From Rhodospirillaceae bacterium (GTDB lineage: Bacteria; Pseudomonadota; Alphaproteobacteria; Bin65): a stretch of DNA of 64,000 nucleotides. This document shows, piece after piece, positions 1 through 64,000 of this stretch. A program made the position numbers and the translations under genes. Location of the stretch: positions 62,001 to 126,000 of the forward strand of contig WTGH01000038.1 in assembly GCA_011523655.1 (NCBI GenBank), written 5' to 3'. Position 1 is the stretch's first letter. Each line of letters starts with the position of its first letter. The notes under the pieces are model-generated. The model worked only from the letters and a program-made list of their open reading frames with translations, did no database searches and was not told the origin of the DNA.

Positions 1-2
1 TG

Positions 3-278
3 CCCGCCGATCTCGCAGCCAAATTCGCCGGCGCGATCCGCAGCTACTGGCCCGAAGTCGACGAGAGCCGCCTGTCGCCGGACTATGCCGGCATCCGGCC
101 GCGCACCTGGGGGCCGAACAACGGCAACGGCGACTGGACGGTCTCCGGGTCGGCCCACCACGGCGTGCCGGGCTTGGTCAACCTGCTGGGCATCGAAACC
201 CCCGGCATCACCGCGGCCCTGTCGCTCGCCGACCATGTCCTCGAACAGTTGGGAATAGAGCCGGTCCCGGAGGAATGA
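3..278 (+). CDS. FAD-dependent oxidoreductase (DAO family, L-2-hydroxyglutarate oxidase-like), C-terminal fragment
   Basis: This is the last 91 codons of a gene entering from the left edge. The reading frame starting at base 3 ends at TGA 276-278. The fragment contains DYAGIRPRTWG followed by HHGVPGLVNLLGIETPG, the C-terminal FAD/substrate segment typical of L-2-hydroxyglutarate oxidase (LhgO)-like members of the DAO family. These are flavoproteins that oxidise a 2-hydroxy acid or amine. It ends 21 bp before the convergent TRAP permease gene. The family assignment is good; the substrate cannot be judged from the fragment. Confidence 0.75.
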   Translation, partial: PADLAAKFAGAIRSYWPEVDESRLSPDYAGIRPRTWGPNNGNGDWTVSGSAHHGVPGLVNLLGIETPGITAALSLADHVLEQLGIEPVPEE

Positions 279-299
279 GGCCGGTCTCCGGCCCGACCG

Positions 300-1598
300 C
301 TACATCTGGTTCGGCAGCCAAAGCACGATAATGGGGAAGGCGATCAGCACGACCAGGCGCACGAGGTCCGAGGCAATATAGGGCGTCACGCCGGCATAGA
401 TCGACTTGAGCGGCACGTTCGGCGCCTCGCCCTTGATGACGAAGACATTGAGGCCGAACGGTGGCGTGATCAGGCCGAGCTCGGTCACCATCACCACGAT
501 GACGCCGAACCAGATCGGATCGAAACCCAGGCCGACGATACTGGGAAAAAACACCGGAACCGTCAGCAGGATAATCGCCATTGCCTCCATGAAACAGCCG
601 AGGATGACATAAAACAGGATGATGAGCGCCAACGTGCCGTAGCGCCCGAGATCGAGGGAGAGCAGCGTTTCGGCGACCTGCTGGGGAAACTGTGTGATCG
701 TCAGGAATCGGGCGAACAGGATCGCCCCGATCAGAACGATGAACAGCGCACCTGTTGTGATCAGCGCTTCGCGCAGGCAGTCGAGCAGCCGGGCGAGCGA
801 CATGCGGCCGATGGCAAACGCCAGGATGCCGACGGCGGCGGCGCCCATAGCGGCGGCCTCGGTCGGGGTGAAGACGCCGCCGTAAATGCCGCCGATGACG
901 AAGGCGAACACGGCCAGGATCGGCCAGACGGTGCGCAGCGAAACGATGCGGGTGCGCCAGTCCGACCGTTCGCCCGCAGGCACCCATTCCGGCCGCACCA
1001 CGGCGACGCCCTGCACCGCCGCCATATACATCAGCACGGCGAGCAGGCCGGGGATCAGGCCCGCGACGAAGAGGCGTCCGATATCGGTTTCCGTAATGAT
1101 GCCGTAGACGGCGAGCACGATGGAGGGCGGGATCAGGATGCCCAGCGTGCCGCCGGCTGCGATGGTGCCGGTCGCTAGGCTGTCGGCATAGCCGTAGCGG
1201 CGCATTTCCGGCAGCGCGACCTTGGACATGGTCGCCGCGGTCGCAACCGACGAACCGCAGATGGCGGCGAATCCGCCGCACGCCGCGACGGTGGACAACG
1301 CCAGGCCGCCGCGCCGGTGACCGAGCCAGGCGTTGGAGGCGCGGAACAGGTCGCGGCTCATGCCGGACGCGTTGGCCAGCGCGCCCATGAGGACGAACAG
1401 GGGGACCAGCCCGAAGGTGAAATCGGTCAGTGTACGGATCGGCGTCAGTTCCAGCAGCGACAGGGCCGGGCCGATATCCGTCAGAACGGCGAAGCCGCCG
1501 ACGCCGACCAGTACCATAGCGATGCCGACCGGCACGCGCAGCAGCATGAGCGTGAACAGGACGGCGAAAGCGCCGATCGCGAGGCTCAGTCCGTCCAT
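300..1598 (-). CDS. dctM: TRAP transporter large permease (DctM)
   Basis: This 432-aa, very hydrophobic protein has about a dozen membrane segments and the usual length for the DctM/SiaM large subunit, which performs sodium-driven import of organic acids delivered by a periplasmic binding protein. It begins MDGLSLAIGAFAVLFTLMLL and contains the conserved GGTLGILIPPSI stretch in the middle and ELGLITPPFGLNVFV near the C-terminus, both typical of the family. It lies 18 bp downstream of dctQ on the same strand and is surely cotranscribed with it. The binding protein dctP is transcribed divergently. The substrate is unknown. Confidence 0.93.
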   Translation of the reverse strand: MDGLSLAIGAFAVLFTLMLLRVPVGIAMVLVGVGGFAVLTDIGPALSLLELTPIRTLTDFTFGLVPLFVLMGALANASGMSRDLFRASNAWLGHRRGGLALSTVAACGGFAAICGSSVATAATMSKVALPEMRRYGYADSLATGTIAAGGTLGILIPPSIVLAVYGIITETDIGRLFVAGLIPGLLAVLMYMAAVQGVAVVRPEWVPAGERSDWRTRIVSLRTVWPILAVFAFVIGGIYGGVFTPTEAAAMGAAAVGILAFAIGRMSLARLLDCLREALITTGALFIVLIGAILFARFLTITQFPQQVAETLLSLDLGRYGTLALIILFYVILGCFMEAMAIILLTVPVFFPSIVGLGFDPIWFGVIVVMVTELGLITPPFGLNVFVIKGEAPNVPLKSIYAGVTPYIASDLVRLVVLIAFPIIVLWLPNQM

Positions 1599-1616
1599 CC
1601 TGCGGCGGCTCGCCCG

Positions 1617-2126
1617 CTAGTCGACCGCCGGCCCGGCCACCGGCGCGGCGATCTCTCTGCCGCGCAGGACCGCCCAGAGGCGCACGGCGCTCAGGAAAGT
1701 CGCGGCGCAGGACGAGAGCGCCACGAGCCCGTAGAAGATCCACAGCGGGAGGGCGAGATCGAAGGTCACCTCCTCCGATGCGATGACGGACCCGACCCGG
1801 CCGAACATGATCCAGGCGATCGCCAGGATGACCGAGAATGTCACCGCCGATGCGACGATGTCGATGATTCGCTTCGCGCGCGCGCCGACGGCAAGCCATA
1901 CGGTGTCCATGGTGATCTGCTGGCCGTAATAGGACGCCAGCGCGATGCCGTTCATCAGGGCGATACCCATGACGAGCCGGCCAAGATCGTTGGTGTCGGG
2001 AATCGGCGCGTTGAAGAAAAAGCGCAACAGCACCGAGACGAAGACCAGCAGGGTCACGCCGAGCAGGAGCAGGGCGGCAAGGACGGACAGGGTCCGGATT
2101 GCGCTGTCGAGAAGTTTCGATTCCAT
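1617..2126 (-). CDS. dctQ: TRAP transporter small permease (DctQ)
   Basis: This 169-aa protein has four predicted membrane segments, the standard architecture of the TRAP small membrane subunit that pairs with DctM. It starts MESKLLDSAIRTLSVLAALL; the ATG at 2126 is preferred because translation further upstream has no hydrophobic or family character. The segment FNAPIPDTNDLGRLVMGIA is the usual DctQ loop between membrane segments 1 and 2. It precedes dctM in one operon and diverges from dctP across a 207-bp intergenic region that is AT-rich near 2205-2245 and probably carries both promoters. Confidence 0.88.
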   Translation of the reverse strand: MESKLLDSAIRTLSVLAALLLLGVTLLVFVSVLLRFFFNAPIPDTNDLGRLVMGIALMNGIALASYYGQQITMDTVWLAVGARAKRIIDIVASAVTFSVILAIAWIMFGRVGSVIASEEVTFDLALPLWIFYGLVALSSCAATFLSAVRLWAVLRGREIAAPVAGPAVD

Positions 2127-2333
2127 TCCTTGCCCGGTATCGGTCGGCGCGGCGCCGGCGCCGCTCGCCCTTTTTCGCATTTCGGGCGCGTTCGCGCACC
2201 CCCGACATATGAGAATATTATTGTATTTTACATGTTTTTGGGTATGGTGAGAACCGCCTGCAACGGACGGCCCCCGGTCCGGTTTCCGGCCGGGTGCGGA
2301 CGCACCTTTGCCGGTATCGAGGGAGGAAAACAG

Positions 2334-3359
2334 ATGGTTATTCGCACGATCCGCATCGCGGCCGCCGCGGTACTGGGCCTGGGCCTGCTGGCCGGACCGG
2401 TCCAGTCGAAAACGGTCACCCTGAAATTCGCCCACTGGGTGCCGCCGGTGCATCCGCTGCACAAGGCATTCGTTGCCTGGGGCACGTCGATTACCGAAAA
2501 ATCGGGCGGCAGCATCAAGTTCCAGTATTTTCCCGCAAGCCAACTCGGCAAGGCGAGCGATCATTACGACATGGCGAAGACGGGCATCGCCGATGCGGTC
2601 TGGATCAATCCCGGTTTCAACCCGGGTCGCTGGCCGGTCACGTCGCTGCCGGAACAGCCGCTGATGTTGAAAGAGCCGCTCGGCGCCTCGCGGGCGCTGA
2701 CGGCCTGGTATGCCGAATTCGCCGACCGGGAAATGACCGACGCCAAGAACTGCCTGATGCACACCATGGTGCCGCTGACGATTTTCTCGACCCGCAAGGC
2801 GATCAAGACGCCGGCGGACCTGAAGGGCGTCAAGATGCGGCCTTCGAACGCCACCCAGGCGCGCATCTTCAAGCAGGCCGGCGCGGTCACGGTGTTCTCG
2901 CCGTTCCCGAAGATCCGCGACACCTTCGAGCGCGGCATCGCCACGGCGTCGACCGGCGTCCACGGCGCGCTGATCGCGTTCGGCGGCCACAAGGCGACCA
3001 AGTACATCATGGATGTGCCGCTGTTCGGCGCGGTCTGGAACATCGTGCTGAACAAGGCAGCCTACAACAAGCTGGACGCCGGGCAGAAGGCGGTCGTCGA
3101 CGCGCACTGCTCGCCGGAGTGGGCTGTCCGGATCGCCGACCCGGTGGCGCAGTCCGACTGGGCCGGAGAGAAGAAGCTCCGCGCGATGGGCAAGACCTTC
3201 GTGCCGATCTCGGACGCCGACAAAGCCGCCTGGCGCAAATTTTCCGCGCCGGCGCTGGACGCCTGGAAGAAGGATGTCGCCAAGCGCGGCTTCGACCCGG
3301 AGGCCGTCTACAAGTCGCTGATCGACAAGCTGAGGACGGAGAAGGCGCTGGTCGAATAG
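2334..3359 (+). CDS. dctP: TRAP transporter substrate-binding protein (DctP)
   Basis: This 341-aa periplasmic solute-binding protein belongs to the DctP/TAXI-like TRAP family. A signal peptide of about 25 residues (MVIRTIRIAAAAVLGLGLLA, cut near QSK) is followed by the classic start of the mature domain, TVTLKFAHWVPPVHPLH. The central part has LKGVKMRPSNATQARIFKQ, which matches the ligand-carboxylate-binding region of the family (KMRP arginine). The ATG at 2334 is preceded by GGGAGG at 2321-2326. It is divergent from dctQ-dctM, with which it must work, and is followed by a strong hairpin terminator at 3381-3407. Confidence 0.92.
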   Translation: MVIRTIRIAAAAVLGLGLLAGPVQSKTVTLKFAHWVPPVHPLHKAFVAWGTSITEKSGGSIKFQYFPASQLGKASDHYDMAKTGIADAVWINPGFNPGRWPVTSLPEQPLMLKEPLGASRALTAWYAEFADREMTDAKNCLMHTMVPLTIFSTRKAIKTPADLKGVKMRPSNATQARIFKQAGAVTVFSPFPKIRDTFERGIATASTGVHGALIAFGGHKATKYIMDVPLFGAVWNIVLNKAAYNKLDAGQKAVVDAHCSPEWAVRIADPVAQSDWAGEKKLRAMGKTFVPISDADKAAWRKFSAPALDAWKKDVAKRGFDPEAVYKSLIDKLRTEKALVE

Positions 3360-3380
3360 GGCGCCGGCCGAACGCGTACC

Positions 3381-3407
3381 GAAACGGGCGCCCGGTGCGC
3401 CCGTTTC
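3381..3407 (+). terminator. Perfect 11-bp hairpin between dctP and the convergent SDR remnant
   Basis: GAAACGGGCGC at 3381-3391 and GCGCCCGTTTC at 3397-3407 are exact inverted repeats around the 5-nt loop CCGGT. It starts 22 bp after the dctP stop and ends 5 bp before the stop of the convergent gene. The A-rich left arm and T-rich right arm can supply a short U tract in both directions, so it can act as a bidirectional terminator. Confidence 0.75.
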
Positions 3408-3411
3408 CGAT

Positions 3412-3957
3412 TCAGGAGCCCGAAGCGCGCACCGGCCGGTCGAACGCGCCCGCCATCGGCACGGTGCGGTCCTTGCCGGCCAGTTGCGGCCAGCCGATCG
3501 GGCTGCCGACGGTTTCGGCCGCAGCGCCGGCGGGCGGATCGACCCAGCCGGAAGCGACGAGGCGCCGGCCGGTGACGGCGTCCGCAACGGCCGAGCAAAG
3601 CCAGGCGACCGGCGGCGCCATCGGGTCCGCATCGACCGTCGTGAGATCGACCGGGCGTTTGAAGATGCCGGGGTCGGCGAAGGGCGGGCCGAGGCCGGCG
3701 GCGTTGACCAGCACGGCCGGTTCGCCGAGCCCGTCGCTGATCCGGCGGATAGCGTCTCCGACCGCGCGGAAATCCGCAATATCGACGCTCCCGGCCATTC
3801 GGTCGCTCTCGGGGAGGTCAAAGGCCGGATGCGCCGGCGGCAGCGGCGCCCGGTCGAGCAGGGCCAGCCGGAACCCGGCCTTTGCCAGCCCGGCCGCAAT
3901 AGCGGTTCCGAGCCCGCCGGCCGCGCCAGTGACGAGGGCAACCCGGTTCGGTGCCAT
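3412..3957 (-). pseudogene. SDR oxidoreductase lacking its catalytic core (internally deleted)
   Basis: The 181-aa frame is open but internally shortened. It starts well (ATG 3957 behind GGGGAG) with MAPNRVALVTGAAGGLGTAIAAGLAK, a normal NAD(P)-binding TGxxxGxG turn, and reaches the NAG-like motif LVNAAGLGPP. It then jumps from FKRPVDLTTVD directly to ADPMAPPVAWLCSAVADAVTGRR, which in intact SDRs is near the C-terminus. The roughly 100-120 residues carrying the catalytic Ser and Tyr-x3-Lys are missing without loss of frame. Full-length relatives are about 280-300 aa. It is probably inactive as a dehydrogenase. It lies next to the TRAP genes and a DUF1330 gene. Confidence 0.7.
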
Positions 3958-4046
3958 GGCGCACTCCCCATCGATGCTCTGCTGGACTCGGGTTCGCAGT
4001 TCGGCCAAGAACCTACAGATACGCTTCGCCAGCGGAGGGACATTGC

Positions 4047-4343
4047 ATGCCGGCCTATCTCGTGACCAGCGTCGAAGTTTTCGACCTGCCGACCTTCAAG
4101 GCGGAATACAGTTCGCGCGGCTCGGCCGCCGTTGCGCAATATGGCGGCCGGTTTCTGGTCGAGGGCGGCAAACCCGAACCGATCGAGGGCGACTGGCTGC
4201 CCAAACGCATGGCGATCGTCGAGTTTGAGTCGGCGGAGGCGGCCCGGCGCTTCTACGATTCGCCGGAATACCGGGAAGCCCGGCGCCATCGCCGGGGCAT
4301 CGCCGATTTCAACATGATCCTAGTCGAGCCGCCGGACGGCTAG
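4047..4343 (+). CDS. DUF1330 domain protein
   Basis: This 98-aa protein belongs to the small DUF1330 (dimeric alpha-beta barrel) family. It begins MPAYLVTSVEVFDLPTFKAEY, continues with YGGRFLVEGGKPEPIEG and ERFESAEAA-like text (IVEFESAEAARRFYDSPEY), the complete family pattern. AGCGGAGGGA at 4031-4040 gives a good ribosome-binding site for ATG 4047. Proteins of this fold resemble antibiotic-biosynthesis monooxygenase/EthD-type domains, but no reaction is established for DUF1330. Its TAG stop overlaps, on the opposite strand, the stop of the convergent flavin monooxygenase gene in a shared CTAG. Confidence 0.85.
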   Translation: MPAYLVTSVEVFDLPTFKAEYSSRGSAAVAQYGGRFLVEGGKPEPIEGDWLPKRMAIVEFESAEAARRFYDSPEYREARRHRRGIADFNMILVEPPDG

Positions 4344-5455
4344 CCCGGCCGGAACGGCTCGCGCAGGCCGGCCCGCTCCAGCAGGGGCAGCACCCGCTCG
4401 ATAAAGAACGGCAATTCCTTCCGGAAATCGAAGAAGCTCAGCGAAGCGCCCGAGACGCCGGCGCCGTGTAGGGCGATCAGCCCCTCGGCAACCTGCTCCG
4501 GCGTCCCGACCAACGGGAAGGAGCCGTGACCGCCGGCGACCCGCTGCCGCGCGGCCATGACGTCCGCTGGGGCGGACTGGGAGGTTGCCGCCTTGGCACC
4601 GGTCCAGCGGTCGACCGCCTCGTCGTCGGCCTGGCGAAGCGCGTAGTCGTCGTAGAAATCCTGGGCCTCGGCCTCGGTTTCCCGGCACACGACATGGGTT
4701 ATGGCGCAGATGCCCGCGAACCGGCCGCGGGTCGTGGCGTCGGCGGCGATTTCTTCCACGACCGCGGCTGCGTGATCGGCGTCGCGCACGACCGCGAACA
4801 GGAAATCCGCGGCATGGGCGGCGAAGGCCCGGCCTGCCGGCGACCCGCCGGCCGACATGATGACAGGGCCCGGCTGCTGTACGGTCGGCGGATCGGAATA
4901 GGCGTCCTGTAACCGGTAGTGGGCGCCGGCATGGTCGAAGCGGTCGCCGCGCACCAGCCGCCCGAAAACCTCGAACCATTCCAGCCCCTGCTCGTAGCGC
5001 GCACCGTGCTCCGGCAGGGGCACGCCGAACATGTCGAACTCGTCCCGGTTCCAGCCGCAGACGATGTTGAGACCGGCGCGGCCGCCGCTGACATGATCGA
5101 TGGTGGAGACCGCCTTGGCCGCGAAGACCGGATGGACCAGGGCGACATGGACGGTGCAAAAGATGCAGGCGTGTTCGGTGATCGCCGCAAGCGCAGCCGC
5201 CTGGGTTAGCGTTTCGTAAGACCGGGCGGCGTTGTCGTGGGTCCCGCCGTAACCCTTCCAGCGCGCCAGCGGTAGGTTGAATTCGAGGCCTGCCCGGTCT
5301 GCCACGCGGCTCGCCTCGGCGATGTCGGCCCAGACCGCCGGCCAGCGGCCTTCCTTGCGCGTGATCGCCAGCCCGCCTTCGGCATTCATTCGGAACACGC
5401 CCAGCTTGAAGGCGTTGGGCCCGAACATCGGATTGGCCCGGCGCGCCGTTGTCAT
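4340..5455 (-). CDS. LLM class flavin-dependent oxidoreductase
   Basis: This 371-aa member of the luciferase-like monooxygenase (F420/FMN TIM-barrel) superfamily has SGGRAGLNIVCGWNRDEFDMFG, the family segment used by SsuD/RutA/NtaA-type two-component monooxygenases that take FMNH2 from a separate reductase. Further conserved parts are PVIMSAGGSPAGRAFA, which contacts the flavin phosphate, and LVGTPEQVAEGLIALHGAGV near the C-terminus. The ATG at 5455 has no clear ribosome-binding site, and ATG at MFGPNAF a few codons downstream is an alternative. It is followed on the transcript by nothing obvious; the second LLM gene lies 47 bp upstream on the same strand, so the two are likely coexpressed. 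The substrate is unknown. Confidence 0.87.
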   Translation of the reverse strand: MTTARRANPMFGPNAFKLGVFRMNAEGGLAITRKEGRWPAVWADIAEASRVADRAGLEFNLPLARWKGYGGTHDNAARSYETLTQAAALAAITEHACIFCTVHVALVHPVFAAKAVSTIDHVSGGRAGLNIVCGWNRDEFDMFGVPLPEHGARYEQGLEWFEVFGRLVRGDRFDHAGAHYRLQDAYSDPPTVQQPGPVIMSAGGSPAGRAFAAHAADFLFAVVRDADHAAAVVEEIAADATTRGRFAGICAITHVVCRETEAEAQDFYDDYALRQADDEAVDRWTGAKAATSQSAPADVMAARQRVAGGHGSFPLVGTPEQVAEGLIALHGAGVSGASLSFFDFRKELPFFIERVLPLLERAGLREPFRPG

Positions 5456-5502
5456 AGCAAGAGGCCCTGCGGTCCGTCGCGCTCCGGCCGCGCGCGCTAC
5501 GG

Positions 5503-6585
5503 CTATTCGGCGGCGATCCGCCCGCCCGCGCCGACCTCCGGGAACAGCGGCGCGACCTCCTCCATGAAGCGCTGCATCTCCTCCCGGGTCCGCTGCGGGT
5601 CCTTGAGGCCGATGTTGACGTAGAGGCCGAGTTCGTCGATCCCCATTTCGGCGAAGCGGCCGACCGAATCGGCGATCGCCTGGGTATTGCCGAGCAGAAC
5701 CATGCCCGAAACGAGGTCCTCCGGCTTCATCCGGCTGACCCGGTCGGCCATGTCGTGCCAATAGTCGTAGGACTTGGTCTTCGCCTTGGAGGCCGTCCGC
5801 ATCGTCGGCAGGGCGTTTTCCAGGAAGAAGCGGATCTGCCGTTCCCGCGCCGCCCGTTCCTCCTCCGGCGTGTCGCCGAAATGCAGGAAGATCGACGAGT
5901 TGACGACACCCGGTTCGTGCCCGTTGGCCGCGCAGTTCTCCCGGTAGTAGTCGATCATCTTGTCGACGCCGCCGAACGACATGCCGGCGGCGAAGGGCGC
6001 GATCGACATGTTGAAGCCGCGCCGGCAGGTCATGTCGACTGTCGGCCGGGAGAAGCAGGCGACGTAAACCGGCAGCGGAATCTGGACCGGCTTGGGGACG
6101 ATCTCGACATCCTCGAAGCTGAAGAACGCGCCGTCATGGGACCAGCGCCCTTCTTCGGTCCAGGCCCGGTGGACGATGTCGAGCTCTTCGGCCAGCAACT
6201 CTGCATTGCGCTCGAATTCGATGCCGAAGCGGTCGTATTCGTGCTTGTCGAAGCCGCGGCCGCAGGCGAAATCGACCCGCCCGCCGCTGATCACGTCCAC
6301 GGTCGCCCAGTTCTCGGCGACGCGCAGCGGATGGTGCAGCGGCAGCACGGTCACCGCCGGCATCAGCCGGATCCGTTCGGTCCGGGCGGCAACGACGCCG
6401 AGCATGATTTCCGGCGAAGCGTTGGTGCCGAATTCGTTGAAATGATGCTCCCCGATCCAGGCGGAATGCATGCCCAGCTCTTCGGCGTAGACCGCCTGGT
6501 CAACGATCTGGAGCAGCAGATCTTCGACCGTCCGGGTGTTGTTCCTGTAGGTGTTGTCGGCGTTCGAGAAATAGCTGAATTTCAT
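5503..6585 (-). CDS. LLM class flavin-dependent oxidoreductase (LuxA-like)
   Basis: This 360-aa protein has the alkanal-monooxygenase-like layout of the LLM family: MKFSYFSNADNTYRNN, then AEELGMHSAWIGEHHFNEFG (the EHHF motif of bacterial-luciferase relatives), then TVLPLHHPLRVAENWATVD and SGGRVDFACGRGFDKHEYDRFG. These are flavin- and substrate-pocket segments. GGAG about 7 nt before the ATG at 6585 supports the start. It is the first gene of a two-gene minus-strand unit with the other LLM monooxygenase. The pair resembles tandem monooxygenases used to open heterocycles or oxidise sulfonates and amides, but the substrate is not readable from sequence. Confidence 0.88.
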   Translation of the reverse strand: MKFSYFSNADNTYRNNTRTVEDLLLQIVDQAVYAEELGMHSAWIGEHHFNEFGTNASPEIMLGVVAARTERIRLMPAVTVLPLHHPLRVAENWATVDVISGGRVDFACGRGFDKHEYDRFGIEFERNAELLAEELDIVHRAWTEEGRWSHDGAFFSFEDVEIVPKPVQIPLPVYVACFSRPTVDMTCRRGFNMSIAPFAAGMSFGGVDKMIDYYRENCAANGHEPGVVNSSIFLHFGDTPEEERAARERQIRFFLENALPTMRTASKAKTKSYDYWHDMADRVSRMKPEDLVSGMVLLGNTQAIADSVGRFAEMGIDELGLYVNIGLKDPQRTREEMQRFMEEVAPLFPEVGAGGRIAAE

Positions 6586-7147
6586 TCACCGTCTCCGACT
6601 GTACGCTTCCGGCCCGCCATTCCGGGTTCGGATATGCAGAAAATTGGATGCCTTTCCAGATTAGGACGGACGGATGGGCAAGCCAATATCCGAAGGCCGA
6701 ACCGGTTTGGCGGCTTCGAGCCAGCCCACGCCAACGCGGAGTTGAGCCAGGTGGCGCTCGATCTGACGGAACGAGGATACGCGGCTCCAATGGCGTTCGA
6801 CGAGATACGGGCTTCGGACGAGTGGGCCGTATTTCGCTGGACGGCATCGTAGACCGGGAGGCCATTCGGCAGCGTATCCGGAAGCGCAGAATCCTAAATG
6901 AAGGGGCCACATCGCCGGCAAGGATCTCGTCGCTATGGGCAACTATCTTTACGGGGCCGCAGCAGTTGAAGCGATGGCGGAGACTATGGAGGAGTGCGGC
7001 GCCGTCTCCAAAGACGGGCCGGCCGGAGCGCCTCTCCCCACCATCTACAGGCTATGGGATTGGCCCCCTGAAGTCGGACAATTGGTTTGAAGCAGTTCGA
7101 GCGGTGCCACGGTCCTGTGTCAGGTTCTTCCATCGAGTGACACGGCG
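6586..7147. other. 562-bp stretch without a recognisable gene
   Basis: This gap lies between the LLM gene and the end of the CaiB gene. Open frames exist on both strands but none matches a family I know. Two short runs look protein-like: a plus-strand piece ending near 6852 (ELSQVALDLTERGYAAPM) and the small open frame at 6935-7090. They are in different frames with stops between them, which suggests decayed coding DNA at the left border of the liv block. No repeats or terminal inverted repeats were seen. Confidence 0.4.
6935..7090 (+). CDS. Possible 51-aa small protein or gene remnant, unknown
   Basis: The frame encodes MGNYLYGAAAVEAMAETMEE, then CGAVSKDGPAGAPLPTIYRL and ends WDWPPEVGQLV. 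Composition is protein-like (balanced Ala, Glu and hydrophobics rather than Arg/Pro shadow text), and AAGGA lies 10 nt before the ATG. In-frame reading extends back to a TGA at 6899. I do not recognise it. It could be a real small protein, the tail of a decayed gene, or chance. Confidence 0.25.
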   Translation: MGNYLYGAAAVEAMAETMEECGAVSKDGPAGAPLPTIYRLWDWPPEVGQLV

Positions 7148-8356
7148 CTATTCTCCGAGCGCCCCTTCGCCCAACAATCGGGCGCAGGCGGAATCCGAAT
7201 AAGAAAGTTCCTGCTTCAGGACGTCGAGTGTGTCTGCGCCGAGTGCCGGAGCTCGACGTCGTACGATACCCGGCGTACCTGAAAGACGCGGCACGACATC
7301 GGGCGTCCTGTATTCGCCGAGCTCGTCATTCCGCTCCCAGCTGCAGCCGCGGGCAGCCAGATGTAGGTCCGCCGCCAGATCGGCAACATCGTTGATGGGG
7401 CCGGCAACCAGACTCTGGTTCTCGAAGCTCCGAATGAGATCCTGGCGGGTCTGCGCGCGCGCCCAGTCGGCAAACTCGCTGCAGATCTGCTCCCGGTGTT
7501 TCGTTCGCGATGAGTTATCGGCGTAACGGCGATCGGTGAGCCAGTCGGAACGATCCATAAGCCGTGCCAGACGCCGGAATTGCTCGTCATTCTGTACGGA
7601 GACGCAGACCCACCGATCGTCACTCGTCAGGAAGTGGCCGGTCGGCGCGCCGCCCAGACTGTGATTTCCGCTGCGGCTCCAAACCTCCTGCGAAAGGTCA
7701 AAGTAGCTCAGGAGCGGCGCGGTCATTCTGAATGCGACGTCATAGAGCGCGATATCCACGGACTGGCCGCGCCGGTCGGGGGCCCTGTCCCGGCCGTAGA
7801 GCGAAAGAACGGCGCCGAGCGCTCCGGCGACACCTGTCATGAAATCGCAGACGGGAATACAGCCGCCTGCCCGCATGGGCGGCCCATCGGCGTCGCCGGT
7901 CATGTCGCTCAGGCCGCTGAATCCCTGGGCAATGGGATCGTAGCCGCCTTCCGACGCCTTGGGGCCAGTACGGCCGAACGCGCTGACGTAGACGACCACC
8001 AGGCTTGGGAAGGATTCCTTCAGTATTTCCTCGGTGAATCCCCATTTTTCCATAGTACCGGGCCGGAGGCTGTTGATGAGCACATCGCAGCGCGCGATCA
8101 ACTCTCCGAGCACGGTCCGGGCCGAGGCCTTCTCGAGGTCCAGCACGACGGACTTCTTGTTCCGGCCGTTGGCTTTCCAATACAGGCTCTCGCCATCGAC
8201 CGTCGGTCCGAACTGGCGGAGAATGTCGCCGCGGCCGGGCCTCTCGACCTTGATCACCTCGGCGCCGAACTCGCCCAGCAGCGTGCCGATGAAGGGACCG
8301 GCGACGAGTTCTCCAAGTTCGAGAACCTTGAGACCGGAGAGAGGAGCCTTGGTCAT
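7148..8356 (-). CDS. CaiB/BaiF family CoA-transferase
   Basis: This 402-aa protein is a family III CoA-transferase. It begins MTKAPLSGLKVLELGELVAG with FGAEVIKVERPGRGD (CoA-binding region), then NGRNKKSVVLDLEK and LINSLRPGTMEKWG, the usual order in CaiB/BaiF proteins. The conserved catalytic aspartate is in VCDFMTGVAGALGAVLSLYG. These enzymes move CoA between a donor such as succinyl-CoA and a carboxylic acid. It is the last gene of the minus-strand liv operon, 116 bp after the cysteine hydrolase, which suggests activation of the acid that the hydrolases release. The acid itself is not known. Confidence 0.9.
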   Translation of the reverse strand: MTKAPLSGLKVLELGELVAGPFIGTLLGEFGAEVIKVERPGRGDILRQFGPTVDGESLYWKANGRNKKSVVLDLEKASARTVLGELIARCDVLINSLRPGTMEKWGFTEEILKESFPSLVVVYVSAFGRTGPKASEGGYDPIAQGFSGLSDMTGDADGPPMRAGGCIPVCDFMTGVAGALGAVLSLYGRDRAPDRRGQSVDIALYDVAFRMTAPLLSYFDLSQEVWSRSGNHSLGGAPTGHFLTSDDRWVCVSVQNDEQFRRLARLMDRSDWLTDRRYADNSSRTKHREQICSEFADWARAQTRQDLIRSFENQSLVAGPINDVADLAADLHLAARGCSWERNDELGEYRTPDVVPRLSGTPGIVRRRAPALGADTLDVLKQELSYSDSACARLLGEGALGE

Positions 8357-8472
8357 CGATCGTCCGCCGTCGTCTCGATTCCTGCGATGCCCGGCAATCG
8401 GCCGCCGGCTTCGGAGAACAGGCCTGCCTGCAATTGCCTGCGCCCGAATTCGGGAGCTGTCGGAACTCCGGA

Positions 8473-9201
8473 TCAGGCCGTCCGCCGCCGCTCCTTGCCC
8501 TGGCGGATGAACCCGATCGCCGTGTCCGCCGAGATGACCGGGGCGAAGAACATGTCGAGCCGCTCCAGGGTCGACGCCTCGTCCTGCTCCCGGCCGCAGC
8601 CGCAGGCATCGCCGATGACGATGGGCATGTATCCCATGTCGCGGCAACTCCGGGCCGCCTGCTCGATGCACCAGTCGAGATGGAAGCCGGACAGCAGGAC
8701 GGTTCGGACTCCCCGCATGTTGAGGTAGCTCGACAGCATCGTGCCGAGGAACACGTTGCCGAGCGACGTATAGTGGATGATCTCGTCTTCCGGCCGCATC
8801 AGTTCCTTGATTTCCGCGACCGTGTCGCAGTCCCGTTCCCTCTGTTCGTCGGTCCAGTCCTCCTTTCCGGAGGCCCAGTAGTCGTACTGCGACTTGTCCA
8901 TCGGCGATTGCGGAAAGTTCTGCCGGAAGATCTCATAGCGGGTAAAGAACAGGTGCATCCCCGCGTCGCGGCTGGCGTGAATCAGCTTGACGGTGTTACC
9001 GAGGGCGCCGCCGGGTAGGCGGGTCCGCTCCCACAGCCGCTCGTGGGCCTGTGCGCCGAAACTGCTTAGTATGCTGTTGGAGTATCCGATCGCCAGATAC
9101 GCCGTCGGCAGGGCCAGGACTTCCGCGAAATCGACATCTGCCCATTGCGGATGCAGTTCCGGGATTTTCGAACGCCAACCTGTCTTCTGTTCAGGAATCA
9201 T
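8473..9201 (-). CDS. Cysteine hydrolase (isochorismatase-like) with altered catalytic residues
   Basis: This 242-aa protein belongs to the isochorismatase/nicotinamidase superfamily. GAGGAGGAAGCG directly before ATG 9201 fixes the start, and the gene overlaps the end of livF by 11 bp. The nucleophile Cys178 is present in LLSGFHLDWCIEQAA. The aspartate of the Asp-Lys-Cys triad is not: where the paralogue in this operon has NTDSQNSIL, this protein reads AIGYSNSIL (Gly39). The lysine site also reads Tyr (IIHYTSLGNVF, Tyr144). It may be a divergent amidase with different catalytic help, or a non-catalytic partner of the paralogue at 14487-15185. Confidence 0.85.
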   Translation of the reverse strand: MIPEQKTGWRSKIPELHPQWADVDFAEVLALPTAYLAIGYSNSILSSFGAQAHERLWERTRLPGGALGNTVKLIHASRDAGMHLFFTRYEIFRQNFPQSPMDKSQYDYWASGKEDWTDEQRERDCDTVAEIKELMRPEDEIIHYTSLGNVFLGTMLSSYLNMRGVRTVLLSGFHLDWCIEQAARSCRDMGYMPIVIGDACGCGREQDEASTLERLDMFFAPVISADTAIGFIRQGKERRRTA

Positions 9202-10036
9202 CGCTTCCTCCTCTGGAATGATGTTCATGGGGACTGCGCACGCCTGCGGCGGCGCGTTTTTCCTCGAGTATTTTCCTGTAGCTCTGGTGTTCCTCGTGAT
9301 CGGCCATGCCGAGATAGAAGCGTCGAACGCTGTCGTCACGGGCCAATTTATCAGCACGGCCCTCCGAAACGATCCGGCCGCCCTCCATCACATAGGCGTA
9401 CTCGACGATGGAAAGCGCCATGAGGGCGTTCTGCTCGGCCAGAAGGATGGCGACGTCTTCTTCCCGGTTGAGACGATGAACGATTTCGAAAATCTCCTTC
9501 ACCAAGAGCGGCGCCAGTCCCATTGAGGGTTCGTCCAGGAGAATGAGCTTCGGACGCCCCATCAGGGCTCGGCCGATCGCAGTCATCTGCTGTTCTCCGC
9601 CGGACAGGTAGCCGGCCTTGAGCTCGCGCCGCTCCGCGAGATTCGGGAAATACTCGTAGACCCGCTCGAGATCGTTCCTGACATTTTCCCGCCGGGTTTG
9701 CGCATAGGCCCCGGCACGAAGGTTCTCCTCGACGGTCAAATGCTCGAACAGCCGCCGGCCCTCCAGAACCTGGACGATGCCGAGCCGCACGATATCGGCA
9801 GGATCGAGCTTCAGGATGGAGCGGCCGAGAAACTCGATCGAGCCGCGGGCGACCTCTCCGCGTTCCGCCCGCAGCAGGTTCGACACCGCCTTCAACGTTG
9901 TGGATTTCCCAGCGCCGTTGGCCCCGAGAAGGGCAACGATGCCCTTCTCGGGGATATCGAGCGACACGCCCTTGAGGACGTGGATGACGCCGTCATAGTA
10001 GACCTCGACATCCTCGATCCTCAGTACGGGCGACAC
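9191..10036 (-). CDS. livF: Branched-chain-type ABC transporter ATP-binding protein LivF
   Basis: This 281-aa ATPase drives import through the LivHM pore. Walker A GANGAGKS (about 38-45), signature LSGGEQQ and Walker B KLILLDEPSMGLAP are all intact, and the ILLAEQNALMAL switch is typical of LivF. GTG at 10036 is taken as the start because VLRIEDVEVYYDG then begins at the family position and the codon sits 4 bp after the binding-protein stop. The protein carries a hydrophilic C-terminal tail (HHSRGGSDDS) about 40 residues beyond the usual LivF end, and that tail overlaps the next gene. Confidence 0.9.
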   Translation of the reverse strand: MSPVLRIEDVEVYYDGVIHVLKGVSLDIPEKGIVALLGANGAGKSTTLKAVSNLLRAERGEVARGSIEFLGRSILKLDPADIVRLGIVQVLEGRRLFEHLTVEENLRAGAYAQTRRENVRNDLERVYEYFPNLAERRELKAGYLSGGEQQMTAIGRALMGRPKLILLDEPSMGLAPLLVKEIFEIVHRLNREEDVAILLAEQNALMALSIVEYAYVMEGGRIVSEGRADKLARDDSVRRFYLGMADHEEHQSYRKILEEKRAAAGVRSPHEHHSRGGSDDS

Positions 10037-10040
10037 GGTT

Positions 10041-11360
10041 TCACTGCTTGGTCTGTTTCTTGTACTCGGCGGCGGCGCGCTTGATCTCGGCCCGGACCAC
10101 ATCCTCGTAAGGCGGGACCCAATCGGAAATCGTGGTCCATTTCTTACCGTCCCAGCGCTGGAAGAGTTGCGGTTCGATACCGCCGTGATAGGTCGCGGAG
10201 AACACCAACTCTGGCAGCAATCCTTCGGCGCCGAGCTCCTTGAGCCTCTTCCCGTCCAGTTTGATCATACGGAAGCCGTCGCGCACCTTCTTGCCGTCGA
10301 GCGGCATGCCGGCATTCTTGATCGCGTTGCGGAACGCCTCGACGATGATGATCCCGGTCAAGACCCCACGATTATAGGCAACGGTGCCGACACGATTCCG
10401 TTCGATGTTGCCCTTGCCCTTGTCGTGAACCTTCTCGATGATTTCCTGGATCACCGGGAAATCGAGGCCGACACCGTGATAGTTGGCCGAGATGTAGCCC
10501 TTGGCAAGATCGCCCGCGGGCGTGACGTCCTCCTCGGAACCGCACCAGAGCGTCCCCACGAACTTTTCGATCGGAAAGCCGACCTTCTTCATCTCGGTCA
10601 TCGGCACGTTGCAGGACTGGCCGTAGTTCCATTGAATGGCCCAGTCGGCCCGGAACCGGCGCGCTATGTCGACCCAGGCGGCACTCTGCTCCAGGGCCGG
10701 CCACGCAAGTGGCCACGACTTCCATTCGAACCCGTATTTCTTGGCGCGCGCGTCGAAGATCGGGAACGGCTGGCGGCCGTACGAGTTGTCCAGGTGCACG
10801 AAGGCGATCTTCTTGCCCTTGAGCTTTGCCTCTCCGCCTTCCTGCTGGGCGATGTAGCGGATGGTCGATGCGGCCTGAGACCAGAAGTTCAGGATGACCG
10901 GGGAGAGATAGGGGAACGTCTTTCCGTCCGTCGATTCCGATCGTCCGCCGGCAAGATTGATGCCGAGGACCTTGTCTTCCGTAAGCCGCTTGGACAGGGC
11001 GAATATGACCGGGGTGCTGTTCGGGTAGACGATCTTCCATTTGCCGCGGAACCGCTCGTAGCATTCCAGCGCGCGCGGCGTCTTGTAGCCGAACTCGCAT
11101 TCCTCCCATTTGATCTTGACGCCGTCGATGCCGCCGTTGGCGTTGACCAGGGCGAAATAGTCCTGCTGGCCGGAACTGACGCCGCTCGCGGCAGAAGCGA
11201 ACGGTCCGGTCCGGGTCACCAGCATCGGATGATAGATTTCTCCCTCCGCGGCGATGCTGGTCTGCGCCGGCAATGCCGATACCGTCGCCAGCATGCTCGC
11301 GGCCAGGACTCCGGGTACGAGTGCCGGGGAAAGGCGTATGGATGCACGTTTCATAAACAT
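10041..11360 (-). CDS. ABC transporter substrate-binding protein (LivK-like)
   Basis: This 439-aa periplasmic binding protein has a signal peptide (MFMKRASIRLSPALVPGVLA, cleaved near SIAAEG), then the type I periplasmic-binding fold starting YHPMLVTRTGPFASAASG and ALVNANGGIDGVKIKWEECE. AGGAGG 5 nt before ATG 11360 supports this start over the ATG two codons later. It lies between livM and livF. It is of the large LivK-like type used for amides, urea-like compounds or aromatic acids rather than the short Leu/Ile/Val type. The flanking hydrolases make an amide plausible, but this is inference. Confidence 0.88.
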   Translation of the reverse strand: MFMKRASIRLSPALVPGVLAASMLATVSALPAQTSIAAEGEIYHPMLVTRTGPFASAASGVSSGQQDYFALVNANGGIDGVKIKWEECEFGYKTPRALECYERFRGKWKIVYPNSTPVIFALSKRLTEDKVLGINLAGGRSESTDGKTFPYLSPVILNFWSQAASTIRYIAQQEGGEAKLKGKKIAFVHLDNSYGRQPFPIFDARAKKYGFEWKSWPLAWPALEQSAAWVDIARRFRADWAIQWNYGQSCNVPMTEMKKVGFPIEKFVGTLWCGSEEDVTPAGDLAKGYISANYHGVGLDFPVIQEIIEKVHDKGKGNIERNRVGTVAYNRGVLTGIIIVEAFRNAIKNAGMPLDGKKVRDGFRMIKLDGKRLKELGAEGLLPELVFSATYHGGIEPQLFQRWDGKKWTTISDWVPPYEDVVRAEIKRAAAEYKKQTKQ

Positions 11361-11454
11361 ATCTACCTCCTGTTTCCATGCCGTTGCGCGATGGACAATG
11401 TCGAACCGGCCCGATCGGCCGATCCTTCAGTTTGCTCGCGAACGTCTCGCTGCT

Positions 11455-12537
11455 TCATGTGCGCACCGCCGGCCCGAGCCAAATCTCGAATCGCGCCGAA
11501 AACCGGCGCCAGATATGGGCCAGCCCCAACGGTTCGAAGATCAGGAAGAGGACGATCAGAACGCCGAATACGACATGCTCGGCGTTCGCGAGCACGGCGG
11601 CGGATACGATCTCGCCGCCGACAATTCCGTACAGGTTGTGCATCCCGATGCTGATCGCGATGGGCAGCAGCGCGATGAAGGCGGCACCGAGGTAGGATCC
11701 GAGGATGCTTCCAAGGCCGCCGATGATGGTCATTCCCAGGATCTGGATCGAGAGCTCGAGCTCGTACTCCTGGACATTTGCCGCTCCGACCCAGGCGAAG
11801 ACGACAAGGGCGCCCGCAATCCCGCCGTAGAACGCCGACACCATGAAAGCGAGCAGCTTGTAGCGAAGCATGGAAATGCCCATCACCTTCGCCGCCACGT
11901 CGTGATCCCGGATGGCCATCCAGGCCCTTCCGATGCGGCTGCGGGTCAGGTTCCAGGCGAAGATCGTCAGCAGCGCGGCGACCGCGAGCGCGAAGTAATA
12001 TTGCTCGAGAGCGGTATCGATCTCCCACGTGCCGATGAAGACCGGCGGCGTGTCGATGGTCACCATCGACCCGGCGCCGATCCAGGGTACGCGCTGGATC
12101 GTCCAGACGATGATGAACTGGGCAGCCAGCGTGGCGACCAGCAGGTACAGGCCCTTGATACGCAGTGACGGCGTCCCCACGACGGCGCCGACGATGGCCG
12201 CCGTCAACCCGGCGATGAGCAATGTGAGGGGAATGGGAATCCCGTATCGCCCGTAGGCGATGACGCCTGCGAACGCGCCGACGGCCATGAACGCCGCCTG
12301 ACCCAGCGAGATAAGCCCGGCATACCCCGTCAGGACATTCAGGCCGAGGGCGGAGATCGAGAGAATCAGCATGGGAACGAGGATTCCCTTGAGCCAGTAA
12401 TCGCCCAGAAACGGCGGCACAAACAGGAAAAGGACAACAAGCAGGAACAAGGCGAGCCGGTCCGCGGACCGCGGCAGGTAGCGCATGTCTCTTTCGAGGC
12501 CGTGCGGCGACGGCGTTCGGGCATCCGAAAGGGCCAT
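11455..12537 (-). CDS. livM: Branched-chain-type ABC transporter permease LivM
   Basis: This 360-aa integral membrane protein has about ten membrane segments. ILSISALGLNVLTGYAGLISLGQAAFMAVGAF is the conserved LivM N-terminal region, and GMTIIGGLGSILGSYLGAAF is the ATPase-coupling region. Its ATG (12537) directly follows the TGA of livH, so translation is coupled. The N-terminus has about 25 hydrophilic residues (MALSDARTPSPHG) before the first membrane segment. Confidence 0.93.
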   Translation of the reverse strand: MALSDARTPSPHGLERDMRYLPRSADRLALFLLVVLFLFVPPFLGDYWLKGILVPMLILSISALGLNVLTGYAGLISLGQAAFMAVGAFAGVIAYGRYGIPIPLTLLIAGLTAAIVGAVVGTPSLRIKGLYLLVATLAAQFIIVWTIQRVPWIGAGSMVTIDTPPVFIGTWEIDTALEQYYFALAVAALLTIFAWNLTRSRIGRAWMAIRDHDVAAKVMGISMLRYKLLAFMVSAFYGGIAGALVVFAWVGAANVQEYELELSIQILGMTIIGGLGSILGSYLGAAFIALLPIAISIGMHNLYGIVGGEIVSAAVLANAEHVVFGVLIVLFLIFEPLGLAHIWRRFSARFEIWLGPAVRT

Positions 12538-13425
12538 TCACACCCTCTCGATCATCTCTTCGCCGAACAGGCCGTAAGGCCGGAACATCAGGAACAAGAG
12601 CGCCACGAGATAGGCCATGATGTCCTGAACGCCGCCGCCGACGAGCGGGCCGATGAATCCTTCCCCCAGCGCCTCGGCAACGCCGACGATCAGGCCGGCG
12701 ACGATGGCGCCGGGAATGCTCTCGATCCCGCCGATAATGAGCACGGGGAGCGCCTTCAGCGCGATCAGCGACATCGCGAAGTGGACGCCGATCCGTGCGC
12801 CCCAGAGCATTCCTGCGGCCAGCGCCACGATGCCGGCCAGGACCCAGACGATTGTCCAAACCTTGCGCAGTTGGATTCCCATCGACTGGGCCGCCACATG
12901 ATCGTCGGCGATCGCCCGCAGTCCGAGCCCGATCCGGGTCTTGTGGAAGAACAGGACCAGCAGCACCACGAAGAACGCGGCGGCCAGAGCGGAAATGAAA
13001 TCCGGCATCGACACGAAGACACCGCCGATCATCAGCGGCTCGACCGGCAGGCCGAGCTTCAAGCCGTGGGGCTGCGTCCCCCAGGAAATCTGAGCCGATC
13101 CCTCCAGGATGAAGGCGAGGCCCAGCGTCGCCACGAAAATGACCAGCGGTTCGGCGCCGACCAAGGGACGGAAAATCGCCCGTTCAGCGAAGACCGCGAC
13201 TCCGCACATCACTGCGACGGTGAGCAACAAGGCGACCCAGAAGCCGGCAAGGGGGATGAGACCAACAAGGGTCAGCGCGGCGAACAGCGTCATCGCGCCC
13301 TGCGCAAAGTTGAATACGGAGGACGCCTTGAAGATGAGGACGAATCCGAGGGCTACCATCGAGTACATGGAGCCGATGAGCAGCCCGGTGATCGTGAGTT
13401 CGATGCCGTAGATAAGGTCGTTCAT
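12538..13425 (-). CDS. livH: Branched-chain-type ABC transporter permease LivH
   Basis: This 295-aa permease, of normal LivH length, begins MNDLIYGIELTITGLLIGSM and contains ASSVFNFAQGAMTLFAAL, the FAQG variant of the family's NxAQG motif, and LIALKALPVLIIGGIESIPG as the coupling loop. The start ATG shares one base with the TGA of livG (TGATG), the usual coupled arrangement. With LivM it forms the pore. Confidence 0.94.
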   Translation of the reverse strand: MNDLIYGIELTITGLLIGSMYSMVALGFVLIFKASSVFNFAQGAMTLFAALTLVGLIPLAGFWVALLLTVAVMCGVAVFAERAIFRPLVGAEPLVIFVATLGLAFILEGSAQISWGTQPHGLKLGLPVEPLMIGGVFVSMPDFISALAAAFFVVLLVLFFHKTRIGLGLRAIADDHVAAQSMGIQLRKVWTIVWVLAGIVALAAGMLWGARIGVHFAMSLIALKALPVLIIGGIESIPGAIVAGLIVGVAEALGEGFIGPLVGGGVQDIMAYLVALLFLMFRPYGLFGEEMIERV

Positions 13426-14300
13426 CAGGCGTCCTGTCCGAGATACGCCCTGATCACGGCCTCGTCCTGCCGGACCGTTTCCGCGTCGCCCTCGGCGATC
13501 TTTTCGCCGTGATCGAGCACGACCACGCGATCGGAGATGTCCATGACCACGCTCATGTCGTGCTCGATCAGGATGATGGTCGTCTTCAGGTCCACGTTGG
13601 CGTCGACGACGACGCGCACCATGTCCTCCTTCTCCTGCCGGTTCATGCCGGCCATGGGCTCGTCCAGGATCAGCATCGCGGGCTCGGCGGCCAGTGAACG
13701 CCCCAGTTCGACCCGCTTCTGAAGGCCGTAGGGCAGCGTATCGGCGGCCCGAGTCCGGTATTCCGTGAGGTTCAGAAACTCGACAATCTCTTCGACCCTG
13801 CGGCGATTTTCGAGCTCTTCGCGCCGCGCCGGCCCCCAGTGGATCCCGCCGGCGAAGAGGCCGGTGCGCATGTGCAGATGGCGACCGACGAGGATGTTCT
13901 CGATCACCGTCAGGCCGCGGAAGAGCGCGAGATTCTGAAATGTACGTGCGATGCCCAACGCCGCGACCGCCTGCGGCGAGGAGGCGGTTCGGTCCTGACC
14001 CTTGAAGAAAATGCGCCCGGATGTCGGCCGGTACAGGCCGCTGATTACGTTGGCCATCGACGTCTTTCCGGCGCCATTGGGACCGATGATCGAAAGGATC
14101 TCCCCTGTCAGCACGTCGAATCCCACATCGATCAGAGCCCGCACCCCGCCGAACGAAAGAGAGATGCACTCGGTCCGCAATATCGGCGCTTCCGACCGGT
14201 AGCAAACAGGGTTCGTGTCCCGGACTTCGTCGGCGACGACATCCTCGGCATGTGCGCTGTCGAACCGCCGGTCAGCATCGCTGTCCGCTTCCCTGTTCAC
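13425..14300 (-). CDS. livG: Branched-chain-type ABC transporter ATP-binding protein LivG
   Basis: This 291-aa ATPase has Walker A IIGPNGAGKTS, IARTFQNLALFRGLTVIENI (LivG Q-loop region) and Walker B AMLILDEPMAGMN. The signature is unusual: LPYGLQKRVELGRSLA in place of LSYGxQRRLEIAR, still a recognised LivG variant. The frame opens at GTG 14300 and gives about 38 extra hydrophilic residues before ILRTECISLSFGG, where LivG normally starts; no convincing ribosome-binding site decides between this and a later start, so the true N-terminus may be shorter. It follows the cysteine hydrolase gene by 186 bp on the same strand. Confidence 0.88.
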   Translation of the reverse strand: MNREADSDADRRFDSAHAEDVVADEVRDTNPVCYRSEAPILRTECISLSFGGVRALIDVGFDVLTGEILSIIGPNGAGKTSMANVISGLYRPTSGRIFFKGQDRTASSPQAVAALGIARTFQNLALFRGLTVIENILVGRHLHMRTGLFAGGIHWGPARREELENRRRVEEIVEFLNLTEYRTRAADTLPYGLQKRVELGRSLAAEPAMLILDEPMAGMNRQEKEDMVRVVVDANVDLKTTIILIEHDMSVVMDISDRVVVLDHGEKIAEGDAETVRQDEAVIRAYLGQDA

Positions 14301-14486
14301 GCTCGAGCCGCCTGGAACGAGACCGCTTCGTTCGCAAATTCCACGGCGCAGGCGAAGGGTTTGCGTTGATTACCGGTTGCTGCGAAAATCGCCGTACCCC
14401 CCTGAGAACACTGCCCGGCGTGCGCCTAGGGGAGCCGGCACCCGTGCGGCCGCTGACGGCTTACGGTGGTGGCTCCGGGCCGCATC

Positions 14487-15185
14487 CTATTCCGCGGCGT
14501 GGCGGTCGCGCCTGGACAATCCTTCAGCGATGAAACCGACCGCCGCCTCCGTCGCGATCACTGGTGCGTAACAGTTATTGATCTGCTCCAAGGTCTGGTC
14601 GTGCAGCGGCCGGGTGCTGCCGCAGGCATCGCCGACGACGACCGGCATGTAGCCCAGTTCGCGGGCGTGCCGGGTGGCCATCTCGATGCACCAGTCGGTG
14701 TGGTAGCCGGAGATCAACAATGTCCGCGTGTGCCATTGATTGAGCCACCGGTTCACCGGTGTCCCCGTGAAGACGCTCCATCCCGGATAGACCAGGGTAA
14801 TGTCGTCAGGCTCCATGATCGCCTTCACCTCGGGGACGAGATCGGCTTCCCAGTCCTTCTTCTCGCGGTCGCCGACATAATCCTTGTTCCAGAAATAGTA
14901 TTGCACGCGATCCATTTCGTTCACGGGCTCAATTTCGCCGATGAAACGGTCGTATCGCAGCCACAGGAACGGCATGCCGACGCTGCGAGCGGCTTCGGCC
15001 AGGCGCAGCGTGTTGTACAGCGGGCCGCCTTGCTCGTTGGCGTCAACCCAGATCCGTTCGTGGGTCAGACAACCTTCGGGATTCAATATGCTGTTCTGGG
15101 AATCGGTATTGAGGAAAGCGACGTTGGAGGTTAGCAGGCCGGGAAAGTCGAGTGGCCTCCATTGTTCGTGAAGTTCCGGAACCAT
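14487..15185 (-). CDS. Cysteine hydrolase (isochorismatase-like)
   Basis: This 232-aa protein is the first gene of the minus-strand liv operon. It has Asp28 in LNTDSQNSIL and nucleophile Cys166 in LISGYHTDWCIEMA, both as in nicotinamidase, N-carbamoylsarcosine amidase and related cysteine hydrolases. The third triad residue, lysine, is not seen at its usual place: the segment reads ITLVYPGWSVFTGT (Tyr133). It is clearly related to the second hydrolase of the operon (8473-9201), sharing the DWCIE core and the GYMPxVxGDACG tail. Hydrolysis of an imported amide or carbamoyl compound is the simplest role. It is transcribed divergently from the LysR gene. Confidence 0.87.
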   Translation of the reverse strand: MVPELHEQWRPLDFPGLLTSNVAFLNTDSQNSILNPEGCLTHERIWVDANEQGGPLYNTLRLAEAARSVGMPFLWLRYDRFIGEIEPVNEMDRVQYYFWNKDYVGDREKKDWEADLVPEVKAIMEPDDITLVYPGWSVFTGTPVNRWLNQWHTRTLLISGYHTDWCIEMATRHARELGYMPVVVGDACGSTRPLHDQTLEQINNCYAPVIATEAAVGFIAEGLSRRDRHAAE

Positions 15186-15238
15186 GTCTCTGCTGCCCCA
15201 CCTGTTTGAATCGATGCCGCAACGGCAGACAGTCGATT

Positions 15239-15254
15239 ATGGGAAGCTGCCCAT
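15239..15254. promoter_or_regulatory. Candidate LysR-type operator in the divergent promoter region
   Basis: The inverted repeat ATGGG-N6-CCCAT lies midway between the hydrolase start (15185) and the LysR start (15313). The intergenic region is 127 bp and turns AT-rich from 15255 to 15305. LysR-type regulators usually bind dyads of this kind between themselves and a divergent target. A second, weaker dyad TTAG...CTAA is at 15273-15292. Confidence 0.35.
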
Positions 15255-15312
15255 GTATTTGTCCAATGCAATTTAGTTCCAAAACCTAGCTAATTTCGAT
15301 ATGAATTGAGGC

Positions 15313-16296
15313 ATGAAGCTCACCCACCTTCGTTATTTTGCGGCCGTCGCGGAGGAGATGAGTTTCTCCCGCGCTGGAGAAAGGCTGCGTATCAGCCAGT
15401 CCGCCCTCTCCAGGCAGGTTCTTCTGATGGAAGAAGAACTCGGGGTGCGCCTGTTCGATCGCATCGGGCGGCATATCGAACTGACGGCGGCGGGGCGGGA
15501 CCTCCTCGACCGCAGCAAGGCAATCCTAAATGATGTCGATGCTCTGAGTCTGCGGGCGAAGGCGCTGGCGAAGGGTTCCAGGGGAGTGCTCCGGATCGGC
15601 GCGACGCCGCAAACGATGGAAAGCGTGGTCGCGCGGTTTCTGGCGACGTTCCGCCGGCGGTCGCCCGACATCGAAATCAAGCTGGTGGAAGACGGCTCTG
15701 CGCGGCTGAGCCAGCGCCTGGAGAGTGGCGATCTGGAACTGGCGATCGCCGGACTGCCTTCGAACTCCGCGCTCGCAGGAAGGCCGTTGCTGCCCTTGGG
15801 TCTCCTGGCGGTGGTTCCGGCCGGGAGTCGCTTCGCCGGACGCTCGAGAGTCGACATCGGGGAACTGGCGTCGGAGACGATACTGCTTTTGAAACCACAA
15901 TTCATGACGCGGCGTATTTTCGATGGCGTCTGTCAGGTCGCCAACATCAACCCGCAGATTCTCATAGAGAGCGACAGCCCGCATTGCCTGCTGGCGCTGG
16001 TCGAGTCGGACCAGGGGATCGCCGTGGTACCTTCGACGGTTCTGCTCGGTCCGCTTGAGGACAGGGCGATCCCGATCTGCCACGGTGATCGCCTGCTCGG
16101 CTTCAACATGTCGGTGCTGTGGGATCCGAGGCGGTTTGTGTCCCCGGCGATGAAGGTCTTCATCGAAGACCTTTACGCAGCAACGCGGATCAATTTTCCA
16201 GGCAGTTCGTTCAATTTCCCCGACATGGATGTGACCGTATCCCGGCCGCAAAGCCGAAGCGGTGGTCGTCTGCGGTCTCGGGGCGGATCGCAATAA
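15313..16296 (+). CDS. LysR family transcriptional regulator
   Basis: This 327-aa regulator has an N-terminal winged helix-turn-helix (MKLTHLRYFAAVAEEMSFSRAGERL with ISQSALSRQVLLMEEELG) and a C-terminal effector-binding domain starting near GVLRIGATPQTMES. It is divergent from the first hydrolase gene of the liv operon, the classic position of a LysR activator of its neighbour, so it probably senses the imported compound or a breakdown product. The C-terminal 25 residues are Arg/Ser/Gly-rich and look like an added tail. The spacing from GAGG to ATG is short (2 nt). Confidence 0.92.
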   Translation: MKLTHLRYFAAVAEEMSFSRAGERLRISQSALSRQVLLMEEELGVRLFDRIGRHIELTAAGRDLLDRSKAILNDVDALSLRAKALAKGSRGVLRIGATPQTMESVVARFLATFRRRSPDIEIKLVEDGSARLSQRLESGDLELAIAGLPSNSALAGRPLLPLGLLAVVPAGSRFAGRSRVDIGELASETILLLKPQFMTRRIFDGVCQVANINPQILIESDSPHCLLALVESDQGIAVVPSTVLLGPLEDRAIPICHGDRLLGFNMSVLWDPRRFVSPAMKVFIEDLYAATRINFPGSSFNFPDMDVTVSRPQSRSGGRLRSRGGSQ

Positions 16297-16339
16297 CCCG
16301 ACGGAAGGCTCGGTCCTTAGAGCGTCTCGACGGGTCGTG

Positions 16340-16570
16340 GATTACTTTGGTTCCGCAGGCGACCACGGCATAGCGCTCACCGCCAGTCTCATCCGGCTCG
16401 TCGGCGCAGACGACGAGGTTTTCCAGCAGCCCGAGGGCGCCGATGGACGCCTTGAACACGGCGTCGGCCCGGGAATCGGGCGGCGTCTTGCAGACATTCT
16501 CGGGGGCGAGGCCGCGAAGATTACTGGGTTCGGCAGCTTCGTACCGCGAGCCGCGCCAATCCCACCGCAT
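16340..16570 (-). pseudogene. Decayed ParB/RepB-like partition protein fragment
   Basis: Reading the minus strand from ATG 16570 gives LRGLAPENVCKTPPDSRADA, then VFKASIGALGLLENLVV and GGERYAVVACGTK (about 16347-16543). This follows the ParB N-terminal domain pattern NVRKT...ASI...GLLQNLVV...Y.VVAGGRR found in plasmid-type ParB proteins, but the GGRR box is broken (ACGTK) and the protein then loses similarity. There is no helix-turn-helix domain and no ParA. It lies in the 317-bp gap between the LysR gene and soxB, and I see no other gene there. It is probably a relic of a plasmid or other element that left or inserted here. Confidence 0.55.
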
Positions 16571-16613
16571 CCCGCGCTTGACGACCTCCCGGACCCTGCC
16601 ATAAGGGGCAGCG

Positions 16614-17864
16614 ATGCAGCGGTATTCGATCTTTTCGCTGGCCCGGAACGCGCTGACCGGCCACCGCAACTGGCCGCAGGCCTGGCGCAGCCCGGCGCCG
16701 AAGCCGGAATACGACGTCGTCATCGTCGGCGGCGGCGGCCACGGGCTGGCGACCGCCTACTACCTTGCGGCGGAGCACGGCATCACCAATGTCGCGGTGC
16801 TCGAAAGGGGCTGGCTCGGCGGCGGCAACACCGGCCGCAACACCACCATCATCCGCTCCAACTATCTGTGGGACGAGAGCGCGGCGATCTACGAAAAGGC
16901 GCTGCAGCTCTATGAGGGCCTGAGCCGCGAACTGAACTTCAACATCATGCTCAGCCAACGCGGCGTCCTTAACCTGGCGCATAACGAGCACGACCTGAAG
17001 GAAATGTCGCGCCGGGTCCGCGCCATCCGCGGCAATGGCGTCGATTCGGAAATCCTGACGCCGGCTGAGATCAAGAAGCTGGTGCCGGCAATCAACATAT
17101 CGAAGGACGTCCGCTATCCGATCCTCGGCGCCTCCCTGCAGCGCCGCGGCGGCATCGCGCGCCACGACGCGGTCGCCTGGGGCTTCGCGCGCGCGGCCGA
17201 CGACCGCGGCGTCGATATAATCCAGAATTGCGAAGTCACCGGCATTGACCGGGACGGCGGCCGGGTGACCGGCGTTCAGACCACGCTCGGCCCCGTCAAG
17301 GCTGGCAAGGTCGGCGTCGTCGTGGCCGGCCACGCCAGCGTACTCGCGGACATGGCCGGTTTCCGCCTGCCGATCGACAGCCATCCGCTCCAGGCGATGG
17401 TCAGCGAGCCGATCAAGCCGGTGCTGGACTGCGTCGTGATGTCGAACGCGGTGCATGTCTATGTCAGCCAGTCGGACAAGGGCGAACTGGTGATCGGCGC
17501 CGGCATCGACAGCTTCAACAGCTACGCCCAGCGCGGGAGCTGGCAGATCATCGAGGGCCAGATGGGCGCGCTGGTCGAGCTATTTCCGGTCTTCTCGCGG
17601 CTGCGCCTGATGCGCAGCTGGGGCGGCATTGTCGACACCTGCCCGGACGCCAGCCCGATCCTGTCGAAAACCCCGGTCGACGGGCTCTACTTCAACTGCG
17701 GCTGGGGCACCGGCGGCTTCAAGGCGACGCCCGGCTCCGGCTGGGCCTTCGCCCACACGATCGCGCGCGACGAACCGCACCCGATCGCCGCGCCCTTCTC
17801 ACTCGACCGTTTCACGACCGGCGCGCTGATCGACGAGCACGGCGCGGCGGCCGTGGCGCATTAG
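16614..17864 (+). CDS. soxB: Sarcosine oxidase subunit beta
   Basis: This 416-aa flavoprotein is the beta chain of heterotetrameric sarcosine oxidase, which oxidises sarcosine to glycine with transfer of the methyl group to tetrahydrofolate. It starts [17 protein letters not shown], typical of SoxB, then [20 protein letters not shown] as the FAD-binding dinucleotide fold, [20 protein letters not shown], and the C-terminal [20 protein letters not shown] lies 5 nt before ATG 16614. It heads the soxBDAG operon. Confidence 0.97.
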
Positions 17865-17883
17865 GGGCCGGGGGAGGGGACGC

Positions 17884-18165
17884 ATGCTGCTGATCCGGTG
17901 TCCCTATTGCGGACTGCGCGACGAGAGCGAGTTCAGTTGCGGCGGCGAGGCGGACATCGCCCGGCCGCTGGAGCCGGAAAAGCTGAGCGACGCCGAATGG
18001 GCCGACTACGTTTTCATGCGCACCAACACGAAGGGCCGGTTCAAGGAACAGTGGGTGCACACCCACGGCTGCGGCCGCTGGTTCACTCTGGTGCGCCATA
18101 CGGTGAGTCATGAGCATGGCGAGACCGGCGTGTTCGGCGGCGTCGCGCCGGAGGCGGACGGGTGA
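17884..18165 (+). CDS. soxD: Sarcosine oxidase subunit delta
   Basis: This 93-aa zinc-binding small subunit has LLIRCPYCGLRDESEFSCGG at the N-terminus and THGCGRWFTLVRHTVSHE near the end. Two Cys in CPYC, one in SCGG and the HGC unit are the expected zinc ligands. A strong GGGGAGGGGACGC precedes ATG 17884. Its TGA overlaps the GTG start of soxA (GTGA at 18162-18165). Confidence 0.97.
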   Translation: MLLIRCPYCGLRDESEFSCGGEADIARPLEPEKLSDAEWADYVFMRTNTKGRFKEQWVHTHGCGRWFTLVRHTVSHEHGETGVFGGVAPEADG

Positions 18166-21100
18166 GCGGGCCGCAATTCCGCTTGTCCGCCGGCGGCCGG
18201 ATCGACCGGGCCGCCGCGCTCGGCTTTTCGTTCAACGGCGAGAGCTTCACCGGTTATGCGGGCGACACGCTGGCCTCGGCCTTGCTGGCCTATGGCGCCT
18301 TTCCGCTCGCCCGCAGCTTCAAATACCATCGTCCGCGCGGGATCTACGCTGCCGGCGCGGAGGAGCCGAATGCGCTGGTCCAACTCGAGTCCGGCGCGCG
18401 CAGTCAGCCCAACCTGCGCGCGACCCAGATCGAGCTCTACAGCGGCCTGAACGCTTCGAGCGTCAACGCTTGGCCGTCGGTCGACTTCGACCTGATGCGG
18501 GTCAACGACTGGCTCTCGCCCCTCTTTCCATCGGGCTTCTACTACAAGACCTTCATGGGCGCCGGCATCGGCACCGGGCGCTGGTGGAAACTGTTCGAGC
18601 CTTTCATCCGGCGCGCCGCCGGTTTCGGCCGGGCCCCGGCGGGGCCGGACCCGGACCGCTACGAGCGCATGAACGCCCATTGCGACGTGCTTGTCGTCGG
18701 CGGCGGCCCGGCCGGCCTCTCGGCGGCGCTGGCGGCGGCGAACCGGGGGAGCCGGGTCATCCTCGCCGACGAACAGGCCGAACCGGGCGGTGACCTTTTG
18801 GCCGGCGACCGCGGCATCGACGGTGCGCCGGCGATGGACTGGACCGCGACCGCAATGGAGACGCTCGGCGCGGCGCCGGACGTGACGGTTCTCACGCGCA
18901 CAACGGTTGCCGGATTGTATGACGACAATTTCGCGACTGCCCTCGAAAGCGTCGGCGAGCGGTTCGGGCCGGACGCGCCGGCGCATCTGCCGCGGTTGCG
19001 CTTGTGGCGCATCCGGGCCCGGCAGATCGTGCTGGCGACCGGTGCCCACGAACGGCCCTACGCCTTCGCCAACAACGACACGCCGGGCGTGATGCTGGGC
19101 AACGCGGTCCGGCACTATGCCGGGCGCTACGCCGTGGTCCCAGGGCGGCAGGTCCTGCTGGGAACCAACAACGATTCAGCGTATCGCACCGCCCTCTTGC
19201 TGGCGCAGGCCGGCATTGCCGTGACCCTGGCGGACGCCCGCGAATCGCCCCCGGCCGCGCTGGCGGAGGCGGTCCGCAGCGCCGGCATCGTCCTCGAAAC
19301 GGGGTGCGCAATTACGGCGGTCGCGGGCGACAGGCGCATTCGCGGCGCGAAGATCGCTCCGGTTCGAGCGGACGGCGAAATTGCAGGCTCTCCACGTCCG
19401 GTCGACGCCGATCTGGTAGGCGTATCCGGCGGCTGGAACCCGGCCCTCCATCTGGCCTCCCATCGCGGGGCGAGGCCGGTCTGGAACGAGGCGCCGGCCT
19501 GTTTCGTGCCGGACGACCTGAGTGCGCTCGGCGTGCGGGTTGCCGGCGCGGTAACCGGCGCGGGCGCGCTCGCGGAGTGCCTGGAACAGGGCTATGCCGC
19601 AGGCCGGGATGCGGCCCGGGCAGCCGGCCGGACGAAACGCATCCGCAAGCCGGTGCTGAAAACCGACGACGGCGCGGCCGGCGCGCCGATCCGGCCGCTC
19701 TGGGCGGTCGCCGGTCGCCGGCCCGGCGACCGCAGGGGCAAGGCCTTCGTCGATTTGCAGAACGACGTGACGGCAAAGGATGTCGCTCTTGCGGCGCGCG
19801 AGAACTACCGCTCGGTCGAGCATCTCAAGCGCTACACCACGCTCGGCATGGGCACCGACCAGGGCAAGACCGCCAACGTGACCGGCCTGGCGCTTATGGG
19901 CATGGAGACCGGCCGGTCGCCGGACGCTGTCGGTACGACGACTTTCCGCCCGCCCTACACACCGATCCCGTTCGGCGCGCTCGCCGGGCGGGACCGCGGC
20001 GCGCTGTTCGACCCGGTGCGCGAGACGCCGATGTTCGACTGGCACGCCGCCAACGGCGCGGTCTTCGAGGATGTCGGCCAATGGAAGCGGCCATACGCCT
20101 ACCGGCGGGCCGGAGAATCGCTGGAACAGGCGATCGACCGCGAGGTCTCGGCCGTGCGTAACGCGGTCGGCATCATGGACGCTTCGACGCTCGGCAAGAT
20201 CGACCTCAAGGGTCCGGACGTGGTTACGCTGCTGAACCGCGTCTACACCAACGACTGGGAGACGCTGAAGGTCGGCCGCGCCCGCTACGGCCTGATGTGC
20301 CACGAAGACGGCATGATCTTCGACGACGGCGTGACCGCCCGGCTCGCCGACGACCATTATGTGATGACCACGACGACCGGCAACGCCGCCACGGTGCTGA
20401 ACTGGCTCGAATTGTGGCTGCAGACCGAATGGCCGGATCTTCGGGTGTTTGCGACCTCGGTAACGGAAGCCTGGGCGACCGCGACCGTCGCGGGGCCGGA
20501 AGCGCGCAAGCTGGTTTCGGACCTGGACGGCGACATCGACTGGTCGGACGAAGCGTTCCCGCATATGGCGATCAGGAACGGCGCCATACTCGGTGCGCCG
20601 GCCCGTATCTTCCGGGTCAGTTTCAGCGGCGAGGCCTCTTACGAGATCAACGTACCCGCGCATTACGGCCTTGCGCTCTGGCAGGCGCTGATCGGCGGCG
20701 GCGCAACACCCTACGGCACCGAAGCCATGCACGTCCTGCGCGCGGAAAAGGGCTTCATCATCGTCGGGCAGGAAACCGACGGCACGGTGACGCCCCAGGA
20801 TGTCGGCATGGGCTGGGCCGTCAGCAAGCGCAAGGACTTCATCGGCAAACGCTCCTACAGCCGGCCCGACACGGCGCGGCCCGACCGCAAGCACTTGGTC
20901 GGCCTGCTGCCGCTGGACAGCGGGACGGTGCTGCCGGAGGGCGGGCAGATCGTCAACGATCCGTCCCAGGAACCGCCGGTGACAATGCTCGGGCATGTCA
21001 CCTCCAGCTACCGGTCGCCGAGCCTGAACGGCGGCTTTGCGCTCGCCCTGCTCAAGAACGGCCGCAACCGCACGGGCGATACTGTCCATGTCCTGAAGCT

Positions 21101-21176
21101 GGATGAGGGCGCGGACGCCGCGCGGGTCGTCGATCCCGTCTTCTACGACCGGGACGGGGGGCGATTGCGTGGCTGA
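18162..21176 (+). CDS. soxA: Sarcosine oxidase subunit alpha
   Basis: This 1004-aa subunit is full length. The N-terminus has the small ferredoxin-like fold (FSFNGESFTGYAGDTLASALL with RSFKYHRPRGIYAAG), then the NAD-binding domain CDVLVVGGGPAGLSAALAAA at about 175-195, then ATGAHERPYAFANNDTPGVM and a C-terminal aminomethyltransferase (GcvT-like) domain from about residue 640 that carries out folate-dependent methyl transfer. The GTG start is set by overlap with soxD and by the family N-terminus SGPQFRLSAGGRIDR. It acts with SoxB, SoxD and SoxG in the cytoplasm. Confidence 0.97.
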   Translation: MSGPQFRLSAGGRIDRAAALGFSFNGESFTGYAGDTLASALLAYGAFPLARSFKYHRPRGIYAAGAEEPNALVQLESGARSQPNLRATQIELYSGLNASSVNAWPSVDFDLMRVNDWLSPLFPSGFYYKTFMGAGIGTGRWWKLFEPFIRRAAGFGRAPAGPDPDRYERMNAHCDVLVVGGGPAGLSAALAAANRGSRVILADEQAEPGGDLLAGDRGIDGAPAMDWTATAMETLGAAPDVTVLTRTTVAGLYDDNFATALESVGERFGPDAPAHLPRLRLWRIRARQIVLATGAHERPYAFANNDTPGVMLGNAVRHYAGRYAVVPGRQVLLGTNNDSAYRTALLLAQAGIAVTLADARESPPAALAEAVRSAGIVLETGCAITAVAGDRRIRGAKIAPVRADGEIAGSPRPVDADLVGVSGGWNPALHLASHRGARPVWNEAPACFVPDDLSALGVRVAGAVTGAGALAECLEQGYAAGRDAARAAGRTKRIRKPVLKTDDGAAGAPIRPLWAVAGRRPGDRRGKAFVDLQNDVTAKDVALAARENYRSVEHLKRYTTLGMGTDQGKTANVTGLALMGMETGRSPDAVGTTTFRPPYTPIPFGALAGRDRGALFDPVRETPMFDWHAANGAVFEDVGQWKRPYAYRRAGESLEQAIDREVSAVRNAVGIMDASTLGKIDLKGPDVVTLLNRVYTNDWETLKVGRARYGLMCHEDGMIFDDGVTARLADDHYVMTTTTGNAATVLNWLELWLQTEWPDLRVFATSVTEAWATATVAGPEARKLVSDLDGDIDWSDEAFPHMAIRNGAILGAPARIFRVSFSGEASYEINVPAHYGLALWQALIGGGATPYGTEAMHVLRAEKGFIIVGQETDGTVTPQDVGMGWAVSKRKDFIGKRSYSRPDTARPDRKHLVGLLPLDSGTVLPEGGQIVNDPSQEPPVTMLGHVTSSYRSPSLNGGFALALLKNGRNRTGDTVHVLKLDEGADAARVVDPVFYDRDGGRLRG

Positions 21177-21774
21177 GCCGCTCGCTCCGATCCATCCGCT
21201 CGCCCTTTCGGCACAGGAACGGGGGCCGGACCCGGCTGCCGTCGTCCTGACGGCCGGGCCGCCGTTGGTCCTGCTCGATCTGCGCTGCCGCGACCGGGCG
21301 GCGCTCGACGGCTTCCTGAAGAAGCCGGCGGGGCTGGCCTCGCCACCGGTTGCGCGGGCGGTATCGGGCGCCCGCGGCACGCTGTTCCGCTTCGGGCCGG
21401 ACTGGTGGCAGCTGCGCTGCGCCGATCGCAAGCTCGCCGACCGGCTCTTGCAGGCCGACGCGGGCGGCCCGGTCGGCGCGACCGACGTTTCCGACGCCTG
21501 GCTTGCCATCGGCGTTTCCGGGCCGCGGGCGCGCGACGTTCTCGCCAAGGCAGCGACCGTCGACCTGCACCCGGACACCTTCCCGGCCGGATCCGCGGCG
21601 CGCACGCTGTTCGGCCGGGTCACGGTCGTCATTGCGCGTCTCGAAGACGGAGAACCGGCGGCCTTCGACGTGACGGTCAGCCGGTCGAATGCCCGTTTCC
21701 TCTGGCATTGGCTGGCCGATGCGGCACGGGAATACGGCTTCACCCTGAAACCGGCTGCAAGCGACGGCGCCTGA
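21169..21774 (+). CDS. soxG: Sarcosine oxidase subunit gamma
   Basis: This 201-aa subunit starts at GTG 21169, overlapping the end of soxA by 8 bp. VAEPLAPIHPLA and FRFGPDWWQLRCADRKLADRL resemble SoxG, and DVSDAWLAIGVSGPRARDVLAK with FDVTVSRSNARFLWHWLADAA matches the folate-binding-like fold at the C-terminus. It completes soxBDAG. The order and spacing match operons for sarcosine or glycine betaine breakdown. Confidence 0.92.
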   Translation: MAEPLAPIHPLALSAQERGPDPAAVVLTAGPPLVLLDLRCRDRAALDGFLKKPAGLASPPVARAVSGARGTLFRFGPDWWQLRCADRKLADRLLQADAGGPVGATDVSDAWLAIGVSGPRARDVLAKAATVDLHPDTFPAGSAARTLFGRVTVVIARLEDGEPAAFDVTVSRSNARFLWHWLADAAREYGFTLKPAASDGA

Positions 21775-21917
21775 AAAGGCATCTCCGGGAGAGCGGCTGT
21801 TTGGTCGCGACGGGCGGCGGTTTTCATGCCTCGACCGGACGCGTCCGATCGGTTAGTCACCTCCCCATCGGACAGGAACGGTATCGACCGGACCGGCTGG
21901 AAACCTAGTTTTCTTCG

Positions 21918-23612
21918 ATGACGGATGTCCCCCGCGAGGCCGCCAAGACGGGGCGGCGCAAGGCACGCCCGACGCCCAAGGGCCGCCAGGTCGATCCGGC
22001 CGCGCTCGACCGGGTTCGGACGCTGCTCGGCGATGCGCCGCGCTGGCGCGATCTGCTGATCGAGTATCTGCACCTCATCCAGGATGCCTACGGCCACCTG
22101 TCGGCGGCCCACCTCGCGGCGCTCGCCCAGGAGATGAAGCTGGCCCAGACCGAGGTCTACGAGGTCGCGACCTTCTATGCCCATTTCGACGTGGTGAAGG
22201 AGGAGGAGACGCCGCCGCCGGCGCTTACCGTCCGGGTGTGCGACAGCATCAGCTGCATGATCGCGGGCGCGGACGATCTGATCGAAGCGCTGGATGCCGG
22301 TGCGGACCCGGCCGCGGTGCGCATCGTCCGCGCACCCTGCATGGGCCGCTGCGAGGCGGCGCCGGTCGCCGAAGTCGGCCACAACCATGTCGTCGACGCC
22401 ACCGCCGAGGCCGTCGAGGCGGCCATCCGTGCCGGAGACACGCACCCGGCCGTGCCGCCTTATCAGGACCTGGCGGCCTATCGGGCGCAAGGCGGCTATC
22501 GGTTGCTGGAGGATTGTCTGAACGGCCGGCGCACGCCGGAGGACATCATCGAGATCCTGAGCGATGCCGGGCTGCGCGGCCTGGGCGGCGCCGGGTTCCC
22601 GACCGGGCAGAAGTGGCGCTTCGTGCGCGCTGAGCCGGGTCCGCGCCTGATGGCGGTCAATGCGGACGAGGGCGAGCCCGGCACGTTCAAGGACCGCTAC
22701 TATCTGGACACCGAACCGCACAGGGTGCTTGAGGGCATGCTGGTCGCCGCTTGGGCGGTCGAGGCGGAAGCGGTCTATTTCTACCTGCGCGACGAATATC
22801 CCCAGGACCGCGAGATCCTGCTGGCCGAGATCGCCGCGCTTGAAGCGGCCGGGTTGGCGCCGCACACCGAAATCCATCTGCGGCGCGGCGCCGGCGCCTA
22901 TATCTGCGGCGAAGAATCGGCGATGATCGAATCGATTGAGGGCAAGCGCGGCCTGCCGCGGCACCGCCCGCCCTATGTCTCGCAGAACGGGATTTTCGGC
23001 CGGCCGACCCTGGTCAACAATGTCGAGACCCTGTACTGGATTCCGGTCATCGTCGAGAAGGGCGCGGACTGGTTCGCCGGTCACGGCCGCAGCGGCGGCA
23101 AGGGCCTGCGCAGCTATTCCGTCTCGGGCCGGGTGAAGGAACCGGGCGTCAAGCTGACACCCGCCGGCATCACGCTTACCGAACTGATCGACGAATATTG
23201 CGGCGGCATGGCCGAGGGCCACACGCTGAAAGGCTATCTGCCCGGCGGCGCGTCGGGCGGCATCCTGCCCGCGTCGATGGCCGACCAGCCGCTCGAATTC
23301 GGCGTGCTGGAGAAATTCGGCTCCTTCGTCGGCTCCCATGCCGTGGTCGTGCTGTCCGACAAGGACGACATGAAAGCTTGCGCGCTCAACCTGATGCAGT
23401 TCTTCGAGGACGAGAGCTGCGGCCAGTGCACGCCCTGCCGGGTTGGCACGGAAAAGGCGGTCAAGCTGATGCAGCGCGACAGTTGGGACGAGCCGCTATT
23501 GCAGGAACTGTCGGCGGCCATGACCGACGCCTCGATCTGCGGCCTCGGCCAGGCGGCGGCCAACCCGCTGCTGTCGATCTTCCGGCATTTCCCGGACGAA
23601 TCGACGACCTGA
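21918..23612 (+). CDS. NuoE-NuoF fusion, NADH-oxidising flavoprotein subunit (FdsB-like)
   Basis: This 564-aa protein joins a NuoE-like thioredoxin-fold 2Fe-2S domain (residues 30-165; Cys108, Cys113, Cys141, Cys145) to a NuoF-like domain. The latter has GLGGAGFPTGQKW (FMN site), GAGAYICGEESAMIESIEG (NADH site) and the 4Fe-4S ligands in ESCGQCTPCRVG plus a late Cys in SICGLG. Such fusions are the beta subunits of NAD-dependent formate dehydrogenases or other diaphorases. The catalytic alpha subunit is not beside it: it stands 143 bp after soxG and before a symporter. Formate made from sarcosine-derived methyl groups makes a formate dehydrogenase role attractive, but the partner must be elsewhere. 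No clear ribosome-binding site precedes ATG 21918. Confidence 0.88.
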   Translation: MTDVPREAAKTGRRKARPTPKGRQVDPAALDRVRTLLGDAPRWRDLLIEYLHLIQDAYGHLSAAHLAALAQEMKLAQTEVYEVATFYAHFDVVKEEETPPPALTVRVCDSISCMIAGADDLIEALDAGADPAAVRIVRAPCMGRCEAAPVAEVGHNHVVDATAEAVEAAIRAGDTHPAVPPYQDLAAYRAQGGYRLLEDCLNGRRTPEDIIEILSDAGLRGLGGAGFPTGQKWRFVRAEPGPRLMAVNADEGEPGTFKDRYYLDTEPHRVLEGMLVAAWAVEAEAVYFYLRDEYPQDREILLAEIAALEAAGLAPHTEIHLRRGAGAYICGEESAMIESIEGKRGLPRHRPPYVSQNGIFGRPTLVNNVETLYWIPVIVEKGADWFAGHGRSGGKGLRSYSVSGRVKEPGVKLTPAGITLTELIDEYCGGMAEGHTLKGYLPGGASGGILPASMADQPLEFGVLEKFGSFVGSHAVVVLSDKDDMKACALNLMQFFEDESCGQCTPCRVGTEKAVKLMQRDSWDEPLLQELSAAMTDASICGLGQAAANPLLSIFRHFPDESTT

Positions 23613-23935
23613 GCGCCACCGGCCGGCACCTGTGGTCCGGCGCGTGCTTTCGAAGTCTCAAGAACTCGTGAAGTCGATACGGGATCGTGCCGGCCGAGGC
23701 CGACCGGCGCGCTGAAGGCCACGCTGCGCCTCAAAAAATTCCGCCGTCCGCCGGGCATCGGCAAGGTGCCGCCGGCTTCGCCGGCTCATGTCCGTCGGGA
23801 ACAATATTGACGCCCCTTCGATGACATGATGGGTTTTCCGCGATCTGGACCGGTAGTGCCACGGGCGCAGGCGTTGGCATCCGAGAGGCCTGCGCCGTGG
23901 CTTTCTTTCCCGGCGCAAATTGCGGGAGAGACGGC
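23613..23935. other. 323-bp intergenic region before the AGCS symporter
   Basis: No gene was recognised here. The stretch contains an AT-rich patch around 23800-23830 (AACAATATTGACG), a plausible promoter, and the strong hairpin annotated at 23858-23901. The following symporter starts 34 bp after the hairpin. Confidence 0.5.
23858..23901 (+). terminator. Long hairpin in the leader of the AGCS gene
   Basis: GCCACGGGCGCAGGC (23858-23872) pairs with GCCTGCGCCGTGGC (23888-23901) with one bulged base and a 15-nt loop, and TTTCTTTCC follows. Because it sits between a probable promoter and the symporter start, it could be a terminator for upstream transcription or an attenuator of the symporter mRNA. 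Confidence 0.45.
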
Positions 23936-25315
23936 ATGGACCGGATTAACTCAATCATCGATTCCATCAATGCCTTCGCCTGGGGCCCGCCGATGCTCGG
24001 CATCCTCGGCGTGACCGGGCTGCTGCTGACGCTGGGCCTGGTGTTCATGCCGTGGCGGAAGGTCGGCTATGGCTTCCGGCTGCTGTTCGACAAGAACCAG
24101 GCAGTCGGAGAGGGTGAGGTCAAGCCCTTCAACGCGCTGATGACGGCGCTGTCCGCGACCGTCGGAACGGGGAATATCGCCGGCGTCGCCACTGCGATTG
24201 CATTGGGCGGACCGGGCGCCATCTTCTACATGTGGCTGATCGCGCTGTTCGGCATGGCCACGAAATACGCCGAGGCGGTGTGCGCGGTCACCTATCGCGA
24301 GGTCGACGCGAACGGCAAGTATGTCGGCGGGCCGATGTACTATCTGCGCAACGGCGTCGGCGAATTCGCTCCCGAGCTCGGCAAATGGCTGGGAATCGCG
24401 TTCGCAATTTTCGGAGCGGTCGCCGCTTTCGGAATCGGCAATGCGGTGCAGGTCAACTCCATGGCGGCCGTGCTGATCGACAGCTTCGGGGTGCCGACCT
24501 GGGTGACGGGGGTGGTCGTCGCAGCGCTGGTGGGCATCGTCGTCATCGGCGGAATCCGGCGGATCGGCGATGTCGCGGGTAAGCTGGTGCCGGCGATGAT
24601 CGTGCTCTATCTGGGTGCGGCGTTGCTGATCCTCGCCATCAACGTCACCGCGATCCCGGACGCGATCGGCATGATCTTCACCTATGCCTTCACGCCGGCC
24701 GCCGCGACGGGCGGCTTTGCCGGTGCGGCTGTCGCCGCCGCGATTCGCTTCGGGATCGCGCGCGGAGTGTTCTCGAACGAGGCCGGCCTGGGCTCGGCCG
24801 CCATCGCGCACGCGGCGGCGCAGACCAACAGCCCGGTACGCCAGGGCCTCATCGCCATGCTGGGCACCTTCATCGACACCATCATCGTGTGCACGATGAC
24901 GGCGCTGGTGATCCTGACCTCGGGAGCGTGGACGATGACCGGCTCGGACGGCGGCGGGCTGACCGGCGCGGTGCTGACCTCGACCGGTTTCCAGGCCTCC
25001 ATCGCCGGCGGCCAGTATATCGTGACCATCGCGCTGGCGGTGTTTGCGTTCACCACCATACTCGGCTGGTCCTATTACGGCGAGCGGTGCTGGCAATACC
25101 TGTTCAGGGAGAAGAGCCTGTTCATATACCGCGGGTTGTGGGTTGCCGCCGCGCTCGCCTTCGCCAACGTCAAGGTGGACCTGGTGTGGAACCTTTCGGA
25201 TACCCTCAACGGGCTGATGGCAATCCCCAACCTGATCGGGCTGTTGCTGCTGGCGCCTATGGTCTTCAAGGTCACACGGCAGTATTTCGACGAAATCGGC
25301 AAACCGCTCGGGTAA
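23936..25315 (+). CDS. Sodium:alanine/glycine symporter (AGCS family)
   Basis: This 459-aa membrane protein has about ten to eleven segments. The family features ALSATVGTGNIAGVATAIALGGPG, FWMW-like GAIFYMWLIALFGMATKYAEA and RGVFSNEAGLGSAAIAHAAAQ are all present. These are sodium-binding and substrate regions of DagA/AlsT-type carriers that import alanine or glycine. GGGAG 7 nt before ATG 23936 sets the start. Its position after sarcosine oxidase, which makes glycine, fits glycine or alanine transport. Confidence 0.93.
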   Translation: MDRINSIIDSINAFAWGPPMLGILGVTGLLLTLGLVFMPWRKVGYGFRLLFDKNQAVGEGEVKPFNALMTALSATVGTGNIAGVATAIALGGPGAIFYMWLIALFGMATKYAEAVCAVTYREVDANGKYVGGPMYYLRNGVGEFAPELGKWLGIAFAIFGAVAAFGIGNAVQVNSMAAVLIDSFGVPTWVTGVVVAALVGIVVIGGIRRIGDVAGKLVPAMIVLYLGAALLILAINVTAIPDAIGMIFTYAFTPAAATGGFAGAAVAAAIRFGIARGVFSNEAGLGSAAIAHAAAQTNSPVRQGLIAMLGTFIDTIIVCTMTALVILTSGAWTMTGSDGGGLTGAVLTSTGFQASIAGGQYIVTIALAVFAFTTILGWSYYGERCWQYLFREKSLFIYRGLWVAAALAFANVKVDLVWNLSDTLNGLMAIPNLIGLLLLAPMVFKVTRQYFDEIGKPLG

Positions 25316-25453
25316 CGCTGCGGCGCTTCGTGCGCCGCTTCCCGGTGTTGTTCCGCGTCGGTTATTGACTCCATAGCGGCGAGCGGAATCGTTATGTAGT
25401 CATGCCGATCGGCGTCCAGCCGGCGCGCCGAACAACACACGGGACGATCCGCC

Positions 25454-26626
25454 ATGATCCCGAACCAGCTCCCCTCGCTGAATTTCGACCTCGGCGAAAC
25501 CGCGGACATGATCCGCGACTCGGTGATGACCTTTGCGTCGGACCATGTCGCGCCGCTGGCTGCGGAGATTGACCGCACCGACAGCTTTCCGCGCCATCTG
25601 TGGCCGATGATGGGCGATCTGGGCCTGCACGGTATCACGGTGGAGGAGGAATACGGCGGCGTCGGCATGGGCTATCTCGAACATGCCGTGGCGGTCGAGG
25701 AAATCAGCCGCGCCTCCGGCTCCGTCGGCCTGAGCTACGGCGCCCATTCCAACCTGTGCGTCAACCAGATCCGCCGCTGCGCCAGCGAGGAGCAGAAACA
25801 CCGCTATCTGCCAAGGCTGATTTCCGGCGAGCATGTCGGCGCGCTCGCCATGTCGGAGCCGGGCGCGGGCTCGGACGTGGTCTCGATGCGCACCCGCGCC
25901 GACCGCAAGGGCGACCGCTTCGTGCTCAACGGCTCGAAAATGTGGATCACCAATTTCGAGGAGGCCGACACGCTGGTGGTCTACGCCAAGACCGACCCGG
26001 AGGCCGGCTCGCGGGGCATCACCGCCTTCCTGATCGAGAAGGGATTCGCGGGCTTCTCGACTTCCCAGAAGCTCGACAAGCTCGGCATGCGCGGCTCGCC
26101 GACTGGCGAATTGGTGTTCCAGGATTGCGAGGTGCCGGAGGAGAATGTCGTCGGCGAAGTCAACGAGGGCGTCCACGTCCTGATGTCGGGCCTGGACTAT
26201 GAGCGCGCCGTGCTCGCCGCCGGGGCGCTCGGCATCATGCAGGCGTGCATGGATGTCGTCGTGCCCTACATCCACGAGCGCAAACAGTTCGGCCGGCCGA
26301 TCGGCGAATTCCAGCTTATGCAGGGCAAGATCGCCGACATGTACACGACGATGAACGCCTCCAAGGCTTATGTCTACGCCGTGGCGAAGGCCTGCGACCG
26401 CGGCGAGACCACCCGCAAGGACGCCGCCGGCGCGATCCTCTACGCCGCCGAGAAGGCGACCTGGATGGCGCTGGAGGCGGTGCAGGCACTGGGCGGCAAC
26501 GGCTATATCAACGAATACCCGACCGGCCGACTGCTGCGCGACGCCAAGCTCTACGAGATCGGCGCCGGCACGAGCGAAATCCGCCGCATGCTGATCGGCC
26601 GGGAGCTGTTCGAGGAGACGGCGTAG
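25454..26626 (+). CDS. ivd: Isovaleryl-CoA dehydrogenase
   Basis: This 390-aa acyl-CoA dehydrogenase oxidises isovaleryl-CoA to 3-methylcrotonyl-CoA in leucine breakdown. The choice of IVD over other acyl-CoA dehydrogenases rests on the catalytic glutamate being in [17 protein letters not shown] while the usual C-terminal glutamate position reads [12 protein letters not shown], the IVD pattern. Other conserved parts are [16 protein letters not shown] (FAD/substrate), [11 protein letters not shown] and [20 protein letters not shown]. It stands alone; the methylcrotonyl-CoA carboxylase genes that often follow are not in this window. It converges on the next gene. Confidence 0.93.
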
Positions 26627-26645
26627 GCCCCGGTTTCAGCGGGCG

Positions 26646-27026
26646 CTAAAGCTCGCCTTTTTCTTCCAGAACCTTCCGGGCGACGCGGAAGCATTCCAGG
26701 GCTTGCGGCACGCCGCAATAGATGCCGACGACGTGGCAGGCGGCGCGGATCTGCTCCTTGGTCACGCCGTTGCCGAGCGCGCCCCGGCAATGGGTTTCCC
26801 ACTCCGTCATCCTGCCGAGCGCGCCAATCATGGCGAGGTTCATCAGCGAGCGGGTCTTGGGGTCGATGGCGTCGTCGCCCCAGCCGAAGCCCCAGCACCA
26901 GGCGGTCATCGCCTCCTGGAACGGCCGGGTGAAATCATCGGCATTGTCCAGCGCCTTCTGCACATAGTCCGCGCCGAGGGTCGCCCGGCGCTGCGCCAGG
27001 CCGGTCTCGAACAGATCCTGATCCAT
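26646..27026 (-). CDS. Carboxymuconolactone decarboxylase family protein
   Basis: This 126-aa, all-helical AhpD/PcaC-type protein starts MDQDLFETGLAQRRATLG behind AGGAG (7-nt spacing). It contains TRSLMNLAMIGALGRMTEWETHCRGALGNGVT, the CMD core with a conserved His, and EQIRAACHVVGIYCGVPQALEC. It is the last gene of the molybdenum hydroxylase operon, 34 bp after the large subunit. Its residues fit the decarboxylase/hydrolase side of the family rather than a CxxC peroxidase. The substrate is unknown; it may act on the hydroxylated product made by its neighbours. Confidence 0.85.
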   Translation of the reverse strand: MDQDLFETGLAQRRATLGADYVQKALDNADDFTRPFQEAMTAWCWGFGWGDDAIDPKTRSLMNLAMIGALGRMTEWETHCRGALGNGVTKEQIRAACHVVGIYCGVPQALECFRVARKVLEEKGEL

Positions 27027-27060
27027 GATGTCTCCTGGGTTGGGTGGAATGGCGGGCCCG

Positions 27061-29376
27061 TTACACGTCCTCTTTCTCCGCCAGAGCCGCCAGAACCCGC
27101 TCGGGCGTGAGCGGCAGTTTGGTGAGGCGGACGCCGACGGCGTCGTAGATCGCATTGGCGACAGCGCTGGCGACCGGCAGCATGCCGCCTTCGCCCATGC
27201 CCTTGGCGCCGAACGGGCCGGGGCCGTGGCCCTGCTCCTGGGTGACGGAGCGGAAATCCTCCGGCAGGTCGTCGGCGAGCGGCACGCGGTAGGTCAGCGC
27301 GTCGCCGTTCACCAGCCGCGCGCCGTCGTAGATCATGCGCTCGAACAGCGCCTGGGACAGGCCCATCAGGGCGGCGCCCTCGTCCTGGCCGCGGCAGGCC
27401 AGCGGATGGATCGCGCGGCCGGCGTCGCCGGTGACGAACAGCTTCTCGACCGTGACCTGGCCGGTCTCGGTATCGACGGCGACTTGGGCGCCGCCCCAGC
27501 CGATCTCCCAGAACACGCAGGGCGCCTCGAGCGGCGCGGCGTGGCTGTTCTCCGCCTTGTGGAAGCCCTCGCCAACGAATTCCCAGCCGGTACCGCCGAA
27601 ATGGCCCATGACCATCGGCGCGAGTGGATGGGCCTCGTTGCCCCGGCGGATCTCCCAGTCCACCAGGTCGAGTTCGTCCGCCGGGCAGTCCAGCATGTCC
27701 GCGGCGAAGTCGAGAATCTGCCGGCGCGCGGCCAATGCCGCCCGGTCGACCGCCTGGCCCATCACCGAGATCGCCGAGCTGGCGTTGGTACCCTGGTCGA
27801 AGGGCGTGTGGTCGGTATCGACCGGCATGTAGCGGACCCGCGAACGGTCGGCGCCGAGCCGTTCGGCGACCACGGCGGAGAGTGCCGTGTGCGCGCCCTG
27901 GCCGATCTCGGCGGTGCCGCATTGCAGGAAGATGTCGCCGCTGGTCGAGACCTTGACCCGGGCGAGCGCCGGCTTGTTGACCCCGCCGCCGTCCTTGAAG
28001 CCAATGGCTAGCCCCATCCCGCGTTTGATAGGGCCGTCGTCCTCCAGTTCGCCCCGGCGGCGGTAGCCGAGTTCGCGCACCACCAGGTCGAGACCCTCGC
28101 GCAGGTCGCTGTCCATGCCGCTCTCGCCGGGCACGAAGGGCTCGCCCAGGTCGATCAGGTTCTTCCGCCGCATCTCGCAGGGATCGATGCCCAGCCGGTG
28201 CGCGATCATGTCGATCTGGGATTCGCAGGCCCAACTGGTCTGAGTGCCGCCGAAGCCGCGGAACGGACCGGCCGGCGCCGTGTTCGTCATCACGCAGTAG
28301 CAGTCGGTCTTGATGTGCCGGTAGCGGTAGGGGCCGGGGATGCGGTAGCCGGCCTTCTCGGCGACCAGCGGGCTGCCGTCGGAATACGCGCCGGAATCGA
28401 GCAGGATCTCGCTTTCCCGGGCGACCAGGGTGCCGTCCGCCATCACGCCGGTCTTCACCTTGAGGATCGCGGCGTGCTGGGTGTTGGTGAGGAAGCCTTC
28501 CTCCAGGGTCAGGCAGAAGCGCACCGGCCGGCCGGCGAGGCGCGACAGGGCGAGCGCGACCGGCTCGGTCTTGCAGCCGTTCTTGCTGCCGAAGCCGCCG
28601 CCGATATAGGGCACGCGTACGGCGATCCGGTTCTCGGCGATGCCGAAGATGCGGGCGATTTCCTTGCGCACCGGGAACGGGTTCTGGCAGCTCGTCCACA
28701 GCTCGATCCGGTCCTCGCGCGACCAGTCGGCAACGCAGACGAAGGGCTCCAGGTGGAAATGGTGCATGCGCGAGAAATGGAACACGTCCTCGAAGACGTG
28801 ATCGCATTCGGCGAAGGCGTCGGCGGGGCCGGTCTCGTAGGAGAAGCGGTAGCAGACGTTCTTGCGCGGCCGCAGTTCGCCCGACGCGCCTTGCCCGTAT
28901 GCCGGCACGATACCGGCCGGCGCGTCCTCGAAAAGCTCCGGGGCGTCCGCGTCCGAAGCCGTTTCCAGATCCGTGACCATCGGAAGGGGCTCGTACTCGA
29001 CCCGGATCGCGGCGAGCGCGCGGTTGGCCGTGCCCTCGTCTTCGGCGGCGACGGCGGCGACGATGTCGCCCTCGTAGCGCACCTTGTCCGTGGCCACGAT
29101 CGGCTGGTCCTTGATGAAATAGCCGTAGACCGGCATCGGGATCGCGGCGGTCTCCTCCCGGGTCAACACGGCATGCACCCCCGGCATGGCGCGCGCCGCC
29201 GAAGCGTCGATGGACCGGATGCGGGCGTGGCCGTGCGGGCTGCGCAACACCTTCGCGTGCAGCATGCCCGGCAGGTCGATATCTGTCGTGTAGGCCGCCC
29301 GGCCCGACACCTTCTCGGCGGCGTCGACGCGCCTGTCCGTCCGGCCGATATTGCGCAGCGGCGGCAGGGCGCTCAT
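27061..29376 (-). CDS. Xanthine dehydrogenase-family molybdopterin-binding subunit
   Basis: This 771-aa large subunit carries the molybdenum cofactor. Landmarks in order: YEGDIVAAVAAEDE, VPYIGGGFGSKNG, APAGPFRGFGGTQTSWACE (molybdopterin contact), LQCGTAEIGQGAHTALS, and GPFGAKGMGEGGMLPVASA with the catalytic glutamate in MGEGG. It lacks the AYxCSFR active-site loop of true CO dehydrogenases, so it is an aldehyde, purine or aromatic hydroxylase. Its ATG overlaps the 2Fe-2S subunit stop (ATGA). Confidence 0.92.
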   Translation of the reverse strand: MSALPPLRNIGRTDRRVDAAEKVSGRAAYTTDIDLPGMLHAKVLRSPHGHARIRSIDASAARAMPGVHAVLTREETAAIPMPVYGYFIKDQPIVATDKVRYEGDIVAAVAAEDEGTANRALAAIRVEYEPLPMVTDLETASDADAPELFEDAPAGIVPAYGQGASGELRPRKNVCYRFSYETGPADAFAECDHVFEDVFHFSRMHHFHLEPFVCVADWSREDRIELWTSCQNPFPVRKEIARIFGIAENRIAVRVPYIGGGFGSKNGCKTEPVALALSRLAGRPVRFCLTLEEGFLTNTQHAAILKVKTGVMADGTLVARESEILLDSGAYSDGSPLVAEKAGYRIPGPYRYRHIKTDCYCVMTNTAPAGPFRGFGGTQTSWACESQIDMIAHRLGIDPCEMRRKNLIDLGEPFVPGESGMDSDLREGLDLVVRELGYRRRGELEDDGPIKRGMGLAIGFKDGGGVNKPALARVKVSTSGDIFLQCGTAEIGQGAHTALSAVVAERLGADRSRVRYMPVDTDHTPFDQGTNASSAISVMGQAVDRAALAARRQILDFAADMLDCPADELDLVDWEIRRGNEAHPLAPMVMGHFGGTGWEFVGEGFHKAENSHAAPLEAPCVFWEIGWGGAQVAVDTETGQVTVEKLFVTGDAGRAIHPLACRGQDEGAALMGLSQALFERMIYDGARLVNGDALTYRVPLADDLPEDFRSVTQEQGHGPGPFGAKGMGEGGMLPVASAVANAIYDAVGVRLTKLPLTPERVLAALAEKEDV

Positions 29377-29870
29377 TCGGCAGCCTCCCGTTTTCGCCGC
29401 GCGGCGTCGCGCACCGCCTCCAGGATCAGGCTGTAGCCGGTGCAGCGGCAAATGTTGGAGCTGATCCAGTCGCGGATCGTCGCGTTGTCCGGGTCCGGGT
29501 CGCGGGCGAGCAGGGCCTCGGTCAGCAGGATCATGCCGGCGGTGCAGAAGCCGCACTGGAAGGCCGAATTATCGGCGAAGGCGGCCTGGACCGGGCTCAG
29601 TTCGCCGCCGTCCGAGAGGCCTTCGACGGTTCGGACGTCGCGGCCTTCGACCTCGAAAGCGAACACCGAACAGCTTGCCCGCGGCACGTCGTCGACCAAT
29701 ACGGTGCAGGCACCGCAGACCGCGCGTTCGCAGGCCAGCCTGGTGCCGCGCCCGTCGCGCCGTTCGCGCAGCAGGTCGGCCAGCGTGGTCGACGTGGTCG
29801 TCGCAGTATCGACCGGCGCTCCGTTCAGGGTGAAGGACAGATCGAAGCGGGGATCGAGGCGCTCAGGCAC
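29373..29870 (-). CDS. 2Fe-2S subunit of the molybdenum hydroxylase
   Basis: This 165-aa iron-sulfur subunit has the plant-ferredoxin-type cluster ligands Cys47, Cys52, Cys55 and Cys67 (LACERAVCGACTVLVDD) and the second, helical cluster ligands Cys106, Cys109, Cys141 and Cys143 (QCGFCTAGMI, NICRCTGYS). It passes electrons from the molybdenum subunit to the FAD subunit. It overlaps its neighbours by 4 and 8 bp. Confidence 0.94.
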   Translation of the reverse strand: MPERLDPRFDLSFTLNGAPVDTATTTSTTLADLLRERRDGRGTRLACERAVCGACTVLVDDVPRASCSVFAFEVEGRDVRTVEGLSDGGELSPVQAAFADNSAFQCGFCTAGMILLTEALLARDPDPDNATIRDWISSNICRCTGYSLILEAVRDAARRKREAAE

Positions 29871-30708
29871 GGGCCGCCTCCTGCCGCGCTAACTGCCGGG
29901 CCAGCACCGCCGCACCGGCCCGGCACAGCCAGCCGTTGCCGCTCGCCGGATCGGCGAAATCGGCCGGCAACGCCTCGAACGCCGCCGCAGCGATGCCTTT
30001 GGCCTCGCTGCCCGACAGGTCGAGATCGAGTGCAACCGGCGGCAGATATTCCGTGGCGATGACGGTCCGGCCGCGCGCTTTGCCGCCGCCGTCGCGCCAC
30101 AGGGCGAGCGCCTGGGTCATCAGCGGGCGCAGGGAGCGGTCGTAGTCGAGGCGCAGGCCGGTGGCGAGCGGGATCGACAGGCGGGTCAGCAGCGACCGCG
30201 GCGGCTCGGCCCGGTCCCATATTTCCGCGGGCGTCAGCGCGGCCACGCCGTCGGCCGAGGCGAAATGGGCCGTGCCGCCGAGTACGGTCAGCAGGATCGA
30301 CATTTCATAGCGGGTGTGGCGCGCCATCAGGTTGCCGCCGGCGGTGCCGCTCAGCCGGATGCGCATCTTGCCGAGCTTCGACCAGGCCTCGGCCAGGCCG
30401 GGTATCGCCGTTGTCGCCCCTGCCACCGCGCCCTCCGCATGGGTGGTCAGCGCGCCGATGGAGAGCGCGCCGCCGTCGACGTATACGCCGCGCAGTTCGC
30501 CGAGCCGCTTCAGCCAAACCAGCGTGCCGATCGGCTTGCCCTCGCGCACCGCGCCGCAAAGGTCCGTGCCGCCGGCATAGGGCACCGGCCCCTCTGCGTC
30601 GGCCATCGCCGCGACCGCGTCGTCCACGCTTTCCGGGGCGATCACCGGAAAGGGGGGGATGTCCCGGTAGGAGGCGGCGATCAGCCCGGCCTGGGCGACT
30701 TCATACAT
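29863..30708 (-). CDS. FAD-binding subunit of the molybdenum hydroxylase (CoxM-like)
   Basis: This 281-aa flavin subunit is the first gene of the operon FAD - 2Fe-2S - molybdopterin - CMD. VPYAGGTDLCGAVREGK is the FAD pyrophosphate loop, IGALTTHAEGA and SGTAGGNLMARHTRYEMS are the other flavin contacts. Electrons probably leave here to NAD or a quinone. The start MYEVAQAG (ATG 30708) is the only reasonable one. The operon diverges from the UGSC selenoprotein operon across 208 bp. Confidence 0.9.
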   Translation of the reverse strand: MYEVAQAGLIAASYRDIPPFPVIAPESVDDAVAAMADAEGPVPYAGGTDLCGAVREGKPIGTLVWLKRLGELRGVYVDGGALSIGALTTHAEGAVAGATTAIPGLAEAWSKLGKMRIRLSGTAGGNLMARHTRYEMSILLTVLGGTAHFASADGVAALTPAEIWDRAEPPRSLLTRLSIPLATGLRLDYDRSLRPLMTQALALWRDGGGKARGRTVIATEYLPPVALDLDLSGSEAKGIAAAAFEALPADFADPASGNGWLCRAGAAVLARQLARQEAARA

Positions 30709-30777
30709 GCGCGCGGCGATCCTTCCGAATTCGGGGTCCGAAGTGCGCCGGCAACGCTATCCGCTCGTCCTCGGCCT

Positions 30778-30801
30778 GTCACCCTGAACCTGTTTCCGGG
30801 C
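30778..30801. repeat. Degenerate REP-like palindrome
   Basis: GTCACCCTGAACCTGTTTCC followed by GGGCC resembles the CACCCTGAACTTGTTTCAGGG dispersed palindrome common in alphaproteobacteria, with mismatches in the right arm. It lies in the divergent intergenic region 30709-30916. Only one copy is clear in this window. Confidence 0.3.
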
Positions 30802-30916
30802 CGGTTACTCGCCCTGCAGACGCGGCGCTAGGGTTCCGCGCTTGCGCCTGTAGTCGTGCCGCGCCACGATGCGCGCGACTTTTCGGTTGACCGCCTTGTC
30901 CGCCCTTGGAGGAACG

Positions 30917-31966
30917 ATGGAGCTCGCATCCCGGCGCTACGATGTCGCCGACGTCATGGCGGCGCAGGAATTCTACCACAGCCGGGGCTGGACCGACGGC
31001 CTGCCGGTCGTGCCGCCGACGGCGGAGGCCGTCGGGGCGTGCCTGGAATGGGCGCTGCTTCCGCCGGACCATCTGGTCGGCATCGAGCCGGTGCGCGCCC
31101 GCGCGCTGACCGCCGAGAAGCTGGCGGTCAACGCCGTCATGGCCGGCTGTCTGCCGATGCATTTCCCGGTCGTTGTGGCGGCCTTCACGGCAATGCTCCA
31201 GGAGCCGTTCCTCCTGCACGGCGCGACCGCCAGCACGGGCGGCTGCGCCGTGCTTATTGTCGTCAACGGCCCGATCGCCGCCGAGATTGGCATGGACCCG
31301 ACCTTCAATGCGCTGGCATCGAGCGACCGCGCCTCGACCGTTATCGGCCGGGCGGTCCGCCTGTGCCTGATCAACCTGCTCGATGTCCGGCCCGGCGCCA
31401 TCGACCGCTCGTCGCTCGGCCATCCGGGCAAGTTCAGCTATTGCCTGGCCGAGGACGAGGCCGGTTCGGACTGGCTGCCGCTTGCCGACGAGCGCGGCGT
31501 GCCGCCCGGCGCGTCCAGCGTCACGGTCATGGCGGCCGGCGCGCCGCGTCAGCTGATGAACGAATGGACCACGGTTCCGGAAGAAATTCTTGATACCTAC
31601 GCAGCCGAAATGCGTGCCAACATGCGCCATTACTCAATCTGGCCGGGCAACTACGCGATCGTCGTCCCGCCGCAGCTGCGCGCCCATTTCAACGCCGCCG
31701 GCTGGTCCAAGGCCGATATCCGCGCCTGCATTTTCGAGAAGGCGCGCATCCGGCGGGCCGAGTGGGCCGAGTGCGGCAAGGCGGCGGTGGTGCGCGACCG
31801 GGGCGATCGGGAATATGCCGCCCTGACCGCGCCGGAGGACCTGCTGGTGGTCGCAGCCGGCGGCCCGGCGGGCGGATTCGGCGCCGTCATCCCGCCCTGG
31901 CTGGGCGACAAAAGCCGGGCGGTGACCGTCGCCATCGGCGCCTGCGTCGATTGCGAAATACCCTGA
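30917..31966 (+). CDS. Conserved protein of unknown function, partner gene of the UGSC selenoprotein
   Basis: This 349-aa cytoplasmic protein has no signal peptide. GGAGG 4 nt before ATG 30917 supports the start. The pattern FYHSRGWTDGLPVVPPTAEAV, TAEKLAVNAVMAGCLPMHFP, VNGPIAAEIGM and HPGKFSYCLAEDE recurs in a widespread uncharacterised family that I remember as commonly annotated hypothetical. It is Cys-rich for its size and ends in CVDCEIP, a CxxC placed near the C-terminus, so a redox link with the selenoprotein 26 bp downstream is plausible. No catalytic function can be assigned. The pair forms its own operon, divergent from the molybdenum hydroxylase. Confidence 0.8.
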   Translation: MELASRRYDVADVMAAQEFYHSRGWTDGLPVVPPTAEAVGACLEWALLPPDHLVGIEPVRARALTAEKLAVNAVMAGCLPMHFPVVVAAFTAMLQEPFLLHGATASTGGCAVLIVVNGPIAAEIGMDPTFNALASSDRASTVIGRAVRLCLINLLDVRPGAIDRSSLGHPGKFSYCLAEDEAGSDWLPLADERGVPPGASSVTVMAAGAPRQLMNEWTTVPEEILDTYAAEMRANMRHYSIWPGNYAIVVPPQLRAHFNAAGWSKADIRACIFEKARIRRAEWAECGKAAVVRDRGDREYAALTAPEDLLVVAAGGPAGGFGAVIPPWLGDKSRAVTVAIGACVDCEIP

Positions 31967-31992
31967 TCGGCCGGCCCTGAGGCGAAGAGAAG

Positions 31993-32532
31993 ATGCAGAT
32001 ACTTGACCCGTCGCACGAGGAAGGCGCAACGGCGTTCGCGCCGGCGGCCCGGCTTGCCGCGCTCGAGGGCGCGATCGTCGGAGTGATCTCCAACGGCAAG
32101 GAAGGCACAAAAGGCTTCTTCTCGGCCTTCGAGACGGAGCTCCGGCGGCGCTACGGCGTCGCGCAGGTCGTTCTGCGCACCAAGTCCAACTTCAGCGCGC
32201 CGGCGGACGCGGCGCTGATGGACGAGGCGAAGCGCTGGCACGCGCTGGTCGCCGGGGTCGGCGACTGAGGCAGTTGTTCGTCGTGCAGTTTGCACGATGC
32301 GGTTGCCGGAGAACGCCTCGGGATTCCCTCCGCCGGCATCATGACGGAAACCTTCGTCAGCGCGGCCGAGCTGATGGCGCGGGTGCTGGGCGCCGACGGC
32401 TATCCCTTCGCCGTGATCGAACACCCGATCAGCAGCGCGGACGGGCCGGCGCTCGCCGACCGGGCCAAGCGCGCCGCTGCCGATTGCGCGCGGCTGCTCA
32501 CCATACCGGAAATTCCGGTCGCTAAAACGTAA
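31993..32532 (+). CDS. UGSC family selenoprotein (TGA at 32266-32268 read as selenocysteine)
   Basis: The full product is 179 aa with selenocysteine as residue 92. Before the TGA the frame gives MQILDPSHEEG, then GAIVGVISNGKEGTKGFFSA, ending WHALVAGVGD. After the TGA the same frame continues GSCSSCSLHDAVAGERLGIP, then IMTETFVSAAELMARVLG and AVIEHPISS, with no break in family character. This is the UGSC-family pattern VGD(U/C)GSCxSCSxHD, in which Sec can be replaced by Cys. A SECIS-like hairpin follows the TGA directly. The U-G-S-C-S-S-C cluster suggests a thiol/selenol redox site; the reaction is not known. Standard translation would call a 91-aa protein ending at 32268 and perhaps a second piece ending at 32532. 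The selABCD genes must be elsewhere. Confidence 0.88.
32266..32307 (+). promoter_or_regulatory. Bacterial SECIS element following the selenocysteine TGA
   Basis: Directly after TGA 32266-32268, GGCA (32269-32272) pairs with TGCC (32304-32307), and CGTCGTGC (32279-32286) pairs with GCACGATG (32292-32299; one G-U pair) around the 5-nt loop AGTTT. An internal loop separates the two helices. The apical loop starts 18 nt after the TGA and has G at its second position, which meets the known requirements of bacterial SECIS elements bound by SelB. Confidence 0.8.
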
Positions 32533-32626
32533 GAACCCCGCCGCTTGCGACGCCGGCTTCGGATTGAGGCGGGCGTGAAGTCAGACGGGGTTCAGCGCCT
32601 TTGCGCGTAACGGTCTCTCGGACCGA
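32533..32626. terminator. Structured region between the selenoprotein and the convergent small gene
   Basis: GAACCCCG (32533-32540) pairs with CGGGGTTC (32586-32593), enclosing a GC-rich 45-nt interior, and a second small hairpin CGGTC-TCTCG-GACCG follows near 32611-32625. A bidirectional termination region for the converging transcripts is the likely role. There is no clear U tract. Confidence 0.4.
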
Positions 32627-32761
32627 TCACAGCGACTCGGTTTGAAAGTCGCACATATGTTCGTGGAATTCTTTGGGGAGCGGGCCGTATCGTTCGTCGA
32701 CCGGTTCGGGGCGTCGACGGAGCCGACGGCCCGGAAGTTCGTCCGGTGGATCGTTCGTCAT
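32627..32761 (-). CDS. 44-aa small protein of unknown function
   Basis: This small gene starts MTNDPPDELPGRRLRRRPEP and ends YGPLPKEFHEHMCDFQTESL. A very strong ribosome-binding site, GAGGAGGCGCCGT before ATG 32761, and the charged, non-random composition make it credible. It lies 84 bp downstream of the hpaR-like gene on the same strand and is probably cotranscribed. It has one Cys and an Arg-rich middle. I do not recognise it. Confidence 0.55.
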   Translation of the reverse strand: MTNDPPDELPGRRLRRRPEPVDERYGPLPKEFHEHMCDFQTESL

Positions 32762-32845
32762 ACGGCGCCTCCTCGACAGGGTGTCACCGTGCTGCCTCAT
32801 CGACAGCAGGCGAACAGTGTCAACCCGCGCCGGTTAGCAGTCAAA

Positions 32846-33310
32846 TCACGATTTTTCCTTTTCCAGCGCGTCGTGCAGGTTTTCGAGCGTTTCGTAAAGC
32901 GCGTCGACCCGCTCCTTGCCGAACGCGTCCTCGATGGCGCGGTACTGGGCTTCCGAATACGGCGCCCGGCGTTCGAGCAGCGCGCGGCCTTTCGGCGAAA
33001 TGGCGACAAGGGTCCTGCGCTGGTCGGACGGCGCGGGGCGGCGCGAGACCAGACCGGTCGCTTCGAGATGCTTCAGGATGCGGCTGAGGCTGGGGGTCAG
33101 CAGGCAGCACAGGTGGGCCAGCGCGCCGGTCTCGACCTCGCCGCGGTCATGGAGGGCGCGCAGCACCCGCCATTGCTGCTCCGTAATGCCGAAATCGCGC
33201 AGCGACGGCCGGAACCGGTCCATCACCGCTTCGCGCGCCCTGAGCAGCGCCATCGGCAGCGAGCGGGAAAAATCCCGCATCGGCGGATCGGGAAGACCGT
33301 CGCCGTTCAT
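32846..33310 (-). CDS. hpaR: HpaR-type MarR family transcriptional regulator
   Basis: This 154-aa winged-helix regulator matches HpaR, the repressor of homoprotocatechuate degradation: MRDFSRSLPMALLRAREAVM, FGITEQQWRVLRALHDRGEV, then CCLLTPSLSRILKHLEATGLV (recognition helix) and RRPAPSDQRRTLVAISPKG (wing). The ATG at 33310 overlaps the stop of the FAH gene (ATGA), so the two are cotranslated. The probable operator is the palindrome at 34276-34287 in the divergent promoter. Confidence 0.87.
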   Translation of the reverse strand: MNGDGLPDPPMRDFSRSLPMALLRAREAVMDRFRPSLRDFGITEQQWRVLRALHDRGEVETGALAHLCCLLTPSLSRILKHLEATGLVSRRPAPSDQRRTLVAISPKGRALLERRAPYSEAQYRAIEDAFGKERVDALYETLENLHDALEKEKS

Positions 33311-34188
33311 CCGCCGAACCGGGCGGGCGGACTCTCGTCGTCCGCGACCCTGTTGGCAAGGGTACCGATGCCCGCCGCCTCGACCTCCACTATGTCTCCG
33401 GGCACCAGCCATTTCGGCGGATCGAAGAAGGCCCCGGCCCCGGTCGGCGTGCCGGTGGAAATCACGTCGCCCGGTTTCAGCGCCGTGAAGGCCGAGACGT
33501 AGGCGATCAGATAGCGGAAACCGAAGATCATGTTGGCGGTAGTATCGTCCTGCCGGACCTCGCCGTTCACCCGCGTCGTGACGCGCAGATCGTCATAACC
33601 GTCGAATTGGTCGGCCGTCACCATCCATGGGCCGGCGGCGCCGGACTGCTCGAAATTCTTGCCCTGGGTGATGTTGAACTTGCCGTGGCGCATCCAGTCG
33701 CGGACCGAGCCCTCGTTGAGGCAGGTCAGGCCGGCGATATGGTCTTCGGCCCGGTCCTGCGGAATGCGCCGACCCGGCTTGCCGATGACGATGGCGATCT
33801 CGCCCTCATAGTCGAACTGTTCGGATTCCGGCGGCCGCAGGACCGGCTGGCCGTGACCTGTCAGCGACCCCTGCGTGCGCATGAAGACGTTGGGATATTT
33901 CGCCTGCGCCGACCTGTCGACATATTCGTCGTCCCGGTTTGCGTAGTTCACGCCGATGCACACCGTCTTGTCGGGGTCGGGAATTGGCGGCAGGAAGGCG
34001 ATATCGTCCAGCGCATAGTCCACTGGCGCGCCGCGGGCGGCCTTTTCGGCCTCGGCCAGCGCTTCGGCGCGCAACAGGGACAATAGATCGGGATATCGGC
34101 CCAGACGCGCGCCGAGATCGATTGCGCCGGCGCCGTCAGCCGCGCCCCATCGGTCCCGCCCGTCGGCACGGAAGCTCAAAAGTTTCAA
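33307..34188 (-). CDS. Fumarylacetoacetate hydrolase (FAH) family protein
   Basis: This 293-aa protein has the FAH catalytic fold. Metal ligands are seen in EQFDYEGEIAIVIGKPGRRI (E-x-E) with an Asp later in the domain, and the core text VCIGVNYANRDDEY and VISTGTPTGAGAFFDPPKWL is standard. TTG 34188 is preferred as the start because LKLLSFRADGRDRWG is the normal family N-terminus and GGAGA lies upstream; the alternative ATG at 34242 adds 18 atypical residues. In Hpa clusters such a protein (HpaG) decarboxylates or isomerises the ring-cleavage product. It forms a unit with hpaR and diverges from the isomerase gene. Confidence 0.87.
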   Translation of the reverse strand: MKLLSFRADGRDRWGAADGAGAIDLGARLGRYPDLLSLLRAEALAEAEKAARGAPVDYALDDIAFLPPIPDPDKTVCIGVNYANRDDEYVDRSAQAKYPNVFMRTQGSLTGHGQPVLRPPESEQFDYEGEIAIVIGKPGRRIPQDRAEDHIAGLTCLNEGSVRDWMRHGKFNITQGKNFEQSGAAGPWMVTADQFDGYDDLRVTTRVNGEVRQDDTTANMIFGFRYLIAYVSAFTALKPGDVISTGTPTGAGAFFDPPKWLVPGDIVEVEAAGIGTLANRVADDESPPARFGG

Positions 34189-34275
34189 AGGGAAATTTCT
34201 CCGGTTACGGGTCTGTTTTTGTGGCCTGTGCACGCCGGCCATCCGATTGACAGCGGAACCGGCCGGTCATATTAC

Positions 34276-34287
34276 TTAACATGTTAA
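34276..34287. promoter_or_regulatory. Palindromic candidate HpaR operator
   Basis: TTAACATGTTAA is a perfect 12-bp palindrome at the centre of an AT-rich patch (34269-34295) in otherwise GC-rich DNA, midway between the divergent FAH-hpaR and isomerase-dehydrogenase-dioxygenase units. MarR-family repressors typically bind such dyads over divergent promoters. Confidence 0.55.
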
Positions 34288-34342
34288 TAGTTTGATGGCG
34301 GCAGGTCAATCGGTGCTGCCGCGAGGGGCGGGGACTCCCGAC

Positions 34343-34753
34343 ATGCCGCATTTCCGGGTCGAGTATTCGCGCAATCTCGAGGAAGCTCTGGACTTGCCGG
34401 AACTGTTCGAACGGCTGACCGGGGTTGCGGCCGGCACCGGCGTGTTCCCGCTGGCCGGCATCCGTTGCCGGGCGCTGCCGCGGGACTCCTACCGGGTCGC
34501 CGACGGCCATCCGGACAACGGCTTCGTCCATGTGGAGTTGCGGGTCGGCGCCGGGCGGGACGTTCCGACTTTGCGCTGCGCCGGAGAAGCGGTTTTCGCC
34601 GCCCTCAACGATCATATGGCGGGCCTGCTGGCGCGCCGGCCGGTTGCCCTTTCCTTCGAAATCGCCGAGATTCATCCGGATCTGAACTTCAAGGCCGGCA
34701 CGATACGGGACCATATGAAGGCGCGGGCGGAAACCGCGGAGGCGGCCGAATGA
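34343..34753 (+). CDS. hpaF: 5-carboxymethyl-2-hydroxymuconate delta-isomerase-like protein (HpaF)
   Basis: This 136-aa tautomerase-superfamily protein starts MPHFRVEYSRNLE; after Met removal Pro1 is the catalytic base of the family. FVHVELRVGAGRDVPTLRCA and SFEIAEIHPDLNFKAGTIRDHM match the CHM isomerase (HpaF/HpcD) fold. It isomerises the ring-cleavage product of homoprotocatechuate in the classical pathway. It is the first gene of the plus-strand unit and overlaps the dehydrogenase start (ATGA at 34750). Confidence 0.85.
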   Translation: MPHFRVEYSRNLEEALDLPELFERLTGVAAGTGVFPLAGIRCRALPRDSYRVADGHPDNGFVHVELRVGAGRDVPTLRCAGEAVFAALNDHMAGLLARRPVALSFEIAEIHPDLNFKAGTIRDHMKARAETAEAAE

Positions 34754-36270
34754 CCGATATGCTGAACGAGCATCTGGCGAAACTGACGCCCTACCGGGAG
34801 CGTATCTGTGCGGGCATCCTGCCGCATCATATCGGCGGCGCGCCGGATCCGGGCGCGTCGGGCAAGACCTTCGAGAACCTGACCCCGGTCGACAATTCCA
34901 AACTCTGCGACGTCGCCCGCGGTACGGCGGCGGAGATCGGCAAGGCCGCCGAAGCGGCCGAAGCGGCGTTCACGGGTTGGCGCAAAGCTTCCGGCAAGGC
35001 GCGCAAGCAGATTCTGCACCGGATCGCCGACCTGATCGTGGCGCGCCGCGAGGAAATCGCCCTGCTCGAATGTCTCGATACCGGCCAGACGATCCGCTTC
35101 ATGAAAGCGGCAGCCGAAAGGTCGGCGGCCAACTTTCGCTATTTCGCCGACCGCGCGCCCGAGGCGGCGGACGGTCTGGCGCTGCCGGCCGACGAGCACC
35201 TGAACTACACGACCCGGCAGCCGATCGGCCCGGTCGGCGTCATCACGCCGTGGAACACGCCTTTCATGCTGTCGACCTGGAAAATCGCGCCTGCCCTGGC
35301 GGCGGGGTGCACGGTCGTCCACAAGCCGGCCGAATGGAGCCCCCTGACGGCGACGATCCTGGCCGAAATTAGCCAGGAAGCCGGCCTACCCGCCGGCGCG
35401 CACAACCTGGTGCACGGCCTGGGCGAAGATGCGGGGGTCGCGCTGACCGAGCACGAGTCGATCAAGGCCATCGCCTTCGTCGGCGAATCCGCAACCGGTT
35501 CGAAGATCATGGCCCAGGGCGCATCGACCCTTAAGCGGGTGCATTTCGAACTGGGCGGGAAGAACCCGGTGATCGTGTTCGAGGATGCGGACCTCAATCG
35601 GGCGCTCGATGCCGCGGTGTTCATGATCTACTCGCTGAACGGCGAGCGCTGCACCTCGTCGAGCCGGCTCCTCGTCCAGCGCAGCATCCACGACGCCTTC
35701 GTGGAAAGGCTGGCGGCACGGGTGCGCAACATCCGGGTAGGCCATCCGCTCGATCCCGAGACCGAGGTCGGCCCGCTGATCCATCCGGTCCATTTCGACA
35801 AGGTGTTGGGCTATATGGACGTGGCGAAGGCGGACGGTGCGACCGTTGCCGCCGGCGGCGCGCGCTCGGCCTTTTCGGATGCCGGCAATTTCGTCAGCGC
35901 CACCCTGTTCACCGGCGCCCGGACCGATATGCGCATCGCCCAGGAGGAGATTTTCGGCCCCGTACTGACCGTCATTCCCTTCGAGGACGAAGAAGAGGCC
36001 GTGCGCATCGGCAACGACGTGCGCTACGGGCTGGCCGGCTATCTGTGGACCGGCGATGTCGGCCGCGCCCACCGGGTCGCCAATGCGCTCGACGCCGGCA
36101 TGATCTGGGTCAACTCCCAGAATATCCGGCACCTGCCGTCGCCCTTCGGCGGCACCAAGGCAAGCGGGATCGGTCGGGACGGCGGCGACTACAGCTTCGA
36201 TTTCTACATGGAGACCAAGAATATCTGCGTCGCGCTGGGCGATCACCGAATCCCGAGACTGGGTGCCTGA
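34750..36270 (+). CDS. hpaE: 5-carboxymethyl-2-hydroxymuconate semialdehyde dehydrogenase-like (HpaE)
   Basis: This 506-aa NAD-dependent aldehyde dehydrogenase resembles HpaE in length and N-terminus. Catalytic Cys is in YSLNGERCTSSSRLLV, catalytic Glu in FELGGKNPVIVFEDADL, and the cofactor site in GVITPWNTPFMLSTWKIAPAL and FVGESATGSKIM. It oxidises the semialdehyde made by extradiol cleavage. The coupling with the isomerase and the dioxygenase genes supports this role; a different semialdehyde is possible because the dioxygenase is of the LigAB kind. Confidence 0.87.
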   Translation: MTDMLNEHLAKLTPYRERICAGILPHHIGGAPDPGASGKTFENLTPVDNSKLCDVARGTAAEIGKAAEAAEAAFTGWRKASGKARKQILHRIADLIVARREEIALLECLDTGQTIRFMKAAAERSAANFRYFADRAPEAADGLALPADEHLNYTTRQPIGPVGVITPWNTPFMLSTWKIAPALAAGCTVVHKPAEWSPLTATILAEISQEAGLPAGAHNLVHGLGEDAGVALTEHESIKAIAFVGESATGSKIMAQGASTLKRVHFELGGKNPVIVFEDADLNRALDAAVFMIYSLNGERCTSSSRLLVQRSIHDAFVERLAARVRNIRVGHPLDPETEVGPLIHPVHFDKVLGYMDVAKADGATVAAGGARSAFSDAGNFVSATLFTGARTDMRIAQEEIFGPVLTVIPFEDEEEAVRIGNDVRYGLAGYLWTGDVGRAHRVANALDAGMIWVNSQNIRHLPSPFGGTKASGIGRDGGDYSFDFYMETKNICVALGDHRIPRLGA

Positions 36271-36274
36271 AACG

Positions 36275-36577
36275 ATGAGCCTCTATTACGTCCAGAAACT
36301 GATGTACCAGCTCAACCGCGATCCCCGGGTGCGCGAGCGCTTCGAGGCCGATCCGGAAAGCGTGTTGGGGGAATACGAGCTGACGGACGAAGAGCTGGAG
36401 GCGATCCGCAAGCCGGATATCGGCCTGCTGTTCGTGCTCGGCGTCAACGGCCAGCTCCTGATGCATTATGCGGCGATGCATCAATATCCTTGGGCGGACT
36501 ACATCCAGGCCATGCGCGACGGCGTTGCCGAACACGGCAGGGTGCGCGAAGGGCTCTACGCCATGCTGGAGGAATAG
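36275..36577 (+). CDS. LigA-type small (alpha) subunit of an extradiol dioxygenase
   Basis: This 100-aa helical protein resembles the alpha chain of protocatechuate 4,5-dioxygenase (LigA). It begins MSLYYVQKLMYQLNRDPRV, then FEADPESVLGEYELTDEELEAI, and ends MRDGVAEHGRVREGLYAMLE. The small chain covers the active site of the catalytic LigB-type partner encoded 4 bp downstream. An earlier GTG at 36263 would overlap the hpaE stop and is an alternative start. Confidence 0.83.
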   Translation: MSLYYVQKLMYQLNRDPRVRERFEADPESVLGEYELTDEELEAIRKPDIGLLFVLGVNGQLLMHYAAMHQYPWADYIQAMRDGVAEHGRVREGLYAMLEE

Positions 36578-36581
36578 CGCG

Positions 36582-37403
36582 ATGCCGTTGGTCTTTGCCG
36601 GCGTCGGCAGCCACGCACCCGGGATCACCGGCCGGGCGCATCTGGCCGATCCGGCGATCCGCGACGAGTTTTATGCGAATTATCACCGCCTGCGCGACGC
36701 CCTGGAAGCGAGCCGGCCCGACGCCCTGGTTGTCGTCGGCGCCGAACATTTCGCCAATTTCTTTTTTGACAACATGCCGGCCTACTGCATCGGCATGGCG
36801 GACTTCTACGAAGGCCCGATCGAGGACGAGGCGTGGCTGGGCATCGAGCGGCGGCGGATTCCGGGCGCGCCGGACCTGTCGAAGCGGCTCATCACCCGGA
36901 TCATGGACGATTGCGACGTTGCCTATGCCCAGGAGTGGAAGTTCGATCACGGCATCTCGGTGCCGCTGCATTTTCTGACGCCGCGCTACGACCTGCCGGT
37001 GGTTCCGGTCAACATCAACTGCCAGGAACCGCCGCTCACCCCGCTGCACCGCACCTGGGCGTTCGGCCGGGCGCTGCGCGAGGCCTGCGACGCGGCGCCG
37101 GAGCGTATCGCGCTCATTGGCACCGGCGGCATTTCCCACTGGCCCTGCACGCCGGACAGCGGCACGGTCAACGAAGCGTTCGACCGGGATTTCCTCGACA
37201 AGTTCGTCAACAACCGCAAGGACGACCTGCTCGCCTATACCGACGAGGAGGTGTATCGCGAGGCTGGCCACGGCGGCTTCGAGATCCGCACCTTCATTAC
37301 GGTCGCCGCGGCGACGGAAGGCGCGACCGGCGAGCTGTTGTTCTACGCGCCGATCCCGATCTTCGCTGTCGGCTGCACCGTGGCGACGATGAGCGTCCAG
37401 TAA
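36582..37403 (+). CDS. Class III extradiol ring-cleavage dioxygenase, catalytic (LigB-like) subunit
   Basis: This 273-aa iron(II) enzyme cleaves a catechol-type ring. Expected ligands are His in VGSHAPGITGR and His in VVGAEHFANFFFDN, a Glu near the C-terminus (FEIRTFITV), and the catalytic His in IGTGGISHWPC. The presence of a separate LigA-like subunit points to protocatechuate 4,5-dioxygenase or gallate dioxygenase relatives. The surrounding Hpa genes instead suggest homoprotocatechuate. The substrate therefore stays open. Confidence 0.87.
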   Translation: MPLVFAGVGSHAPGITGRAHLADPAIRDEFYANYHRLRDALEASRPDALVVVGAEHFANFFFDNMPAYCIGMADFYEGPIEDEAWLGIERRRIPGAPDLSKRLITRIMDDCDVAYAQEWKFDHGISVPLHFLTPRYDLPVVPVNINCQEPPLTPLHRTWAFGRALREACDAAPERIALIGTGGISHWPCTPDSGTVNEAFDRDFLDKFVNNRKDDLLAYTDEEVYREAGHGGFEIRTFITVAAATEGATGELLFYAPIPIFAVGCTVATMSVQ

Positions 37404-37413
37404 GGAGGCAAGG

Positions 37414-38208
37414 ATGGACGGTTCCGTAACGCTGGACGACCTGGCCAACCGGCCGTCGCACATGCACGAAGAAGAATGGCTTATGCGAGTCGAACTGGCG
37501 GCCTGCTACCGCATCTTCGACCATCTCGGCTGGATCGAGCTGATCTTCAACCACATCACCGCCCGGGTGCCGCAAAGCGCGTCGGGCACCGACATCCATT
37601 TCCTGATCAATCCGTTCGGCCTGATGTACCGGGAGGTGACGGCGTCCAACCTGGTCAAGATCGACCTCGAGGGGAACGTCATCGGCGACAGCGCCTGGGG
37701 TATCAATCCGGCCGGCCTGCCGATCCACAGCGCCATTCACGGCCATCACCCCACCGCCCATTGCGTCATGCATACCCACACGACCGCCGGCATGGCGGTG
37801 GCGTGCAAGGAAGCCGGGCTGGACTGGAACAATTTCTATTCGGCGCAGATCTACAACCAGGTCGCCTATCACGATTTCGAAGGCATCACGGTCAATCCCG
37901 GCGAAAAGGTCCGCCTGCTCGCCAGCCTGGGCGACAAGCGCCAACTCATCCTGCGCAACCACGGCCTGCTGAGCTGGGGCGAGACCATTGCCGAAGCCTT
38001 TGCCCGCCTGTGGACCCTGAACCGGGCTTGCGAAATCCAGATGGCCGCCGAAGGGATACCGGGCCCGTCGATTCCGCTGGCCGAGGAAGTCCGCCAGCAG
38101 TGCGCCCGGGTCAATCTCCAGTTCGACCGGAAATACGGCGGCGGCCAGAACGTGTTCGACGCGCTGCGCCGGACCGTCGACGCCGTCGATCCGTCCTACA
38201 GGTCGTAG
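37414..38208 (+). CDS. Class II aldolase/adducin family protein
   Basis: This 264-aa zinc enzyme belongs to the fuculose-aldolase fold. Zinc ligands are seen in HCVMHTHTTAGMAVA and a third His in LILRNHGLLSWGETIAEAF. The N-terminus MHEEEWLMRVELAACYRIF and VKIDLEGNVIGDS are typical of the adducin-like subgroup that includes aldolases and decarboxylases of aromatic pathways. It lies 10 bp after the dioxygenase gene. In this place it could split or decarboxylate a pathway intermediate. Confidence 0.85.
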   Translation: MDGSVTLDDLANRPSHMHEEEWLMRVELAACYRIFDHLGWIELIFNHITARVPQSASGTDIHFLINPFGLMYREVTASNLVKIDLEGNVIGDSAWGINPAGLPIHSAIHGHHPTAHCVMHTHTTAGMAVACKEAGLDWNNFYSAQIYNQVAYHDFEGITVNPGEKVRLLASLGDKRQLILRNHGLLSWGETIAEAFARLWTLNRACEIQMAAEGIPGPSIPLAEEVRQQCARVNLQFDRKYGGGQNVFDALRRTVDAVDPSYRS

Positions 38209-38209
38209 C

Positions 38210-39220
38210 GTGAAGCTCTGCATCGTTGGCGCCGGGTCGATCGGCGGTTTCATCGCCGCGCTGATGGCCGAAGCCGGCCATGAGGTCTCGGTCGTCGCCC
38301 GCGGCGCCCATCTCGATGCCATACGCGACGGCGGCCTTCGCCTCGATTTCGAGGGGCGCCGGATAACGGCCGCGGTCGAGGCTTCCGACGATCCGGCGGA
38401 CCTCGGTCCGCACGACTGTGTCATCGTTGCGGTGAAGGCGCCGTCCCTGCCGGGCATTTTGCCGGTGCTCGGCCCGCTGCTGGGGCCGGAAACGCCGGTC
38501 GTGACTGCGATGAACGGCATTCCGTGGTGGATGTTCGACGGATTCGGCGACCATGACGGCCTGACGCTTCGGACGGTCGACGGCGACGGCGCGCTCGCCC
38601 GGTTCGGCAACCGGGAACGTCTGATCGGCTGTGTCATCCATATCGCCTGCGACGTGCCGGAGCCGGGCCTGATCCGGCACAACAAACTGAACCGCTTCAT
38701 CCTGGGCGAACCCGACGGCACCCTGAGTTCGCGGGTCACAGGCCTGGCCGACGCCATGACCGCTGCCGGAATCGGCACCGAAGCGACGGCACGCATTCAA
38801 CAGGAGGTGTGGATCAAATTGCTCGGCAACCTGCCATTCGCGCCGATCAGCATGATTACGGGAGCGATCAACGATGTCCTGGCCGCGACGCCGGACATCC
38901 GGCGGCTGATGCTGGACATGTTCGAGGAGGCCGCGGCGGTCGGCATGCATTTCGGCCTCGAACCCGGCATGACGGCCGAGGCGCGCATCGATCTCGGCGG
39001 TTCGCTGGCCGGCTTCAAGACCTCGACCCGTCAGGACTACGAGCAAGGGCGGCCGGTCGAACTCGACGTTATCGTCAATGCCGTGCGCGAAATGGGCGAC
39101 ATCGCCGGTATCGACACGCCGACCATCGATATCGTCTACGCCCTGGCGGCCCAGAAGGCGGCGATTGCCGGCCTGTACCGCTATGACAGCGGCCTGGCTG
39201 AGGAGAACCAAACAGCATGA
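38210..39220 (+). CDS. Ketopantoate reductase (PanE/ApbA) family protein
   Basis: This 336-aa NADP-binding protein starts at GTG 38210, one base after the aldolase stop. MKLCIVGAGSIGGFIAALMA is the Rossmann fold, VAVKAPSLPGILPVLGPLLG and VTAMNGIPWWMFDGF contact the substrate, and QEVWIKLLGNLPFAPISMIT with the catalytic lysine begins the C-terminal domain. As it is coupled to a degradation cluster, it more probably reduces a 2-oxo acid from ring cleavage than makes pantoate. It overlaps the next gene by 4 bp. Confidence 0.85.
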   Translation: MKLCIVGAGSIGGFIAALMAEAGHEVSVVARGAHLDAIRDGGLRLDFEGRRITAAVEASDDPADLGPHDCVIVAVKAPSLPGILPVLGPLLGPETPVVTAMNGIPWWMFDGFGDHDGLTLRTVDGDGALARFGNRERLIGCVIHIACDVPEPGLIRHNKLNRFILGEPDGTLSSRVTGLADAMTAAGIGTEATARIQQEVWIKLLGNLPFAPISMITGAINDVLAATPDIRRLMLDMFEEAAAVGMHFGLEPGMTAEARIDLGGSLAGFKTSTRQDYEQGRPVELDVIVNAVREMGDIAGIDTPTIDIVYALAAQKAAIAGLYRYDSGLAEENQTA

Positions 39221-40335
39221 GCGAGCGTACGAGTCCGCCGTTCCGCGCCGACCATGTCGGCAGCCTGCTCCGGCCGCAGGTGCTGGCGGACGCCCGGCGG
39301 CGTTGGCAGGCCGGAGGGATGGCGGAGGACGAATTCCGCAGCATTGAGGGGCAGGCGATCCGCGATGTCGTGGCTGGCCAGCGTGACGCCGGCCTGCGGG
39401 CGATCACGGACGGCGAATACCAGCGCGACTGGTGGCATCTCGATTTCCTCGCCGGGTTCGACGGCATGGAACTCTGGCACACCGAACTGGGCGGCGGGTT
39501 CAAGATCGCCGAACAGCCGCCGCTTGTCCGCTGCATCGGCAGGGTCGGCTGGCCGGACGGCGGCATTTTCGTCGAGGCCTTCCGGCGGCTGAAGGCGGCG
39601 GTCGACGAACTCGTGCCCGGCGCGACGCCGAAGATCACGATTCCCGGTCCCGGCATGATGCAGCTGCGCGCCGGCAGAAAAGCCGTCGATCCGGCGGCCT
39701 ATACCGACATGGACTTGTTCTGGTCCGATCTCGCGGCGGCCTACCGGAAGGAGATCGCCGCGCTGGCGGACGCCGGCTGCACCTACCTGCAGATCGACGA
39801 TGTCAGCTTCGCCTATCTGTGCGACGACAGCCAGCGCGCCGGCTTCCGCGACCGCGGCGAGGACCCGGACGAGGTGCTGCACCTCTATCGCGACGTCACC
39901 AACGAGGCGCTGCGCGACCGGCCGGCGGGCCTGATCGTCACGACCCATATGTGCCGCGGCAATTTCAAGAGCAGCTGGGTCGCCGAAGGCGGATACGGCC
40001 GCGTCGCGGAAACCCTGTTCCCGACCCTGGGCGTCGACGGCCTGTTCCTCGAATACGATACCGACCGCGCCGGCGGCTTCGAGCCGCTCGCGCACGCCTC
40101 CGCCGACAAGTGTGTCGTGCTCGGCCTGGTCACGACCAAGACCGGCGACCTGGAGGACCGGGGCGACCTGCTGCGGCGGATCGACGAAGCGTCAGCCTTC
40201 CTGCCGCTGGACCGGCTGTGCCTCAGCCCGCAATGCGGCTTCTCCAGCACCCATCACGGCAACGAACTGAGCGCCGCGCAGCAATGGGCGAAGCTCGGCC
40301 TGATCGCCGACGTCGCCCGCGAGGTGTGGGGATAG
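39217..40335 (+). CDS. MetE C-terminal-like (cobalamin-independent methyltransferase) protein
   Basis: This 372-aa TIM-barrel protein corresponds to the catalytic half of MetE. Zinc ligands are visible: His and Cys in TTHMCRGNF, Glu in LFLEYDTDRAG, and Cys in LSPQCGFSST. The N-terminus has RADHVGSLLRPQVL, the short-form signature. It has no N-terminal MetE domain. Similar short proteins include methionine synthase II types and epoxyalkane:CoM transferase. Its place at the end of an aromatic-degradation operon hints at handling a methyl group (for example from a methoxylated ring) or a thiol-addition step. Confidence 0.85.
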   Translation: MSERTSPPFRADHVGSLLRPQVLADARRRWQAGGMAEDEFRSIEGQAIRDVVAGQRDAGLRAITDGEYQRDWWHLDFLAGFDGMELWHTELGGGFKIAEQPPLVRCIGRVGWPDGGIFVEAFRRLKAAVDELVPGATPKITIPGPGMMQLRAGRKAVDPAAYTDMDLFWSDLAAAYRKEIAALADAGCTYLQIDDVSFAYLCDDSQRAGFRDRGEDPDEVLHLYRDVTNEALRDRPAGLIVTTHMCRGNFKSSWVAEGGYGRVAETLFPTLGVDGLFLEYDTDRAGGFEPLAHASADKCVVLGLVTTKTGDLEDRGDLLRRIDEASAFLPLDRLCLSPQCGFSSTHHGNELSAAQQWAKLGLIADVAREVWG

Positions 40336-40360
40336 GGGGCCGGGTGGCCGGTCCGGCGCG

Positions 40361-40897
40361 CTACCGCCCCGGTTCTGCCAGCTTCTTCAGTCCGTCCCGG
40401 TAACGCTTGGCGTTCTGGACATAGTATGTCGTGTTGAGCCGGATGGCGGCGATCTGCTTTTCGTCCATCCGGCGGACCGCCTTGGCCGGCGACCCGACGA
40501 TCAGCGAGCCCTCCGGGAACGCCTTGCCCTCGGTGACGAGCGCGCCGGCGCCGACCAGGCAGTTCGGCCCGATCTCCGCATTGTTCAGGACCGTCGCGCC
40601 GATGCCGATCAGCGCGCCGTCGCCGATCGTGCAGCTGTGCAGCGTGACATGATGGCCGATCGTCACGTCCCGGCCGACGGTGAGCGGAATGCCGGGATCG
40701 GTGTGCAGCATGGCGAAATCCTGGATGTTGCTGCCTTCGCCCACGACAAGCGGCTCGTTGTCGCCGCGCAGCACCGCCTGCCACCAGACGCTGGCGTCCT
40801 TCGCCAGGAATACCTTTCCGATCAGCGTGGCGTTGGGCGCCACCCAGCTGTCTTCATGGCAGTCGGGCGAATGTCCGTTCAGGCTGTACAGGGTCAT
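40361..40897 (-). CDS. Gamma carbonic anhydrase family protein
   Basis: This 178-aa left-handed beta-helix protein is of the YrdA/CaiE type. Hexapeptide repeats run through DASVWWQAVLRGDNEPLVVG and GSNIQDFAMLHTDPGIPL; zinc histidines are in TIGHHVTLHSCTIGDG plus His of FAMLHTD. SPAKAVRRMDEKQI closes the helix. GAGGAG lies about 10 nt upstream of ATG 40897. It converges on the MetE-like gene and follows the pentapeptide gene by 52 bp on the same strand. Confidence 0.9.
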   Translation of the reverse strand: MTLYSLNGHSPDCHEDSWVAPNATLIGKVFLAKDASVWWQAVLRGDNEPLVVGEGSNIQDFAMLHTDPGIPLTVGRDVTIGHHVTLHSCTIGDGALIGIGATVLNNAEIGPNCLVGAGALVTEGKAFPEGSLIVGSPAKAVRRMDEKQIAAIRLNTTYYVQNAKRYRDGLKKLAEPGR

Positions 40898-40949
40898 GGG
40901 ATGCAAGCTCCTCAAACGGCGAAGGGACGGTCGATCCGGACGCCGGCCG

Positions 40950-41417
40950 TCATGCAGTCCCGCCGGCCAGGCCCAGGGCCCCGTCGACCATTGCCCCGTC
41001 GACCATTGCCCCGTCGAGCCGGGCGCCGGCGAGATCCGCATCGTCGAGCCGGGCTTCGTGAAGATCGGCGCCGGCGAGGTTGGCGCCGGCCAGCCTTGCG
41101 CGTTCCAGATCGGCATGGTTGAGCTCGGCGGCCGTCAGATCCGCCCCGGTCAGGTCGGCTTCGACCAGCAGGGCGCGGTGCATGAAGGCGCCGGACAGGT
41201 CCGCCCCCCTCAGGTTGGCGCGCGAAAGGTCTGCCCGGATCAGTTCGGCGCCGCGCAGTGAGCAGCCCTCGAAGTCGGCGCCTTCCAGCGTATGGCCGTG
41301 CAGGTTGAAGCCGTCGAGCGCCGCGCCGCGGAAATTTCCCTGCGCCCCGGCCTTGCCGCCGGTGAGCAGCCAGGTCATGTGCCTCTGAAAGGCGTCGTCG
41401 AATTCCGCGCGTGTCAT
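40950..41417 (-). CDS. Pentapeptide repeat protein
   Basis: This 155-aa protein has about 20 tandem pentapeptides of the A(D/N)LxG type, for example GADFEGCSLRGAELIRADLS and GADLTAAELNHADLERARLA. These form a right-handed quadrilateral helix. The N-terminal 40 residues (MTRAEFDDAFQRHMTWLLTG) form a separate cap. Near the C-terminus GAMVDGAMVDGAL is a recent duplication, also seen as repeated DNA. Function is not known. No clear ribosome-binding site was found. Confidence 0.88.
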   Translation of the reverse strand: MTRAEFDDAFQRHMTWLLTGGKAGAQGNFRGAALDGFNLHGHTLEGADFEGCSLRGAELIRADLSRANLRGADLSGAFMHRALLVEADLTGADLTAAELNHADLERARLAGANLAGADLHEARLDDADLAGARLDGAMVDGAMVDGALGLAGGTA

Positions 41418-41693
41418 CGCTGGCTGCGGCTCCTGTCCGGAAGCGCCAGACGGACCCCGACCGGCCGCAAAGGTCAAGCCCTTTCGTGGCGGACGGGAAG
41501 GCGGCAGGGCGAAGGAGGAAGCTTGTCCGCCGCATCGTTCCTGATTTCGACGCAATGGAAAAATTGCAGAATTTGACGTAACTTGCCGTATAAAGCTGCG
41601 ACGGACTCGCAATGCGCGGGTCGTTCACCAATTTGTCGAACGCGCGGTCCGCAAGCCGATTGCCCGGCCGCAAATTCAGGAAAGTCGGCGCTC

Positions 41694-43070
41694 ATGACTG
41701 CCGAAGCTCAACGAGAAGACCGTCCGGCTCAGCCGTCGGGAGATAGCGGGGCGGCTGCCGCGCTCCGAACGCGCAAGGGCGGTTTTTTCCGCGCGCTCGG
41801 CCGCGGTATCCTCCTGCTGTTCAAGGCGGCCGTCCCGGTGGCCGTCCTCGGCGGCGCGTTCCTGGCCTTCCAGTATATGATGGCCACCCGGCCGGAGGTC
41901 GTTCGCAAGCCGGTTGCGGAAAAGGTCTATTTCATCGACACCGTCACGGCGTCCAAGGCCACAGTCGTGCCGCGGCTGGTGCTCTACGGCAATATCGTCG
42001 CCGGGCGTGATGTCGAGTTGCGGCCCCTGGTCTCCGGCCGGGTCGTCCGCGTCGCCACGACCTTCTCCGATGGCGGCATCGTCCGAAAAGGCGATCTGCT
42101 GGTCGAGATCGATCCGTTCGACTACCGGATCGCGGTAACCGAACGGAAGACCCAGCTGTCCGAGTCGCAGGCGCGCCTGACCGAAATCGAGGCGGACCTG
42201 AAGGGCGAAAAGGCCCTGATCCGGCACGCGCGGAACCAGATCGAGCTTCGTCAGCGCGATCTCGCCCGGCGGAAATCGTTGCTCGAACGCGGCGCCGGCA
42301 CCGCGAAACTGCTCGACGATTCGAAGCTTGCACTGAGCAGCCAACAGCAAAAGCTCGACGAACGCATCCGCCGGGCCGCGACGCTGGAAGCGCGCCTCGT
42401 GCAGCAGAAGGCGGTCATCGCGCGCGCCGAATGGGCGCTCACCCGCGCCGAACGCAACCTGCGCGATACCCGGCTCGTCGCCCCGTTCGACGGATTCCTG
42501 AGCGACATTTTCACCGAAATCGGCAAGAAGGTCGGCGTCAACGACAAGATCGCCCGCCTGACCGACGCCGGGCGCTTCGAGGTCGAGTTCCAGGTCAGCG
42601 ACGCCCAGTACGGCCGCCTGGTCCGCGAGGGCAGAGTGATCGGCCGGCCCGCATCGGTCGTCTGGCAGACCGGCGGCCGGAATTTTGCCTTTCCCGCGAC
42701 CATCGCCCGCGTTTCCGGCCTGGTGTCGAGCGCCAGCGGCGGGGTCAACCTCTTCGCCCGGTTAGAGGCGACGGACACCACGACCCTGCTGCGGCCCGGC
42801 GTCTTCGTCGAAGTCAGGATGGCGGATACGACCTACCGGGATGTGTTCCGGCTGCCCGATGACGCCCTCGACGACGGCCGGTTCGTGTATATCGCGGTCG
42901 ACGAACGCCTGGTCCGGCGGCCGGTGACTGTGGCGGGGCGGGTCGGCAACGATATCCTGGTGCGGGGCGAAATCGCGGACGGCGACCGGGTCGTGGCCCG
43001 GACATTCCCGGAAATCGGGCCGGGCCTGAAGGTCAACGTGCCCTCTGCGTCTGCCCGCAAGACCCAGTGA
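41694..43070 (+). CDS. RND efflux periplasmic adaptor (membrane fusion) subunit
   Basis: This 458-aa protein is anchored by one N-terminal membrane segment (ILLLFKAAVPVAVLGGAFLA). It has the HlyD-like lipoyl half-motifs DVELRPLVSGRVVRVAT and VAPFDGFLSDIFTEIGKKV, with a long coiled-coil hairpin between them (about residues 145-270) and a beta-barrel domain beginning VEFQVSDAQYGRLV. It links the pump at 43081-46392 with an outer-membrane channel that is not encoded here. It lies 10 bp before the pump gene. A cytoplasmic N-terminal tail of about 30 residues precedes the anchor. Confidence 0.92.
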   Translation: MTAEAQREDRPAQPSGDSGAAAALRTRKGGFFRALGRGILLLFKAAVPVAVLGGAFLAFQYMMATRPEVVRKPVAEKVYFIDTVTASKATVVPRLVLYGNIVAGRDVELRPLVSGRVVRVATTFSDGGIVRKGDLLVEIDPFDYRIAVTERKTQLSESQARLTEIEADLKGEKALIRHARNQIELRQRDLARRKSLLERGAGTAKLLDDSKLALSSQQQKLDERIRRAATLEARLVQQKAVIARAEWALTRAERNLRDTRLVAPFDGFLSDIFTEIGKKVGVNDKIARLTDAGRFEVEFQVSDAQYGRLVREGRVIGRPASVVWQTGGRNFAFPATIARVSGLVSSASGGVNLFARLEATDTTTLLRPGVFVEVRMADTTYRDVFRLPDDALDDGRFVYIAVDERLVRRPVTVAGRVGNDILVRGEIADGDRVVARTFPEIGPGLKVNVPSASARKTQ

Positions 43071-43080
43071 CCACGCCCCC

Positions 43081-46000
43081 ATGAGCGCTTCGGCAGACCG
43101 ATCCGGGGAGCCCGGCAGCACCCGGTCCGAGACCGGATACGGGCCGCGCAATATCCGCCGCAAGAACGATCTGATCGGCCTGTTTACGCGTCATCGCACG
43201 GCGGCGAATTTGCTGATGGTGCTGATGCTGGTCGCCGGATTCTTCGGCCTGTACCGGATGACCACGCAGTTCTTTCCCGATTTCGGGATCGATGTCGTGC
43301 TGGTCTCCGTCGCATGGCCCGGCGCCAGCGCCAGCGATGTCGACAGCAACATCGTTCAGGCCGTCGAACGGGAAGTCCGCTTTATCGACAGCGTAAAGGC
43401 GGTGAAATCCTCGGCTTTCGAAGGTCGGGCCTCGGTCGCTGTCGAATTCGAAGCGGGCTCGGACATGCAGAGCGCGCTCTCGAACATCGAAACGGCGGTC
43501 GGCCAGGTCACCACCCTGCCGCAGGATGCCGAGACGCCGACCGTCCGGCGCATCGTACGCTACGATACCTTGTCGCGCATCCTGGTGTCCGGGCCGTATT
43601 CGGAGGCCGCGCTCAAGGTCTACGCCAAGCAGATTCGCGACGGTCTGCTCCGGCGGGGCATCGACAAGATTGACATCGGCGGCGGTCGCAACGAGGAAAT
43701 TCTAGTCGAAATCAAGCCGGAAACGCTGCGCCGCCTCGAACTGACGCTGAATGAGGTTGCTCAGAAAATCCGCCAGATCACGCAGGATGTACCGTCCGGC
43801 GATGTTGCGGGCCGGGCGGAACGCCAGCTGCGCAGCGTAGGCGACGTCAAATCGGCCCGGGAACTCGGCAGGATCGAGATCAAGTCGCTGGCGAGCGGCG
43901 AGAAAATCCTGCTGCGCGACATCGCGAATGTGCGGGAGGCCTTCGACGACGACGGGCGGACCTATTGGCGGGGCCGCAACCGCGCCATCGAACTGCACGC
44001 CAAGCGCACGCCAGCGGACGACGCCCTGATCCTGGCGGACGAGGTCGACCGGTATCTCGCGGAAATCGGCCCGACCCTGCCGCCCAACCTGAAACTGGAG
44101 CGTTTCGACGTCCAGGCGGAGCTGGTCCGCAGCCGCATCAACCTGCTGCTTGAGAACGGCGCGTCCGGCCTGATAATCGTACTGGTCGTCCTGTTCCTGT
44201 TCCTGAACGGCTGGGTGGCTTTCTGGGTGGCTGCCGGCATCCCGATCTCGCTGGCGGCGACGATGCTGGTGATGTGGCTGTCCGGCCAGTCGATAAACAT
44301 GGTCAGCCTGTTCAGCATCATCATGGCCATCGGCATCATCGTCGACGACGCCATCGTGGTCGGCGAGCATTCCGAGGCGCTGCACCGGCAGGGCTACGAC
44401 AACAAGCTGGCGGCCGAAGCGGGCGCCCGGCGCATGGCGACGCCGGTGTTCTGCGCGGCGCTGACGACGATCGCGGCGTTCCTGCCGCTGCTGCTGATTA
44501 CCGACGTCATCGGCTCGATCATCCGGACGATCCCGCTGGTGGTGATCGCCGTGATCATCGCCAGCCTGGTCGAATGCTTCCTCGTGCTGCCCGGTCATAT
44601 GCGCCACGCGCTGGAGCTCACCGCCCGGCGGCGCGGGCCGGCGCGCTGGTTCGGGCCTCTGTTCGGCATCCCGCTCGTCTGGCTCTGGCCTGTGATTCCC
44701 CTGGTTCTGGCTCTTCGCCTGCTTGTCCGCATCCTGATGGCGTTCAAGCGTGGCTTCGACCGCGCGTTCGAATTTTTCCGCGAGCGGATCTTTCTCCCGA
44801 TCGTCCGCACGACGATACGCTGGCGCTATACGACCGTCGCGCTGGCGCTCGCCGCCCTGATCGGCGCCGCGTCCATCGTTGCGGGCGGACGCATGAATTT
44901 TGTCTTCTTCGCCAATCCCGAGGTCGACAACGTCTTCGCCACCGTCGAGTTCTCCGCCGGGACGCCGCGGGCGCACACAAAGGCAATGGTCGAGGAGATG
45001 GAACGGGCCATGCGCGCCGCGGAACGGCACCTGACCGGCGGCAAGAACGGCCTGGTCCGCTTCAGCTACAGCGTGATCGGCTACCCCCTGGGCACCCGGC
45101 CGAACGAATCGCCGGTCCGGGGCGGCCATGTCGGCGGCATGTTCGTGCAGCTCGTCCCGGCCGACCGGCGCACGATCCTGTCAGAACAATTCATCGCGGC
45201 CTGGAAACAGCGGATTCGCAGCATGCCCGGGCAGCAGCAGCTGAAGATCAAGTCGGCAACCGGCGGGCCGCCGGGCCGGGATGTCGATGTCCGCCTGACC
45301 GGCGCCTCGACCGTCGAACTCAAGAAGGCGGCCGAGGAACTGAAGCTCGTCCTCAAGACGATTCCCGGCGTCCGGGCGACGGAAGACAATCTGCCTTACG
45401 GCAAGATCGAGACGCTCCTCGAACTGACCCCGCGCGGCCGGGCGCTCGGCTTCACGACGGAAAGCGTCGGCCGCCAGGTCCGCAACACCTTCGAGGGCGC
45501 GATCGCCAAGCGGTTTGCCCGCGGCGACGAGGAGGTCGTCGTCCGGGTGCGCTTTCCGAAAGACCGGCTGAGTTCGGAAGCGCTGCACAGCCTGCATTTG
45601 CGCGCGCCCAACGGCCGTTTCGTGCCGCTGGGCGCCGTCGTCAGCATTCGGGAAAAACAGGGATTCGCCCGGGTCAAGAGCGAGGACGGGCTGCGCGAGG
45701 TCGCGGTGACGGCGGATCTGAATACCCGCGTGATGACGACCCAGCAGGCGGTCGCCGAAATGAAAAAGTCCGGACTGGACGACATCGCCCGGAAATACGG
45801 CGTCGAATACCGCTTCGAAGGGCGCGACAAGGAACAGAGGCGCACCTTCAAGGACATGCAGATCGGCGCCGGCATCGGCCTCACCCTGATCTTCATCATC
45901 CTCGCCTGGGTGTTCGCCGGCTATCTGCGGCCGCTGGTCGTCATGTCGGTGATCCCGATGGGATTCATCGGGGCGGTGCTCGGCCACTATCTGATGGGCT

Positions 46001-46392
46001 TCGACCTGAGCATCCTCAGCCTGATTGCGCTGATCGGCCTGTCGGGCATCGTGGTCAACAACTCGATCATCCTGGTGTCGGTGGTGAAGGAACGCATCGA
46101 TTCCGGGGAGCCGGTCTACGATGCGATTGCCAACGGTGCGCGCGACCGCCTGCGCGCCATCATCCTGACCTCGGCGACGACCATCGGCGGATTGACTCCG
46201 CTCCTGTTCGAGACCGACCTCCAGGCGCGGTTCCTGATCCCGATGGCGATTACGCTGGTCTTCGGCCTGATGGTCGCAACCCTGCTGGTCCTGTTCGTCG
46301 TGCCGTCGCTGATCGCCATCCAGGCCGATTTCGGGCGCGTCTTCCAGGGCCGCGACCCGCGCGCCGCCGGGGTGCCGGTTCCGGCCGAGTGA
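43081..46392 (+). CDS. RND efflux transporter permease (AcrB/HAE1 family)
   Basis: This 1103-aa inner-membrane pump has the full 12-segment RND layout: first segment after FTRHRTAANLLMVLMLVAGF, a large periplasmic loop, then the proton-relay segment MAIGIIVDDAIVVGEHSEAL with the paired aspartates, a second large loop and the last membrane group starting IGLTLIFIILAWVFAGYL. It is longer than AcrB because of extra hydrophilic stretches around residues 515-570. It exports lipophilic compounds using the proton gradient together with the adaptor upstream. Confidence 0.94.
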   Translation: MSASADRSGEPGSTRSETGYGPRNIRRKNDLIGLFTRHRTAANLLMVLMLVAGFFGLYRMTTQFFPDFGIDVVLVSVAWPGASASDVDSNIVQAVEREVRFIDSVKAVKSSAFEGRASVAVEFEAGSDMQSALSNIETAVGQVTTLPQDAETPTVRRIVRYDTLSRILVSGPYSEAALKVYAKQIRDGLLRRGIDKIDIGGGRNEEILVEIKPETLRRLELTLNEVAQKIRQITQDVPSGDVAGRAERQLRSVGDVKSARELGRIEIKSLASGEKILLRDIANVREAFDDDGRTYWRGRNRAIELHAKRTPADDALILADEVDRYLAEIGPTLPPNLKLERFDVQAELVRSRINLLLENGASGLIIVLVVLFLFLNGWVAFWVAAGIPISLAATMLVMWLSGQSINMVSLFSIIMAIGIIVDDAIVVGEHSEALHRQGYDNKLAAEAGARRMATPVFCAALTTIAAFLPLLLITDVIGSIIRTIPLVVIAVIIASLVECFLVLPGHMRHALELTARRRGPARWFGPLFGIPLVWLWPVIPLVLALRLLVRILMAFKRGFDRAFEFFRERIFLPIVRTTIRWRYTTVALALAALIGAASIVAGGRMNFVFFANPEVDNVFATVEFSAGTPRAHTKAMVEEMERAMRAAERHLTGGKNGLVRFSYSVIGYPLGTRPNESPVRGGHVGGMFVQLVPADRRTILSEQFIAAWKQRIRSMPGQQQLKIKSATGGPPGRDVDVRLTGASTVELKKAAEELKLVLKTIPGVRATEDNLPYGKIETLLELTPRGRALGFTTESVGRQVRNTFEGAIAKRFARGDEEVVVRVRFPKDRLSSEALHSLHLRAPNGRFVPLGAVVSIREKQGFARVKSEDGLREVAVTADLNTRVMTTQQAVAEMKKSGLDDIARKYGVEYRFEGRDKEQRRTFKDMQIGAGIGLTLIFIILAWVFAGYLRPLVVMSVIPMGFIGAVLGHYLMGFDLSILSLIALIGLSGIVVNNSIILVSVVKERIDSGEPVYDAIANGARDRLRAIILTSATTIGGLTPLLFETDLQARFLIPMAITLVFGLMVATLLVLFVVPSLIAIQADFGRVFQGRDPRAAGVPVPAE

Positions 46393-46629
46393 CCGCGCCC
46401 GCCGGCTTTGCCGGTGGAAACCAGGACCGCGCTAAAGTCCCGCCGGCGAAGGCGACCGGAATTCGTGCGGACGCATCTTTCGCCGGAGTCAGGCTCGTCG
46501 GAGACGTCCCGTCGACGCGCCGCGGCCGGGAGAATCGGCGAAGCGATCGTATTTGCCGGAGCGTTGCAAAGCCTTGGGAGTCGGCAGGTTGCAAGGCTTT
46601 CTAAATCGTGGAATCATCCTGTCGGGTGG

Positions 46630-47328
46630 ATGGAAATCGATGGTCCTGACATGGCATTTCGAATTGGCTTGCTGCTTTTTCCCGACATTATGCAACTCGA
46701 TATGACCGGGCCGCATGAGGTTTTTTGCAATTTTCCCGACACCCAGGTGCTGCTGGTCTCGAAATCCCTCGACCCGGTGCGGTCCGGCGGCGGAATGCGG
46801 ATTCTGCCGGATGTGACCTATGACGACTGTCCCCAGCTGGACCTCGTCTGCGTGCCGGGCGGAGCCGGCATGAACGCCCTGCTGACGGATACGGACACTC
46901 TGGATTTTCTTCGCCGGCAGGCCCAGGGCGCGCGCTACGTCACGTCGGTCTGCACGGGCTCTCTGGTCCTCGGAGCGGCGGGGCTTCTGAAGGGGCGGCG
47001 GGCGGCGTGCCATTGGATGTCGCGGGAAATGTTGTCGGCGTTTGGCTCGATTCCGGACCCGTCCCGGGTCGTCATCGACGGGAACATCATCTCGGGCGGC
47101 GGGGTGACGGCCGGGATCGATTTCGCCCTGACCGTTGCCGGCGAACTGTTCGGCCCGGATGTCGCGAAAAAGATACAACTCGCAATAGAATACAATCCGC
47201 AGCCGCCGTTCGATGCCGGATCGCCGGAAGCGGCGGGCGCAGACATCGAAGCGGCGGCCCGTTCGGCGGCGAGCGAACGTCAGGCCCAGCGCGAGGCGGC
47301 GGTTCGCGCCGCAGTCCAGGCAGCATAG
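46630..47328 (+). CDS. DJ-1/PfpI family protein (isonitrile hydratase-like)
   Basis: This 232-aa protein has the class I glutamine amidotransferase-like fold. The nucleophile Cys108 is in YVTSVCTGSLVLGAAGLLKG, and the N-terminus FRIGLLLFPDIMQLDMTGPHEVF is typical of the isonitrile hydratase group. It has no AraC DNA-binding domain, so it is not a GlxA regulator. The C-terminal 40 residues are Ala/Glu/Arg-rich. ATG 46651 is an alternative start. It stands alone between the RND genes and the second Liv operon. Confidence 0.85.
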   Translation: MEIDGPDMAFRIGLLLFPDIMQLDMTGPHEVFCNFPDTQVLLVSKSLDPVRSGGGMRILPDVTYDDCPQLDLVCVPGGAGMNALLTDTDTLDFLRRQAQGARYVTSVCTGSLVLGAAGLLKGRRAACHWMSREMLSAFGSIPDPSRVVIDGNIISGGGVTAGIDFALTVAGELFGPDVAKKIQLAIEYNPQPPFDAGSPEAAGADIEAAARSAASERQAQREAAVRAAVQAA

Positions 47329-47517
47329 GGCCGGTTCAAACCAGCTTTTCCAAATCGGAGAACCGTTTGCGCGGTGATCGGGAAATTCCTCGATTGCGCG
47401 CATTTTTTCAAACCGGGGGACACTTTACCAATTGTATCTCACCCTGAACTCTCTCGCGGGCGCAATCGGAAGCGGGTTCCGGCATAGCGGAAAGCGCTTC
47501 GGGTAAGCAGCCGGCCA

Positions 47518-48375
47518 ATGGATCTTGTCATCGCCTTGGCCCTGAACGGCCTGGTCTGGGGATTGATCATTGCGCTGATCGCGCTTGGCCTGTCGATCAT
47601 CTTCGGTCTGCTCGACATCATCAATCTGGCGCACGGCGATTTTTTCATGGTGGGGACGGTCCTCACCTGGTTCGTGCTCGAAGCGACTGGGAACTACTGG
47701 CTCGCGTTCCTGATCGTGCCGCTGTTGGGCTTCCTGCTGGGGGCCCTGGTCGAGCGCTCGGTCATTCAGCCGATCCGCGGCATGGCGGCGCTCTCCATCG
47801 TGGCGACCTTCGGTCTTTCGATCATCATTCAGGAGGTCGTGCGGGCCGGTTATGGCGCCGCCCCGAAACGCATTCTGCCGCCGATCGAAGGAACGATACC
47901 GCTCTTCGGCATAGAGTATGATTACTACCGGATCTTTGCGGCGGCGGTTTCCGTCGTCGCTATCTTCGTGTTCTTCGCCTTCCTGCATCGCACGAAGCTG
48001 GGCACGTGGATGCGCGCCGTCCGCTTCGACCGCGACACCGCGCTCGCCATGGGGGTGCCGGCGCGCACTGTCTACATGGTGACGTTCGCTCTCGGATTTT
48101 CGATGGCCGCGCTCGGCGGGGCGGTTGCCGCGCCGATCACAACGGTGGACTTCCAGACCGGCGTCGATGTGCTGCCCTTCTGCTTCATGGCGGTCATAAT
48201 CGGGGGCCTGGGCAACCTGCCGGGAACGGTGGCCGCCGCGGTTCTTCTTGCCGTTACCGAAGGCGTGGTGACCAGCTTCACCGATCCGACAGTCGCGCGC
48301 ATCGTATCGCTCTGCCTCATGAGCGCCGTTCTGATTGCACGGCCGCACGGCCTCTTTACCGGCGCAACGCGATGA
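47518..48375 (+). CDS. livH: Branched-chain-type ABC transporter permease LivH (second operon)
   Basis: This 285-aa permease begins MDLVIALALNGLVWGLIIAL and has the NLAHGDFFMVG motif of LivH and the coupling loop CFMAVIIGGLGNLPGTV. It is the first gene of a complete five-gene transporter operon (livH-livM-livG-livF-binding protein). The ATG of livM overlaps its stop. Confidence 0.93.
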   Translation: MDLVIALALNGLVWGLIIALIALGLSIIFGLLDIINLAHGDFFMVGTVLTWFVLEATGNYWLAFLIVPLLGFLLGALVERSVIQPIRGMAALSIVATFGLSIIIQEVVRAGYGAAPKRILPPIEGTIPLFGIEYDYYRIFAAAVSVVAIFVFFAFLHRTKLGTWMRAVRFDRDTALAMGVPARTVYMVTFALGFSMAALGGAVAAPITTVDFQTGVDVLPFCFMAVIIGGLGNLPGTVAAAVLLAVTEGVVTSFTDPTVARIVSLCLMSAVLIARPHGLFTGATR

Positions 48376-49418
48376 AGGCGCGCATCGACCGTACCGTCCT
48401 GCTTGCCGTTGTGGCGCTGCTGATCGTGGCGCCGTGGATCCTGCAGGCGCTCGAACACGAATTCTGGCTCGATATCCTGGCCGAAGTCCTGATCTGGTCC
48501 CTGTTCGCGGCAAGCGTCAATATTCTGTTCGGCTATGCCGGGCTGCTGTCTTTCGGGCAGGCGTTGTTTTTCGGGATGGGCATGTTCGGCGTTGCAATCG
48601 GCATCGCCAAGCTCGGACTCGGATTCTGGCCGGCCCTGGGGCTCGGCATGGCGGTTGCCGTCGGAACGGCGGCGATCACCGGCGCGCTCGCGGTCCGGCT
48701 CACCTGGCATTATTTCGCGATCATCACCGTCGTCTTCTCGCTGATTTTCTACTTTATCGCCTTGAGCGCGAAACCGCTGACCGGCGGCGACGACGGAACG
48801 AGTTTTGTCATGCCGGCCATGCTGGAGGCCGGCGATTTCGAACTCAGCCTCACAGACCAGACGGTGCAGTATTTCTTTATTCTCGCAGTCGTAGCAGCGG
48901 CCTATTTCGTGAAGTTCCTGATCGTCCGGAGCCCGTTCGGCATGGCGCTCATGGCGGTACGGGAGAACGACGTTCGCGCCTCCCTGATCGGCCTGAACGT
49001 TTACTTCCTGCGCTGGTCCGCCTTCGTGATCGCCGGTGCGTTCGCCGGGCTGGCGGGGTGCCTGTTCGCCATGTTCGGGCGTTATGCTTCGGCGACATAC
49101 ATGTTCTATCATGTGTCCGGGGAGGGCGTGGTCTGGACGATCATCGGCGGTGCGGGGACGCTGTTCGGCCCGGTGGTCGGCACCGCGCTCCTGATCGTCG
49201 TCCGCGAAGAACTTTCCAATATGTGGGAGCACTATCCCATTCTGGTCGGGATCGTCGTCATCCTGACGGTTATCTTCGCGCCCAAGGGGCTGATGGGTTT
49301 CTGGAATGCGCTGCTCGACCGCCTGACGCAGCCGCGCGCGGATCGGCCGGCCGTAGGGCGCGGGCCGGACGAAGAGGACGCCGGCGCCGGGCAGGTCCGC
49401 GGTGAGGGTCGCCCATGA
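48372..49418 (+). CDS. livM: Branched-chain-type ABC transporter permease LivM (second operon)
   Basis: This 348-aa permease contains ASVNILFGYAGLLSFGQALFFGMGMFG (conserved LivM region) and VWTIIGGAGTLFGPVVGTAL (coupling region). The last 35 residues are hydrophilic and rich in Arg, Gly and acidic residues. Start and stop overlap its neighbours by 4 bp on both sides. Confidence 0.93.
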   Translation: MKARIDRTVLLAVVALLIVAPWILQALEHEFWLDILAEVLIWSLFAASVNILFGYAGLLSFGQALFFGMGMFGVAIGIAKLGLGFWPALGLGMAVAVGTAAITGALAVRLTWHYFAIITVVFSLIFYFIALSAKPLTGGDDGTSFVMPAMLEAGDFELSLTDQTVQYFFILAVVAAAYFVKFLIVRSPFGMALMAVRENDVRASLIGLNVYFLRWSAFVIAGAFAGLAGCLFAMFGRYASATYMFYHVSGEGVVWTIIGGAGTLFGPVVGTALLIVVREELSNMWEHYPILVGIVVILTVIFAPKGLMGFWNALLDRLTQPRADRPAVGRGPDEEDAGAGQVRGEGRP

Positions 49419-50185
49419 CCGCGCCCATGCTGGAGATCGACAACCTGACCAAGCGCTTCGGCGGCCTGGTGGCGCTGGATCATGTGACGCTCGACTTCGA
49501 ACCCGACGTGCTGCACGCGATCATCGGCCCGAACGGGGCCGGCAAGACGACCTTGTTCAACACGATCTCCGGCATGCTCAAATCGGATTCCGGCACGGTG
49601 CGGTTTCGCGGCACGGATATCTCGGGGATGGCGCCGCACCGGATCAGCCGTCTCGGCATGAGCCGGTCGCTGCAGATCAAGAGCGTGTTCGATTCGATGA
49701 CCGTGGCGGAAAATCTGTGGATCGCGGCGCAGGCGAGGCAGGGCGTCATGCATCCCTTCGCCAGCCGCTCCCGCTTCGGCCGGACCGCCGAGCGCGTCGA
49801 CGAAATCCTGGAACAGACCGGCCTTTCCGGGCTGCGCAGCGTCCCGGCGGGCACGCTGTCCTACGGCGACGTCGCCTTGCTGGAAATCGGCATAGCCCTG
49901 GCCACCGGGCCGTCCCTTCTCCTGCTCGACGAGCCGATCTGCGGGATGGGGCCGGCGGAAACCGCGGCGACGGTCGAGAAAATCCGCCATCTGGCCGAGT
50001 CGGTCGATATTATCGTCATCGAGCACGACATGCCGGTCGTGTTCGATCTCGCCGACAGGATCACGGTAATGGCGCAGGGCGGCATCCTGGCCCGGGGCGC
50101 TCCGGACGAGATCGCGAACAACGCTGCTGTGCGGGAAGCCTATCTCGGCGAGGAAGAGGACGACGAGGACGATCCCGATGCTTGA
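49415..50185 (+). CDS. livG: Branched-chain-type ABC transporter ATP-binding protein LivG (second operon)
   Basis: This 256-aa ATPase has Walker A IIGPNGAGKTT, the Q-loop region MSRSLQIKSVFDSMTVAENL, signature LSYGDVALLEIGIALATGPS and Walker B LLLLDEPICGMGPAE. The C-terminus is unusually acidic (EEEDDEDDPDA) and overlaps the livF start by 8 bp. Confidence 0.93.
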   Translation: MTAPMLEIDNLTKRFGGLVALDHVTLDFEPDVLHAIIGPNGAGKTTLFNTISGMLKSDSGTVRFRGTDISGMAPHRISRLGMSRSLQIKSVFDSMTVAENLWIAAQARQGVMHPFASRSRFGRTAERVDEILEQTGLSGLRSVPAGTLSYGDVALLEIGIALATGPSLLLLDEPICGMGPAETAATVEKIRHLAESVDIIVIEHDMPVVFDLADRITVMAQGGILARGAPDEIANNAAVREAYLGEEEDDEDDPDA

Positions 50186-50876
50186 GGTGCGCGACCTTCA
50201 CGCCAGTTACGGCAAGGTGGAAGTGCTCCAGGGCGTTTCGCTGGATGTCGCCGACGGCGAAATCGTCGGTCTGCTGGGCCGCAACGGCGTCGGCAAGACG
50301 ACGACGCTGAAGGCGATCATGGGTCTTGTCCGGGCCTCGGCGGGGCGGGCGACGTTCGACGGCGTCGACCTTACGGGCCTCGCCGCACACAGGGTGCCGG
50401 CTCACGGCATCGGCTATGTTCCCCAGGGGCGGGGGATTTTTCCGAATCTCACCGTCGAGGAGAATCTCTTTCTCGGCCTCAGGAGCGAACCGTCGGCGCA
50501 GCAACGCGCCCTGATCTTCGATCGCTTCCCGCAATTGCAGGAACGGCTGACTCAAAAAGGCGGCACGCTGTCCGGCGGCGAGCAGCAACAGCTGGCGATC
50601 GCGCGCTGCCTCGTCATGCAACCCAAACTGCTGATTCTCGATGAGCCGACCGAAGGAATCATGCCGATCCTGATCAAGGAAATCCGATCCGAAATCCGCA
50701 AGATCAACAAGACCGGCGTATCCATTCTTCTGGTCGAGCAAAATCTGGTAACAGCCTTCAAGATTTGCAGCGTCATCTACCTGATGGAAAAAGGGGCCAT
50801 CGTCCATCGGTCGAGCGCTGCAGACCTCAAGACCCAGCCCGATGTCATTCATCGGTATCTCGGTATGGCCGCTTAG
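50178..50876 (+). CDS. livF: Branched-chain-type ABC transporter ATP-binding protein LivF (second operon)
   Basis: This 232-aa ATPase starts MLEVRDLHASYGKVEVLQGV with Walker A LLGRNGVGKTT, then YVPQGRGIFPNLTVEENLFL, signature LSGGEQQQLAIARCL and Walker B LLILDEPTEGIMP. This version (GRGIFPNLTVEENL, EPTEGI) is the type seen with urea, amide and short aromatic acid transporters as well as amino acids. Confidence 0.93.
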   Translation: MLEVRDLHASYGKVEVLQGVSLDVADGEIVGLLGRNGVGKTTTLKAIMGLVRASAGRATFDGVDLTGLAAHRVPAHGIGYVPQGRGIFPNLTVEENLFLGLRSEPSAQQRALIFDRFPQLQERLTQKGGTLSGGEQQQLAIARCLVMQPKLLILDEPTEGIMPILIKEIRSEIRKINKTGVSILLVEQNLVTAFKICSVIYLMEKGAIVHRSSAADLKTQPDVIHRYLGMAA

Positions 50877-50896
50877 AAACTTTAGGGAGTAAGGAA

Positions 50897-52216
50897 ATGA
50901 CCCGCAAATTCGAGAAAAGCAATTCGACTGCAAAGAAGGTTCGGACGGAACTGCCGCGCCGGTCTTTCTTGCAAACCGCTCTGGCCGGCGGCGCGGTGGC
51001 GTCGACCGCCTATCTGTCGCTCACCCGCGATCTCGTCGCCAAGGAGAGCGGACCCATAGTGATCGGGCATCAATGCGAACTGACGGGCGGATTTTCGTCC
51101 TGGGGCTACTGGCACGACAAATGCGCCAAGGCTGCCGCGACGCTGATCAACGAGGGCGGCGGCATCGCCGGCCGGAAGCTCGAGGTGCCGGTGGTCGATA
51201 CGGAATCGAATCCGGCTGCGGGCGCGCGCAAGCTGCGTTCGCTGATTCAGCGCTCAAGAGCGCGTTTCGTCGTCGGCTCCGTCCATTCCGGCATCATGCT
51301 TGCGTCGATCCCGATCGCGACCGAACTGAAGACGCCCTATTTCTCCGCCGGCGAGGCGACCGAGGCAACCGGCTCCAGGGGCTCGCGCTACAGTTTCCGC
51401 ACCGGCACCGACACCTACGCCCTGGCGGCGGCGGGCGCTCCCTGGGCCTTCAAGAATCTCGGCAAGAACTGGACGATGATCTTCCCCGACTATGCCTGGG
51501 GCCACAGTCATCACCAGGAACATCGCAAGCTGATCGAATCGATGGGCGGCAAGGTCAACGATCCGATCGCGGTGCCGCTGGGTACGAAGGATCTGGTGCC
51601 GTATCTCGCGAAGATTCCGGAAGAAACCGAGGTCCTGTTCTCGGTCTTTTTCGGCGCGTTGTCGGTCGCCTTCTATACCCAGTCGAAGGCGATGCGGCTC
51701 GACGAGAAGATGAAGATGTACTCCGTCAGCGGCACGATCGAGGCGATCCATCCGAAGGCGATCAACGGCGCCGCGGAAAACGTCTATTTCCTCGAAAACT
51801 TCCCGCGTCCGCTGGAATACAAGAACGACGAGCACCACAAGAAATTCATCGAAATGATGAATATCGATCCGGTCCACGCCCAGGAAAACGGCTCCGACCG
51901 GGTCATGGCGAAGAGCCATGCCTGGCAGTCCTACGAGAACTTTTTCGTGCTGAAAAAGGCCATCGAAGCGTCGGGCTGGCAGCGCAAGAAGGACACGCCG
52001 GGCGCCATCCAGGCGCTTGAAGGCCTGGAGATGGACAATTCCCTGGCGCATCCGCAAGGGGCCAAGCTGCTGCGCGGCGAGGATCACAGCGGCATGATCG
52101 ACTGCTATATGAGCCAGGTTCTGAACGACAAATTCGTCGTCAAGCGGCGGATCCCGCGCGCGGAAATGGAATCCTTGCTGCCGCCGCGCTTCGACTTCCG
52201 CAAACAGAAGCTGTAG
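50897..52216 (+). CDS. ABC transporter substrate-binding protein with Tat signal (second operon)
   Basis: This 439-aa protein carries a twin-arginine signal peptide (LPRRSFLQTALAGGAVAS), so it is probably folded before export. The mature part is a type I periplasmic-binding fold: PIVIGHQCELTGGFSSWG, then AATLINEGGGIAGRKLEVPV and RARFVVGSVHSGIMLASIPI. GGGAGTAAGGA precedes ATG 50897. It is the last gene of the Liv operon, 20 bp after livF. The ligand is unknown; the long form and LTGGFSSWG start are closer to amide/urea and aromatic-acid binders than to LivJ. Confidence 0.88.
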   Translation: MTRKFEKSNSTAKKVRTELPRRSFLQTALAGGAVASTAYLSLTRDLVAKESGPIVIGHQCELTGGFSSWGYWHDKCAKAAATLINEGGGIAGRKLEVPVVDTESNPAAGARKLRSLIQRSRARFVVGSVHSGIMLASIPIATELKTPYFSAGEATEATGSRGSRYSFRTGTDTYALAAAGAPWAFKNLGKNWTMIFPDYAWGHSHHQEHRKLIESMGGKVNDPIAVPLGTKDLVPYLAKIPEETEVLFSVFFGALSVAFYTQSKAMRLDEKMKMYSVSGTIEAIHPKAINGAAENVYFLENFPRPLEYKNDEHHKKFIEMMNIDPVHAQENGSDRVMAKSHAWQSYENFFVLKKAIEASGWQRKKDTPGAIQALEGLEMDNSLAHPQGAKLLRGEDHSGMIDCYMSQVLNDKFVVKRRIPRAEMESLLPPRFDFRKQKL

Positions 52217-52296
52217 GCAACAGACCGGCCTTGGGCGCTGCTCCTTCCGGGGGGCGGCGTCCACCGGTCGCCCCTCGGCGATCCGGGCCGCCGGGG

Positions 52297-52317
52297 CCGC
52301 CGCATCCGATGCGGCGG
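52297..52317 (+). terminator. GC-rich hairpin after the second Liv operon
   Basis: CCGCCGCATC and GATGCGGCGG are exact inverted repeats separated by one base, giving at least eight base pairs with a 5-nt loop. It lies 80 bp after the operon's last stop and has no U tract, so termination is only a possibility. Confidence 0.35.
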
Positions 52318-52440
52318 GGCGGGAAGTCTGCGCCGCCCTGCATCGGGTGTTTCCCGGCGCGCCGACTTTTCCGGTGACTGACCTGGCTGTTCCGCTACAA
52401 CCGGTCCGCGGCGAAACGATTTCCGGGGAGAAGGGCTGCG

Positions 52441-53145
52441 ATGGCCGACGATAAGGTTGCCGTGCTGACGGCGGCGGGCAGCGGCATGGGCGCCGCGGCG
52501 GCCCGCAGACTGGCGGAACTGGGCTACCGGATCGCCATCCTGTCCTCTTCCGGCAAGGGCGAGGCGCTGGCCGAAGAACTGGGCGGCGTCGGCGTGACCG
52601 GGTCCAACCGGTCGAACAACGACCTTCAGGCGCTGGTCGACAAGACGATGGCGGCCTGGGGCCGGATCGACGTGCTGGTCAACAGCGCCGGCCACGGCCC
52701 GCGCGCGCCGATCCTGGAGATTACCGACGAGGACTGGCACACCGGCATGGAGGTCTATTTCCTCTGCGTCGCGCGCGCGGCCCGGCTGGTGACGCCGGTT
52801 ATGCAGCGCCAGGGCGGCGGCGCCATCGTCAACATCTCGACCTACGCCGCCTACGAGCCGTCGCCGACATACCCGACGTCGAGCGTGTTCCGCGCCGGGC
52901 TGGGCGCCTACGCCAAGCTGTTCGCCGACAAATACGCCGCCGACAACATCCGCATGAACAACGTGCTGCCGGGCTATATCGACAGCTTCCCGCCGCAGGA
53001 GGAATTCAGCGCGAAAATTCCGATGCAGCGTTACGGCACGGTCGGCGAGATTGCCGACACCATCGCTTTTCTGGCCTCGCCGGGCGGCGCCTACATTACC
53101 GGCCAGAATATCCGGGTCGACGGAGGCCTCACGCGCTCGGTGTAG
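52441..53145 (+). CDS. SDR family oxidoreductase without the usual catalytic lysine
   Basis: This 234-aa protein has the NAD(P)-binding TAAGSGMGAAAARRLAELGY, the NSAGHGPRAPI equivalent of NNAG, the catalytic Ser in IVNISTYAAYEPS, and the Tyr in PTYPTSSVFRAGLGAYAK. The expected Tyr-x3-Lys reads Y-P-T-S-S, so lysine is replaced by Ser. The rest, including DNIRMNNVLPGYIDSFP, is intact, which fits a natural subfamily with YPxSSxxRAGL. It follows the second Liv operon by 224 bp and may not belong to it. Confidence 0.85.
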   Translation: MADDKVAVLTAAGSGMGAAAARRLAELGYRIAILSSSGKGEALAEELGGVGVTGSNRSNNDLQALVDKTMAAWGRIDVLVNSAGHGPRAPILEITDEDWHTGMEVYFLCVARAARLVTPVMQRQGGGAIVNISTYAAYEPSPTYPTSSVFRAGLGAYAKLFADKYAADNIRMNNVLPGYIDSFPPQEEFSAKIPMQRYGTVGEIADTIAFLASPGGAYITGQNIRVDGGLTRSV

Positions 53146-53151
53146 CGGGGG

Positions 53152-54051
53152 TCAGGTATCCCCGCCGTCCCCGCCGCCGTCCCCGCTGACGTTCCCGCTG
53201 ACGTTCCCCATGTCGTTTCGGGGGTGCCGGTTGATCGCATAGCCGCCCTTGCCGCGCCGGAAGGGCTGGAGCAGCATCCGGTGCAGGTGCAATTCGCCCG
53301 ATTCGCGGAACGTATCGAGACCGATCGTCATTCCCTCGTGGCCGAGCGCCGGCTGCGCCCGGTAGGTGCCGAACAGCCGGTCCCACCAGGGCAGGTTGAA
53401 GCCGAAATTGCTGTTGGTCTCCGCAGGGATGTCGGAATGGTGGACCCGGTGCATATCCGGCGTCACGACGAACCAGCGCAACGCCCGGTCGAGCGCCGCG
53501 GGAAGGCGCACGTTGCCGTGATTGAACATGGAGGTGCCGTTCAGCAGCACCTCGAAAATCAGCACGGCAACGGCCGGCGGGCCGATCACGACGACGGCGG
53601 CCAGCTTGAGCACGACCGACAGGACGATCTCGACCGGATGGAAGCGGGAGCCGGTCGTCACGTCGAAATCCAGGTCGGCATGGTGCATGCGGTGCAGCCG
53701 CCACAGGGCGGGCACGGCGTGGAACATGACGTGTTGGAGATAGATGACCAAATCCAGCACGACGACCGCGAGCGCGACCTCGAGCCAGAAGGGCAGGGCG
53801 ACCGCGTTGAGCAGGCCCCAGCCGCGCTCTGCCGCCAGCAGGGCCAGCCCGACGGGCGCCAGCGGGAAGATCAGCCGCACCAGGACCGTGTTGAGCGCCA
53901 CGATGCCGATATTGCCGTACCAGCGCAGCCAGCGCGGCCGCGAGAGCGACCGCCGCGGCGCGGCGATCTCCCACAGCGCGATCAAGGCGAAGATGCCGAG
54001 AAAGAAACCGAGCCTGATGGCCGGTTCGCTGGCGGACAGGAACTCCGGCAT
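53152..54051 (-). CDS. Sterol desaturase/fatty acid hydroxylase family protein
   Basis: This 299-aa membrane protein has four or more segments and the di-iron histidine clusters: LQHVMFHAVPALWRLHRMHH, RFHPVEI, NHGNVRLP and DMHRVHHSDIPAETNSNFG. These enzymes use O2 to hydroxylate or desaturate lipids in the membrane. The C-terminus ends in a low-complexity tail, NVSGNVSGDGGGDGGDT, coded by short tandem DNA repeats. It converges on the SDR gene, 6 bp apart, and lies downstream of recG on the same strand. Confidence 0.9.
   Translation of the reverse strand: MPEFLSASEPAIRLGFFLGIFALIALWEIAAPRRSLSRPRWLRWYGNIGIVALNTVLVRLIFPLAPVGLALLAAERGWGLLNAVALPFWLEVALAVVVLDLVIYLQHVMFHAVPALWRLHRMHHADLDFDVTTGSRFHPVEIVLSVVLKLAAVVVIGPPAVAVLIFEVLLNGTSMFNHGNVRLPAALDRALRWFVVTPDMHRVHHSDIPAETNSNFGFNLPWWDRLFGTYRAQPALGHEGMTIGLDTFRESGELHLHRMLLQPFRRGKGGYAINRHPRNDMGNVSGNVSGDGGGDGGDT
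53155..53212. repeat. Short tandem repeats at the 3-prime end of the desaturase gene
   Basis: GTCCCCGCCGCC-type triplet/hexanucleotide units are followed by two exact copies of CCGCTGACGTTC. They encode the GDGGGDGGD and NVSGNVSG tail. Slippage at such units would change tail length in steps or break the frame near the stop. Confidence 0.6.
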
Positions 54052-54173
54052 GTCTCCTTCCCGAGAGGCTTGTCGCGCTCATGACCCGGTTCGGGGCCAC
54101 AGCGGATGGGCCGATGTTTCTGGAATATAGGTGCCGGCCGGAGGAATCCGAAGGAGTCGCCGCCAATTGGCGC

Positions 54174-56255
54174 CTATCCCGAGCGCAGCATCCGCACGCC
54201 TTCCTCGCGTTCGAACAGGTAGAGCAGGGTGCGCAGGGCTTCGCTGCGCGGCCCCGTCAATTCCGGATCCCGCTCCAGGGCAACGCGGGCGTCGGTGCGG
54301 GCGATCTCCAGCAGATCGCCGTGCTCGGGGAACCGCGCCAGCCGAAAGGCCGGCATGCCGCTCTGCCGGGTGCCCAGCGCCTCGCCGCCGCCGCGCAGCC
54401 GCAGGTCTTCCTCGGCGATGGCGAAGCCGTCGTCGGTCTTGCGCAACACGTCGATCCGCGCCCGCGCCGTCTCGCCGAGCGGCGGCTCGTAGAGCAGGAC
54501 GCAGGATGACTTGCGCGCGCTGCGCCCGATCCGGCCGCGCAGCTGGTGCAGCTGGGCGAGGCCGAACCGCTCGGCATGTTCGATCACCATGACGCTGGCG
54601 TTCGGGACGTCGACGCCGACCTCGACCACCGTTGTCGCGACCAGGACCGCCGTCTCGTTGCCCAGGAAGCGCCGCATGGCGGCGTCTTTCTCCGCCGGTT
54701 TCATCCGGCCGTGGATCAGCTCGACGGTCCCGCCGAACCGATCCTGAAGCCAGGCGTGCCGCGCCGTCGCCGCGGTGACGTCGAGGACATCGGATTCGTC
54801 GACCAGCGGACAGACCCAGAATGCCTGTGCGCCGCCGTCGATCGTGCGACGGATACCGGCGGCGACTTGTTCGAGCCGGTCGAGCGGCATGGCGCGGGTG
54901 TCCACCGGCTGGCGGCCGGCGGGCTTCTCGGTCAATTTCGACGTGTCGATATCGCCGTAGGCCGCCAGCATCAGGGTGCGGGGGATCGGTGTCGCCGTCG
55001 TGGTCAGCATGTCGACGCCGCTGCCCTTGCCGGCGAGTGCCATGCGCTGCTGGACGCCGAACCGGTGCTGCTCGTCGATGACGATCAGCCCGAGGTCGCG
55101 GAAAGTCACGTCCTCCGAGAACAGGGCGTGGGTGCCGACGACGATGTCGACGTTTCCCGCTTCGATGTCCGCGGTGAGCGCCTTTCGTCCGGCGCCCTTG
55201 AGCCGCCCGGTCAGCAGTTCGACCCGCAGGCCGGCCGGCGCGCCCAGGCCCCGGAGCGTCTCGCAATGCTGCTGGGCGAGGATTTCGGTCGGCGCCATCA
55301 GCGCGGCCTGGCCGCCGGCCTCGACCGCCGCCGCCATCGCCAGCAGCGCCACGACTGTCTTGCCGCTGCCGACATCGCCTTGCAGCATCCGGGCCATGCG
55401 CGCCGGCGCCGCCATGTCGCGGGTGATCTCGGCCAGCGCCGATTCCTGCGAACCGGTCAGGGAATAGGGCAGGGCGCCGGCGATCTTTGCGCGCCGGCGG
55501 CCGTCGCCGGCCTGCACACGGCCCTGGACGCGCCGCTGGCGCTGACGCACGAGCAGCAGGGCGAGCTGGGTCGCCAGCAGTTCGTCATAGGCGAGGCGCG
55601 ACCGGGCTGCCGAGTCGGGCAGCAGGTCTGGCCCGCTTTCCGGCCGGTGCGCCCGTTGCAGGGCCTCGCGCCAGCCCGGCCATTGCCGCTGCGTCAGCAG
55701 ATTCGGATCGGCCCATTCCGGCAGCGCGGCAGCGCGATCGAGTGCGCCGTCGATCGCCCGCTTCATGACCGTGCGCGTCAATCCCTGGGTCAGCGAATAG
55801 ACGGGATGCACCGTCCGGATGCTGTCCGCTTGTGCCGCCGGGACCGCGAAATCCGGATGGGTCATCTGCCGGCCGCCGCCAAACTCGTCGACCCGGCCGC
55901 TGACCACCCGGGTCTCTCCGACCGGGTAGGTCTTTTCCAGCCAGTCCTGTTTGGCGTGAAAGAAGACCAGGGTCAGGAAGCCGGTTTCGTCGGAGCAGAT
56001 GACGCGATAGGGCCGCTTTGGCGCGCCCGGCTGTTCGTGCGCGTCGATCCGCACGGTGATGGTGGCGATTTCGCCGATGACGGCTTCGGCGACCATCGGG
56101 GCATGGCGGCGGTCGACCAGCCCGGTCGGCAGGGTCCACAGCAGATCGACGATGCGCGGCCCGGCGACCCGCGCCACCAGCCCCTTCAGCCGCGGGCCGA
56201 TGCCCGGCAGCGCGCCGATATCGCCGAAGATCGGGAACAGGGATTGCGGACGCAT
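54174..56255 (-). CDS. recG: ATP-dependent DNA helicase RecG
   Basis: This 693-aa helicase is full length. An N-terminal wedge domain (LFPIFGDIGALPGIGPRLKG; OB-fold around residues 50-150) is followed by Walker A GDVGSGKTVVALLA, DEQHRFGVQQR (motif II), TTTATPIPRTLMLAAYGD, and the RecG C-terminal helicase text VVEVGVDVPNASVMVIEHAERFGLAQLHQLRGRIGR. It reverses stalled replication forks. ATG 56255 is preferred because MRPQSLFPIFGDI is the family start. It is divergent from sdhE-mfd, a common alphaproteobacterial arrangement. Confidence 0.97.
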   Translation of the reverse strand: MRPQSLFPIFGDIGALPGIGPRLKGLVARVAGPRIVDLLWTLPTGLVDRRHAPMVAEAVIGEIATITVRIDAHEQPGAPKRPYRVICSDETGFLTLVFFHAKQDWLEKTYPVGETRVVSGRVDEFGGGRQMTHPDFAVPAAQADSIRTVHPVYSLTQGLTRTVMKRAIDGALDRAAALPEWADPNLLTQRQWPGWREALQRAHRPESGPDLLPDSAARSRLAYDELLATQLALLLVRQRQRRVQGRVQAGDGRRRAKIAGALPYSLTGSQESALAEITRDMAAPARMARMLQGDVGSGKTVVALLAMAAAVEAGGQAALMAPTEILAQQHCETLRGLGAPAGLRVELLTGRLKGAGRKALTADIEAGNVDIVVGTHALFSEDVTFRDLGLIVIDEQHRFGVQQRMALAGKGSGVDMLTTTATPIPRTLMLAAYGDIDTSKLTEKPAGRQPVDTRAMPLDRLEQVAAGIRRTIDGGAQAFWVCPLVDESDVLDVTAATARHAWLQDRFGGTVELIHGRMKPAEKDAAMRRFLGNETAVLVATTVVEVGVDVPNASVMVIEHAERFGLAQLHQLRGRIGRSARKSSCVLLYEPPLGETARARIDVLRKTDDGFAIAEEDLRLRGGGEALGTRQSGMPAFRLARFPEHGDLLEIARTDARVALERDPELTGPRSEALRTLLYLFEREEGVRMLRSG

Positions 56256-56437
56256 AAGGGAGAGTGTCCGAAGGCTTGGGCCGCAGCGCAAGAGCCGAGA
56301 GCGCGCCCGGCCACCGACGAACGGCCGAATCTGCCGGACGACGGCGGAGCGCCGATGCGTCGCGTGTGACGAGCCGACCGTTGCGGGTTATGGAATGTGC
56401 CGCGGGGACGCCCGGTTTCGGGGTGCAAACAGGCCTG

Positions 56438-56716
56438 ATGTCAGAACATAACAAAAACAACGAAACCTGGCGGCGGCGGCTGACCTTTCGCTCCTGGCAC
56501 CGGGGGACCAAGGAGCTGGACCTGCTGTTCGGGCCGTTCGCGGATGCCCGGCTGGCCGATTACGACGCCCCGGCGCTCGCCCAGTATGAGGATCTGCTGA
56601 TGGCGCCCGATCCCGACGTCTATCGCTGGATCGTAGGGCTTGAACCGCCGGACCCGGCCTACGACACGCCGGTGCTGTGCGACGTAATCGCCTTTCAACG
56701 GACCCGCCATGCCTGA
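56438..56716 (+). CDS. sdhE: FAD assembly factor SdhE
   Basis: This 92-aa SdhE (DUF339, succinate dehydrogenase assembly factor 2) protein promotes covalent flavinylation of SdhA. It contains RRRLTFRSWHRGTKELDLLFGPFAD, whose RxxxRGxxE(L)D core (here RGTKELD) is the functional motif. The fold is a five-helix bundle, and the length is typical. It overlaps mfd by 8 bp and diverges from recG. Confidence 0.93.
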   Translation: MSEHNKNNETWRRRLTFRSWHRGTKELDLLFGPFADARLADYDAPALAQYEDLLMAPDPDVYRWIVGLEPPDPAYDTPVLCDVIAFQRTRHA

Positions 56717-59700
56717 GGCCGAGGCGCAGGAACGGCTGCAGCACCGGTCCGGCGCGGGCGTCATCCACGGCGCGCCCGCCGGTATCGACGCGCGCATCCT
56801 GGCCGCGCTGTCGGCACAGGGCGACGTTGTCAATGTTGCGGCCGACGATCGCCGCCTGAGCCAGATCGTATCCCTGGTCCGCTTCTTCCGGCCGGAGGCT
56901 GCGTTGTTGCGTTTTCCGGCATGGGACTGCCTGCCCTACGACCGCGCCTCGCCCCACGCCGATATCCTCGCCGCCCGAGCCTCGACCCTGGCGCGGCTGG
57001 CCGGGCGAAGCGGGCGCAAGCCCCGGCTGGTCGTTACGACGGTGAGCGCCGCGCTGCAGCGCGTGCCGCCGCCGGAAACCTTCCACAAGTCGCTGGTCGC
57101 CCTGCAGAAGGGCCAGCGCACGCCGATGGCGGCGGTGCTGCGCTATCTGCGCCGGCAGGGCTACCGGCGCGTCGGCACCGCGCGCGAGCCGGGCGAATAC
57201 GCCCTGCGCGGCGGCCTGCTCGACATCTATCCGCCGGGGCTGGACTACGCCGTGCGGCTGGATTTTTTCGGCGACGACCTGGAGGCGATCCGCCGCTTCG
57301 ATCCGTTGACCCAGCGCACGATCCGGTCGAGCGGCCGGGTCGTTCTGCGGCCGGTATCGGAACTGGTGCTGACCGACCGGCGGATCACCCGTTTCCGCGA
57401 TTCCTACCGCGCGGCCTTTTCCGGCGATCCGACCCGCGATCCGCTGTACGAGGCCGTTTCGGCGGGCCAGGCCTTTCCCGGCATGGAGCACTGGCTGCCG
57501 CTGTTCTACGACCGCATGGCGACCCTGTTCGACTATGTGCCCGATGCGCGTGTCACCCTCGACTTTCAGGCGGCCGAGGCCGTCACCGCCCGGCTCGATA
57601 CGATCGCCGACTATTTCGAGGCGCGGCGCAGCCATATGGACGATGCGCCGAAATCGGCGGGACAGTTCGTCTACAAGCCTGTGCCGGCCGGCCGGTTTTT
57701 TCTGGACGGGGAAGAGTGGGCCGGGCTGCTCCGCCGTACGAACGCCGGCACGTTCTCGCCTTTCGCCGCACCGGAGGGGATGGCCTCCGACATGCCCGAT
57801 GCGCCGATTTCCGGTCGCGCCGGCCGCAGTTTCGCCGATATCCGGGCGAGCGAGAAGGTCCCGGTCGCCGAAGCGGTGAGCGGGCACATCAAGTCGGTGC
57901 GGCGCTCCGGCCGGCCGGTGGTCCTGCTCGCCGGCAGCGCCGGTTCGGGCGAGCGGCTCGCCCGCCTCTTGAATGAGGCCGGCGGCCTGTCGCCTGAAAG
58001 GATCGACCGGTGGGACGGGCAGAAAAAGGGCCTGTTCCTGGCCGTGGCGGAGCTCGACCACGGCTTCGAGAGCGGCGACCTGGTCGTCATCACCGAACAG
58101 GACATCTTCGGCGACCGGCTGCGTGGCCGGCCCGGAAGAGACCGCAGGACCGACGCTTTCCTCACCGAACTGTCGACGCTGAGCCAGGGCGATCTGGTCG
58201 TCCATCGCGAACACGGCATTGGCCGCTACGAGGGGCTGGAGACCGTCGCCGCCGCCGGTGCGGACCACGATTGTCTGCGCCTCGCCTACCAGGGCGGCGA
58301 CACGCTCTTCGTGCCGGCGGAGAATATGGACGTGCTGTCCCGCTTCGGCAGCGATTCGGAAACCGCCACGCTGGACCGGCTGGGCGCCACGGCCTGGCAG
58401 GCGCGCAAGGCCAGGGTGAAGGGCCGGATTGCGGAAATGGCCGGGCAGCTCATCGCGATTGCCGCCCAGCGCGAATTGCGCAAGGCGCCGGTCGCGGAGG
58501 GATCGCAAGGCCCGGCCCGGGAGTTCGCCGCGCGGTTCCCCTTCGCCGAGACCGACGATCAGATCCGTGCGATCGACGAGACCCTGGACGATCTGGCGTC
58601 CGGCCGGCCGATGGATAGGCTGGTGTGCGGCGATGTCGGTTTCGGCAAGACGGAAGTCGCCCTGCGCGCGGCGTTCGCGGCGGTCATGGCCGGGTTGCAG
58701 GTCGCCGTGATCGTCCCCACGACCCTGCTGGCGCGCCAGCATTTCCGGACCTTCCGGGAGCGGTTCGAGGGGTTTCCCGTCCGGGTCGGCCAACTGTCCC
58801 GCCTCGTTGGCCCGTCCGATGCGGCGCGCACCCGCAAGGAGCTGGAAGCCGGGACCCTCGATATCGTCGTCGGCACCCATGCCCTGCTCGGCAAGACCGT
58901 GCGCTTCCGCACGCTCGGCCTGGCGGTCGTCGACGAGGAACAGCATTTCGGCGTCGCGCAGAAAGAGCGGTTGAAGAAGCTGCGCGCCGACGTCCATGTC
59001 CTGACATTGACCGCAACGCCGATCCCGCGGACGCTGCAACTGGCGCTCGCCGGCGTGCGCGACCTCAGCCTGATCGCGACGCCGCCCGTCGACCGGCTCG
59101 CCGTGCGCACGTTTGTGCTGCCCTACGATCCGGTGGTCATCGAGGAGGCCATCCGCCGGGAATTGCTGCGCGGCGGGCAGGTTTTCTGGGTCTGCCCGCG
59201 CATCCGCGACCTCGATCTCTTGGCCGAGCGGGTGACGCGCCTGGCGCCCGGCGCGCGCTACGCCATTGCCCACGGGCAGATGGCGGCGGCGGACCTCGAG
59301 CAGGTCATGGCGCGCTTCTACGACGGCGAGGTGCGCATCCTGCTCTCGACCAACATCATCGAATCCGGCCTCGACATCCCGACGGTCAACACCATCGTCC
59401 TGCACCGGGCGGACCGGTTCGGCCTGGCCCAGCTTTATCAGCTGCGCGGGCGGGTCGGGCGCTCGAAGACCCGCGCCTACGCCTATCTGACCCTGCCGGA
59501 GGACCGGAAGATCACCGGCACGGCCCTGAAGCGGCTGGAGGTCATGCAGACCCTGGATACGCTGGGCGCCGGTTTCTCGCTCGCCAGCTACGACATGGAC
59601 ATCCGGGGCGCCGGCAACCTGCTTGGCGAGGAGCAGTCCGGGCATATCCGGGAAATCGGGATCGAACTGTACCAGCAGATGCTGGAAGAAGCGGTCGCCG

Positions 59701-60266
59701 AAGCGCGGCAGGGGGAGGATGCCGATGCTGCGCCCGCGCGGGCGCGCTGGTCGCCGCAGATCAACCTCGGCGCTTCGGTGCTGATTCCCGAGGCCTATGT
59801 CCCGGACCTGGGCGCCCGTCTCGGCCTGTACCGCCGCCTGTCGGACCTGGCCGAGCCCGCCGACCTCGACGGCTTCGCCGCCGAACTGGTCGACCGGTTC
59901 GGCGCCCTGCCGCCGGAGGTCGAAAACCTGATCGAGACCGTTGCGATCAAGCAGCTCTGCTATCCGGCCCATGTCGCGAAGATCGACGCCGGCCCCAAAG
60001 GCGCGGCGATTGCCTTCCACGACGACCTGTTTCCCGACCCGGACGCCCTGGTCGCCTACATCGCCGGCGAGCGCGGCACGGTGACCCTGCGCCCGGACCA
60101 GACGCTGCTTTTCCGCCGAAACTGGGAGGATGCTCCGGCCCGGATGCGCGGCGTCAAGACCATCCTGAAGATTCTGGCCGGCCTGGTGGACGGCCGGGAA
60201 GGGTCCGGCGGCCCGGAGACCGGCGGCGCGGAGACCGGCGTCCTGGAGACCGGCGGCGGGCCTTGA
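56709..60266 (+). CDS. mfd: Transcription-repair coupling factor Mfd
   Basis: This 1185-aa protein is full length. The UvrB-like N-terminal modules (VRFFRPEAALLRFPAWDCLPYDRASP, GEYALRGGLLDIYPPG) precede the RNA-polymerase-binding domain (VHREHGIGRYEGLETV, near residue 505), the RecG-like translocase with GDVGFGKTEVALRAAF and VVDEEQHFGVAQKERLK, and the TRG region SYDMDIRGAGNLLGEEQSGH. It removes stalled RNA polymerase and recruits UvrA. The C-terminus carries a three-unit GGAGACCGGCG DNA repeat that encodes an ETGG-rich tail. Confidence 0.97.
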   Translation: MPEAEAQERLQHRSGAGVIHGAPAGIDARILAALSAQGDVVNVAADDRRLSQIVSLVRFFRPEAALLRFPAWDCLPYDRASPHADILAARASTLARLAGRSGRKPRLVVTTVSAALQRVPPPETFHKSLVALQKGQRTPMAAVLRYLRRQGYRRVGTAREPGEYALRGGLLDIYPPGLDYAVRLDFFGDDLEAIRRFDPLTQRTIRSSGRVVLRPVSELVLTDRRITRFRDSYRAAFSGDPTRDPLYEAVSAGQAFPGMEHWLPLFYDRMATLFDYVPDARVTLDFQAAEAVTARLDTIADYFEARRSHMDDAPKSAGQFVYKPVPAGRFFLDGEEWAGLLRRTNAGTFSPFAAPEGMASDMPDAPISGRAGRSFADIRASEKVPVAEAVSGHIKSVRRSGRPVVLLAGSAGSGERLARLLNEAGGLSPERIDRWDGQKKGLFLAVAELDHGFESGDLVVITEQDIFGDRLRGRPGRDRRTDAFLTELSTLSQGDLVVHREHGIGRYEGLETVAAAGADHDCLRLAYQGGDTLFVPAENMDVLSRFGSDSETATLDRLGATAWQARKARVKGRIAEMAGQLIAIAAQRELRKAPVAEGSQGPAREFAARFPFAETDDQIRAIDETLDDLASGRPMDRLVCGDVGFGKTEVALRAAFAAVMAGLQVAVIVPTTLLARQHFRTFRERFEGFPVRVGQLSRLVGPSDAARTRKELEAGTLDIVVGTHALLGKTVRFRTLGLAVVDEEQHFGVAQKERLKKLRADVHVLTLTATPIPRTLQLALAGVRDLSLIATPPVDRLAVRTFVLPYDPVVIEEAIRRELLRGGQVFWVCPRIRDLDLLAERVTRLAPGARYAIAHGQMAAADLEQVMARFYDGEVRILLSTNIIESGLDIPTVNTIVLHRADRFGLAQLYQLRGRVGRSKTRAYAYLTLPEDRKITGTALKRLEVMQTLDTLGAGFSLASYDMDIRGAGNLLGEEQSGHIREIGIELYQQMLEEAVAEARQGEDADAAPARARWSPQINLGASVLIPEAYVPDLGARLGLYRRLSDLAEPADLDGFAAELVDRFGALPPEVENLIETVAIKQLCYPAHVAKIDAGPKGAAIAFHDDLFPDPDALVAYIAGERGTVTLRPDQTLLFRRNWEDAPARMRGVKTILKILAGLVDGREGSGGPETGGAETGVLETGGGP
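60211..60256. repeat. GGAGACCGGCG tandem units at the end of mfd
   Basis: Three imperfect copies of GGAGACCGGCG(G/T) encode the terminal ETGGAETGVLETGGGP. The tail is outside any Mfd domain. Confidence 0.6.
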
Positions 60267-60632
60267 CCGGGCCGCGGGCCGGTTGAAATTGCCAGTTTTT
60301 TGCCGACTTAAAATGGACAGACCGGTCTGATTTTTCCAATTTTTTTGCAGCCCGTTCTTTCTAACCCCTTGGAATTGCCGGAAAAATCCACTCGGGAAAG
60401 ATGCAATTTAATCGCAATAAGGTAATTATCCCTATATTGTTGTGGGCTGCGGCAGACGCACTCCGGGCGCTGATAAGAGATCAAATAGAGAACAAAATTG
60501 GAAATGTCAAGAGATAATTTCGTATTCTGGAAAATATTATTCCTCGCACCGCGCCCGCGCCGCCGGCAGTCCTCCGCGAAAGGGGCCCGGCCGCCGAAAT
60601 CGCTTCGGCGCCGCAGGCGTGTCCGGGCGGGT
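60267..60632. other. 366-bp AT-richer intergenic region after mfd
   Basis: No gene was recognised. Bases 60290-60540 are strikingly AT-rich for this genome, with T runs (GTTTTTTGCC, AATTTTTTTGCAG) and AATTTAATCGCAATAAGGTAATTA. The palindrome CAGACCGGTCTG at 60313-60324 is followed by ATTTTT and could end mfd transcription. The region is the meeting point of mfd (plus) and the coiled-coil gene (minus). Confidence 0.5.
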
Positions 60633-61139
60633 TCAGGCGGCTTCAGGATGCGGCGGTTCCGGCGCGGCGCCCCTTTTGCCGCGCAGTATGTTTGCCTCCA
60701 GCAGACCCTCGATGCGCGCCGATCGCTCGCGCAACTGGCCGATATCTTCGCCAATGCGTACCGTGCGTTCGCGAAGTTGACCGATCTCTTCGCCAATGCG
60801 CGCCGTCCGATCGTGCAGCTGGTCGATCTCTTCGCCAATGCGCGCCGTCCGTTCGTGCAGCTGGTCGACCTCTTTGCCGATGCGCGCCGTCCGATCACGC
60901 AACTGGCCGATCTCTTCGCTCTGTTTCCCGAATCGGGCGTTCATCTCTTCGCCCTGTTTCTCGAAGCGGGTGTTCATTTCTTCGCTCTGCTTCGCGAAGC
61001 GGGCGTTCATTTCGGCGCGAAGTTCCTTGATTTCGGCGCGCATCTCGGCGCGCAGCGCACGATTATCCTGGCGCAGCCACGTAAACAGCGTGAGCAGCAT
61101 GGCGCCGAGCGCAACGAATCCGGCAAGATTGACAACCAT
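60633..61139 (-). CDS. Membrane-anchored coiled-coil protein with 11- and 14-residue tandem repeats
   Basis: This 168-aa protein has one N-terminal membrane segment (VVNLAGFVALGAMLLTLFTW) followed by a long predicted coiled coil. Residues 44-76 are three 11-residue units (MNARFAKQSEE type), and residues 77-146 are five 14-residue units (IDQLHDRTARIGEE type). The switch from hendecads to double heptads is clean, without linker. The end is Pro/Ala-rich. An unknown rod-like protein, probably oligomeric, attached to the inner membrane. It converges on mfd and diverges from the MoxR gene. No domain with known activity was seen. Confidence 0.75.
   Translation of the reverse strand: MVVNLAGFVALGAMLLTLFTWLRQDNRALRAEMRAEIKELRAEMNARFAKQSEEMNTRFEKQGEEMNARFGKQSEEIGQLRDRTARIGKEVDQLHERTARIGEEIDQLHDRTARIGEEIGQLRERTVRIGEDIGQLRERSARIEGLLEANILRGKRGAAPEPPHPEAA
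60702..60911 (-). repeat. Five 42-bp tandem repeats in the coiled-coil gene
   Basis: Exactly 210 bp encode five 14-residue units: I/V-(G/D)-Q-L-(R/H)-(D/E)-R-(T/S)-(A/V)-R-I-G-(K/E)-(E/D), the last ending EGL. The units are highly similar at DNA level (for example repeated GCCAATGCGCGCCGTCCG on the plus strand). Confidence 0.85.
60912..61010 (-). repeat. Three 33-bp tandem repeats in the coiled-coil gene
   Basis: Exactly 99 bp encode three 11-residue units MN(A/T)RF(A/E/G)KQ(S/G)EE, directly next to the 42-bp repeats. Confidence 0.85.
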
Positions 61140-61382
61140 ACCGCAATAATATCACCGCCGCCGCGCGCCTGTTGACCGCGAATTCTATCGATTTAAATTC
61201 AGTCTTCGCACAACTCCCGAACTCGTTTCGATAGCCCGATTGCCGCCCCGGACCGCCAGTTTTCGACTCAAGACCGGCGGACAGACCGCCGCTTGATCGG
61301 CGCGCCGGTCCCGCCTAGGGTGCGCGCGCAGGTTCGGCCACGCCGCCGCCGGCGCTTCCTCTCCCGCACTACAGGCCCTTCG

Positions 61383-62237
<855 letters not shown>

Positions 62238-62295
62238 GGCGGGGACAACAGGGCGCGGGCAAGAGCCGCGACGGTACGGGGCGCCGCCGACACCC

Positions 62296-63321
62296 ATGAC
62301 GGATCGCAATGCCGGCCCGGACGCCGATTTCGAGCGGACCGTCCGGGACCTGATCGACAGCAAGACCAAACCGCTCGGCGCCCTGGGGCAGGTCGAGGCG
62401 GTCGCGCTGCAGTTGGCGCGCGCGACCGGGACCGTCGCGCCACGGCTCGACTCCTGCGAACTGACGATCTTCGCAGCGGATCACGGCATCGCGGCGGAGG
62501 GCGTATCGGCCTACCCCCAGGCCGTGACCCGCGAGATGGTGCGCAATTTTCTCAACCGCGGCGCCGCCGCCAATGTCTTCGCCGCCGCTGTCGACGCATC
62601 GGTCCGGGTGGTGGATGCCGGGGTGGCCGGCGAACCGCTAGACCATCCGGACCTCGTCCGGCGCCGGATCGGGCCCGGCACTGGGAATTTCCTGGCCGGG
62701 CCGGCCATGACCGGGGTGCAATGCGACGAGGCCTTGCAGGCCGGCCGGCAGCTTGCCGAAGACAGCCCGGCCGATGTCCTGTGCTTCGGCGAAATGGGCA
62801 TCGGCAACACCTCCGCGGCAACGCTCCTCGCCCACAAGCTGCTCGGCCTCCCGGTCGCGGACCTTGCCGGGCGCGGCACCGGGCTGGACGATGCCGGTCT
62901 GGCGCACAAGACAGCCATTCTCGAAGCCGCCGCAGTGCGGACCGCGCCGGACCTGAGTGCCGCGCACGCGCTGGCGGAATATGGCGGCTTCGAGATCGCG
63001 ATGATGACCGGGGCCATGCTGGGCGCAGCGCAATCGAACCGGCCGGTTCTGGTCGACGGCTTCATTTCGACGGCCGCGGCGCTCGTGGCGCTCGGTATCG
63101 AGCCGGTTGTCCGGCGAACCCTGATCTACGCCCATCGCTCTGCCGAGCACGGGCACCGGACGATGCTCGATGCGCTCGCCGCCCGGCCGATCCTCGACCT
63201 GGAGATGCGCCTCGGCGAAGGCACCGGCGCGCTGCTGGCGTGGCCGGTCGTCCGGGCGGCGTCGGCGATGCTCACGGACATGGCGAGTTTCGAGAGCGCC
63301 GGCGTCAGCGGGCCGGCCTAG
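62296..63321 (+). CDS. cobT: Nicotinate-nucleotide--dimethylbenzimidazole phosphoribosyltransferase CobT
   Basis: This 341-aa enzyme makes alpha-ribazole phosphate for the lower ligand of vitamin B12. Typical text is TKPLGALGQVEAVALQLAR, LTIFAADHGIAAEGVSAYPQ, LCFGEMGIGNTSAATLLAHK and, at the end, LEMRLGEGTGALLAWPVVRA, where the Glu of GEGTGA is the catalytic base. It is followed 16 bp later by cobS. Confidence 0.96.
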   Translation: MTDRNAGPDADFERTVRDLIDSKTKPLGALGQVEAVALQLARATGTVAPRLDSCELTIFAADHGIAAEGVSAYPQAVTREMVRNFLNRGAAANVFAAAVDASVRVVDAGVAGEPLDHPDLVRRRIGPGTGNFLAGPAMTGVQCDEALQAGRQLAEDSPADVLCFGEMGIGNTSAATLLAHKLLGLPVADLAGRGTGLDDAGLAHKTAILEAAAVRTAPDLSAAHALAEYGGFEIAMMTGAMLGAAQSNRPVLVDGFISTAAALVALGIEPVVRRTLIYAHRSAEHGHRTMLDALAARPILDLEMRLGEGTGALLAWPVVRAASAMLTDMASFESAGVSGPA

Positions 63322-63337
63322 AGCCGGGGAGCGTGGG

Positions 63338-64000
63338 ATGCGGTCCGCGCTCGCCCGGCAGTGGCTCCTGTTCCGGCTCGCCTGCCAGATGCTGACGCGG
63401 TTTCCCGCGGCGCAGGGCGTCGACTACGCGCCCGAACTCGATGCTGCCGCCGTGCGCTACTATCCGGCGGTCGGCATTCTCGTCGGGCTGGCTGGCGGCG
63501 CGGTCTTTGCGGCGTCATACGGCCTGTTCGGCCCGTTCTCTGCGGCCGTGCTGGCCCTGGCCGCCACCGCGCTGCTGACCGGCGCCATGCATGAGGACGG
63601 GCTCGCCGACACGGCGGACGGCATCGGCGCCGGGCGCACCGCCGAGCGAGCGCTGGAGATCATGCGCGACAGCCGGATCGGCGTCTACGGCGTGCTGGCC
63701 CTCGGCCTGGTCCTGGCGACGCGGGTTTTCGCCCTGACCGGGCTCACCCCGTGGACCGGCTTCGCAATTCTGGTGGCCGCTCACGGGTTGAGCCGCTGGA
63801 GCGTCGTCATCGTCATCGCGACCGCCCGCTATGTGCGGTCCTCGGGTACGGCGACCCCTGTCGCCGGCCCGGTTTCGCAGGCCTCGCACGTCGCTGCCGG
63901 AGCGACGGCGCTGGCATGTCTCGCGCTGGTCGGGCTTGTCGCATCGCCGGTGGCCGCGCTCGGCGCGCTCGGTGGGCTCGCCTGCGGCCACGTCGCGGTC
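63338..64000 (+). CDS. cobS: Adenosylcobinamide-GDP ribazoletransferase CobS, 3-prime truncated by the window edge
   Basis: The first 221 codons are present, running past the right edge. This inner-membrane enzyme joins alpha-ribazole to GDP-cobinamide, the last stage of B12 assembly. MRSALARQWLLFRLACQMLT, YYPAVGILVGLAGGAV, and the metal-binding MHEDGLADTADGIGAG (Asp-rich motif) followed by IMRDSRIGVYGVLAL identify it. It works directly after CobT. Confidence 0.94.
   Translation, partial: MRSALARQWLLFRLACQMLTRFPAAQGVDYAPELDAAAVRYYPAVGILVGLAGGAVFAASYGLFGPFSAAVLALAATALLTGAMHEDGLADTADGIGAGRTAERALEIMRDSRIGVYGVLALGLVLATRVFALTGLTPWTGFAILVAAHGLSRWSVVIVIATARYVRSSGTATPVAGPVSQASHVAAGATALACLALVGLVASPVAALGALGGLACGHVAV

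Follow-up and report, generated by a model that had tools for sequence, protein, structure and literature searches.

A predicted UGSC-family selenoprotein with a conserved partner gene in a Rhodospirillaceae bacterium, and its resemblance to proline and glycine/betaine reductases

Two described systems stand closest to the locus analyzed here. The UGSC family (PF24696 / NF041046) comes from the GOS survey of Zhang and Gladyshev, whose authors in 2008 suspected a Trx-like fold for these proteins and reported their fusion to a domain named Unknown_1 (PMC2398784); the original prediction for this DNA called the reaction of the family unknown, in agreement with reviews up to 2026 (PMC13188914). 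The other comprises the PF07355 proteins PrdB (proline reductase) and GrdB/GrdH (glycine/betaine reductase). Glycine reductase receives its electrons from NADPH by way of thioredoxin reductase and thioredoxin, and the mechanism proposed for proline reductase assigns attack on the substrate to the Sec of PrdB and the resolving step to a Cys (PMC3091704).

The gene described below lies in a window of 64,000 nucleotides from a Rhodospirillaceae bacterium (contig WTGH01000038.1). With the UGSC family it shares motif, length, the exchange of Sec and Cys, and the link to a conserved domain, reported as a fusion in the GOS survey; its subgroup differs from the family in scoring below the NCBIfam cut-off and in that the upstream partner is unfused, bears a CxxC at its C-terminus and is without a Trx domain. 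With PrdB and GrdB/GrdH it shares a UxxC after a strand and an 'E..GIPT' continuation and, by analogy, a partner subunit and a thiol electron supply. However, UGSC aligns only with the Sec-bearing half of PrdB/GrdB, its partner is not recognizably PrdA or GrdE, and, unlike PrdB/GrdB, it occurs outside typical Stickland fermenters, in proteobacteria, haloarchaea, actinomycetes and Bacteroidota. Our analysis was computational and covered Sec family membership, the Sec machinery, the SECIS hairpin, the gene pair, Trx-like domains or trxB/trxA linkage in relatives, and profile similarity to PrdB/GrdB.

The UGSC gene and its in-frame TGA

31993..32532, + strand: UGSC-family selenoprotein gene, 179 aa (PF24696 match, TGA in orthologues, omega)
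32266..32268, + strand: UGA predicted to encode Sec at residue 92, the U of U-G-S-C-S-S-C (motif, alignment A1, Cys codons elsewhere)
32280..32298, + strand: 8-bp apical stem of a bacterial SECIS hairpin whose GUU loop lies at 32288-32290 (fold z, conservation of pairing)

The frame runs from an ATG at 31993 to a TAA at 32530-32532 and contains the TGA as residue 92 (...VAGVGD-U-GSCSSCSLHDAVAGERLG...); when it was re-read, the coordinates, residue number, motif and length given in the original prediction all proved exact. PF24696 matched the readthrough product over residues 2-170, spanning the TGA (E-value 2.7e-46, 158.3 bits; the Pfam gathering score for membership is 25 bits), and this match, together with the TGA in the relatives' orthologues, supports the earlier assignment to a UGSC-family selenoprotein. 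The protein has the family's U/C-G-S-C motif, in which one site takes Sec or Cys, and U92, G93 and C95 are invariant in alignment A1. The window gene is thus a genuine member of a known, uncharacterized family. Its score against the UGSC equivalog NF041046 was 108.1 bits and did not reach the curated 125; scores elsewhere were 119.9 for a same-genus relative (L030), 144.0 (L036) and 147 for two Sec members and 121.5 for a Cys member (L072). The lower values of the window protein and its relative beside those of the other Sec members identify the window subgroup as a divergent branch and, as it lies under the NF041046 cut-off, current naming rules and routine annotation may overlook UGSC members there or break their genes into two fragments. 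That standard gene calling splits the gene, as had been claimed, is seen on the Paracoccus ferrooxidans plasmid pFER4, where a Sec-type UGSC frame (ANUGSCTSWSVHD; L145 5360-5929) is annotated as two hypothetical proteins; on this plasmid the partner adjoins the UGSC frame and selB lies ~3.3 kb downstream. A same-genus gene (L028 1501-2043) has an abruptly divergent C-terminus, probably from an assembly frameshift, and a second copy in the window's own genome (L002 / L121, contig C38) is fused to the partner and keeps the TGA.

An in-frame TGA was present at the Sec site in all 40 UGSC matches, which came from 19 genomes among 116 related ones. Homologues ending at the TGA, which the original prediction held would count against it, were looked for; the homologues continue past the codon. 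Omega downstream of the TGA was 0.012-0.075 in 15 of 15 pairs from six same-genus genomes, indicating strong purifying selection, and in every pair it was lower after the TGA than before. In 32 other loci, drawn from several phyla, the codon at precisely this site is one for Cys (TGT/TGC); the scan that found them used Cys patterns only and so has no bearing on the Sec:Cys ratio.

As in bacterial selenoproteins, a hairpin with a G in its apical loop lies just 3' of the UGA; this G is ~20 nt after the codon and the fold z of the region is -2.7. On average 7.7 of the 8 pairs are formed in Sec copies (n=24) and 4.9 in Cys copies (n=32; Mann-Whitney p 2.9e-10, uncorrected for relatedness), and paired cells make up 95.7% in 23 distinct Sec sequences and 5-50% when the register is slid. 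Covariation is thin, being one double change (in L047, from a C-G to a G-C pair, with Trp for Cys98). Fused UGSC copies have a hairpin at the same place with a very different sequence.

The working selABCD system that the original prediction implied is found on contig C15 of the same genome, where selA (547 bits), selB (405), selD (268) and a tRNA-Sec with anticodon TCA (tRNA-Sec(UCA)) lie within ~6 kb; both selB and selC, whose absence had been named as evidence to the contrary, are therefore present. We surveyed selB in 31 other genomes grouped by their UGSC / PrdB-like content. Of the 18 that have a Sec UGSC, 17 carried it (the exception, G021, is 77% complete), as did one genome with only a Sec PrdB-like protein (G111); it was found in none of the 11 checked genomes having neither UGSC nor a PrdB-like protein, and was absent from a genome with a Cys UGSC (G249). 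The standard ORF list ends the frame at the TGA, as it would if the TGA were a genuine stop, an error in sequencing or a relic of pseudogene decay; such readings are, however, hardly credible against a TGA at one codon in every match, purifying selection beyond it, the SECIS hairpin, a complete set of sel genes, and the Cys form in the only genome with a complete gene but no selB. From its sequence, we predict with near certainty that the window gene encodes a Sec-containing UGSC protein.

The partner gene and thioredoxin linkage

30917..31966, + strand: partner gene, 349 aa, unnamed family (WTDGLPVVPPT...NAVMAGCLP; UGSC adjacency/fusion, AF2 pLDDT 89)
31943..31954, + strand: CxxC motif at the partner's C-terminus, here CVDC, conserved across the window subgroup (alignment A3, C-termini of its members)

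The partner gene ends 26 nt upstream of the UGSC gene on the same strand, and no Pfam or NCBIfam model matched it or 40 of its homologues. Its invariant region includes Asn73, Cys79 and Arg146. Of the 27 loci in relatives where blast detected UGSC, 26 have a partner beside it or fused with it, as do 32 of 32 genome-contig loci. In a 249-genome sample, the partner matches examined for a neighboring UGSC, all but a few on contigs C76 and C136 of G089, occurred only beside one. This linkage spans alphaproteobacteria to haloarchaea; the exception is a same-genus genome (G006) with UGSC and partner on different contigs. In several loci, including the second copy of the window's own genome, both are fused in one chain, and the Unknown_1 domain of the 2008 survey is probably the same partner. 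UGSC and partner very probably form a two-component unit. Tandem partner copies stand behind one UGSC gene or fusion in L114 2122-4319 (G075), and the same arrangement occurs in G089 C12, G021 C14, G102 C2, G063 C73, G067 C1 and G076 C118.

Within the window subgroup the partner's C-terminal CxxC takes the forms CVDC, CIDC, CFDC and CLDC, whereas a second subgroup, with Sec and Cys forms, has a partner frame with an N-terminal CETC domain that gave weak thioredoxin-family matches below cut-offs. A TrxB-like gene lies within ~3 kb in ~12 loci of unfused, tandem and fused architectures. In public plasmid records the order is trxB-trxA-partner-UGSC for Arthrobacter and partner-UGSC-trxB for Roseovarius; the Variovorax record has trxB ~2 kb upstream. 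The UGSC-partner loci of haloarchaea were without trx within the stretch examined, searches of 16-kb stretches at the window and same-genus loci turned up no trxB homologue, and the window-subgroup partner has no thioredoxin-like domain; its CxxC could act as an electron arm. Reduction of the UGSC unit by thioredoxin is likely. The upstream partner, the thioredoxin linkage and the PrdB/GrdB relationship described next all go beyond the original prediction, and a constant partner, thioredoxin modules and a link to PrdB/GrdB make the function of UGSC directly testable.

Relationship to PrdB/GrdB and predicted folds

When 26 UGSC proteins were compared by hhalign with 15 PF07355 proteins from related bacteria, the match had a probability of 87% (E-value 4e-6, score 45.7) and the Sec columns were aligned. 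Among controls, 120 column-shuffled profiles reached at most 24.8 and the reversed profile 11, while with the motif masked the score was still 41.7. Distant homology to PF07355 with an aligned Sec site was thus found, by profile-profile comparison only; as hmmscan of the 26 UGSC members gave no PF07355 (GRDB) match at E-values up to 1, we do not file UGSC as a GRDB member. For the partner, which has no Pfam match, no similarity to PrdA/GrdE-type subunits was established. PrdB-like PF07355 proteins with UPxC or UPxD sites (L052-L069) occur in 10 of the 116 related genomes, several of them with an extra C-terminal stretch of >100 aa.

The AlphaFold model of UGSC (pLDDT 92) is an alternating beta-alpha, five-stranded, Rossmann-like fold in which Sec92 starts a helix after strand 84-90, and its order of elements differs from the thioredoxin order suggested in 2008. 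Fold searches returned generic Rossmann and flavodoxin-like matches (Z 8-11, best 8s7v_H) that were not informative, and PDB sequence searches with UGSC and PrdB-like profiles or single proteins gave nothing usable. For the partner model, Foldseek placed class I fumarases first (best E-value 7e-5), but with TM 0.27, rmsd >15 and VIA Z <7; these and Toblerone fold matches were weak and we did not rely on them.

Proposed reaction, alternatives and genomic neighborhood

Reasoning by analogy from the logic of proline, glycine and betaine reductase, we infer a thioredoxin-driven substrate reductase. Our prediction that the locus encodes a two-subunit, thioredoxin-driven selenoenzyme reducing a small organic substrate is evenly balanced between holding and failing, and a substrate reductase specifically of the GrdB/PrdB type is, on this analogy, a serious possibility. 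In such an enzyme the UGSC selenoprotein (Sec92, Cys95, Cys98) would be paired with the 349-aa partner. Positioned where a helix of the Rossmann-like domain begins, the Sec selenolate would attack a small substrate (a carbonyl, carboxylate or amine) that UGSC and partner hold together, and Cys95 would resolve the resulting selenenyl-sulfide; re-reduction would run from NAD(P)H through thioredoxin reductase to thioredoxin, with a fused thioredoxin-like domain, or the CVDC arm of the window-subgroup partner, as possible alternative reductants.

Across loci the neighbors include glycine-betaine ABC genes, BKACE with a 3-hydroxyacyl dehydrogenase (3HCDH) and a permease, SDF, TRAP and TTT transporters, and CoA-transferases. 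These catabolic and transport genes point to small organic acids or amines, with no single constant theme; automatic ORF-based clustering of neighborhoods was noisy in this GC-rich DNA. The second, fused copy on contig C38 lies beside glycine-betaine (OpuAC) ABC transporter genes, and as OpuAC accompanies the fused copy in the window's own genome, partly in G003 and not in G004, this is suggestive only. UGSC-like/partner fusions with Met-Gly-Thr-Ser at the Sec/Cys site were seen in Vibrio europaeus (L144 5368-7053) and Sporomusa termitida (L146 6308-8032), both near aconitase X genes; these Met-Gly-Thr relatives indicate that members of the wider superfamily are not always thiol redox enzymes and that part of it works without Sec/Cys.

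A large constant partner subunit would be unusual for a peroxidase, which counts against taking the selenoprotein pair for a thiol peroxidase or general thiol-disulfide oxidoreductase in oxidant defence rather than a substrate reductase. The predicted Rossmann-like fold, which lacks the Trx order, and neighbors that are catabolic and transport genes, not stress genes, argue the same way, so that we consider this explanation unlikely, if still worth weighing, as most UxxC Sec families are thought to be redox proteins (PMC13188914), a Trx-like fold was suspected by the 2008 authors (PMC2398784), and the thioredoxin linkage is compatible with it too. We regard as improbable a division of roles in which catalysis, of a lyase or hydratase kind, lies with the partner while UGSC serves as a redox switch or as an accessory that binds metal or selenium: the fumarase matches to the partner model and the loss of Sec/Cys (MGTS) in fused relatives near aconitase X would fit this, but the fold match is poor, the partner has one invariant Cys only, and Sec/Cys is otherwise invariant in A1. 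Returning to the substrate reductase, we tentatively propose that UGSC and partner could represent a widespread, non-Stickland class of thioredoxin-driven selenoenzyme reductases, a distant sister of proline/glycine/betaine reductase serving organic-acid or quaternary-amine catabolism in bacteria and haloarchaea.

Two further gene groups flank the pair in the window. Divergent from it, at 26646-30708 on the minus strand, are genes of the CoxL/CoxM/CoxS molybdenum-hydroxylase type, with a small gene downstream; we dropped CoxL/M/S as functional partners, since they lie beside the pair in 4 of 6 same-genus loci and not in the other genera examined. At 32846-37403 there is an HpaR-type regulator (157.9 bits, over the cut-off) together with fumarylacetoacetate-hydrolase-type, aldehyde-dehydrogenase and dioxygenase-like genes (read by eye), a group that resembles a homoprotocatechuate pathway cluster.
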